This document shows, in pieces, positions 1 through 36,114 of a stretch of 36,114 nucleotides of DNA. Made by a program: the position numbers and the translations under genes. Origin of the DNA: a virus; IMG/VR virus record IMGVR_UViG_3300024346_000234, positions 1 to 36,114 of that record; one strand, given 5' to 3'. The notes under the pieces are model-generated. The model made no database searches. It was not told the origin of the DNA and worked only from the letters and a program-made list of their open reading frames with translations. Every line of letters begins with the position of its first letter. Position 1 is the first letter of the stretch.

Positions 1-568
1 TTTCAAGTACTTCATTGTCGCTAGTATCTTCTGATCGACTATAGGTTAAATGATAATTACTAGGTAGTTTAGACTTATCAAGTCTAGACTTAACTTTTGT
101 GTAATCATAATAAGATACCATAGGAAACATGGTAAACAATTCAGGAAAGATTCTTTCATAGGGAAGATCACTAAAAACATTTAAGCGAATAGCTGGCTTA
201 ACATTGTTTTTTTTACACTTTTTAACAAAAGCAGTTATTTCTTTAATTAACTGATTACGAAAAGTATTTTTGTATTGAAAGAATAATAACTTGCGTTTTA
301 TTCTAGCTATTTGGGTGTTAGTAAATCTTCCGTGCCCAGATACATATATACAAGCTTTTGTGCAACCTTTAGAACGCCCAGAGCATACTTCAAAGCCAGC
401 TATATTCGCTGGAGCTAGTTGTATCCCTGTCACATCATAGCCTGCCAATTTATCCTTAATCAATTTCATATTGGTAGACAATAGTTTGCCTACCTTTTGC
501 ATTGAACCTTCGAATTCTACTAATAATTGATTCTTAACAGAATTGATTCTAGACACTTTAACTTTCAT
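1..568 (-). CDS. Gp88-like phage protein, C-terminus cut by window edge
   Basis: The frame is open from ATG at 568 to the left edge, giving 189 visible residues; the C-terminus lies outside. The start is supported by AAGGAAG six bases upstream. The pattern matches the phage Gp88 family (PF17338) as I know it: a GFEVCSGRSKGCTKACIY stretch with clustered cysteines, then an AR..K segment, a PAIRLNVFSD stretch, a YYDYTK stretch and a NYHLTYSRSE stretch. The spaced cysteines could bind a metal. The family's biochemical role is not established to my knowledge. It is transcribed away from the late block, so it probably belongs to another, perhaps early, transcript. Confidence 0.75.
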   Translation of the reverse strand, partial: MKVKVSRINSVKNQLLVEFEGSMQKVGKLLSTNMKLIKDKLAGYDVTGIQLAPANIAGFEVCSGRSKGCTKACIYVSGHGRFTNTQIARIKRKLLFFQYKNTFRNQLIKEITAFVKKCKKNNVKPAIRLNVFSDLPYERIFPELFTMFPMVSYYDYTKVKSRLDKSKLPSNYHLTYSRSEDTSDNEVLE

Positions 569-609
569 AGCTACTTCCTTTATAAATTGTCATTCCGATA
601 TACTTTTTA

Positions 610-626
610 CTGATTACATTAATCAG
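610..626. promoter_or_regulatory. Perfect 7-bp dyad, possible operator
   Basis: CTGATTA and TAATCAG are separated by CAT, 42 bases upstream of the Gp88-like start. The symmetry and position fit a repressor operator. The leftward strand lacks a T-run directly after it, so a terminator is less likely. Function is inferred. Confidence 0.35.
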
Positions 627-824
627 CTTTAGATAGGTAATTATGCATATTATCGGCTTATATTCAATCACAATATAGTATTTATTCCATAAAATTTTAA
701 GTATATTGTCATAAACCCTTATGATATAAGTACTTAAAACTTTTTAAAATAATTGTTATTTTAGTTCATTTTAGCGTATGGGTAAAAATAAATAATCAAG
801 GTATAGGGGTTATCTATCGTGGTT

Positions 825-857
825 ATAAAAGGATTATGATCCATAAAAGATTATGAT
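825..857 (+). repeat. Imperfect tandem repeat
   Basis: ATAAAAGGATTATGAT (825-840) and ATAAAAGATTATGAT (843-857) are two copies differing by one base, two bases apart, in non-coding DNA. They could be a regulatory binding site pair. Confidence 0.4.
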
Positions 858-912
858 TAATGGTATGGTAGGGAATGGGGGTGATGTGTATCCTTAAAAC
901 CTTATGTATTAC

Positions 913-961
913 TTATATAATTATATATATATTATATTATATTATTATATTATTATTATTA
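913..961. repeat. A/T-only tract rich in TAT/TTA repeats
   Basis: There are 49 consecutive A/T bases with TATAT and TTATTATTA runs. Such tracts melt easily and occur at origins and promoters. No clear iterons or DnaA boxes were recognised nearby. Confidence 0.5.
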
Positions 962-1286
962 GATACACTACTCCAATTTATTACATTTTGATTCATAAAT
1001 AATTAAGATAAACTTTATAGCTTATTGCGTTCACCCAAATATGTTTACGAATAAGATAGAATACTAATAATATATTAAGATAAAATTATATTGTTATCTT
1101 ATTACATTTATATATTGATATTCAGAGTTGTTTATCCTATTAATATTTCAACCTGGCCAGGAAGCCCCCCACCCCACCCTAAACTCAGAGACTTTTTTTC
1201 AGAACCGTCAAGTTTCATTTTGTCAAATTTAAAAGTGCATCCAAAAAATTTTTCTATTTTTCCCAAATCGTCAAAATGATTTTCTC

Positions 1287-1314
1287 TTGCATTCTCCAAG
1301 TAAACCAATACAAT
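1287..1314 (+). promoter_or_regulatory. Possible sigma70-type promoter for the late block
   Basis: TTGCAT (1287-1292) and TACAAT (1309-1314) are spaced 16 bases apart. Transcription would begin near 1321, giving a short leader with GGAGG at 1330-1334 before the ATG at 1340. The -10 box matches 5 of 6 consensus bases but the -35 box only 3 of 6, and host promoter rules are unknown. Confidence 0.3.
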
Positions 1315-1339
1315 GTGTACATCTTAACCGGAGGTTTAT

Positions 1340-1639
1340 ATGCCAGCAGACAGTTCTATACCAATTTCGCAAACTATTCCAGGAACAGTCACCCTTTCTG
1401 CAACTGGTCAATCTCATGTTCACGCATTTGTATTGCAACCGGATTGTGATTGCACTATTCAGTTTTTCGAGGCTGATGGAACAACTGCAATGTCAGGAAA
1501 AATTCATATTCCGCAATATGAAACGCTTACTAGTGCAGTACAAGGTGGCGGTCTTTTGATAAGTGCTGCCGGAATAAAACTTACAGTATCTGGAAATGTA
1601 TCTGGAACACTAAGTGGATTTGTGGCCGTAAACAAATAG
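1340..1639 (+). CDS. Small beta-rich virion-associated protein
   Basis: A 99-residue protein starting at ATG with GGAGG five bases upstream. It is rich in alternating Thr/Ser/Val/Gly patterns and glycine turns, predicting a small beta-sandwich. No signal peptide or membrane segment is seen. It lies directly upstream of the portal gene, at the head of the late block. I do not recognise the family. By context it could be a head decoration, plug or fibre-like protein. The other open frame across the start (1287-1559) is a shadow. Confidence 0.7.
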   Translation: MPADSSIPISQTIPGTVTLSATGQSHVHAFVLQPDCDCTIQFFEADGTTAMSGKIHIPQYETLTSAVQGGGLLISAAGIKLTVSGNVSGTLSGFVAVNK

Positions 1640-1657
1640 TTATCAGGTCACCAAAAA

Positions 1658-3541
1658 ATGGCAAAGAAAAAACCAGCACCGAAATCAACCCCTAGAACTC
1701 CAAGGTCGAAAAAGTCGATTACGGAGTCTATTTCGTATGATACTGGAAGTTACCAAACTGGATGGGGGCCGTTCTGGAACGATCCAAGCGAATATGGTGC
1801 GTTTCAATTTCCTAATGCGGGGATGGGTGGTTGGGTCAATCCCGCTCAATTAGCGGTTAGAGACAATTACCTGTCAGGTGAGCAGCTTCCGATCTATCTG
1901 TCATGGTGGCAGCTTAAAAGCATTAGAGATAGAGCTAGATTCGTATTTGCTACCAATGAGTTTGCTCATGGGTTAGTTCAATGCTTTCAATCATTTGTTG
2001 TTGGGTCTTCGGGATTTAAATGGCGGGTTGCTTCAATCGATCTAAAGAACCCAGTTCCAGAGGATCTATTGAAGAGATGTCAGGCATCACTAGACATTTT
2101 TCGTGAATACAACAGTATGGTGGATGTTGAGAATGAAATTGTGTACAGACTCCATGTTGATGGAGAGGTATTCATTAGAAAGTTCCCACAAGCCAATGGA
2201 ATGCTCGTAATTCGCTTTATCGAGCCAGAATTGGTCAGAGGTTACGCAACGGACATTGGTTCGCCAAAAGACTCATTTGGTATCATTTGCGAAGAAGACG
2301 ATATTAACTCCGTTTTAGGTTATCAAGTCATTCTAAAGCCTAGTGTATCTAGAGAACCTACATTCATCCCTGCGGATGAGATCATACACATCAAGATTGG
2401 CACTAATTCTAACGCAAAGCGTGGATTGACTACATTCTACCCTGTGTTCCAGAATTTGACCAATTGCGAGGATATTTTAGCTTCTACAGTCACGATGGCG
2501 AAAGCCAGGGCAAAGGTTGCGATGATCAGGAAGGTAAACAATGTTGCCCCTGATTCAATGGCATCCCTTGTTGACTCACAGATTGATGCTACGCTCGGTG
2601 GCAGCAATAATATGGGTGCAACCGAAAACATTGGGCTAGAGAGATTCGGCTATGGATCAATCATCACAGCACCAGCGAACATCGACTACGAGTTCCCTGG
2701 GGCAAATGTTGACGCTGCTGGACTTATCCAAGTTTTGCAAGCCAACTTGCGATCACTTGCAACACGATTTGGGATCAGCGAAACCCTCATGTCAGGTGAT
2801 GCTAGCAACAACAACTACAGTTCAGCACTCATTGCAGAAGCTCCAGCACGAAGAACCTTTGAGCGATGGCAAGGGATTGTTGGAAGATCCTTGGCCGAAT
2901 GTCGATTCGAGCCAAACAAGTCTTTAGCTTGGTCACAGATCCACCTCGCATCCGAACACGGAATCATTCCAAAAGAGATTCTTAAGAACATCAAGATCAC
3001 TTCTGAAGCATATTCTCTTCAATCAAGAGAGCATCAGAAGGAAGCTGAGATGAACAATGTGTACCATTCGATGGGTGTGAAGTCGATTCAAACGATTCGC
3101 TCCGAATTAGGCCTTGATAACGATACAGAAGCATCAAACTTTATCAAACCAATTGTTGACGAGAAGAAGGGTGCAACGGAAATTGATCCGATGAATCCCT
3201 CATCAAGGATTGAGTCTGGAAGTGCTACTCAAGGCATTGGTGGTGGCGAACAAGTTCAAGACTCCGCTCTCAATGGGGCCCAGATCGCTAATCTTGTCGA
3301 TATTATTCATCGATGTACTATTGGTGAAATTCCAATGGAAAGTGGCAAGGCAATTGCGAGAGCATCCTTCCCTGCGATCACACCTGAGATTATCGATCTC
3401 ATGTTCCGTGATGTAGTGGTTAAGATTCCCGAACCTGTTCAACCTGTGTCAAGTTTTTCAGCAGAAAAACCTGATGGAAATGAACCACCACCAAACCTTC
3501 CCGCAGCAAAAGCACCAAAAACATCGACTGTAACAGGATAA
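1658..3541 (+). CDS. Portal protein, lambda gpB-like
   Basis: A 627-residue protein that would form the dodecameric ring at the capsid vertex through which DNA is pumped. The N-terminal 25 residues are Lys/Pro/Ser-rich. The core then follows the lambda-type portal family (PF05136): a FVFATNEFAHGLVQ helix, the YRLHVDGEVFIRKF stretch, EPELVRG, DEIIHIKIGTNS and the clip/stem helix around NCEDILASTVTMAKA. Next comes a SETLMSGDASNNNYSSALIAE segment, which resembles the conserved N-x-SSA-x-x-AE region of portals. The C-terminal 90 residues are Pro/Ser-rich. It precedes protease and capsid genes, the expected order. Upstream Shine-Dalgarno pairing is weak (AGG about ten bases before ATG). Confidence 0.9.
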   Translation: MAKKKPAPKSTPRTPRSKKSITESISYDTGSYQTGWGPFWNDPSEYGAFQFPNAGMGGWVNPAQLAVRDNYLSGEQLPIYLSWWQLKSIRDRARFVFATNEFAHGLVQCFQSFVVGSSGFKWRVASIDLKNPVPEDLLKRCQASLDIFREYNSMVDVENEIVYRLHVDGEVFIRKFPQANGMLVIRFIEPELVRGYATDIGSPKDSFGIICEEDDINSVLGYQVILKPSVSREPTFIPADEIIHIKIGTNSNAKRGLTTFYPVFQNLTNCEDILASTVTMAKARAKVAMIRKVNNVAPDSMASLVDSQIDATLGGSNNMGATENIGLERFGYGSIITAPANIDYEFPGANVDAAGLIQVLQANLRSLATRFGISETLMSGDASNNNYSSALIAEAPARRTFERWQGIVGRSLAECRFEPNKSLAWSQIHLASEHGIIPKEILKNIKITSEAYSLQSREHQKEAEMNNVYHSMGVKSIQTIRSELGLDNDTEASNFIKPIVDEKKGATEIDPMNPSSRIESGSATQGIGGGEQVQDSALNGAQIANLVDIIHRCTIGEIPMESGKAIARASFPAITPEIIDLMFRDVVVKIPEPVQPVSSFSAEKPDGNEPPPNLPAAKAPKTSTVTG

Positions 3542-3544
3542 TTG

Positions 3545-3574
3545 TTGACAACACTAGACGATTGGATGTAATAT
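3545..3574 (+). promoter_or_regulatory. Strong sigma70-like promoter upstream of the protease gene
   Basis: A perfect TTGACA (3545-3550) and TAATAT (3569-3574) are 18 bases apart in the 39-base gap after the portal gene. Transcription would begin around 3581-3582, which is at the next gene's ATG. The promoter could boost capsid gene expression. Confidence 0.45.
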
Positions 3575-3580
3575 CATACT

Positions 3581-4660
3581 ATGAATGCCGTCATCGAAAA
3601 TAAACCAGGTGTAGTTGACCGAAACAAGTGCATTGTTTACGGTGTAAAAGTCCTTGGATTTAGCTCAATGAATGGCAGAATCTACGATCCAAAAGCGATT
3701 CGTGATGCAGTTCCGCTTTACGAAAACGCTCCAGTAAATAAAGACCACAAAACCGAAGCACCTTTGTTTTCTGATCGGCTAGGATGGCTTCAAAATGTCC
3801 GCTTTACCTCAGAAGGTTTATACGCTGACTTCAGATACAACCCCCATGCTGATGGTATTGATTCGTTTTTGTGGTTCGCAGAAAATAACGGCCTCGGTGA
3901 TGTAGGCTTTAGCCATCTCGTTAGTGGAAAATCAATTCCAGATCAAGATGGTACAGAAAGAGTAGTAAGAATCGACAGAGTAAGATCGGTGGATCTAGTT
4001 GCAAACCCTGCAACTACCACCACCATTTTTGAATCCAAGGAGACTGCAATGAAAAATGACAAAATGATGTCTGAAGAAAACCCTGTGAAGGAAATGTATA
4101 AGGAAGAGGTTCCAGATGCTGCACCCGCACAAGAACCAACTGCTTCACCGGATTCGCAAGAACCGTCTTCTGATATGCTCAAGAAGATTATGGAAATTTG
4201 CGTTGGCCCAGGCGAAGGCTCGGCAAAGGGGAAGATGATTCTTGACCTTATTGCTGCTGCTACTGGCCTCGGTGGAGATATGGCATCTGAAACCACAGAT
4301 GTAACTGGAATGAGCAAAACTTCTGGTACACCAGCACAAGCTAAAGTTGGTGATACTGAAGAAGATCCAACCGAAGATGAACTTGAAGAATCTTTAAAAG
4401 AACTTGAAGACCTTCGCAAATGGAAAGCCGAAAAACTCAATGAAGAAAAAATATTCTCCCTGCTTAAGGAGAATAAATTGGAGCCAACCCCTGTGTTTGT
4501 AAAGCAACTTTCCGCTATCGGTGAAACGATGTGGGCAGAAGCGATTGAAGACAGGAAAAAGGTTGCTCTTGTCAGAGCTAGCGTTAAGCCAGTTAGTTCG
4601 ACTGCAATCCAAGGCGAGTCGAATTATCAACAGTTCCGTGAAAATGTCCTTGGCAAGTAA
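3581..4660 (+). CDS. Prohead protease fused to scaffold
   Basis: A 359-residue protein. Residues 1-150 fit the HK97/U35-type prohead protease fold: SSMNGRIYDPKAI near the N-terminus, candidate catalytic His56 in PVNKDH, and candidate Ser111 in VGFSHLVSG followed by VRSVDLVANPATTTTIFES. Residues 157-359 are acidic and helical (a DELEESLKELEDLRKW stretch), typical of capsid scaffolding. The protease would cleave scaffold and capsid delta domains during head maturation. It lies between portal and capsid genes, as expected. The start has no well-spaced Shine-Dalgarno sequence, and the promoter just upstream would start transcription at about this ATG. An internal start at 4049 probably makes free scaffold. 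Confidence 0.85.
   Translation: MNAVIENKPGVVDRNKCIVYGVKVLGFSSMNGRIYDPKAIRDAVPLYENAPVNKDHKTEAPLFSDRLGWLQNVRFTSEGLYADFRYNPHADGIDSFLWFAENNGLGDVGFSHLVSGKSIPDQDGTERVVRIDRVRSVDLVANPATTTTIFESKETAMKNDKMMSEENPVKEMYKEEVPDAAPAQEPTASPDSQEPSSDMLKKIMEICVGPGEGSAKGKMILDLIAAATGLGGDMASETTDVTGMSKTSGTPAQAKVGDTEEDPTEDELEESLKELEDLRKWKAEKLNEEKIFSLLKENKLEPTPVFVKQLSAIGETMWAEAIEDRKKVALVRASVKPVSSTAIQGESNYQQFRENVLGK
4049..4660 (+). CDS. Scaffold protein from internal in-frame start
   Basis: AAGGAG (4037-4042) lies exactly six bases before ATG 4049, in frame with the protease gene at Met157 and right where the protease domain ends. Initiation here would yield a 203-residue scaffold without the protease, as lambda C/Nu3 does. 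The product is acidic, with Pro/Ala/Ser linkers and a charged helix near residues 270-310 of the full protein. The ribosome site is stronger than that of the full-length start. This is inference from sequence and analogy. Confidence 0.55.
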   Translation: MKNDKMMSEENPVKEMYKEEVPDAAPAQEPTASPDSQEPSSDMLKKIMEICVGPGEGSAKGKMILDLIAAATGLGGDMASETTDVTGMSKTSGTPAQAKVGDTEEDPTEDELEESLKELEDLRKWKAEKLNEEKIFSLLKENKLEPTPVFVKQLSAIGETMWAEAIEDRKKVALVRASVKPVSSTAIQGESNYQQFRENVLGK

Positions 4661-4683
4661 GCCATCATTAAGGAGTCCTATCA

Positions 4684-5154
4684 ATGGCGATTACTTACAG
4701 TTTCAATGCGACTAATCCTGTGGTGGCTCCAGTTGCCACCAACAAGGCGATTCAAGTTGGCGATCTAGTAGCACTATCTTCCGGTAGTGCGATCTCCGCT
4801 CTTGATTTTCCTTGGGATACCAACTTGGCAACCACTCAAACTGCGTTTGCAAGTGCTTTCCTAGGTGTGTCAGGTCAATTAAAGAGGGAAGATATAGCTC
4901 TTGTGTACGGTAACTCGGTAGCCAACCAGATTCGGGTTGATTGCTCTGGTATCTACGCTGGTGATTATACTGGTTCCGCTCTTCTTGTTGGGGATTTTGT
5001 TGGCCCCACTTCCGTATCTAGCGTTCTTCAGCCACAATCTTTGGTTAAAGTTGCATCCGCTGCTTTGGCTATTGGTCGAGTTGTTGAAGCCCTTGCTGGT
5101 ACTGGTACTGTAAAATTCCAATTGTTGTCTAGTCAAAACCCTGTGGCCCGATAA
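4684..5154 (+). CDS. Capsid decoration-like protein
   Basis: A 156-residue protein with AAGGAG nine bases upstream of ATG. It is rich in Ala, Val, Ser and Gly. The IQVGDLVALSSGSAIS stretch resembles DUF2190-type small capsid-associated proteins in that a basic phage context. It has no membrane segment or signal. Its place between protease/scaffold and major capsid protein is where head decoration or stabilising proteins are found. The family assignment is tentative; the capsid role rests mainly on position. Confidence 0.6.
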   Translation: MAITYSFNATNPVVAPVATNKAIQVGDLVALSSGSAISALDFPWDTNLATTQTAFASAFLGVSGQLKREDIALVYGNSVANQIRVDCSGIYAGDYTGSALLVGDFVGPTSVSSVLQPQSLVKVASAALAIGRVVEALAGTGTVKFQLLSSQNPVAR

Positions 5155-5179
5155 TCCACAACTTTTTAAGGAGATTGAT

Positions 5180-6397
5180 ATGAAGAGTCTAGGTAAAAAG
5201 CTGAAGGAATTCGGCCAACAAAATGGTTTGGCTAAAACCAAGGCGTTCTTTTCGGAATCCATTTCCAAAGGCGATATCGCTGTAAGCAGAATTTCCCTTA
5301 GAGGCCTTGCAGAAGGCATCATGGGTGACGATTGGGCCGAACAGCTTAATCGCTTCAATGGCCCAGATCGAACCTTTATGGAAGCAACCGAAGCAGTTGA
5401 TGCTTCTAACTTTGCTGCCATCACAGGTCAGATCCTTATCACTACGGTTCAAGAAAAGTATAAGTTAGCATCATTCATTGGTGATCAACTTGTATCGACC
5501 ATCCCTGCTGGTCAGAACCTTTCGACTGAGATCATTCCTTGGTTGTCTGATATCAGCCCTTCGCCAGAAGTGGTTCAACCTGGTATGCCTTATCCACAAA
5601 CCCAGTTCTCTGGTAACTATGTACGACTTCCAGCCATCGAAAAGGTGGGGCGAATTTGTGCGATTACCGCTGAAATGATTTATTCGGATAAGACTTCACA
5701 GGCTTTAGCATCTGCTGAATCTGTAGGTACTTATTGCGGTCTAGTTCGTGAAGAAAGAATTCTTAACACGGTACTTGGCCTCACAGGTAGCTATGTATAC
5801 GGTACTGCTGCTGGTGCAGAAGCTACTCTGAATACCTATTCAGCAACCGCTCAAGCTGGCATGACTTTTGGTTTCATCAACAAGGTGACTTCTTATGCGT
5901 TGAGCAATTTTGCTAGCATTAATACGCTAGAACAATTGTTCTACCAGATGAAAGACCCCAATACTGGTAAACCAATCGATATCTTTGGCCCTGGTATGCA
6001 AATGCTTGTTATGCCTTTCCAAAAGTATACTGCTTCTAGGATCTTGAATCCTCAGACGGTTACCAAAAATGGGCCTTTTGCCACTTCTGGTGATGTTGAG
6101 CAGTTGGAAAGTCCTAACCCATTGGATAACAACTATGGTCTTCTCACATCCGCTCATGCGAGAAACCTGTTGGTAACCAGCGGTATTGCTGCTTCCACCG
6201 CAGACAAATATGTTTACTTGGGTAACTTCAAGAAAGCGTTTGTCTGGAGAGAAGCCAAGCCTATGGAAGTTGTTCAAGCTCCAGCGAATAATTGGGCCGA
6301 GTTCAATCAGGACATTGCGGTTGCCATCAAGGCTTCGTGGTGGGGTTCTGCTGGTGTTACTGATCCTCGTTATGTTGTTCAAGGACTCCCTGCTTAG
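5180..6397 (+). CDS. Major capsid protein, HK97-like
   Basis: A 405-residue protein with AAGGAG before ATG. It is assigned by size, position after protease, scaffold and decoration genes, and the strong terminator that follows. The first 60 or so residues are charged and helical, fitting a delta domain removed by the prohead protease. The rest contains AGQNLSTEIIPWLSDI, KVGRICAITAEMIYSD and a Gly/Ala-rich middle typical of the HK97 fold. The C-terminal AVAIKASWWGSAGVTDPRYV resembles the P-domain and C-terminal strand of such coats. No direct motif proves it, but no other gene here fits better. Confidence 0.8.
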   Translation: MKSLGKKLKEFGQQNGLAKTKAFFSESISKGDIAVSRISLRGLAEGIMGDDWAEQLNRFNGPDRTFMEATEAVDASNFAAITGQILITTVQEKYKLASFIGDQLVSTIPAGQNLSTEIIPWLSDISPSPEVVQPGMPYPQTQFSGNYVRLPAIEKVGRICAITAEMIYSDKTSQALASAESVGTYCGLVREERILNTVLGLTGSYVYGTAAGAEATLNTYSATAQAGMTFGFINKVTSYALSNFASINTLEQLFYQMKDPNTGKPIDIFGPGMQMLVMPFQKYTASRILNPQTVTKNGPFATSGDVEQLESPNPLDNNYGLLTSAHARNLLVTSGIAASTADKYVYLGNFKKAFVWREAKPMEVVQAPANNWAEFNQDIAVAIKASWWGSAGVTDPRYVVQGLPA

Positions 6398-6410
6398 TCC
6401 TTCCTACCCT

Positions 6411-6448
6411 AGGCTGGGGGTCAGTTCTTGGCCCCTAGCTTTCTTTTT
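6411..6448 (+). terminator. Rho-independent terminator after capsid gene
   Basis: A 13-pair stem (6411-6423 with 6429-6441, three G-U pairs) closes a five-base loop. Its core is GGGGTCA/TGGCCCC, followed by TTTCTTTTT. It would partly stop transcription after the capsid gene and so lower connector and tail gene expression relative to coat. Confidence 0.75.
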
Positions 6449-6459
6449 AAGAGGTTATT

Positions 6460-6672
6460 ATGCCAACTCCAGCCGAAAACCTCCTGACTATAAGAGACAA
6501 CTACATAAACGCATTGGTGGCTGATTCAGCCAGTCCTCAACCTTCTTATTCATGGGAAGGTGTTGCTGTTTCTAGGACAGAGTGGAGGCAGCAAACCTTG
6601 CAGCATATTACGCAAGTAAACAAACTTCTGACTTATGTGAATCCGCAAATATACAAGACACAATTCATGTAA
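6460..6672 (+). CDS. Small connector-region protein
   Basis: A 70-residue, mostly helical protein starting at ATG after AAGAGG. A helical N-terminus (NLLTIRDNYINALV) is followed by the aromatic PSYSWEGVAVSRTEWRQQTL stretch. It is the first gene after the capsid terminator, where head-tail connector or gpW-like joining proteins are common. I do not recognise the exact family; the connector role is inferred from position and size. Confidence 0.65.
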   Translation: MPTPAENLLTIRDNYINALVADSASPQPSYSWEGVAVSRTEWRQQTLQHITQVNKLLTYVNPQIYKTQFM

Positions 6673-6681
6673 GGGGTGTGT

Positions 6682-7002
6682 ATGCCTACGATAGACCTTA
6701 CAGCAAATTACAAGATAATGGATAACCCAGAAAGGCTAACAATCGTTAATCCTAATGGGTCACAGGCTGTTACAAGTTATGGATTTCGTAGGCAAGGTAC
6801 TTATTCCTACATGGATCAAAATGGTGTAATGAGGATTGAATCGTCTACAAGATGGTTGATTTTTACAGCAAATGTTTCTCCTTGGATGCCAGAAATAAAT
6901 GGAAAGATATCTACAGATACAAATGAAAACTTTTACATAAATTCAATCGATTCTGTGTCTAACAAAAGCTATTATTCTCTAGAGTGTTCAACGGAGATAT
7001 AA
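6682..7002 (+). CDS. Head-completion or connector protein, unidentified
   Basis: A 106-residue protein. The ATG at 6682 is chosen over the GTG six bases earlier because AGGGG (6672-6676) is then correctly spaced. It looks beta-rich (YGFRRQGTYSYMDQNGVMR, then FTANVSPWMPEI). It overlaps the next gene by one base (TAATG), implying translational coupling. Position between capsid and tube genes suggests a head-closure or stopper protein, but no family motif is recognised. Confidence 0.65.
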   Translation: MPTIDLTANYKIMDNPERLTIVNPNGSQAVTSYGFRRQGTYSYMDQNGVMRIESSTRWLIFTANVSPWMPEINGKISTDTNENFYINSIDSVSNKSYYSLECSTEI

Positions 7003-7502
7003 TGCAAAAGCCAAAAATAATAAAAAGAAATCTTCCTACTGTAGCTTCAAGGTCTACATACGGATCTGCTCCAGAAGATGATCGATTTACAGTAATTATT
7101 GATGGTGTAGCAACTAATCTTACTGCTGCTTCGTTTACCGTTTATAAGCGTAAAGCTGCGATGATTATGGATACAGACTCATTTCCATGCGTTATTGTTT
7201 CACCCTCAGAAGATGGTGAAATAACAGGAATGATGGCATTGAATGGGTGGACTGAATTTAAATATCAGATAAAAGTTTTTTATGTCGAAAAATATAACAG
7301 AGATATGACATATGAATCTTTGACACAAAGAACAGATATTAGGAAAATAATATACAAATTAGGCAATGTTTCTGGTATGCTTAGTCCAACTACAGTTGAT
7401 GTAAAAGGTGTTCCTCCGTTCAACATTGACGGAATAAATACCGTTTGGAAAGTAACCGGATTTAGACTTATTTACGGATTTCTTGAACAAGGAGACATTT
7501 AA
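7002..7502 (+). CDS. Probable tail-completion/terminator-region protein
   Basis: A 166-residue protein. ATG 7002 overlaps the previous stop as TAATG, with GGAG five bases upstream; an earlier in-frame GTG at 6984 is less likely. Sequence is mixed alpha/beta (FTVIIDGVATNLTAASFTVY, KYQIKVFYVEKYNRDMTYE). In this phage order the gene just before the tube protein usually encodes the tail terminator or a connector subunit. No specific family was recognised. Confidence 0.6.
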   Translation: MQKPKIIKRNLPTVASRSTYGSAPEDDRFTVIIDGVATNLTAASFTVYKRKAAMIMDTDSFPCVIVSPSEDGEITGMMALNGWTEFKYQIKVFYVEKYNRDMTYESLTQRTDIRKIIYKLGNVSGMLSPTTVDVKGVPPFNIDGINTVWKVTGFRLIYGFLEQGDI

Positions 7503-7948
7503 TGGCTAGATCATCAGGCCCATTTATCACAGGCAAGGTCGGCTTTGTAACGGTGGTTGCAACAGGTGGCGGGGCTCCAGCACTTTCTTTGCCAGCTACC
7601 AATATTACTGTTTCTGGTAAGGCAGATTTGCCAGATGTTTCAAACGCTATTTCTGGCGGTTTTGTTGAGACAGTATCTGGTGTTAAAGAAGCAGAAATTT
7701 CTTGCGATGTTGCTTATGATCCAGCACTTGTAACAGGATTCTATGCTGGTCAAAAAGTTGATGTAAGAATCAACCCTACTGGAAACAACCCCGCTGCAAA
7801 TCCAGAATACCCTATTTCGGCTATTGTTTTTGCATTTGAATTATGCACTATAACCTCGGTAAAATACAATGTTGCTGCCAAGGATGCACAAAAAGTATCT
7901 TTGACAATGAAGACTACTGGATCATATTCTTTTATGATTGTTGACTAA
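7502..7948 (+). CDS. Tail tube-like protein, copy 1
   Basis: A 148-residue beta-rich protein overlapping the previous gene by one base (TAATG). The C-terminal pattern ITSVKYNVAAKDAQKVSLT and KTTGSYSF is nearly matched by the next protein. Both begin with a short strand, FITGKVGFVTV or YLPGKIGAITI. Size, duplication and position before the chaperone and tape measure genes suggest tail tube or tube-associated virion proteins. Confidence 0.65.
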   Translation: MARSSGPFITGKVGFVTVVATGGGAPALSLPATNITVSGKADLPDVSNAISGGFVETVSGVKEAEISCDVAYDPALVTGFYAGQKVDVRINPTGNNPAANPEYPISAIVFAFELCTITSVKYNVAAKDAQKVSLTMKTTGSYSFMIVD

Positions 7949-7964
7949 CACAAGGAGTTTTGTA

Positions 7965-8330
7965 ATGGCTTATTTACCAGGAAAAATTGGTGCTATAACA
8001 ATAGGTGCTAATACTATTCCAGCATCTGATTTTAGTGTTACCTCTAATTCTGATACTCCTGATACAACTAACTTTATGGATGAAGGTTTTGCCTCACACG
8101 CTGTTGGTATGTGGGATGCAGAAATAAGTTTTAATGCGTTTTTTGCTGGTGCTGGATATCCAGCAGAAGGCGAATTAATATCAGTCAGTATTTATGCAAT
8201 GGCTGGTGGTGCTGCAATAACATTCCCTTTTTGTAGGGTTAGTTCGGTTGATTGGTCAAGTGATGCAAAGGATGTTCAGAAAGTAAAAATGACAGTAAAA
8301 ACTACTGGTGCTTTTACTTTTGCTCTTTAA
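7965..8330 (+). CDS. Tail tube-like protein, copy 2
   Basis: A 121-residue protein. ATG 7965 with AAGGAG eight bases upstream is chosen over an upstream in-frame start at 7938 inside the previous gene. It shares the start (PGKIGAITIG), the middle (DFSVTSNSDTPDTTNFMDEG versus the first copy's KADLPDVSNAISGG) and the end (SSDAKDVQKVKMTVKTTG) with its neighbour, so the two are diverged tandem paralogues. One may be the tube protein and the other a decoration or second tube subunit. Confidence 0.65.
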   Translation: MAYLPGKIGAITIGANTIPASDFSVTSNSDTPDTTNFMDEGFASHAVGMWDAEISFNAFFAGAGYPAEGELISVSIYAMAGGAAITFPFCRVSSVDWSSDAKDVQKVKMTVKTTGAFTFAL

Positions 8331-8346
8331 TAAAGGATAGGAAGCT

Positions 8347-8787
8347 ATGGCAAATGGAGTTACGGAATTACTTAATGTTCCTAGTGGAGAAGGGTCACTT
8401 ACCATTGAGTTCAATGGTAAGAAGTACACGGCAGGGCTTATAACCCAAAAGGTTAAATCTGAATACGAAAAAAGAATGGAGAAGAAAGCTCTCGATTCTA
8501 TTTTCAAAATGAAAGAATACCTTGATCCTGTTGAGTTCAGAGAAGCAGTATCTTCTGTAACAAGAGATATTGCATCTGGGGTATATTCTTTTGGTTCAGA
8601 TAGAAGTATACAATCATTGTCTACTCCATGCGGATCAGTTACTTTTACAGCATTAATATTTAATGCTCCAGAAGCAGAGATTGAGCAAATGATGATGGCT
8701 GAAACCGAAAGGTATTCAGTTGTAATGGATATTGTCAGGGAAAAAAGCTACCCAAACTTGAAGAAGGTGGTGGAAGTTCAACCGTAA
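8347..8787 (+). CDS. Tail assembly chaperone, short (G-like) form
   Basis: A 146-residue protein directly downstream of the tube genes. It has an N-terminal strand pair (SLTIEFNGKKYTAGLITQKV), then mostly charged helices. This fits lambda G/gp24-type chaperones by position and size; a role in holding the tape measure protein before tube assembly is inferred. Most ribosomes would stop at 8787. Those slipping at CCCAAAC (8751-8757) make the long form. Confidence 0.7.
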   Translation: MANGVTELLNVPSGEGSLTIEFNGKKYTAGLITQKVKSEYEKRMEKKALDSIFKMKEYLDPVEFREAVSSVTRDIASGVYSFGSDRSIQSLSTPCGSVTFTALIFNAPEAEIEQMMMAETERYSVVMDIVREKSYPNLKKVVEVQP

Positions 8788-9122
8788 GGAAGAACGACCC
8801 GATTCCTCCACCTGAGTTAAGAAACTTCTATGCAAACCTTATGGATAAGCCATATTTGCTTAGACCTTGGGAGATAGAGCGACTTACTGATAAGCAGATA
8901 ATTGAAATATATTATAGGAAAAGAGATGATAAGGGAAATCCAATCCCTTATTTGTCTGTTGGGCATGAATGGCTTCAAAGGGATTGTTTGGTAAAAAGGA
9001 ACGGTTTAAGAAACGAGTACGAAGAGTTTATAAAGCTTGGATCTGTATTGGGATTAGATGTAAACACTATGCGTGAAGCCTTCTTCAAAAAGCATGGTAA
9101 TCCTTATGAAGTCGAGGAATAG
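8347..9122 (+). CDS. Tail assembly chaperone, long (G-T-like) frameshift form
   Basis: The -1 frame is open from 8703 to 9122 and carries clear protein sequence upstream of its first ATG (8841): KNDPIPPPELRNFYANL and KPYLLRPWEIERLTDK. Slipping at C-CCA-AAC joins 137 residues of the short form to 121 residues of the -1 frame, about 258 in all. The extension has a Pro-rich linker and then helical, charged sequence. This layout, just before the tape measure gene, is conserved in long-tailed phages. A separate start at 8841 is possible, but the conserved-looking sequence before it argues for the fusion. Confidence 0.75.
8751..8757 (+). promoter_or_regulatory. Programmed -1 ribosomal frameshift site
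   Basis: CCCAAAC is in phase as C-CCA-AAC, a canonical X-XXY-YYZ heptamer, 30 bases before the stop of the short chaperone frame. A preceding GGGAAAAAAG run (8738-8747) is less well phased. Confidence 0.7.
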
Positions 9123-9124
9123 AC

Positions 9125-11308
9125 ATGAGTAATGGAATCCCAATAGACGATAGTGCTGCAATGGCTGGAAACCTCGTAAAAGCGGTTGAAGACATTGCAG
9201 TAGCTGTTGGTTCTGCAAGCGATGTTTTTGGTAGATCATTCGGTGAATTTGCAGGTCAATTTAAAACTAGCATGAGCGGAGTAACAGACTCCGTAAAAAC
9301 ACTTCAAAAAGAAATGGTTGATGTTATTAAGTCACTTGATGTAAGCATCAAGGTAATAAAAAACATCAAAATGCCACCAGTTTCTGTTGCAAAACCACCA
9401 AAACCCGCTGGGCCAGGGGTTGATATACCTAAAAATCTTTTGACTGGATTAACAGATTCTGCTGCTGCATGGAATGATGTATTTGCTAATGCTACTAGAC
9501 TTTCACAAGAGATGGCAAGGCAAGTAGAGATTGGATCTTTAGTTTCAGAAATAAATTCAATGCTTGGGGATGCAACGAATCAAGCACAAGCTTTAAGCTT
9601 GGAGATGCAAGCAGCATTAGATCCAAGAACTTATGTTGAACAAGCTCAAGATGCAATTGACGGTTTGGGAGAATCAGTATCGCAACAGGCAGTTGAAGTT
9701 ACTAGTGTTTTGGAAAATTTATTTTACGATATAGCGGAAGCATCTAATGCTTCTCAATCAGCAGCATCAAGGACTGTTCCAACTTCTGGGCAAATGTATC
9801 AGGGTGGATATGCTTCTTTAGGAATAGCTCAGAATTATGTTCCACCTAATGCAAATCCGCAGACTTATCAGGGTGGTCAATCGATTCCATTAGCTAGCAA
9901 TTATGTTCCGCAAAATATAGCACCACAAGCTTATCAGGGTGGTCAAGGAATTCCGTTAGCTGCACAACCCGCCCCTCCACCGCCTGGTGGAAATAGGGTT
10001 GTTCAAGTTGGGCCAAATGGTGCAAGCAATGTTGCTCAAGCAAATAATACTGCACAAATATTGCAATCAACAGCAGCGTTTGCATCACTTCATAATGCTT
10101 CTATAAATGTAGGAAATTCGTTTAACCAATTCCCTTCTTTATTCAACCAAATAACTAGCGGTATTGGAGCTAAAGGTGGATTAGGTGGACTTGGTGGTCA
10201 GGCTTTCCAAACTTTAGGTGGAATGTTTAGTGGTGGTGGTTATGGAGGTGGCGGTGGTGGAGCGGGTGGCGGTGGTGGTGCTGCTGGTGGTGCTGGAAGA
10301 AGACTTGGTACAGCAGCAGCATCAAATCCTTTAACTGCTGCTATCGTTGCTCCATTTGCTGCTGCCTTGGCTGGTGGTGCTGCAATAATGGCTTCTTTTA
10401 ACGCTATTGTTTCTACATCGAACACAATCATGTCTATGTTTGGTGGAATGATAAGCAAAGTTGCTCCAGCATTAACGATGCAGTTTCAAATCGTTGCTAA
10501 CGATTTGGAGGCTGTTGTTGGTAGAGGTTTGATACCAATGTTTATGAGACTTACTGAAGCTCAACGAACAATGGCAGATGCAATGGTTCCTGTTGCTACT
10601 GCAACTACGGATTTGTACGAAGGGTTTGGAAAGATGTACAAGATTATTGTTGAAGCTGTAATGCCATTGTATCAAGCAGTAATTGGCCTTCTTGCTCCAG
10701 CATTTTCTTACATAGTTGACCTTTTAAATGATTTTCTTGCGGGTTTAAAACCACTTATAGATTTATTTAGTGGCCTTATAAATGTGGTAACTTATGTTTT
10801 AACAGGGTTCTTTAATTTTGTAAAAATATTTGATTTGATATCCGTGATATTTAAAGCGTTTTCTGATGGAATGAGAGTTATTTTTGGTGGTCTTATCATA
10901 GGATTTGGAAAACTTCTTGAGTATCTTTCCTATATCCCAGGTCTTGGAGTCCTTAAAAAAGCATCACAAAATGTACAAAAGTTTGGTATGGATACATTTA
11001 CTGGAAATGCTGCTGGTGTTCAAAAAGGTGCTTCTGTTGGTGCTGCTGTAAGAGAAGTTGGAAGCACATCAATTGAGGGTATCGGAGATGAGATAAGAAA
11101 AGCATCATTAATGATTCAGATACCAGAAGGCGAAAAGAAATATGAAGAGATAGATTATTTAAAAGACATAGCAAAAAACACGGCTGATCTTCTTAAAAAG
11201 CCTGGGGAGAAGGTTGAAATAAATACTCTTGAAAAGCCACCGGCCCCAGCAGCACCAAGTAAACCTTATACTGGTGGAAATTACATGATGCCTGGAGGAG
11301 TTCATTAA
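9125..11308 (+). CDS. Tail tape measure protein
   Basis: A 727-residue protein starting at ATG after GAGG. It sets tail length and is ejected ahead of DNA. Residues 1-220 are helical and coiled-coil-like. About 224-285 hold three copies of a YQGG(Y/Q) repeat with NYVP-type spacers. About 355-400 are a very Gly-rich linker. From about 400 on there are hydrophobic, membrane-compatible helices (IVAPFAAALAGGAAIMASF, then LIDLFSGLINVVTYVLTGFF). The C-terminus is charged and Pro/Ala-rich. Length and hydrophobic helices are typical, and it follows the chaperone pair. It is somewhat short for a siphophage tape measure, implying a modest tail. It overlaps the next gene by one base. Confidence 0.85.
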   Translation: MSNGIPIDDSAAMAGNLVKAVEDIAVAVGSASDVFGRSFGEFAGQFKTSMSGVTDSVKTLQKEMVDVIKSLDVSIKVIKNIKMPPVSVAKPPKPAGPGVDIPKNLLTGLTDSAAAWNDVFANATRLSQEMARQVEIGSLVSEINSMLGDATNQAQALSLEMQAALDPRTYVEQAQDAIDGLGESVSQQAVEVTSVLENLFYDIAEASNASQSAASRTVPTSGQMYQGGYASLGIAQNYVPPNANPQTYQGGQSIPLASNYVPQNIAPQAYQGGQGIPLAAQPAPPPPGGNRVVQVGPNGASNVAQANNTAQILQSTAAFASLHNASINVGNSFNQFPSLFNQITSGIGAKGGLGGLGGQAFQTLGGMFSGGGYGGGGGGAGGGGGAAGGAGRRLGTAAASNPLTAAIVAPFAAALAGGAAIMASFNAIVSTSNTIMSMFGGMISKVAPALTMQFQIVANDLEAVVGRGLIPMFMRLTEAQRTMADAMVPVATATTDLYEGFGKMYKIIVEAVMPLYQAVIGLLAPAFSYIVDLLNDFLAGLKPLIDLFSGLINVVTYVLTGFFNFVKIFDLISVIFKAFSDGMRVIFGGLIIGFGKLLEYLSYIPGLGVLKKASQNVQKFGMDTFTGNAAGVQKGASVGAAVREVGSTSIEGIGDEIRKASLMIQIPEGEKKYEEIDYLKDIAKNTADLLKKPGEKVEINTLEKPPAPAAPSKPYTGGNYMMPGGVH

Positions 11309-12432
11309 TGATAGTACCTGATTTAAAAGAACGAATTGACAGTATATCACCTGGCGGTGGAAGCTTTGGAATAGAAGGTTCCGCTAGTGCAACCATGTCT
11401 TATGTGGTTGATGGGCCACTTGGGCCAACAGGGAAAGTTGATGCATTTTTGCAAACTGTTTTTCCATATGCTTCTCTTGATGCCACAGGGAAATATGTAA
11501 ACAGAATTATGCCAATGTGCCATCCTTATTACAGATGGTTGTACGCAAGCAATATTAGTTCGATCAAAGGTATTGGTCTAAAAAGAACTAGTAACAAAAT
11601 GGACAAGGTTTTAACTAATGCTGGAGTTAGTTATCAAAAAGTTCCTGAGTATTATGGTGCTTATGATCAATATGAAATCACATTAAATTTTACCCCCTTG
11701 CCATATTTTGTTTTAGACGATTCTTCTATTACAACTTCAAATGTAGTTGCATACAAAGATGATGGAAGCCAAGTAACTGTTAATGCTGTAAAACAAGAAT
11801 ACATGAGAAATGTTTCTTACTCTACTAGTGTTGCTGCCGAATATCTTACTATCAAAGCTGGAGAGTATTCTTTTCTTTCTGATGATGCAGAGGTTAACAA
11901 AAAGGGTTTCCCTGGGTTTAGCGGTAAAACCTTGGTTCCTAAAACTGTGTTTAATATGACATGGCACATGGTTCCATATAACTTTGTATTTCCAACATTG
12001 ACTCAATCTAAAAACATATACAACGCTTTAGGAAGAGTTAATCAGCGTACATTTGTTGGATTTGGGCCAGGGGAACTTTTGTTTACTGGAGTTGAATCAA
12101 AGCCTTATCCAAGAAACTTTTTTGGTGGCGATTTTAATGTAGCTAACCCAATTGCTTCTGGTTGGGGAATAACTGATTTCCTTTATTCCGATATCATATT
12201 TAAACTTTTATATATTGGTTTTAAAACATCTTATCCATCAGAAACTAACCCATCAAACCAATCATATATATATCGGGGTCACAACTTGGCCCAATTTATT
12301 TCAAAGCAGAAGTATTTTCCTATTGTTACCCAAACTGCCACCACTATTCCTGACAATAAAAGATTCAAACCTATTTACGACTCGTACCCTTTTGAATTGA
12401 TGTTTTACGGTGAACCGTTTAATATGTTCTAG
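11308..12432 (+). CDS. Distal tail/baseplate protein, unidentified
   Basis: A 374-residue beta-rich protein. ATG 11308 overlaps the tape measure stop (TAATG) with GGAGG upstream. It is rich in Tyr, Phe, Pro and Gly (KVPEYYGAYDQYEITLNFTPLP; TFVGFGPGELLFTGVE). It lies where siphophages encode the distal tail protein and tail-associated hub proteins. I do not recognise the family. Lack of a signal peptide or membrane segment agrees with a virion role. Confidence 0.65.
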   Translation: MIVPDLKERIDSISPGGGSFGIEGSASATMSYVVDGPLGPTGKVDAFLQTVFPYASLDATGKYVNRIMPMCHPYYRWLYASNISSIKGIGLKRTSNKMDKVLTNAGVSYQKVPEYYGAYDQYEITLNFTPLPYFVLDDSSITTSNVVAYKDDGSQVTVNAVKQEYMRNVSYSTSVAAEYLTIKAGEYSFLSDDAEVNKKGFPGFSGKTLVPKTVFNMTWHMVPYNFVFPTLTQSKNIYNALGRVNQRTFVGFGPGELLFTGVESKPYPRNFFGGDFNVANPIASGWGITDFLYSDIIFKLLYIGFKTSYPSETNPSNQSYIYRGHNLAQFISKQKYFPIVTQTATTIPDNKRFKPIYDSYPFELMFYGEPFNMF

Positions 12433-12446
12433 AAGGAGAATTACAA

Positions 12447-12788
12447 ATGCTTGCTGGAACTTATAATATAATTTGCGAACAAGGTGCTACATTTTCACGG
12501 CAAATAACCGTAGTTAATGCAGACTCCACCGAGCCAGATTTCAATTCTTCTACGGCAAGAATGCAAGTTCGACCTAATGTGACATCAACTACCATTTTGC
12601 TTGAATTAACTACAGAAAATGGCCGTATATCGCTTCTAGACAATGTTATATCACTCCTAGTTGCTGCCACAGATACAGATGCTTTAGTGACAGGCACATA
12701 TGTGTACGACTTAGAAATACAAACAGGCATAAATGTTATAAGGCTTGTAGAAGGATCTTTTAGAGTATCCCCACAGGTAACCAGATAA
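12447..12788 (+). CDS. Small baseplate/BppU-like tail protein
   Basis: A 113-residue protein with AAGGAG before ATG. The pattern GTYNIICEQGATFSRQITV, then STARMQVR, then TGTYVYDLEIQ and VRLVEGSFRVSP follows the small Ig-like phage protein type found at the N-terminus of upper-baseplate proteins. It would be an adaptor between tail tip and fibre. It overlaps the following fibre gene by one base (TAATG), implying coupled expression. Confidence 0.65.
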   Translation: MLAGTYNIICEQGATFSRQITVVNADSTEPDFNSSTARMQVRPNVTSTTILLELTTENGRISLLDNVISLLVAATDTDALVTGTYVYDLEIQTGINVIRLVEGSFRVSPQVTR

Positions 12789-13741
12789 TGGCAACAGATG
12801 TAGCCAAAACAGTCATAATTGAGGAACTTAAGGTTGGTGCTAGTATCACCACCGATCAGTTAATTCCGGCAATTACAGACCCTGTTTCATTAGTTACAAT
12901 TGATGGCCAAGGCAACGCTATTGTCTTTAGATATGCTGTCAATACCGACTTGACTGTTTCTATTGGCCTTACAATGCCAACAGATGTTTTCTTTGTAGAC
13001 AACACCCCTGTTAATGGTGCTGGAACTTTAGAAGTATCTTTTATCAATCAAAGTCCATCCCTTGTTTTTGCTACCCCAATAAGCACTATTGGTGTTCCTA
13101 CATTTAGGTCTTTGGTTGATACTGACATACCTGATCTGTCAGGAAACTATTTAACCTTGGTTACTCACGATGGTACTTTGTCTGGGAATGGAACAGTAGC
13201 TTCACCATTATCTGTTTCTGCTGGTGTTGGAACTGTAACTAGCATTACTTTGGCTTCATCAGACTTTTCAATATCAAATCCTACTATTACATCTTCTGGA
13301 ACAATAACTACTAATCTTAAAAATACTGGTGTAACTCCAGGGGTTTATGGAACTGCAACTTTAATACCTGTGGTGACAGTTGATAGCAAGGGGAGAATTA
13401 CATCTTTATCTACTGTTACTGTTTCTGGTGGTGGTGGTTCTGGAACAGTTACTTCGGTTGGGATAACATCTGTATCCAATGAAATAACTGTCAACAATTC
13501 GCCTGTTACAAGCTCTGGAGATATTGATCTTGCACTTTCTGCCACAGGGGTTGTTGCTGGAACTTATGGCGATTCATCAAATACTGTTGAATTGATTATT
13601 GATGCTGCTGGAAGAATAACTTCAGCAGTTAATACACCTATTCAATCGTTGCCTTCTGGTGGGCTAACAAGCCAAGTTGTAACATATAATAATCAAGATG
13701 AACTAGTTTGGGTATACTCTGATGGGGGTACATGGCAATGA
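12788..13741 (+). CDS. Short tail fibre protein with beta repeats
   Basis: A 317-residue protein. After a 125-residue N-terminal part it consists of fibre-type repeats: GTVTSITLASSDFSISNPTI, then TGVTPGVYGTATLIPVVTVD, then SGTVTSVGITSVSNEITVNN and a second TGVVAGTYG-type unit ending in DAAGRITSA. Such repeats form trimeric beta-helical shafts. The C-terminus (QDELVWVYSDGGTWQ) resembles a small tip. It shares its repeat style with the next gene and overlaps it by four bases (ATGA), so both probably build the same fibre or are recombination partners. Confidence 0.75.
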   Translation: MATDVAKTVIIEELKVGASITTDQLIPAITDPVSLVTIDGQGNAIVFRYAVNTDLTVSIGLTMPTDVFFVDNTPVNGAGTLEVSFINQSPSLVFATPISTIGVPTFRSLVDTDIPDLSGNYLTLVTHDGTLSGNGTVASPLSVSAGVGTVTSITLASSDFSISNPTITSSGTITTNLKNTGVTPGVYGTATLIPVVTVDSKGRITSLSTVTVSGGGGSGTVTSVGITSVSNEITVNNSPVTSSGDIDLALSATGVVAGTYGDSSNTVELIIDAAGRITSAVNTPIQSLPSGGLTSQVVTYNNQDELVWVYSDGGTWQ

Positions 13742-16700
13742 GTTTTTGCAATATAGGTGAACTTACATATTATGGATCGGTTGATTCTGTTCCATCAAAC
13801 CAAATTGGGTTTGGTTTTATTACTGGTTCTCAAGACAATAAATATGTTTATGTTTTTAACTCAAATTCTTCTTGCATATCTGTTTTTGAAAGAAACATTT
13901 CAAATGGAAGTTTAACTTTTATTGAAAATAGTACACTTCTTGGAAACGAATCAAAAATATATATATCGCAGGATTCAAAAAATGTTTACGCAGTTCTTGG
14001 ACAGACTACTTTTCCAATTATTATTTTTAATAGAGATTTAATAACTGGAGAGTTAACCCAATCTGGTTCCTATTCTCCAGGTACTAGTGATTATTATTTT
14101 CAAGATATTGTAATATCAAAAGATGATAAAAATATTTATTTGGTATCTGAAGGAGTAAACGGAGGGATATATACTTTAAACAGAAATTTAACCAATGGGC
14201 AATTAAGTCTTAACGATTTTATTTCAAACAATCAGCTTGACGGTGATCTTGCTGATGATGTTAAAAAAATTACAATTTCTAATGACGGCAAAAATGTTTA
14301 TACAGCTAACAGAAACAGAAGCACAGTTTCAATTTATAGTAGGAATTTAATTACTGGTAATTTAACATTACTAAGTGTTTTTGATTATGGTGGTCTATTA
14401 AATTATCCTACTGATATTTGTGTTTCTAATGATGATAAAAATGTTTTTGTAGCACCAAGCGGTTCTAGTGTAATACTTAACTTTGGTCGAGATGTTTCTA
14501 ATGGTTCTTTTAATAGTATTCAAGCAATTAGTGTAACAGGATCTCAACCTTGGTATCTATCTTTGTCTTCCGATGATAAAACTTTATATGTTTCTTATAA
14601 CTATAATAGTTCACAAATTACTGCTTACGATAGAAATTTAATAAATGGAAATTTAACTTTTTTGCAAGATGCTAACATAGATCCTATAACAAACACTCGT
14701 AGCCGTGGGGTTTTTTCTTCATTAGACTCTAAAAATGTTTATTTTTCACCTTCTGTAATTCCTTATGGATCTTTATCTTTATCTATATTTTCAAGATGCA
14801 CTGGTTCTGAAAATTCAACTGCATTAATGATTGATGTTCAACCTTATGGAGTTGTATCTGGTGATCCATTTACAACCCAACCAATAATTAAAATTGTCGA
14901 TTCAAATGGCGATTTAGTTCCAACTGCAACTAATGATGTTGAGGCAGCAATAACGGTTGTTAATGGTTCTGGTTCATTAACAGGAACAACAACAGTAACT
15001 GCTGTAGATGGTTATGCAACTTTTACTGATTTAGTTTTTACTGGTGCTGGTTCATTTTATTTGACATTCACCTCAACAGGCTTAACTGAAATAGATTCAG
15101 ATGAAATTGCAACTTTAACACCTACAGAGTTAGTTGTATATGTTCAACCTATCGCTGGATTGTCAGGCGAATTGTTATTTACCCAACCAACAATTACAAT
15201 TGCAAATTGGCTTGGTGATTTAGTTCCAGATGCAACAGATGTTGTTGATGTTTCTTTAGTAGATGTAACTGGTTCATCAGTTTTAACAGGAACATTAAAC
15301 TCAACTGCTTCTGGTGGATATGCAGCATTTACAGATTTAATTGCTACTGGTTACGGATCGTTTTATTTAACCTTTACTTCTGGAACTTTAACATCTGTAA
15401 ATTCTGATACATTGTTTTTTACTCCTGACCCTGGTAATCCTAATCCCCCAATTCCAGTTAAACCAAAAAGATCATACACACCTTTATCTGTTCCAACTTC
15501 TGGTGATATGGAAACTAATGAATTTGCAATAAATGTTGCAGATAAAAAAGGTTATGTAAGGGATTCAAACGGTATCATTCATTTAGTTTTTGATGGTAAT
15601 GCTAGTGGATCTGGTTCAGTTACATCTGTTGGATTGTCTTCAACTAATTCAACTTTAACAATTTCTGATTCTCCTGTTACAACTTCTGGAACAATCAAAA
15701 TTGATTTGCCAGAAACTGGTGTTTCTGCAAAAGCTTATACTAATGCAGATATTACAATTGATGTTTATGGAAGAATTACTGCTGCTTCAGATGGTGCTGG
15801 CGTTACATCTATTATTGCTGGAACTGGTGTATCAGTAGATACTGCAACAGGTGATGTTACAGTAACCAACTCTTTGCCCGATCAAACCGTTTCATTAACC
15901 AATGGAACAGCAATTTCTGTAACAGGTACTTATCCAGACTTTACTATTACTAATGATTCTCCAGACCAAATTGTTACATTGACTGACGGAACAGCAATTT
16001 CTGTAACAGGAACATATCCTGATTTTACTATTACTAACTCTTTACCTGATCAAACAGTTACCTTAACTGAAGGTACAGATATAACCATTACTGGAACATA
16101 TCCAGATTTTACCATTGGTTATTCTGGAGTTGCTGGTGGTGTAACTTCGATCATAGCTGGAACTGGAATTAGTGTAGATGTTGCAACAGGCGATGTTACT
16201 GTAACAAATTCTGCACCCGATCAAATTGTTTCAATCACCTCTGGAACTGGTATTAATACTACTGGAATTTATCCTGACTTTACGATTGATTCAACCATAA
16301 CTCAATACACGGATTCAGATGCAAGATTGGCATTGTCCGCTGGTACTGGCATAAGTTACGATAATGCAACAGGAATTATTACAAATTCAGAACCAGATCA
16401 AACGGTTTCATTAACTGACGGAACAGGTATTTCAGTAACTGGAACTTATCCTAGTTTTACTATTGCAACAACCATTACTCAATATACAGATTCAGATGCA
16501 AGATTATCTTTATCTGCTGGAACTGGAATTTCTTACGATAATGCAACAGGGATAATAACTAATTCTGCTCCTGATCAGACTGTTTCTTTAACAGATGGAA
16601 CTGATATTTCAGTTACTGGAACATATCCTAATTTTACCATTTCATACACAGGGAGTAGTGGTTCTGGAACAGTAACATCTGTTGATATGTCTGTACCTGT

Positions 16701-17877
16701 TGGTTTATTAGTAAGTGGTAATCCAATTACAACAACTGGAACATTATCAGTAACCTTTGATACTGGCTATTCAATTCCAACAACAACTTCCCAGACAAAT
16801 TGGGATACCGCTTATTCAAATTATTTGCAATGGGATGGTGGTTCAACAAGCTTAGTTGCAGCAACTGGTAGAACTTCCTTGGGTGCTTCTACTGTAGGCG
16901 AAAACCTGTTTACCCTTACTAATCCATCAGCAATAACATTCCCTAGATTTAATGCTGATAATACAGTAACTGCTTTAAATGATGCTGATTTTAGAACTGC
17001 AATTGGTGCTGGAACATCATCAACAACTGGAACAGTTACATCGATATCAACAACCTCCCCAATAACAGGTGGAACAATAACTGGAACTGGCACAATCGGA
17101 ATAAATGCAGCAAGTGCAAATACTGCTTCTTATGTGGTTCAAAGAGATGCTTCTGGAAACTTTTCTGCTGGAACTATTACCGCTTCATTGACTGGAACAG
17201 CATCAACTGCAACTAATCTTGCAGGTGGCGGTGCTGGTCAAGTTCCTTATCAATCTGCATCTGGTACAACCGCAATGCTTTCAGCGGGAACATCAGGTCA
17301 AGTTTTAACTTCTTCTGGTACATCTGCACCAACTTGGTCAAATGTAATGCCTTCTGGAACTATAATGCAGTATGCTGGTGCAACTGCTCCTACAGGTTAT
17401 TTGATATGTGACGGATCTGCTGTATCTAGAACTACATATGCAACATTATTTGCAGTAACTAGTACAACTTATGGTGTAGGTAATGGATCTACTACATTTA
17501 ATTTACCAAATTTACAAAGTAGGCTTCCAATTGGTGCTGGAACTGGTTCTGGTTTAACCCTTAGAACTAGGGGAACAACTTACGGAACTGAAACATTTAC
17601 TTTAGCTTCTGGAAATATACCACAATTAACAAGTGGGAATATGAGTGCAAATGCTAGTCATAGTCACACGCAATTAAGGCCTTCATATGTTTATGTTGGT
17701 TCGGGTGGTGGTGCTGGTAATGCTGCTGGAACTATAATCCAGACCAGCGATAATGTTAGTGGCCCTCAGATTCAATCTCAAAGTACCGAGCATACTCATT
17801 CTGTTGGCAATATCACACCTTCAGCAGTTACCTTTTTACCTCCATCTTTGGCCCTTAACTACATCATTAAAACTTAG
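13738..17877 (+). CDS. Large tail fibre: propeller, Ig-like, fibre repeats, collar tip
   Basis: About 1,379 residues. ATG 13738 overlaps the preceding stop as ATGA and has GGGGG nine bases upstream; an ATG six bases earlier is possible. Residues 1-350 hold seven repeats of the form S-x-D-x-K-N-V-Y ... R-N-x-x-x-G-x-L, a seven-bladed lactonase/YVTN-like propeller. About 365-460 and 468-565 are two Ig-like repeats (DLVPTATNDVEAAIT and DLVPDATDVVDVSL). About 600-1200 are fibre repeats with DQTVSLTDGT and ITQYTDSDARL units. About 1204-1260 is a phage tail collar domain (PF07484): PSGTIMQYAGATAPTGYLIC, then FNLPNLQSRLPIG. The tip has HSHT and HTHS. The likely role is host binding; the propeller could bind a surface glycan. 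Confidence 0.85.
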   Translation: MSFCNIGELTYYGSVDSVPSNQIGFGFITGSQDNKYVYVFNSNSSCISVFERNISNGSLTFIENSTLLGNESKIYISQDSKNVYAVLGQTTFPIIIFNRDLITGELTQSGSYSPGTSDYYFQDIVISKDDKNIYLVSEGVNGGIYTLNRNLTNGQLSLNDFISNNQLDGDLADDVKKITISNDGKNVYTANRNRSTVSIYSRNLITGNLTLLSVFDYGGLLNYPTDICVSNDDKNVFVAPSGSSVILNFGRDVSNGSFNSIQAISVTGSQPWYLSLSSDDKTLYVSYNYNSSQITAYDRNLINGNLTFLQDANIDPITNTRSRGVFSSLDSKNVYFSPSVIPYGSLSLSIFSRCTGSENSTALMIDVQPYGVVSGDPFTTQPIIKIVDSNGDLVPTATNDVEAAITVVNGSGSLTGTTTVTAVDGYATFTDLVFTGAGSFYLTFTSTGLTEIDSDEIATLTPTELVVYVQPIAGLSGELLFTQPTITIANWLGDLVPDATDVVDVSLVDVTGSSVLTGTLNSTASGGYAAFTDLIATGYGSFYLTFTSGTLTSVNSDTLFFTPDPGNPNPPIPVKPKRSYTPLSVPTSGDMETNEFAINVADKKGYVRDSNGIIHLVFDGNASGSGSVTSVGLSSTNSTLTISDSPVTTSGTIKIDLPETGVSAKAYTNADITIDVYGRITAASDGAGVTSIIAGTGVSVDTATGDVTVTNSLPDQTVSLTNGTAISVTGTYPDFTITNDSPDQIVTLTDGTAISVTGTYPDFTITNSLPDQTVTLTEGTDITITGTYPDFTIGYSGVAGGVTSIIAGTGISVDVATGDVTVTNSAPDQIVSITSGTGINTTGIYPDFTIDSTITQYTDSDARLALSAGTGISYDNATGIITNSEPDQTVSLTDGTGISVTGTYPSFTIATTITQYTDSDARLSLSAGTGISYDNATGIITNSAPDQTVSLTDGTDISVTGTYPNFTISYTGSSGSGTVTSVDMSVPVGLLVSGNPITTTGTLSVTFDTGYSIPTTTSQTNWDTAYSNYLQWDGGSTSLVAATGRTSLGASTVGENLFTLTNPSAITFPRFNADNTVTALNDADFRTAIGAGTSSTTGTVTSISTTSPITGGTITGTGTIGINAASANTASYVVQRDASGNFSAGTITASLTGTASTATNLAGGGAGQVPYQSASGTTAMLSAGTSGQVLTSSGTSAPTWSNVMPSGTIMQYAGATAPTGYLICDGSAVSRTTYATLFAVTSTTYGVGNGSTTFNLPNLQSRLPIGAGTGSGLTLRTRGTTYGTETFTLASGNIPQLTSGNMSANASHSHTQLRPSYVYVGSGGGAGNAAGTIIQTSDNVSGPQIQSQSTEHTHSVGNITPSAVTFLPPSLALNYIIKT

Positions 17878-17888
17878 GAGTAAATATC

Positions 17889-18086
17889 ATGGAAATATCT
17901 ATCATTAATTCTGAAGTTCCTCAAAAAGATACAGATTCTATAATGGGTGTTACTATTTCCGCAAATACTAAAATAGGAAAAAGCAACTTGCAACAAGTAG
18001 ATTTTTTCCCTGATGGTTCACAAATTCAAATTAAGGTTGAAGAACTGAAAACATTGTTAAAAGACTATTTCATTTCTCAACCGTAA
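17889..18086 (+). CDS. Small protein after the fibre gene
   Basis: A 65-residue protein with GGAG before ATG, 11 bases after the fibre gene. It has no signal or membrane segment; the C-terminal third is helical and charged. It could be a fibre chaperone or virion protein by position. The family is not recognised. Confidence 0.55.
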   Translation: MEISIINSEVPQKDTDSIMGVTISANTKIGKSNLQQVDFFPDGSQIQIKVEELKTLLKDYFISQP

Positions 18087-18119
18087 ATGTTAAAATGTTT
18101 ATTTATTGGAGATTAGAAA

Positions 18120-18392
18120 ATGATATTCGCAGACATTAATATCATAGACATTATCGAGCGATTCGGAGTGTCTTTAAGTTTTCTGGTTTTCCTTTTATGG
18201 GCAGTTTACAAGGGGTTTAGTTGGTTGGGTCAAAATATTCTACTTCCCTTGCACCAAAGACATATGGTGTTTATAGATAGGCTAGAAAGCTCCATTGGCG
18301 AGGTAGCCAAGGCTCAAGCCGAAAGCTTGAGGATTTTGACAGAGGTTTTGAATTACACTAGGACTTTAAAAAAGGAAGTGAAGCATGATTAA
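18120..18392 (+). CDS. Holin-like protein with one membrane segment
   Basis: A 90-residue protein with TGGAG upstream of ATG. Residues about 17-40 (SLSFLVFLLWAVYKGFSWLG) form one membrane helix, followed by a helical, coiled-coil-like part (LESSIGEVAKAQAESLRIL) with a basic end. This arrangement, one membrane helix plus a cytoplasmic coiled coil, occurs in holin and XhlA-like phage proteins. It overlaps the next gene by eight bases. Lysis is inferred from topology and position after the tail genes; an injection or membrane anchor role is also possible. Confidence 0.55.
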   Translation: MIFADINIIDIIERFGVSLSFLVFLLWAVYKGFSWLGQNILLPLHQRHMVFIDRLESSIGEVAKAQAESLRILTEVLNYTRTLKKEVKHD

Positions 18393-18702
18393 TTTTCCCA
18401 ATTCTATGCCTACGGATGCCATGATGTTAGTGGTTGATAAAGTTCGTGGCAAAAAAGATGTAGGCAATAAAGAATTTTCTAATGCACTTTGGAACATCGT
18501 TGGTTACGCTGCTGACCAAGTTATTCCTGATGATAAACAGATATTTCAAAATGCAGAAGTTTCTCTTGAAGACTTTGCTGCAATTCTTGAACAAGCAATT
18601 CCCCAGGGTGATTTCCACGGAAATCCGATTACAATTGGAATCATCCCTTGGGCAATCGTTCTTAAGACCGCTCTGAAGTTATTAATCTCTGTTTTTTTAT
18701 AA
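18385..18702 (+). CDS. Unidentified protein with hydrophobic C-terminus
   Basis: A 105-residue protein overlapping the holin-like gene by eight bases. The N-terminal 80 residues are soluble and mostly helical (EVSLEDFAAILEQAIPQGDF); the last 25 (GIIPWAIVLKTALKLLISVF) could insert in a membrane. The gene ends in a run of seven T followed by ATAA. The next gene's frame is open through this end, so slipping on the T-run could join the two. It may act with the holin-like neighbour. Confidence 0.6.
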   Translation: MINFPNSMPTDAMMLVVDKVRGKKDVGNKEFSNALWNIVGYAADQVIPDDKQIFQNAEVSLEDFAAILEQAIPQGDFHGNPITIGIIPWAIVLKTALKLLISVFL

Positions 18703-18976
18703 TCGGGGATCACAATGGGCCAAGGTAAGAGCAGCACATCTAGAACGGAATCCTAACTGTGCTGCCTGCCTTGAGGATGATCCCAATTTGCTTCAAGTCC
18801 ACCATCTGATCCCATTTTGTAAAGATGCATCTTTAGAAATGGAGCCAAAAAATTTACTGTCGCTATGCAGACCTTGTCATTTTCTTTTTGGTCACGCAAA
18901 AAAATGGTCATCAGTAAATGTATACTGTTTGATAGATTCTAAAAACATGGCAGAACGAATAAGGAGCAGGCCGTGA
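18689..18976 (+). CDS. HNH endonuclease, start unclear
   Basis: The frame is open from 18686 and reads QWAKVRAAHLERNPNCAAC, then LQVHHLIPF, NLLSLCRPCH and GHAKKW. This is a standard small HNH nuclease with a zinc-binding Cys-x2-Cys pair on each side of the HH motif. No ATG or GTG lies in frame before the conserved region; the only candidates are CTG 18689 (inside the previous gene) and TTG 18788, which would cut off the N-terminal Cys pair. A good ATG with a GGGGAT ribosome site at 18715 is one frame off and gives only 13 codons. Frameshift from the upstream gene, CTG start, or a damaged start are all possible. The end is intact and coupled to the next gene. Some phage HNH proteins aid packaging; others home. 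Confidence 0.65.
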   Translation: MFFYNRGSQWAKVRAAHLERNPNCAACLEDDPNLLQVHHLIPFCKDASLEMEPKNLLSLCRPCHFLFGHAKKWSSVNVYCLIDSKNMAERIRSRP

Positions 18977-19602
18977 TAAACCTTCTTTTTTTAGTGTTTC
19001 TTCAAATTCCAACTATAGAGCTTCCCGCAAAGGTTTCTGGTCAACCTGGAGCGTTTATAAGCGTTCCAGCTAAGACCGAATCTAAAGCAGTCAAATGGGT
19101 TTCAATTGATAAAGGCCTAAACATTTTCCCTGTGGATCTGCTAAAGGACTCCAAGACTCTAGTAGTTACTTCTCAGATACAAGGTGTGTACAGATTATTT
19201 GCTTATGTTGGCAATGAGTTTGGCCCTTCTGAACCAGCGTTTACATCTGTATTGATCGGTGATGAACCCGCTCCCGCTCCACCAGTAAATCCTGATAACG
19301 ACATCAGGGCAGCAGCAGCAAAAGAAGACAAAGATCAAGTAAAGTGGTTGTGTATGTTTTACGATGAACTTGCAAAAGAATGTCAGAAAAACGACTACGA
19401 ATTTCTTACAGATGTTTTCAAGGCAGCAAAGGCAACCATCAATAAACAATTTATGGAAAACGAGCTTGCCAATCTTAGAGATGTAATTGGGAAAAGACTC
19501 AATGAAAGATTACCTAAAGATGGTACATTGAAACTTGATCAAAAACTTAGGGATCTTTTGACCAGTGAATTTAATCAAATAGCAAAGGAACTAAAACAAT
19601 GA
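18973..19602 (+). CDS. Secreted protein with N-terminal signal, unidentified
   Basis: A 209-residue protein starting at GTG 18973 (GTGA overlap with the HNH stop, AAGGAG upstream). Residues 1-13 (MINLLFLVFLQIP) form a short signal-like hydrophobic segment. An Ig-like beta domain follows (residues about 15-100), then a Pro/Ala linker (EPAPAPPVNPD) and a helical C-terminal domain. The build suggests a secreted or periplasmic protein. It is translationally coupled (ATGA) to the papain-like protease next door and may be its partner or substrate. This type is familiar to me from phage-like genes of Planctomycetota, but I cannot name a family. Confidence 0.6.
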   Translation: MINLLFLVFLQIPTIELPAKVSGQPGAFISVPAKTESKAVKWVSIDKGLNIFPVDLLKDSKTLVVTSQIQGVYRLFAYVGNEFGPSEPAFTSVLIGDEPAPAPPVNPDNDIRAAAAKEDKDQVKWLCMFYDELAKECQKNDYEFLTDVFKAAKATINKQFMENELANLRDVIGKRLNERLPKDGTLKLDQKLRDLLTSEFNQIAKELKQ

Positions 19603-20573
19603 TTGAATATGTAAAAGTAGGTGGAAAACAGAAATACTTTGGAAAATCAACTCAATGGAATTTTGGTTGGAATCCAATAGATAGTATTGATGAAAAAAGA
19701 AGGCAAGCATTTCTAACCTCATTAGTTAAGTTTGAAATTGAAGGTGATGACTCTCCAGATGTAAAAGAAGCACTTTTATACAAGGTTGTTAACAAAGCTG
19801 CTGGATGCGAGTTTTTCCCTTGGAGTCAGAAAACAGGATCTTGTGTAGGTCACGGTGCGTTAGCAGTAATGGCAACGCTTCAAGCGGTTGAAATCGTTAC
19901 GCAAAATCAATCATATGAAGAATGGAAAATTCCGTTCATCATGTTTAATTATGGGCAATCTCGTAAGCGTGGAGGATTGCATGGTGTTGGTGAAGGTTCT
20001 TTTGGTTCGTCAATGGCTGAGTCATGTAGCCAAGACGGTGTTCCACCTATTGACACTAATCTTCCTCAACCCATCAAAGAGAAAGATGGCTCATGGACTT
20101 TTGGTTCTAATGTTGAATACAAGTGGAGTAATGGGGATGCACCTCCAGTAGATTTATTTGAAGTATCAAATAGGTTTAAAGTCCAAACAACAAGTAAACT
20201 TGAGAACTCTGAAGAGGTTAAGAAGGCCTTGAGGAATGGGTATCCTGTTACAATCGCTTCTGGATGGTGGGGTTTTAGAGATTTGAAAGTTCAAGCCAAA
20301 GGTACTCCAGCAGTACAATTGGCTTCAAAAAGCGATTCTTGGGGGCATCAACAGGCTTGTTTGGGCTTTACTACTCATCCTGACTTTGGGGTTATATATT
20401 TGATTCAAAACTCTTGGGGCAACGCTCACGGAACTCCCCCAGGGAATTACGGAGAGCCATTGGGTTCTTATTGGATTTCAGAAAAAGATATGAATCGCAT
20501 TTGCACAGAAGAAGTTTTTGCGTATAGTAACTTTAATGGCTATCCAGCCAGAGTGATCGATTGGACTCTTTAG
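19599..20573 (+). CDS. Papain-like (C1) cysteine protease
   Basis: A 324-residue protein, ATGA-coupled to the upstream gene with AAGGAA before ATG. The catalytic set is visible: Gln77 and Cys82 in WSQKTGSCVGHG, His250 in SDSWGHQQACLGF, and Asn271 in YLIQNSWGNAHG. The order Q-C-H-N and the NSWG motif define papain-like proteases. No signal peptide is seen, unlike its neighbours. In a phage late block it might process virion or host proteins, or help release by attacking a protein-rich envelope in place of a normal endolysin. Those roles are inferred; no muramidase or amidase is seen in the window. Confidence 0.85.
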   Translation: MIEYVKVGGKQKYFGKSTQWNFGWNPIDSIDEKRRQAFLTSLVKFEIEGDDSPDVKEALLYKVVNKAAGCEFFPWSQKTGSCVGHGALAVMATLQAVEIVTQNQSYEEWKIPFIMFNYGQSRKRGGLHGVGEGSFGSSMAESCSQDGVPPIDTNLPQPIKEKDGSWTFGSNVEYKWSNGDAPPVDLFEVSNRFKVQTTSKLENSEEVKKALRNGYPVTIASGWWGFRDLKVQAKGTPAVQLASKSDSWGHQQACLGFTTHPDFGVIYLIQNSWGNAHGTPPGNYGEPLGSYWISEKDMNRICTEEVFAYSNFNGYPARVIDWTL

Positions 20574-20584
20574 GAGGAAGCATT

Positions 20585-20797
20585 ATGTTCAGTCTAGTTT
20601 TAGCAGTTGGTATGGTTATTGATCTGCCTGTTCGCAAGGGTTCTTGTGCCAATGGGCAATGTTCTGCACCCGCAGTACAGATCGAAAAGAAAGTTGAAAA
20701 GACAATCAAAATTGAATCCGTAAAAACGGATTCGAGAGTTTTTCGTGGTGGAAAACTTCGTTTCGATTTGCGTGGTTCTAGTTGTTGTGGTCGATAG
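20585..20797 (+). CDS. Small secreted Cys-rich protein
   Basis: A 70-residue protein. ATG 20585 is chosen because GGAGG lies eight or so bases upstream; an earlier in-frame ATG lies inside the protease gene. An N-terminal hydrophobic segment (MFSLVLAVGMVID) is followed by KGSCANGQCSAPA with two Cys, a Lys-rich helix and a C-terminal RGSSCCGR with two more. The four cysteines in a secreted protein suggest disulfides or metal binding. It lies next to the papain-like protease and may act outside the inner membrane. The family is unknown to me. Confidence 0.6.
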   Translation: MFSLVLAVGMVIDLPVRKGSCANGQCSAPAVQIEKKVEKTIKIESVKTDSRVFRGGKLRFDLRGSSCCGR

Positions 20798-20808
20798 AAA
20801 GGGAGCTT

Positions 20809-21087
20809 ATGTCTACAGAACCTGTTAGTAATTCTACTTTGCCTTCTGGGATGAACGAGATTCTTCAGCAGATAAAACCTGTTGTTGACGAGTTTGTTTC
20901 ATTTATCGAGGGCAAGTCTTCTAGAGAAGTAGCTTTGAAATCATTCCATAAATTTATGGTGATTACTTTGCCACCTCCAATGAGGCCAAGCAAGGATCTT
21001 GCCACAAGCATATTGAAGTCTTCAATAACTGGGTTTGCTAATATTCCTCAGTTAATGGCTTCAATGGCTGTTCTTCTTGAAGAATAA
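20809..21087 (+). CDS. Unidentified helical protein
   Basis: A 92-residue protein. ATG 20809 follows AGGGAG; an in-frame start at 20782 inside the previous gene is less likely. It is helical, with a DEFVSFIEGKSSREVALKSF stretch and a mildly hydrophobic C-terminus (ITGFANIPQLMASMAVLLEE). It is the last gene before a strong terminator, so it ends the protease transcript. Confidence 0.55.
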   Translation: MSTEPVSNSTLPSGMNEILQQIKPVVDEFVSFIEGKSSREVALKSFHKFMVITLPPPMRPSKDLATSILKSSITGFANIPQLMASMAVLLEE

Positions 21088-21111
21088 TTTCATTTTTTAA
21101 TTTGAAATTTA

Positions 21112-21144
21112 ACAGGGTGGAGGATTCCTCTGCCCTGTTTTTTT
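21112..21144 (+). terminator. Rho-independent terminator
   Basis: ACAGGG (21112-21117) pairs with CCCTGT (21133-21138). The stem continues inward through TGGAGG/CCTCTG to a three-base loop, and seven T follow. It is strong and separates the protease group from the two large virion genes after it. Confidence 0.85.
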
Positions 21145-21155
21145 AAAGGGATATC

Positions 21156-22331
21156 ATGCCGAATATACAACCTAGCCTTGGAAATGGAATCAATGCTTCA
21201 TGGGATGATTCCACAAATTCATTCATCATTTCAAACGATAGTGCATCAGACTTTTTGTGGTTTAAAATATTTCAACAAGTTCCAACTAGTGTGCCAGGGA
21301 CAGAGGTAAATACCTTTTATTATTTCCAAGAAGTTTCTTGGAGTGGTACTGGTTTTACTGATGTTCCAGGGGGTTTATTTTGTGACGAAACAACTCAAAC
21401 TACTGGCCCAAAAGCTTATCCAATGCCATTTGTTTTAGATAGGAGGGATAACACCACAAACGATTTATCTATTCAGCCAGGGGTAATTTGCCCTGCAAGA
21501 TTGGTTAGTACTGATTCGACTGATAATAGAGAGGTCTATTATTTTTGGTGCGGTGTAAATCCAAATAACAGAATGTTTGTAATGCCGATTGGGGATGCCA
21601 ATGGATCTCCTGTTATGGTTGGAACAAGATATTCTGCTAGAACTAGTTATGTTACTCCATATGGTACATTTCCTCCATCTGCGGGAAGCGGTGATGTCTG
21701 GGCTATAGAAATAAATGGAAGTCCTCTTTTACCTAACAGAACATATGTTGGTTTTTCTATTGGCTATTGGGATCCAGGTAATCCAGCAAATCCAAATGCC
21801 ACTAATTACAACGATCAAAGACCATTGGTTGTATGCATGAAGAATGGTGGTACTGGGCCTAATGCTGTAAGAGTTGTCAAAGATATTGTAAACAATGGTG
21901 CTAGTGTTGTTATCCAATACACCACATTTTGCCCTGATGAATATACAGCAATTATAAATACCGAAAGTACTGGGTTAAGATATATAGACCTTCTTGATAC
22001 ACCTAAGACTTATGGAACCCCAGGCCAATACATTGTTACGACAGGATCTGGATTTCAATATGCTAATGCTCCTACTGGTGCAGCTTGGCCTACACCTCCA
22101 ACTAGTGGAACTGGTTTGGTAATGATTTCCACATCAGGCATAACTGCTTCTAGTTATCAAACAATCTTTAATACTGCTGTGGATGGTGAATCATCTATAG
22201 ATATTACTGGTTCGTTTATAAACGGAATAAATCTTAAATTACAAAACGACATTCCGTCACCTGGGCCAAATATGTATTATGGAACAGATGCTAATGGTAA
22301 TAAAGGCTGGTTCCCTCTTCCAATTCCATAG
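21156..22331 (+). CDS. Fibre-like virion protein
   Basis: A 391-residue beta-rich protein with AAAGGG before ATG. It is rich in Asn, Gly, Thr, Pro and Tyr. The C-terminal end (ISTSGITASSYQTIFNTAVD, then KLQNDIPSPGPNMYYGTDAN and KGWFPLP) resembles the closing repeat of tail fibre proteins. It has no signal. Position right after a terminator and before another large virion gene suggests a separate late operon for receptor-binding or baseplate parts. Confidence 0.65.
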   Translation: MPNIQPSLGNGINASWDDSTNSFIISNDSASDFLWFKIFQQVPTSVPGTEVNTFYYFQEVSWSGTGFTDVPGGLFCDETTQTTGPKAYPMPFVLDRRDNTTNDLSIQPGVICPARLVSTDSTDNREVYYFWCGVNPNNRMFVMPIGDANGSPVMVGTRYSARTSYVTPYGTFPPSAGSGDVWAIEINGSPLLPNRTYVGFSIGYWDPGNPANPNATNYNDQRPLVVCMKNGGTGPNAVRVVKDIVNNGASVVIQYTTFCPDEYTAIINTESTGLRYIDLLDTPKTYGTPGQYIVTTGSGFQYANAPTGAAWPTPPTSGTGLVMISTSGITASSYQTIFNTAVDGESSIDITGSFINGINLKLQNDIPSPGPNMYYGTDANGNKGWFPLPIP

Positions 22332-22338
22332 GTGTTAA

Positions 22339-25300
22339 ATGTATAAACCTAGTGCAGTATCAGCTTCACCAGATCATTATGTTGATGGTCAAATAAAAGA
22401 TAATTTTGAAGCAAGTGTTCCATTAAATTGGATTGGCAAAAATAATGTTACTTCAAATAAAGTTATATGGTATGACCAAATAGATGAATCTTTTTTAATA
22501 AATGTAAGAATTACCCCAAACGAAAATTACATTTGGGAAGAATCAGATTTAACACAAACTTCAGTACCAACCGTTTATCAGGTAGATGGAACTGCTGGAA
22601 CAGTTTCTCAATTTAATTTAAAAAAAATAACTGAAGAATATTGTAACCCACCAACCTCTGTGTATTCATATTACCAATCTACAAATATTCCTTTTCAATA
22701 TGACGAAACACTTATAAGGGAACAATCAAACATATATCATTACGATGTTTTTGAAGGAGTTAAAAAAACTGCTTGGCCAAACTTTAGTGATTATAGTGGA
22801 GCTTACCCAACAGGAATAAGTTCTTGGAGCGAAGCATATACTAATGTTGATTATATTCACCAGCCTTCTTTTTACAACTATAACTATTACAATTATTATT
22901 ACATGAATGGTTACAACCTTTTGTTTGATTCGTCAATAACAGGTACGATGCCAACCATTTTAGAAGACTATTTACAACCATGCTCATTAGACCCCAGCAT
23001 CCCATCGTATTTTCCATCTGGATCTATAATTCCAGAATGGCCACAACAAGGAGGTGGTTTTAATAACACATCGTATTCTGGATACAAAATTTGCGGAGCA
23101 TCTTTTAATGGGAACAATTTAATATTAAGAGTCCACAGTTTTTCTCAAACTGCACTTATTGGGTCAGAAGGTGTTATCAATATTCCGGTTACATTAAGTT
23201 CAATAAAAATACCTTCCAATTATTCTTATTGGCCTTGGCTAAATGATAATGACAATTTTTATATTTACGACAATAAAATTTTATTTCCATCCATGTATGA
23301 CATAGCTAGCGGACAAAATATTTATTATGGATCTTATTACCCATTTTTGCCAGAAAAAAAAGCTTGCATTTGTTTTACACAAAAAAACCCATTGGTAGAA
23401 TCAACATCTGGGTTTAATACATTCACTTATAAAAATGTAGTAATATACGACAGAACATCTAGAAGCCAAGCCATTATGGTAGAAGACCTTCCAAGAAGTC
23501 CTTATTTTTCCGGCAAGAACCTTGTTTGGTTTGCTGGAGCGGTTTGTGTTGACATTCAAATATCATTTAAAAAGAAAAATTTTCCAGAAATTTCTAGCAT
23601 ACCAAACATAAGTATTCCAAGGACATTCGCTGTTGTTCCAGAAGATATAAGGCCATTATCATACAGAGATGTTTACAAATTAGATAGTGGCTGGTATGCA
23701 TATAAATCTTTAACAAATGAAGAAGCAAGGGTACTGGTTGATCATTATCAAACAGAATACGGTTCTAGTACTACTTTAAAATATTCTTCTAATGGATATG
23801 CTGTTTCAAACAGCAATTACAATTACCTGTATAATCAAAATACATTTGTAGTGTATGAACCAAACTATCCAGCATTAAAACAGCCTGTGTTTCAAACATT
23901 TGGTGACCTTGAATCAGGTTTTATAAAAAACAAATCTGATGACTATTATTATTATTATTATTACAACTCAACAAGAGATATAAACAATATCCCAGATCCA
24001 TTTAATTTATATTATTATTACAACTTTTATTATTACGACCAAAAGTCTTTTATTAATTCTGGAACGATTCCTTTTGCTTCTAACGAGTCTGTGACAGGAA
24101 ATCTAAATTTCACTATGCTTAACATATATAATGCAAATTATGATTATTATTATTATTACAATATGGTTAAGCTTGGCACAAGTTTGTCTATGACTGTAAA
24201 TATTCCACAAATTACTGTAGATCCTACTAAATATTATCAGATGTATGTAAACACATTAGGCATTAGCCCAACACAAGAGTATGTTGGTGTTGAATTAATT
24301 CCTCCAAGATTTGGAGAAAAAGGTTTTGGTGACGGATGGTTTGGTTTAGCGATCAACCAACTTTCTATACCAAATCCGTCTAATGGAAGATTAACTCAAT
24401 TTGCTGGGTCTTTTTATGTAGCTGATCCTAATGGAAATATTCTTAGATATTATAACCCAAACACAGATTATATAACCCCAACTACTGTTTTTGATGGAAA
24501 CATGGAGGCATCATTTCTTGGAAACTATTATACTTCTTCGTATACATCTATACCAACAGGTGGATATGCATATAAATATTGGTTTTATAATGGAAACTCT
24601 ACTGTAAATGCCTTGGATTATGTTTTAAACACTTCTAATCCATCAAGAGGGATAAAGCCATTTGGAACTTATTATCAAGGTAGCCCAAACAATGAAGGTG
24701 GTTACTGTGAAGATGGAATATATTTAGTAATTGGACAATCGTATATTGACCAGATTCAACCTCTTCCAGGTTATTATAACAATACAAATCAAGCTGCACC
24801 TCGTGCAATGTACCCTATTGGTGCATTCTATATTGAAACAACTGATAACCAGTTTTTAATATATGATGTTCCACTTTACTATGTTCCAGATTTAGATTTA
24901 ACTAAGCCATATTATGGTTGCCTTAATGCCAGTTACCAAATTTTAATAACATCCGTACCTAACACACTTAATTCATCAAACATTTTTAATTATAATTCTA
25001 GTTACGCAGGGAAACCAAAAATAGTTGTTTCATCACAGTATGTTGACAATTATGAAAGTCTGATTGAAATTTATGGGCCTGATACAACTCAATTAGTTCT
25101 TGATGAAGACTATGAAGTTTTGCCATATTCATCACAAAGGCCAGGGTGTTATGTAATATCGTTTTTAAAAACGCTAGGCAATCTATTTGAAAACGAATAT
25201 ACAGATAACCCACCATCTCTTGCTGATGGAAATTACAAAATAATTCTGCCAACTATAACAAACAAAACTATGAGCAGTCTTTCATATGTTGACAACATGA

Positions 25301-25716
25301 CTAGCGTTTCAAATACTGGTTATAATTATAGCGTTTATTACAATTATTATTTTTTCTCTGAATTTTATATTATGAATTTTAATTCATTTTATAACAATGG
25401 TTTTAATCCATATTATTACAATTATGTAGATCAGTTCATGCCTAGAGCAAGAACTAACGACCCTCAATATTTTGGCTACAATGCCCGATTTTCTGACTCT
25501 GAAGTTATAAGTTTAAGTCCAATTAGATTCAGAATTAAGAATTGTATATTCACAGGAACTAATACAGATGATCCTGACAATCCTTATGAAATCGGTTTTA
25601 AATGTGATTTCACCTTCACAGAGTATCTTGAAGAAGATGAGTTACCAGCGAACCCTAATAGTTACAATCAGCTTTTAGAAGGAATTGATTTTGTTGAGGC
25701 TGATACAGATTATTAA
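22339..25716 (+). CDS. Giant tyrosine/asparagine-rich virion protein
   Basis: A 1,125-residue protein, seven bases after the previous gene, with AGGTG before ATG. It is unusually rich in Tyr, Asn, Ser and Pro, with tyrosine tracts: up to seven in a row near 23944-23964 (DDYYYYYYYN) and others near 22876-22920, 24010-24040, 24141-24160 and 25330-25425. The tracts are encoded mainly by repeated TAT codons. There is no signal peptide, membrane segment or family motif I recognise. Size, lack of charge runs and pairing with the preceding fibre-like gene suggest a tail or surface protein. The aromatic patches could bind sugars or stack between subunits. This is inference. Confidence 0.6.
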   Translation: MYKPSAVSASPDHYVDGQIKDNFEASVPLNWIGKNNVTSNKVIWYDQIDESFLINVRITPNENYIWEESDLTQTSVPTVYQVDGTAGTVSQFNLKKITEEYCNPPTSVYSYYQSTNIPFQYDETLIREQSNIYHYDVFEGVKKTAWPNFSDYSGAYPTGISSWSEAYTNVDYIHQPSFYNYNYYNYYYMNGYNLLFDSSITGTMPTILEDYLQPCSLDPSIPSYFPSGSIIPEWPQQGGGFNNTSYSGYKICGASFNGNNLILRVHSFSQTALIGSEGVINIPVTLSSIKIPSNYSYWPWLNDNDNFYIYDNKILFPSMYDIASGQNIYYGSYYPFLPEKKACICFTQKNPLVESTSGFNTFTYKNVVIYDRTSRSQAIMVEDLPRSPYFSGKNLVWFAGAVCVDIQISFKKKNFPEISSIPNISIPRTFAVVPEDIRPLSYRDVYKLDSGWYAYKSLTNEEARVLVDHYQTEYGSSTTLKYSSNGYAVSNSNYNYLYNQNTFVVYEPNYPALKQPVFQTFGDLESGFIKNKSDDYYYYYYYNSTRDINNIPDPFNLYYYYNFYYYDQKSFINSGTIPFASNESVTGNLNFTMLNIYNANYDYYYYYNMVKLGTSLSMTVNIPQITVDPTKYYQMYVNTLGISPTQEYVGVELIPPRFGEKGFGDGWFGLAINQLSIPNPSNGRLTQFAGSFYVADPNGNILRYYNPNTDYITPTTVFDGNMEASFLGNYYTSSYTSIPTGGYAYKYWFYNGNSTVNALDYVLNTSNPSRGIKPFGTYYQGSPNNEGGYCEDGIYLVIGQSYIDQIQPLPGYYNNTNQAAPRAMYPIGAFYIETTDNQFLIYDVPLYYVPDLDLTKPYYGCLNASYQILITSVPNTLNSSNIFNYNSSYAGKPKIVVSSQYVDNYESLIEIYGPDTTQLVLDEDYEVLPYSSQRPGCYVISFLKTLGNLFENEYTDNPPSLADGNYKIILPTITNKTMSSLSYVDNMTSVSNTGYNYSVYYNYYFFSEFYIMNFNSFYNNGFNPYYYNYVDQFMPRARTNDPQYFGYNARFSDSEVISLSPIRFRIKNCIFTGTNTDDPDNPYEIGFKCDFTFTEYLEEDELPANPNSYNQLLEGIDFVEADTDY

Positions 25717-25719
25717 GGT

Positions 25720-25811
25720 GTCCGAATGAAACTTTCCCCTCTGATGCAATTCTACTACGAAGGGAATTAGTCTCAGGAAATTGCGAAAACAAGCCCTAGA
25801 ATCATTCGGAC
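25720..25811. repeat. 92-base element bounded by 10-bp inverted repeats
   Basis: GTCCGAATGA (25720-25729) and TCATTCGGAC (25802-25811) are perfect inverted copies. Inside, GCAATT (25746-25751) can pair with AATTGC (25779-25784), or AATTC (25748-25752) with GAATT (25764-25768). It fills the gap between two convergent genes. A structured RNA or bidirectional terminator is possible; there is no T-run. Confidence 0.45.
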
Positions 25812-25823
25812 TAAGTTAATATA

Positions 25824-26129
25824 TCAAGCTTGTTTCTTTTCTTCAAGCTGTCCGGTAGAAATATTTACAGATCCAGGGCGAAGCGATTTCATCAGGCCAT
25901 CCGTAGGTGAACCCATGATGGTTTGAAGTTCATGTCTAGCATCTGATGCAGCATCCAGTTCTTTCTGCCACTCGGTAAACTTCATGAACAGTTCTACCGC
26001 TTTCATGTTCCCACCCCGAATTTTTCTTACTAGGCAGTTTTTCACAACAGCCATGTCTTCTTCCGTTACGGATTTGACATAGAATCGTTTCATTTCTTGA
26101 ATATGGCGATAGTATGGATTTAGGTACAT
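25824..26129 (-). CDS. Unidentified small protein, helical
   Basis: A 101-residue leftward protein with AGGAG before its ATG. The pattern VTEEDMAVVKNCLVRKIRGG followed by NMKAVELFMKFTEW resembles the helical N-terminal domain of small phage DNA-binding proteins such as some terminase small subunits. The C-terminus is polar. It overlaps no gene and lies directly downstream of the 26138 gene, whose end supplies its ribosome site. A second, better small-terminase candidate lies next to the large terminase, so a regulatory or packaging-accessory role is also possible. Confidence 0.5.
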   Translation of the reverse strand: MYLNPYYRHIQEMKRFYVKSVTEEDMAVVKNCLVRKIRGGNMKAVELFMKFTEWQKELDAASDARHELQTIMGSPTDGLMKSLRPGSVNISTGQLEEKKQA

Positions 26130-26137
26130 TGCTTCTC

Positions 26138-26653
26138 CTATGGAGTGTGATGAATTACTCTTGCTCTTGATAGAACATGACTTGGTAAATTTTTAGCTTG
26201 TGGGCCTCTCATAACTCTTGCCTTAAGATTCTTTCTCTTTCTATTTGTGTGAAATGCCCATGAAGATAACCTACCTGTCATTTTTCTAGCTTTTGATCCT
26301 CTTGTTCTTCCTATTATTGAGTAATCTTTTAATGATGGAGATGCATACCAATAAATTTTTCCACCTCTCCAGTTATTAGCTACCCATTTGTTAAAAGTAA
26401 CTTTTCCGATTCTTGGATATATATAATCTATGTTTGGCCCTCTAGCTCGCATTATAACTGATCCAGAGGGTGCTTTTGCCATTGGAAAATACTCAAGTGA
26501 TTTCATCCATGTAGATGGCGGTGTGTAAAGCACAGATTGACTTGTAGTAGAGATACTTGGGCTTGGATTAGTATTCGTAGCTCTCCCCACCCGCTTTGCT
26601 CGGTCTTCTAAAAGTCTCTTCAGCTTTTCTATAGCTCCTACTAAATCTGCCAT
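26138..26653 (-). CDS. Unidentified basic protein
   Basis: A 171-residue leftward protein with AAGGGG before ATG. The N-terminal 25 residues are helical, a Ser/Thr/Pro linker follows, then a beta-type middle (SVIMRARGPNIDYIYPRIGK; YWYASPSLKDYSI). The C-terminus is very basic (RGSKARKMTGRLSSWAFHTN; NRKRKNLKARVM). The charge suggests nucleic acid or virion contact. I do not recognise a family. It is divergent from the terminase genes and shares their upstream region. Confidence 0.5.
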   Translation of the reverse strand: MADLVGAIEKLKRLLEDRAKRVGRATNTNPSPSISTTSQSVLYTPPSTWMKSLEYFPMAKAPSGSVIMRARGPNIDYIYPRIGKVTFNKWVANNWRGGKIYWYASPSLKDYSIIGRTRGSKARKMTGRLSSWAFHTNRKRKNLKARVMRGPQAKNLPSHVLSRARVIHHTP

Positions 26654-26672
26654 CGAAATTCCCCTTGATTTT

Positions 26673-26681
26673 TGCTATAAT
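26673..26681 (+). promoter_or_regulatory. Extended -10 promoter for terminase operon
   Basis: TGCTATAAT combines an extended TG with a perfect TATAAT (26676-26681). It lies in the 67-base divergent gap, 40 bases before the first rightward ATG. The -35 region is weak, as usual for extended -10 promoters. Start near 26688 would leave a leader of about 33 bases. Confidence 0.55.
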
Positions 26682-26720
26682 ACTGTTACCTATTTTACCC
26701 TGTTTTTGAAAGGATGCAAT

Positions 26721-26912
26721 ATGTTAAATAAAGCTGGAGCAGACTGGATGGTGGAAGCGATTGCTGCGTATGAAAAAGGGAAGCCATCCCAATCAATAGC
26801 AGCAAGTTTGATCTATATCTCTGAGACACTTGAACTTATGAGAATGTTGATCGACCCAGAAACACCAGAAAATGTTGAATTCCCAGGGGGTAAGGAGTTT
26901 CCAAGGTCATGA
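26721..26912 (+). CDS. Small helical protein, first gene of terminase operon
   Basis: A 63-residue protein. ATG 26721 is preceded by AAAGGATGC; the TTG at 26706 overlaps that ribosome site and is rejected. It is almost all helical (DWMVEAIAAYEKGKPSQSIA; ISETLELMRMLI) with a polar end. It overlaps the next gene by four bases (ATGA). It may be a packaging accessory or simply unidentified. Confidence 0.55.
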   Translation: MLNKAGADWMVEAIAAYEKGKPSQSIAASLIYISETLELMRMLIDPETPENVEFPGGKEFPRS

Positions 26913-27367
26913 TAGATTCAGACAGTTTTTACGAGATGCTGGAGAATATTCAGCGTGGAATTGATTTTAAATTAGCCATGAAGGCCTTTGGGATTTCTAA
27001 AAGGGATCTTGAACCTTGGCATAAAAAAGAAATGGTTAAGGCCAAAGCACAGGCAACCATTGCTATGCAACAGGTTATCCATGAACATGGTTCTGAGGAT
27101 TGGCGAGCCATGCAATGGATAATTGAACGCAATAATAAGGAACGAGATGATGAGCAAGAACTCCAAAAACTCCTCAACAAACAACTTGCAAAAGAGATGG
27201 CAAAAGGCCTTATCGAGTCCAGCGTTGCAGGGGAAACTTTCGGAAATCCAAGAGATCAAGAGGGTGAATCGGGAGAATCAGAAGACTATAGTGATTCCGA
27301 AAGACCCAGGGGAGTATTGCGAATACCTAGGGATAACATTGACTCCCCAGCAGATGGAAATATTTGA
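26909..27367 (+). CDS. Probable terminase small subunit
   Basis: A 152-residue protein, ATGA-coupled to the upstream gene. Residues about 15-75 fit the helix-turn-helix build of small terminases (KLAMKAFGISKRDLEPWHKK, then IAMQQVIHEHGSEDWRAMQW and IIERN). The subunit would recognise phage DNA and regulate the large subunit. The C-terminal 70 residues are charged and low in complexity (a GNPRDQEGESGESEDYSDSE stretch) and lie in DNA that also encodes the start of the large subunit in another frame. The overlap of 221 bases is unusually long. Confidence 0.65.
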   Translation: MIDSDSFYEMLENIQRGIDFKLAMKAFGISKRDLEPWHKKEMVKAKAQATIAMQQVIHEHGSEDWRAMQWIIERNNKERDDEQELQKLLNKQLAKEMAKGLIESSVAGETFGNPRDQEGESGESEDYSDSERPRGVLRIPRDNIDSPADGNI

Positions 27368-28703
27368 TTCCGTTGCTAATGGTGCAAGAAAAGTTCTAGT
27401 TCGATCCGCACACAATCAAGGCAAAACTTTTTTGTGTGCTGTTATTGCTTCATGGTTTCACGATCACTTTACTCCATCAGAAGTTTTGATATCAGCACCT
27501 GTTGCTCAGCAGATCAAAGATGGTGTATTCAAAGAATTACGCAGGGTTAGACCAAGAGATCCAAATTGGATGCCCAAGGCTAATCGTCTTGAAAAGAACC
27601 CCTCGCATTACATACAAGGTTTAACCGCTCAGAAGGCTGATGCTTTCCAAGGACGGCACTCCGCTGGTGGTTTGTGCATTCTGTTTGACGAAGCATCTGG
27701 TATTGAACCAACCTTCTGGGAACGAGCAGAATCGATGCTTTCAGCAAGCAAAGAGAATTGTTTATGGTTCTGCATTTTCAATCCATATGATGCATCATCA
27801 CCCGCCTATTTTGCTGAGAATTCACCTGATTGGAAAGTGTTCCACCTGTCTGCTTTAGATCATCCTAATGTGGCTTTTAAAGCTGATCTTGTGCCAGGGG
27901 CAATCAACTATGAGTATGTAGAGAACCGCATCAAAAACGAATGCAGAACCGCTAGAGAAGGTGAAGAATCTGAACCAGGGTTCTTTACCTTCAATGATCG
28001 AAACTACATGGTTGAAGACCCGCTGTTTGATATTCAAGTTCTTGGAAGATACCCCAGTAAAGCGATCAACTCGGTATGGGGTGCTTTGCCCCTCAAACAA
28101 ATCCTTGACCCAATTCCCCTTAACAAGGATTGGGTGGTTCAGATTGGTGCTGACCCTGCAAGGTTTGGTGACGATAGATCCTGTTTAGTGGTCAGGCATG
28201 GATGTTGCATCATAGATGCAAAGGAGTATCGTGGTTTGTCTACAAAAGAATTCTCGGAAAAGATTAAAGAGTATTGCCAGAAGTACGAAACTCCAAGGCA
28301 GTCTCAATTCAAAATCCCTGTGCTTATTGATGAGGGTGGTGTTGGTGGCGGTGTAGTCGATAACAAGGGTGACTATATGTTTTACGGCATTAATTCGTCT
28401 GGTGAAGCACCAAGGTGGCGAGAGTTTCCAAACATGAGATCCGCACTCTGGTTTGAAGCAGCAGAACTTGCGATGGAAGGCAAAGTTTCAATCGGACATC
28501 TTCCGCTGCATATGCGTGAAAGGATGATGGAAGAGTTACGCACACCAGTATACATTGTAGATACAAACGGCAGAAGAGTGGTCGAGTCTAAGGACATGAT
28601 GAAGCGTAGACTCAAGCACTCTCCTGACCTTGCAGATGCTTTTAACTTAGCTCTGATGTCGATCCCTCGGATTGGGATTGAGAAGGTGATTGGTCATTTA
28701 TAA
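27147..28703 (+). CDS. terL: Terminase large subunit
   Basis: A 518-residue packaging motor with ATPase and nuclease halves. ATG 27147 is chosen because AAGGA (27137-27141) is well placed; the frame is open from 27123. An adapter-type start (GEYCEYLGITLTPQQMEIFD) leads to Walker A at residues 86-94 (RSAHNQGKT) and Walker B at 176-182 (LCILFDE). The C-terminal RNase H-like nuclease has acidic residues at Asp336 (GADPARFGDDRS), Asp395 (VLIDEGGVGGG) and Asp497 (SPDLADAF). All key residues are present. It overlaps the small-subunit gene by 221 bases and the convergent primase gene by 62 bases. Confidence 0.9.
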   Translation: MMSKNSKNSSTNNLQKRWQKALSSPALQGKLSEIQEIKRVNRENQKTIVIPKDPGEYCEYLGITLTPQQMEIFDSVANGARKVLVRSAHNQGKTFLCAVIASWFHDHFTPSEVLISAPVAQQIKDGVFKELRRVRPRDPNWMPKANRLEKNPSHYIQGLTAQKADAFQGRHSAGGLCILFDEASGIEPTFWERAESMLSASKENCLWFCIFNPYDASSPAYFAENSPDWKVFHLSALDHPNVAFKADLVPGAINYEYVENRIKNECRTAREGEESEPGFFTFNDRNYMVEDPLFDIQVLGRYPSKAINSVWGALPLKQILDPIPLNKDWVVQIGADPARFGDDRSCLVVRHGCCIIDAKEYRGLSTKEFSEKIKEYCQKYETPRQSQFKIPVLIDEGGVGGGVVDNKGDYMFYGINSSGEAPRWREFPNMRSALWFEAAELAMEGKVSIGHLPLHMRERMMEELRTPVYIVDTNGRRVVESKDMMKRRLKHSPDLADAFNLALMSIPRIGIEKVIGHL

Positions 28704-31119
28704 CGATGTACATTGATCCAGCACCATTCGCATCTCTGCTTTTCCTGATTGAAATTTCACCGCAATCTTGAAGGTATCGGATTGCATCATCAACGCTTTG
28801 CCCGCTGTGTACGATCTTCCTGAGATGCCTTTTCGCATCAATCATCTTTACACCATATATATCTGGTTCAATTTCGTTTAGTGAATCCTTGATCATGTTT
28901 AATAGTTTGTCTGTAATTTCACCAAACTTTGTATCGCTTACCATAACTGTATTTGCGGTCTGTCTTTTATTAACTTCACGAACAAATTTAAATCCAGAGG
29001 TAACTCCAGCTAGCGAAATTGTGTCAGCGTTTATGTCCTGACTTAATTCCCACAGGCAAGCTATTTTCAGAGCTAACTCAGGAAGTCTAGCACATGAAGA
29101 AGCCTTTTCTTCTTCGCTGTTCTTCTGGTACTTGGAATACAGATCATCGTTTTCCCACACCTGAGTTTGAAAGAATTCTAACGCATCTTCATCAAGTAAA
29201 AGAATTTTTGAATCCCTTTCAATCTGATTTAGTGGAGCATTTCCAAGTGCATCAAGTTTAGTATCTGCCATGAATTCCTTGATCACTCCAGGCACAAGAT
29301 TTTCATTCATGGCAATCAATCGTGCAGCAACTTCAACTAGGTATTCTGGAATTGGTTCTGATACTGACATACCCCGAAGATTCATTCTGCCTCGAATTGC
29401 AGATTGTAAAATCAGCAACCTATTGTAAAAACCTGACCGAAGCATCTTAGGTGATAGTGCCTTAAAATATTCTTCTGGGGTTGATGAAGTCATAATGGAA
29501 AGGAATGGGTAGCGAATAAAGTTTTCTGAGTCCGCATCACCCGCTTTAGCTCGCCTCTTAATATAGTTTGATGTGAACAGTTCTAGCATTGTTCCCATTA
29601 CATCGTTGAACCTTGTGTCACCTGACTTTGCTTTCTCAAGATCAAATGCACCTTCATCAGCCATCAAGAATTTCGGGCCTTGAATCACCTTCTCTTCAAG
29701 CCCTTCACGGCTACCAACTTTCGTCATCAACAAGCTTGCGTTATCAATTTCCATACAGATTCTAGCGTTTAATTTTCGCGGGAAATCTTTGCCCGAAGCT
29801 GTCAAACCAAGCACAACAATGTATAAATTAAGCTTTAGTTCATTCGGCCCCATGATGGATCTTCCCACTAGGGCAGAAAACATCCCTAGTGCAGATGCAG
29901 CAGCAATTCGCTTTTCTGGGTATAGTGCGTTTCTCATGCAGTAGTCAATGTAAGTGTCGATCCACCCAGGAAATGAAATCGCATCGTCAGGCACAATGTC
30001 TACAGTTCTGACCTGTTTAACCTTACCTGACTTTGTTGTTTCAAGGAAATCCCATCTAGTTTCGTTCACAGGCTCATCTTCAATTTTGTCTATTGAATAC
30101 TTAGCAAATACCTGTGCGTAAAATGTTTTCCACTCCCTGCTCCCTGGTTGCCACCCTCGGCTCATACAATAAACATAATCTTTGGTTAATGGAATGTTTG
30201 GACTCAATCGCCAATCTAATGGACTGAAATTCCAATAGCGATCCATGCCACCATTTTTGCACCCTGCAATAGCGTTAGGTTCTCTGCCTGATGAATCAGG
30301 ATGCCACACCATGAAGTAATCATGCCTGACCTCAACTACTCGGTAAGAATCTGGAAGAATTTCGGGCCAAGAAGTTTCTGCTCGCCATTGATCCAACGCA
30401 GTCTTTTTGCCTATCTCTTTATACTGATAAGGTTCCTTGTTTAGCTCGATGAATCTCTTTGCTGCTTTTTGATCATACGACTGAGCAAATGACATGAGGA
30501 ATTCATGTTCATCCGCAGTAAGCATTGGAATGGTTGCAACATCTCCATGAATCATTTTATATGGCTTAACCAATCCATCAATCTTTGAGACTGCCTGAGA
30601 ATAGAAACCAACTACATATCCACCCGCCCCCCTTGTTTCAATCAATGGTGGAGCAATCTTTTTGGTCGATCCTTTGGCTTTAGCTTCGGCTAACCACTTC
30701 TTACCGTTATCAGTAGACATTACCGCTAATTCACGGCACTTTGATTTACCTAGTGGCAAATAGTAGAAAATGTGCAATCCTTCAGATGGGGTGGTTTCTA
30801 CGCACCCACAGAGTTTGTCGTGTAGTTCTTTGCTGGTTGCTTCTAGGTCAGGCAAGAAGTCAATCGCCACTTTAGGGCAATCAATATCAAGGCATTCTAA
30901 GTCCTTTTCCTGACCCACAACTGGGCCACAGTTGATTGCTATCCCTGCTACATTTGCGTGACTAAAATCTATCTCAATTTCAAGGTCTGATAGTGGGTTT
31001 GATCTAAGCTCCACTATACGGTTGGTTCTCTTAATTACTGGGGTTTTATCGACCTTAGTAGAAAAAACTGATAACCCATGTCCACGAACACGCAAAGCCT
31101 GTTTCTTTATTTCGTCCAA
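28642..31119 (-). CDS. Primase-polymerase fused to ATPase/helicase
   Basis: An 825-residue replication protein. It begins at TTG 31119 with AGG six bases upstream; no ATG or GTG fits better. Residues about 50-185 are a primase-polymerase (AEP/PrimPol, PF09250-like) domain: LECLDIDCP with Asp78 and Asp80, TPSEGLHIFYY with His117, and ETRGAGGYVV. A linker with WQPGSREW follows. Residues about 385-700 are a DUF3987-like P-loop ATPase: Walker A at 438-445 (GLTASGKD) and Walker B at 484-489 (FLMADE). It would prime and help unwind DNA. The C-terminus is Ser-rich. Its last 62 bases overlap the 3' end of the large terminase gene on the other strand. Confidence 0.8.
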   Translation of the reverse strand: MDEIKKQALRVRGHGLSVFSTKVDKTPVIKRTNRIVELRSNPLSDLEIEIDFSHANVAGIAINCGPVVGQEKDLECLDIDCPKVAIDFLPDLEATSKELHDKLCGCVETTPSEGLHIFYYLPLGKSKCRELAVMSTDNGKKWLAEAKAKGSTKKIAPPLIETRGAGGYVVGFYSQAVSKIDGLVKPYKMIHGDVATIPMLTADEHEFLMSFAQSYDQKAAKRFIELNKEPYQYKEIGKKTALDQWRAETSWPEILPDSYRVVEVRHDYFMVWHPDSSGREPNAIAGCKNGGMDRYWNFSPLDWRLSPNIPLTKDYVYCMSRGWQPGSREWKTFYAQVFAKYSIDKIEDEPVNETRWDFLETTKSGKVKQVRTVDIVPDDAISFPGWIDTYIDYCMRNALYPEKRIAAASALGMFSALVGRSIMGPNELKLNLYIVVLGLTASGKDFPRKLNARICMEIDNASLLMTKVGSREGLEEKVIQGPKFLMADEGAFDLEKAKSGDTRFNDVMGTMLELFTSNYIKRRAKAGDADSENFIRYPFLSIMTSSTPEEYFKALSPKMLRSGFYNRLLILQSAIRGRMNLRGMSVSEPIPEYLVEVAARLIAMNENLVPGVIKEFMADTKLDALGNAPLNQIERDSKILLLDEDALEFFQTQVWENDDLYSKYQKNSEEEKASSCARLPELALKIACLWELSQDINADTISLAGVTSGFKFVREVNKRQTANTVMVSDTKFGEITDKLLNMIKDSLNEIEPDIYGVKMIDAKRHLRKIVHSGQSVDDAIRYLQDCGEISIRKSRDANGAGSMYIVINDQSPSQSQSEGSTSELS

Positions 31120-31167
31120 GGCACACCTATTCCTTTGATTTTATGGTTAAATTAGTTAAGATAATGA

Positions 31168-31190
31168 TGCTGGGCCGCTTCCTCCCAGCA
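31168..31190 (-). other. Hairpin between helicase and primase genes
   Basis: TGCTGGG and CCCAGCA form a perfect 7-bp stem with a nine-base loop in the 85-base gap. No T-run follows on the leftward strand, so an RNA-stability or processing element is likelier than a terminator. Confidence 0.4.
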
Positions 31191-31204
31191 CAGGGGGAGT
31201 GGTT

Positions 31205-33685
31205 TCACCCTTTCGCCATTCCCCCGCTTATTACTCTAGTACTTTGAAATTGGTAACTATCGATGTGATAGTACCCCTTTTCATTTATGTGTGCCTTTAT
31301 GGCAATTGGTTTCGGGATCGTATCTAACCACTCTTGGATTTGCAAGCTTTCTTTATTCATATTCCAATGCTTGTCTGGTAAACCTTTTGCACCAACAGAC
31401 TTAAGCCATTTCCAAACTATAAATTCTAATCCATGCTTTAATGAGTGATAGCATCTGATTAGCTTACCTTCAAGCGTTTCGTGTGTTTCGAGTATGCAAG
31501 GATCTGATGCTGGAGTTTTACGATAGATCGTGTATCCGGTAGCAACTATTTCATATTGCTTTGGTTGCCTTCCCGCAAGAATTTCACCATTGGTTTGGCT
31601 TGCAGAAAGTTTCTCTGGAAACAAAGATTCTTCTTCTTTTGGTTTGAAATAACCGCATGAAGGGCAAATGATATTGCCAACCCTGTGTATGAGATTGCAT
31701 GAAGGGCAACGCTTTACTTTAGCTGCTGGAAGTTCAATGCCTTGGGCATCAACTACGATCTGATCGATGCAACCATGCCTGAGAGCGTTGTCACCAAAAT
31801 CAAGTATCAAACAGTTCTCTTTATCTGGAGCAAGGCGAAATCCCCGCCCAACCATCTGATACCACAACCCCTTCGACATGGTTGGTCGCATCACCACAAC
31901 GCAATCAATTCCAGGGGCATCAAAACCAGTTGTCAAGACAGCTACATTTACTAACCATTTAAAACTGTTAGCCCGAAATCCATTAATCAAAAAGTCTCTA
32001 ATCGTTGAATGCGTTTCGCCTGTTATCATGTTTGCCGATTGGCCCTGCTTCTTTAATTCATTAAGAATCATTTCAGCGTGTTTAATCGATGAGGCAAACA
32101 CCAATACAGATTTTCTTGAAGATGCTTTTACGATTGCCTCTTTAACGCTGGATTGAACAAGATCAGCGTTTTCAAGAATCGCATCAAGATCCTTAGAAAA
32201 GTATTCACCCGCTCTGATTCTGACATTCTTTAGATCAGGAGAATCACTTGTACCCATTGTTACTAACGGAGAAAGAAATCCTTCGTCAATCAAATCTCGC
32301 ACTCCAATTGCGTAGCAGCAATTATCAAAAGTCTTTTCTTTATGACCAAAGATGATTCCGCTCTGAAGTCGATATGGGGTTGCAGTTAAGCCAACAACTT
32401 TTACTCTAGAGTTTGAAATCTTTGCCTGAGACAGAAACTTTCGGTACATGGTTTCTTTGTTCTGGCTAATGAGATGGCAATTATGTACTGCTACCCCATC
32501 AGCAAAGTAAGAAGGATGTCCGCTGACTTGAATGTTGAATACAAGGACAGGGCTTTTTCGTTTTTTACACGATACACCGACCACCCTAATCCCGCCAAAA
32601 ACTTCATTTTCTTCTGATCCTTTTCTTTCCTCTCTAGTGAACCGTGGCTTCCCCCATCCAGTTCGATTGCAATCATTTTCTCTTTGTTCCCAATGTCCAC
32701 CTTGTAACAATTTGGATACATTCCGTTTAGATGCCCCGCATGAGTGATTATCGCAAGCTCCGCTTTCCATCCATCCCCTAGTGCGTGTAACAATGCTAGT
32801 TGAGCCAAGGGAAGCAATTGCCCGTTCCCGCCTCTTTGTATAGGTTTGTGTTTCATCTCTTTCAGTTTGTCGCTTATTTTTTTCCTTGCTGCTTTGTTCA
32901 ACGATGTTGGGGAAAATTTCTTCGCACACGCAACTGAGCAAAATTTCTGCTTTTTCCAAAGGGATTCTTGTAGCGTGGATTTTATCTTCCCATTTTCCAG
33001 ATACTTCACCCAAGGACAGAACACTTTCCCACAACATACGCATATCTTGGATTCCAAAAAGACCCGATCCGTTCTCCAACTCCTTGGCTGCACACCATCC
33101 TCTTTCGGTAAAGAACCTGTGGTTCCCTGTGCATTCAATTTTTTTTCCATTACTAAGCTCCACTATATATGTCTCTGGTGCTGGTTTACAAGATACGGCT
33201 TCAACCGTTCCAACACCGCATTGATTGAATACTAAGTCACCGCACCTCACCTTGTCAATAGGGATTTCTCCTTTTGGAGTAGATATCATTGTTCCAGCCA
33301 CAAAGCATTCGTCAATCATAATGAAATCCAGATAACCAAAGTCAGCACCCTTTCTGTACACACTTTGAATCCCTGCAATCGTCAAAGGTTTTACTTCTCT
33401 GCGTTTTAATGCAGCAGAATAAACCCCGATTGATTCAACAGGTAAGCCAGTAGTAGTTGCATAGTGTGTACAAGTTTTGTTGGATTGCTCAAGCAATTCT
33501 TTTACATGAGACAGAATCATTCCCCTGCAATTTGGGTTCGCCTCGAATGACCTTCTAATTATCTCGGCCATGACTCTAGTTTTCCCGCCACCAGTTGGAA
33601 TGACGATTACTGATGATTGCCCAGGGCGATCATGCTGAAATTCAAATAGTGAATTCACAGCATCTTGTTGATACTTGCGTAGCAT
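31205..33685 (-). CDS. SF2 helicase precursor interrupted by an intein
   Basis: An 826-residue precursor, 550 after removal of residues 127-402. The start has GGGAG before ATG and overlaps the upstream stop (TAATG). Helicase motifs: Walker A at 29-36 (IPTGGGKT), motif II DECH split as Asp125-Glu126 and Cys403-His404, motif III at 434-437 (TATP), motif V-VI region TTGFDAPG and QMVGRGFR (610-617). A Cys4 zinc ribbon (Cys660, 663, 674, 677) and a C-terminal region follow. The type is UvsW/RAD25-like phage SF2 helicase, probably acting in replication or recombination with the ATPase and ssDNA-binding proteins of this operon. Activity should need splicing, since the intein splits the ATP-hydrolysis motif. 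Confidence 0.85.
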   Translation of the reverse strand: MLRKYQQDAVNSLFEFQHDRPGQSSVIVIPTGGGKTRVMAEIIRRSFEANPNCRGMILSHVKELLEQSNKTCTHYATTTGLPVESIGVYSAALKRREVKPLTIAGIQSVYRKGADFGYLDFIMIDECFVAGTMISTPKGEIPIDKVRCGDLVFNQCGVGTVEAVSCKPAPETYIVELSNGKKIECTGNHRFFTERGWCAAKELENGSGLFGIQDMRMLWESVLSLGEVSGKWEDKIHATRIPLEKAEILLSCVCEEIFPNIVEQSSKEKNKRQTERDETQTYTKRRERAIASLGSTSIVTRTRGWMESGACDNHSCGASKRNVSKLLQGGHWEQRENDCNRTGWGKPRFTREERKGSEENEVFGGIRVVGVSCKKRKSPVLVFNIQVSGHPSYFADGVAVHNCHLISQNKETMYRKFLSQAKISNSRVKVVGLTATPYRLQSGIIFGHKEKTFDNCCYAIGVRDLIDEGFLSPLVTMGTSDSPDLKNVRIRAGEYFSKDLDAILENADLVQSSVKEAIVKASSRKSVLVFASSIKHAEMILNELKKQGQSANMITGETHSTIRDFLINGFRANSFKWLVNVAVLTTGFDAPGIDCVVVMRPTMSKGLWYQMVGRGFRLAPDKENCLILDFGDNALRHGCIDQIVVDAQGIELPAAKVKRCPSCNLIHRVGNIICPSCGYFKPKEEESLFPEKLSASQTNGEILAGRQPKQYEIVATGYTIYRKTPASDPCILETHETLEGKLIRCYHSLKHGLEFIVWKWLKSVGAKGLPDKHWNMNKESLQIQEWLDTIPKPIAIKAHINEKGYYHIDSYQFQSTRVISGGMAKG
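32480..33307 (-). mobile_element. Intein in the helicase DECH box
   Basis: Residues 127-402 of the precursor, 276 long. Block A starts with Cys127 (CFVAGTMISTPKGEIPID). Block B has the T-x-x-H motif, Thr186 to His189 (CTGNHRFF). Block F/G runs VFNIQVSGHPSYFADGVAVH and ends His401-Asn402, with Cys403 as the first downstream residue. All splicing residues are present. The middle (about residues 205-370) has no LAGLIDADG or HNH domain in this frame; it is Lys/Arg/Glu/Ser/Thr-rich and looks like a linker. That stretch encodes a nuclease in the +1 frame. Confidence 0.9.
32491..33150 (-). CDS. Nested EDxHD/Vsr-like homing endonuclease in the +1 frame of the intein
   Basis: A 219-residue protein, entirely inside the intein and one frame off. 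GGAG lies seven bases before ATG 33150, and an in-frame TAG sits just upstream. The ribosome site resembles that of the operon's 34062 gene (GGAGCTTA). Residues 35-80 are a zinc-finger-like segment: Cys37, Cys40 (CVCC), Cys71 and Cys75 (FCSVACAKKF). Residues 108-200 are a Vsr-like nuclease fold: Asp152 in YKVDIG, Glu163, Asp165 and His169 in IAIELDGGSH, and Asp178, then LGWSVYRVKNEKAL. The key residues of the EDxHD homing endonuclease group are recognisable. It should cut the empty helicase gene and spread the intein. The gene stops 11 bases before the intein end. Confidence 0.8.
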   Translation of the reverse strand: MEKKLNAQGTTGSLPKEDGVQPRSWRTDRVFLESKICVCCGKVFCPWVKYLENGKIKSTLQESLWKKQKFCSVACAKKFSPTSLNKAARKKISDKLKEMKHKPIQRGGNGQLLPLAQLALLHALGDGWKAELAIITHAGHLNGMYPNCYKVDIGNKEKMIAIELDGGSHGSLERKEKDQKKMKFLAGLGWSVYRVKNEKALSLYSTFKSADILLTLLMG

Positions 33686-34062
33686 TATGATCTCCCTAAC
33701 TTTGAATACCCAAGAATCAAATTCGTTGCACCATAGTTATCTGTGGTTTCGCCTATTTCGACTAGAAAAGGTTTGTCCACAAGTTCTTCGGGTTTCATCA
33801 CAGTAGTAATACCGCATGAAGAAGCCAGCCTTGCTAGCTTTCGCCTTGAGTCCGCTCTGAACTTTGTGTCAGTCGAAAAGATGTGAAAATTTGCATCTAA
33901 TGCTCTGCCCTGCTGTGACCCTTGCAATATCTGCATATCGCAAGCAAGGTATTTATTTCCCGCTCTAGATGTCTTAATCTCCGCTCGCATGATGCGAGCA
34001 GAGTAAGTTCCAGCGGGAATCGGTTTGGTTTCTTCGGGATCGAATAAAGGTTCATCACTCAT
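33685..34062 (-). CDS. DUF669-like ssDNA-binding protein, copy 2
   Basis: A 125-residue protein with GGAG eight bases before ATG, three bases after the upstream gene and one base overlapping the helicase start. The pattern PIPAGTYSARIMRAEIKTSR, then KYLACDMQILQGSQQGR and FRADSRRKLARLASSCGI, fits phage DUF669-type ssDNA-binding proteins. It shares its MSDE start and layout with the gene at 34753-35148. It probably coats single strands for annealing and replication. Confidence 0.65.
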   Translation of the reverse strand: MSDEPLFDPEETKPIPAGTYSARIMRAEIKTSRAGNKYLACDMQILQGSQQGRALDANFHIFSTDTKFRADSRRKLARLASSCGITTVMKPEELVDKPFLVEIGETTDNYGATNLILGYSKLGRS

Positions 34063-34065
34063 TGA

Positions 34066-34542
34066 TTAAGCTCCAAATAAGGTAGGTTGATTGTTAACAG
34101 GCTTCTTCCTTTTAATCGGAAAGCTAACAGGTTTAATTCTTTTTTCTTCAACCCTTTGAACTGGATCTGTCTCAATCGATTTCAAAACCCGAATGCCATT
34201 ATCATCCTCGATAATTAATCTGGATGGAGTTCTTGGAGTCCAAAGAGCGATGTCCAATGCATCTTCTAAACAATCTGGGTAATCAGAATCAAATGTGTTC
34301 TTCCAAGATTCCTTGTTAGACCAAGTAGGCGGGAAATTAAATTTTTCGACAATAGGTTCTGGATCAACTGTCCAATGATGTGCTATTAGTTGACCATCTT
34401 CAGTAGACCAATCAGTATCAACTACTGAAGCAATTCGTGATCGATACATTCCCCTGCGTTCTAAAGTTTCAATAAAACTTTTTTCACCAAAAGCATTTGT
34501 AACCGCTGCTCGTAACTCAAAAATATTGGCAATAACTTCCAT
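34066..34542 (-). CDS. Unidentified replication-operon protein with C-terminal clamp-binding-like motif
   Basis: A 158-residue protein. ATG 34542 is two bases after the lipoprotein stop, with AAGGAG upstream; a GTG at 34551 overlaps that ribosome site and is less likely. The middle is acidic with aromatic residues (FPPTWSNKESWKNTFDSDY). The C-terminus has a basic patch (KPVSFPIKRKKPVNN) and ends QPTLFGA, matching the Q-x-x-L-F type of sliding-clamp binding peptides. It could recruit or hijack the host clamp. No enzyme motif was recognised. Confidence 0.6.
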   Translation of the reverse strand: MEVIANIFELRAAVTNAFGEKSFIETLERRGMYRSRIASVVDTDWSTEDGQLIAHHWTVDPEPIVEKFNFPPTWSNKESWKNTFDSDYPDCLEDALDIALWTPRTPSRLIIEDDNGIRVLKSIETDPVQRVEEKRIKPVSFPIKRKKPVNNQPTLFGA

Positions 34543-34544
34543 GT

Positions 34545-34697
34545 CTACCACTCCTTTTTAAACTTAAGATTTACATCCATTTTTTCGATTACTGGGGAAT
34601 CAGACATTAAAGTTGTTGATGCCCCAGTTTCTATCGAATTCTTAGTTCCCTGACATCCAATCAAGAAACACAAACAAAACAAGAAAAGTTTACTCAT
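34545..34697 (-). CDS. Small lipoprotein
   Basis: A 50-residue protein with AAGGAGG before its ATG. It has MSKLFLFCLCFLIGC as signal sequence with a lipobox ending at Cys15 (L-I-G-C), so it should be lipidated and anchored in a membrane. The mature part is polar (QGTKNSIETGASTTLMSD; DVNLKFKKEW). A lipoprotein in an early operon can block superinfection, as the T5 Llp lipoprotein does; this is inference. Its start codon lies inside a long hairpin. Confidence 0.7.
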   Translation of the reverse strand: MSKLFLFCLCFLIGCQGTKNSIETGASTTLMSDSPVIEKMDVNLKFKKEW

Positions 34698-34750
34698 GTT
34701 GCACCTCCTTACCTTTCTTATCGGTTGCTTCCAAGTGCAACATGAGCAAA
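34689..34750 (-). promoter_or_regulatory. Start-codon hairpin in front of the lipoprotein gene
   Basis: On the leftward strand, bases 34735-34750 pair with 34689-34704: 15 Watson-Crick pairs and one G-U, including 12 unbroken. The 3' arm contains the lipoprotein ATG, and the 30-base loop holds the AAGGAG part of its ribosome site. A 17-codon leader frame (34743 to 34690) spans the hairpin and ends at the ATGAGTAA overlap, though it lacks a ribosome site. It should reduce initiation until opened, for example by translation of the upstream gene or leader. Confidence 0.65.
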
Positions 34751-34752
34751 GA

Positions 34753-35148
34753 TTAGACAGCTTTCAAGAACTTTTCTACATTTTCGTAAGTAGAGCCGTT
34801 CTTTTCGCTGTTTTTTATTTTAACCACACAGGCCTGACCAATGATGTTTGTCAGGGTCATGCGATCTAATCCAAGAGCAGCATCAAGACTCTGCCTTAAC
34901 TTTGCATGAATACTGCAAACCTGTGGGTTAGGGTGACCGTCTTTGATATACAAGGTAAAGGTCTTATATCGACCCTGCATATCATGTGGAGCATCTATTT
35001 GACAACCAAGAGACAACCATTTTTTGTCATCCTTAGTACGGACTTCCGCTTTGGTAATGATTACTGGATATTCCCCTGGAGGAAGAATGTCAGCCTTTAA
35101 AAGCTCTTTCGCTTCATCTTGGCCAAAGATTTCAAATTCATCACTCAT
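34753..35148 (-). CDS. DUF669-like ssDNA-binding protein, copy 1
   Basis: A 131-residue protein just after the ATPase gene, whose last codons supply an AAGG-type ribosome site. The pattern ILPPGEYPVIITKAEVRTKD, then WLSLGCQIDAPHDMQGRYKT and LRQSLDAALGLDRMTL, matches the same family as the 33685 gene. DUF669 proteins commonly pair with Sak4-like ATPases as ssDNA-binding partners. Directly adjacent to one here, it is likely the cognate partner. Confidence 0.7.
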   Translation of the reverse strand: MSDEFEIFGQDEAKELLKADILPPGEYPVIITKAEVRTKDDKKWLSLGCQIDAPHDMQGRYKTFTLYIKDGHPNPQVCSIHAKLRQSLDAALGLDRMTLTNIIGQACVVKIKNSEKNGSTYENVEKFLKAV

Positions 35149-35150
35149 AA

Positions 35151-35891
35151 CTACTTACCTTTCTTAGAAAAAATTTCATTAACCTTAGTCACAAAATTGT
35201 CAACAGTCATCGTTCCAGTTACCCCTGGGATTCTGGATTTCGCAGTCAGTCCACCCCTTGGTGTTACCGTAATCGTTCTGCGTACTTCGTTGCCGTCTTT
35301 GCGAATGATAGGCTTGCCATCATCACCAACCATCAAATCAATCTCAACGAACCCAATTAAGTCTGCCCAACTGGTCACCCATTCGGACATTGCTTTGTCA
35401 GCACGAACACCGAAAGAAGCATATTCACCTCTTGTTGGATCATTTACACTTTTTACTGTCGAATGACACAAAAAGTAAACCCCAAGATCCTTCTTGGCAT
35501 TTAGCGAGTTGATAAGCAGAGACATCTGCGTTACAGACTCCACAAGGCCTTTACCATACCCGCCACACGCTAGCACGATTGATGATGCTCCAGATGTTTG
35601 GCAGATGTGCTGGTGAAGCAATCTTTCCAAAGCGGTTAGAGAATCGATGACAATATTTTCGTAGGCAAATTCTGCGGTTGTTACGATCTCTTTGATCGTA
35701 GCCACAAATTCTGCCCATGTTTTTATTGACACGCAATCAATGTCTATGCCTGAGATACCACCCTCGACATCAAGAAACAAAGCTTTTGTAAGCTTCGATC
35801 CCATTGTTGATTTACCCGAACCTTCAGCACCAAAGACAACTGCCTTTGGCTTATTAGTCAAACCAAAACCAACAGGCTTCCCAATTTTCAT
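35151..35891 (-). CDS. Sak4-like RecA-type ATPase
   Basis: A 246-residue P-loop ATPase with GGAAGGGG before ATG. Walker A is at residues about 21-29 (GAEGSGKST), Walker B about 78-86 (NIVIDSLTA), and a GVYFLCHS sensor strand follows near 135. The size and order fit the AAA_24/Sak4 group of phage single-strand annealing or RecA-like ATPases. It would load on single strands together with the DUF669-like partner next door. The C-terminus ends in lysines. Likely used for recombination-dependent replication. Confidence 0.8.
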   Translation of the reverse strand: MKIGKPVGFGLTNKPKAVVFGAEGSGKSTMGSKLTKALFLDVEGGISGIDIDCVSIKTWAEFVATIKEIVTTAEFAYENIVIDSLTALERLLHQHICQTSGASSIVLACGGYGKGLVESVTQMSLLINSLNAKKDLGVYFLCHSTVKSVNDPTRGEYASFGVRADKAMSEWVTSWADLIGFVEIDLMVGDDGKPIIRKDGNEVRRTITVTPRGGLTAKSRIPGVTGTMTVDNFVTKVNEIFSKKGK

Positions 35892-35892
35892 G

Positions 35893-36075
35893 TTAACCCC
35901 TTCCTTTGAAAGTAACTTCCAACTCGTACTTTTTGAGTCCGTGATACAACGATATCACTCTAACCGATTCAACATTTGCACCAAACTGAGTGCGAAGTCC
36001 AATCTTTACAATTTCTTCAAGTTGCTCGTTTGATAATTCAATAGAGACAACTGTGTTTAGGTCGCCCATTTTCAT
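35893..36075 (-). CDS. Small unidentified protein at head of replication operon
   Basis: About 60 residues. Three in-frame starts are possible (GTG 36081, ATG 36075, ATG 36069); none has a strong ribosome site, and ATG 36075 is my choice. It looks like a small alpha/beta protein: VVSIELSNEQLEEIVKIGLR, then VRVISLYHGLKKYELEV. It ends one base before the ATPase start and its end supplies that gene's ribosome site. Family unknown. Confidence 0.5.
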   Translation of the reverse strand: MKMGDLNTVVSIELSNEQLEEIVKIGLRTQFGANVESVRVISLYHGLKKYELEVTFKGRG

Positions 36076-36087
36076 TCTCACTTTTAT

Positions 36088-36107
36088 GATCGTGTCAGAA
36101 TACGATC
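36088..36107. promoter_or_regulatory. Short dyad upstream of replication operon
   Basis: GATCGT and ACGATC are separated by eight bases just before the first replication gene at the right edge. It could be an operator, but it is short and the promoter lies outside or is unclear. Confidence 0.25.
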
Positions 36108-36114
36108 CTCTGCC

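What the first reader, a model, noticed from the sequence alone, without database searches (positions are those of the whole stretch)
32491..33150. Homing endonuclease gene nested out of frame inside an intein
A 219-codon frame lies wholly within the intein, same strand, +1 frame. It has its own GGAG ribosome site (seven bases before ATG) and a recognisable zinc-finger plus Vsr-like/EDxHD nuclease (Asp152, Glu163, Asp165, His169, Asp178). The intein frame meanwhile keeps every splicing residue and has only a charged linker where a LAGLIDADG domain would normally be. Normal large inteins carry the nuclease in frame, and EDxHD nucleases are known as free-standing or fractured-gene-associated homing enzymes. 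Here the DNA for blocks B, F and G also encodes the nuclease. The nuclease could be made without making helicase, and the overlap stops the two from being lost separately. I do not know of a described case of this exact layout.
Basis: partly seen in the sequence, partly recalled or inferred. Interest (0 to 1): 0.92.

Follow-up and report, generated by a model that had tools for sequence, protein, structure and literature searches.

The report
Nuclease gene hidden inside an intein
A phage helicase gene carries a self-removing protein segment (an intein) whose DNA, read one base out of step, also encodes a zinc-finger DNA-cutting enzyme that probably spreads the segment, and the same two-in-one layout recurs in more than 160 distinct phage and bacterial sequences where gene annotation misses it.

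Summary
The 219-codon frame 32491-33150(-) lies in the +1 frame inside a complete intein (32480-33307) in motif II (DE|C) of a RadD-like SF2 helicase. It encodes a zinc-finger plus DUF559/EDxHD-type nuclease. The same layout occurs in 260 fetched loci (163 distinct after dereplication, split loci included), from cultured Vibrio, Pseudomonas and Corynebacterium phages, IMG/VR contigs and bacterial contigs of many phyla. Every one is +1. Active-site residues D152, E163, D165, H169 and D178 are conserved in 159-163 of 163. Over the linker, substitutions follow nuclease codons (dN/dS about 0.1), not intein codons; upstream this reverses, and at the C-terminal blocks both frames are constrained. 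A start codon with Shine-Dalgarno recurs. Empty alleles exist (phi674 against phi673: exact insertion, +1 residue V to C, adjacent change cluster resembling co-conversion). Split-intein versions fall inside the contiguous clade; free-standing versions sit beside intein-less helicases; nuclease-less mini-inteins occupy the same site. Best reading: a homing intein family with an independently translated, out-of-frame endonuclease. Cleavage and splicing are untested. I found no published description; the nearest is ShiLan, a non-intein HNH insertion.

The parts
31205..33685 (-). SF2 (RadD-like) helicase gene interrupted by an intein; N-extein 33308-33685, C-extein 31205-32479
   Evidence: Pfam ResIII 6e-15, Helicase_C 6e-13; RadD/YejH 6e-84; phrog_16 DNA helicase 4e-80
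32480..33307 (-). Intein, 276 aa, inserted at DE|C of helicase motif II; C1, block B TxxH, terminal HN, C-extein Cys+1
   Evidence: Pfam Intein_splicing 7e-8, below its cut-off; intein_Nterm 4.7e-5 and intein_Cterm 1.7e-4; boundaries; AF2 Hint fold with pLDDT 94-98; Foldseek to intein structures down to 1e-7
33023..33307 (-). N-terminal splicing half of the Hint domain (intein residues 1-95); coding only in the intein frame upstream of the nuclease start at 33150
   Evidence: AF2; codon-position test
32603..33022 (-). Intein-frame linker (intein residues 96-235): low-confidence/disordered in the model, coding mainly in the nuclease frame
   Evidence: pLDDT about 32-48 over most of it; dN/dS in both frames
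32480..32602 (-). C-terminal splicing half (blocks F and G), largely dual-coded
   Evidence: Hint C-terminal strands, pLDDT about 95; both frames constrained
32491..33150 (-). Nested +1-frame nuclease gene, 219 aa
   Evidence: DUF559 6e-7; AF2 mean pLDDT 82; homologues
33158..33161 (-). GGAG Shine-Dalgarno, 7 nt before the nuclease ATG; falls on the Val-Glu codons of the intein
   Evidence: Sequence; recurrence: SD of 4 or more bases in 45/78 against 17 expected
32926..33042 (-). Zinc-finger region of the nuclease (C37, C40, C71, C75)
   Evidence: C37/C40 in 160/163, C71 in 156/163, C75 in 155/163
32536..32718 (-). EDxHD/Vsr-like catalytic region (nuclease residues 145-205; D152, E163, D165, H169, D178)
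   Evidence: 163, 161, 159, 163 and 163 of 163 conserved; profile match to 3hrl 8e-5 and 3r3p (I-Bth0305I) 0.05; Foldseek 3r3p rank 2, E 0.02

Best explanation
This is a mobile (homing) intein whose endonuclease is encoded out of frame. The long frame makes a helicase precursor from which a Hint-domain intein removes itself; the intein-frame stretch between the two halves of the splicing domain is an unstructured pass-through. The same DNA read one base on is an independent gene with its own Shine-Dalgarno and start codon, encoding a zinc-finger plus EDxHD/DUF559 nuclease. The nuclease probably cuts intein-free alleles of the Walker-B (DE|xH) region of the helicase gene, and repair from the intein-bearing copy inserts the intein and co-converts flanking codons, including the Cys+1 needed for splicing. 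Shown by sequence: the layout, its conservation, selection in both frames, the conserved start, and exact empty sites with an adjacent change cluster. Inferred: DNA cleavage, splicing, homing, and translation by internal initiation.
For: Layout +1 in all 260 contiguous nested loci and all 4 split loci, 163 distinct. A nuclease-blind search with the intein N-domain returned only nuclease-bearing inteins among its best 80. Catalytic and zinc residues conserved. Differences by nuclease codon position in the linker .285/.225/.532; by intein codon position in block A .293/.257/.553; C-terminal overlap .21/.227/.319. dN/dS about 0.1 in the nuclease frame and mostly above 1 in the intein frame of the linker, reversed in block A. 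Zero intein-frame stops where 7.2 per locus are expected from the nuclease protein. Start: ATG at intein nt 148-168 in 93/162 against 63 expected (sd 4.7) under synonymous shuffling; SD 45/78 against 17; nuclease-frame stop within 5 codons upstream in 44/92, which argues against a frameshift fusion. Empty sites: phi674 DEVHH against phi673 DE|intein|CHH, exact, with seven differences in the 78 nt after the junction and none in the next 386 nt; Vibrio 142E35-1 DEAHH and 141E35-1 DECHH. AF2: ordered Hint halves and disordered linker.
Against: No biochemical test. Foldseek support for the nuclease fold is only moderate (I-Bth0305I E 0.02, TM 0.49 by target length), so membership of EDxHD rests mainly on motif and profile. 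Thirty-eight of the 116 loci tested have no ATG at the usual place; some use TTG or a later ATG, and several have no evident Shine-Dalgarno. The dN/dS method treats overlapping frames one at a time.
Confidence: 0.85

Rival explanations
1. The +1 frame is translated only as a fusion to the intein N-part by programmed +1 ribosomal frameshifting, giving a truncated helicase-intein-nuclease protein.
For: The frame offset is always +1.
Against: Conserved ATG and Shine-Dalgarno; nuclease-frame stop within 5 codons upstream of the ATG in 44 of 92 loci. A constant offset is also what common descent predicts.
Confidence: 0.05
2. The nuclease is translated but serves the phage or host (restriction, anti-competitor cutting, gene regulation) and the intein is only its shelter.
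For: DUF559 relatives sit alone in bacterial chromosomes; some free-standing relatives lie beside helicases.
Against: Insertion is nearly always at one DNA-conserved site, DE|C, with precise empty alleles and an adjacent change cluster, which is the signature of a homing element; free-standing relatives also sit next to the same kind of target gene.
Confidence: 0.08
3. The nuclease frame is a decaying relic kept open only because the intein frame needs no stops.
For: One internally deleted nuclease (L114) and six of 163 with a substituted catalytic residue.
Against: Purifying selection in the nuclease frame and near-invariant active site in most loci; an open intein frame does not keep the +1 frame open (mean run 89 codons).
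Confidence: 0.02
4. Sequencing or assembly artefact: a frameshift error moved an in-frame nuclease domain out of frame.
For: None found.
Against: Same phase in cultured phages and in many independent assemblies; the intein frame resumes correctly with an intact C-terminal splicing half.
Confidence: 0.005

Closest known systems
Conventional large inteins with in-frame LAGLIDADG or HNH endonuclease domain
   Same: Hint splicing domain interrupted at the usual endonuclease position; homing element in a conserved nucleotide-binding motif
   Different: The nuclease is a separate out-of-frame gene of another family; the in-frame stretch is only a disordered linker
Fractured genes: split inteins with a free-standing EDxHD (Vsr-like) endonuclease between the halves (Dassa et al. 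2009; original not held in the library, cited in PMC12350094)
   Same: Same nuclease type; the intein profile is close to gp41-1, which from my own knowledge is such a split intein; relatives L107 and L236-L238 have a split layout
   Different: Here the intein is one continuous open frame overlapping the nuclease almost throughout
[quoted passage not shown]
   Same: Homing-type nuclease hidden out of frame in an insertion that keeps the host frame open; in related phages (of Pacc40) a similar HNH sits upstream of the methylase
   Different: HNH nuclease, no splicing domain, no detectable ribosome site, insertion retained in the protein
I-Bth0305I, an EDxHD homing endonuclease (structure 3r3p, deposited as a mobile intron protein)
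   Same: Catalytic motif and, at moderate significance, fold
   Different: From my own knowledge it is carried by a group I intron, not an intein
DUF559 chromosomal proteins
   Same: Same Pfam catalytic domain, above the gathering score
   Different: They fall together outside nearly all intein-borne nucleases in the tree

Membership tests
Intein (Hint protein-splicing element) | N-terminal Cys/Ser, block B TxxH, C-terminal HN, Cys/Ser/Thr +1 | tested here: met
   C1 and penultimate/terminal HN invariant in 46 aligned inteins; dereplicated loci: C1 in 162/162, HN|C or HN|S in 159/162
Intein (Hint protein-splicing element) | Hint fold | tested here: met
   AF2 model with ordered N and C halves; Foldseek to inteins down to E 1e-7
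Intein (Hint protein-splicing element) | Self-splicing | not testable with these tools
   -
Conventional homing intein | Endonuclease domain in frame with the intein | tested here: not met
   Intein-frame linker disordered and without a nuclease family match
EDxHD / Vsr-like homing endonucleases | Catalytic D, E, D, H, D set | tested here: met
   159-163 of 163 at each position
EDxHD / Vsr-like homing endonucleases | Vsr-like catalytic fold | tested here: inconclusive
   3r3p rank 2, probability 0.98, but E 0.02; profile match 0.05
EDxHD / Vsr-like homing endonucleases | Site-specific cleavage of the unoccupied allele | not testable with these tools
   -
Pfam DUF559 | Score above gathering threshold | tested here: met
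   29.7 against 20.6 bits
Mobile homing element | Precise empty sites and flanking co-conversion | tested here: met
   phi673/phi674 exact insertion and adjacent change cluster; empty sites in Vibrio phages. Co-conversion itself is inferred from the pattern of differences
Fractured gene / split intein | Intein halves on separate ORFs with the nuclease between | tested here: not met
   Window intein is one open frame; met only in relatives L107 and L236-L238
ShiLan-type insertion | Out-of-frame HNH and no splicing domain | tested here: not met
   DUF559-type nuclease and a complete intein; definition

The most novel reading that the evidence does not exclude
An old and widespread lineage of Walker-B inteins has kept its homing endonuclease as an out-of-frame overlapping gene, and split-intein 'fractured genes' arise from this state once stops accumulate in the unconstrained linker frame. 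In the nuclease tree the split pair falls inside the contiguous group (SH-aLRT 96-99).
Probability: 0.5. Interest if true: 0.92.

Novelty: new variant of a known kind. Interest (0 to 1): 0.87.

Why it matters
As far as I know, homing endonucleases in inteins have been described either in frame or, in fractured genes, between split halves. Here a third arrangement is the rule in a large family that annotation misses: the records read show only 'helicase' or a hypothetical protein over the nuclease. It is a case of two unrelated conserved domains sharing DNA, with the frame under selection switching inside one ORF, and it can be tested directly. It gives a concrete route to naturally split inteins, a source of continuous and split intein pairs for protein engineering, and a set of nucleases whose predicted target is a helicase Walker-B motif. 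phi673/phi674 is a ready cultured pair for a homing cross.

Tried and rejected
A single-sequence PDB search gave nothing useful. Foldseek of the nuclease model had no match at E below 0.001, so fold membership is left inconclusive. NCBIfam colicin_Z E 0.0018 at 18 of 300 bits was ignored as noise. The frame constancy (+1) was considered as evidence for programmed frameshifting and rejected in favour of common descent. L012 (a 735-kb phage record) and chromosomal DUF559 hits L115-L155 are not intein-borne and were used only as outgroup. L005 is the window itself on the other strand and was removed from the counts (164 to 163). Dassa 2009 and the I-Bth0305I paper are not in the library, so details from them rest on citing papers and my own knowledge. 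Literature searches on out-of-frame or overlapping endonucleases and inteins returned only the ShiLan work as a relevant precedent.

Full report
Observation. The window is an IMG/VR virus record. The 219-codon ORF 32491-33150(-) is real, starts with ATG 7 nt after GGAG, and sits in the +1 frame inside the 826-aa ORF 31205-33685(-). That long ORF is a RadD-like SF2 helicase interrupted between DE and CH of motif II by a 276-aa intein, 32480-33307. The nested frame scores above the Pfam gathering threshold for DUF559. In 20,000 synonymous re-codings of the intein, 39 kept 219 or more +1 codons open.

Recurrence. A tblastn of the nuclease against phage records hit inside helicase genes of Vibrio, Pseudomonas and Corynebacterium phages, and six fetched loci show the same intein site with the nuclease in +1. 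Scans of viral contigs and bacterial genome contigs brought the total to 260 contiguous nested loci, all in +1, four split loci, seven contig-edge loci also in +1, and none in frame 0 or +2. Dereplicated, 163 are distinct (some contigs were fetched more than once and are counted once here). The search used only the intein N-domain, yet every intein among its best 80 had the nested nuclease. Bacterial contigs include Planctomycetota, Actinomycetota, Chloroflexota, Bacillota, Bacteroidota, Myxococcota and others; I did not establish which are prophages. The site is DE|C in 156 of 162 contiguous cases, otherwise mostly within or just after DEAH. One contig-edge locus, L246, is in a clamp-loader AAA+ protein (PF13177, 5e-15), so the target is a P-loop Walker-B region and not only helicases.

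Nuclease. Aligned to the window, D152, H169 and D178 are present in 163/163, E163 in 161, D165 in 159, C37 and C40 in 160, C71 in 156 and C75 in 155. The AF2 model has mean pLDDT 82. Profile search of the PDB gives 3hrl (8e-5) and I-Bth0305I 3r3p (0.05); Foldseek puts 3r3p second at E 0.02. I call the nuclease EDxHD-type by motif and profile, with the fold inconclusive.

Intein. AF2 gives an ordered Hint domain (residues 1-90 and about 240-276, pLDDT 92-98) with the linker at about 32-48 over most of its length, and Foldseek matches inteins including gp41-1. The profile search also ranks gp41-1 second.

Selection. In 74 pairs, differences per nuclease codon position in the linker are .285/.225/.532. 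In block A, upstream of the nuclease, intein codon positions give .293/.257/.553. In the C-terminal overlap all three are low.21/.227/.319. For close pairs nuclease-frame dN/dS in the linker is about 0.1 while the intein frame is mostly above 1, and block A reverses this. So the frame under constraint switches inside one ORF and the blocks at the end serve both. If nuclease codons were drawn freely the intein frame would have 7.2 stops per locus (range 1 to 19); none are seen. That last figure is partly built into the definition of an open intein and is given for scale.

Translation. The +1 ATG near intein nt 157 occurs in 93 of 162 loci where synonymous shuffling predicts 63 (sd 4.7). Among 78 loci of the smaller set, 45 have a Shine-Dalgarno of 4 or more bases against 17 expected, z 8.6. 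In 44 of 92 a nuclease-frame stop lies within five codons upstream of the ATG. Internal initiation is the simplest reading. Other loci appear to use later ATGs or TTG with GAGGT, and some have no clear site.

Mobility. phi674 has the uninterrupted allele DEVHH; phi673 has the intein exactly between DE and CHH. The exteins differ at 17 positions, seven of which fall in the 78 nt directly after the junction, followed by 386 identical nt. The authors of the genome paper noted the intein and its absence in phi674, but their text on it does not mention the nuclease. Vibrio phages supply a series at the same site: empty (141E35-1 DECHH, 142E35-1 DEAHH), a mini-intein with no nuclease (268E42.1, K458), and the full element (1.088.O, 1.194.O). 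Clustered changes and the V or A to C change fit co-conversion.

Related states. L107 (a Lacinutrix bin) and L236-L238 have the N-intein ORF ending, the nuclease overlapping, and the C-intein ORF resuming in the same frame; in L107 the linker frame is full of stops. In the nuclease tree these lie inside the contiguous group (96 and 99 SH-aLRT, quick method), so a contiguous ancestor is favoured. L077, L240 and L281 are free-standing nucleases directly upstream of intein-less SF2 helicases, and they also fall inside the intein-borne group. L114 keeps the intein with an internally deleted nuclease. Intein N-part and nuclease distances correlate (r 0.65, partial on extein 0.50, Mantel p 0.001), as co-inheritance predicts.

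Known relatives. Conventional inteins have the nuclease in frame. Fractured genes pair EDxHD nucleases with split inteins (Dassa et al. 2009, cited in PMC12350094). The ShiLan element hides an HNH out of frame but has no splicing domain and no detectable ribosome site; a second such insertion (Pacc40) has a counterpart HNH upstream of the methylase in related phages (PMC11855218), a parallel to L077, L240 and L281. None of the searches returned an out-of-frame endonuclease inside a true intein. The library is incomplete, so priority cannot be asserted.

Verdict. The finding is real and understated. Structure and conservation are shown; cleavage, splicing, homing and translation are inferred.

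Noticed in passing
L246:2-1132: Contig-edge intein C-half with +1 nuclease in a DNA polymerase III clamp-loader (PF13177), showing the family is not confined to helicases.
   Followed up: partly
L107:4310-6604; L236:3529-5751: Split-intein versions with the nuclease between and overlapping the halves, in a Bacteroidota bin and viral contigs.
   Followed up: yes
L077:3929-5696; L240:1513-3373; L281:3355-5626: Free-standing relatives of the nuclease directly upstream of, and slightly overlapping, intein-less SF2 helicases.
   Followed up: partly
L232:301-2385; L234:301-2382: Nuclease-free mini-inteins at the same DE|C site in Vibrio phages 268E42.1 and K458.
   Followed up: partly
L046, L068, L072, L079: Helicases with Pfam matches suggesting a second intein elsewhere in the same protein (LAGLIDADG_3 or Hom_end_hint) besides the out-of-frame one.
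   Followed up: no
L114:2-7456: Intein intact at 200 aa while the nested nuclease is internally deleted to a 101-codon ORF.
   Followed up: partly
window 28642-31119, 33685-34062, 34753-35148, 35151-35891, 1658-3541, 27123-28703: Other phage genes: PrimPol-type primase, two SSB-like proteins (one also DUF669), Sak4-like annealing protein, portal, large terminase.
   Followed up: no
window 13732-17877(+): 1381-aa protein with Phage Tail Collar domain and beta-propeller (Lactonase) repeats.
   Followed up: no
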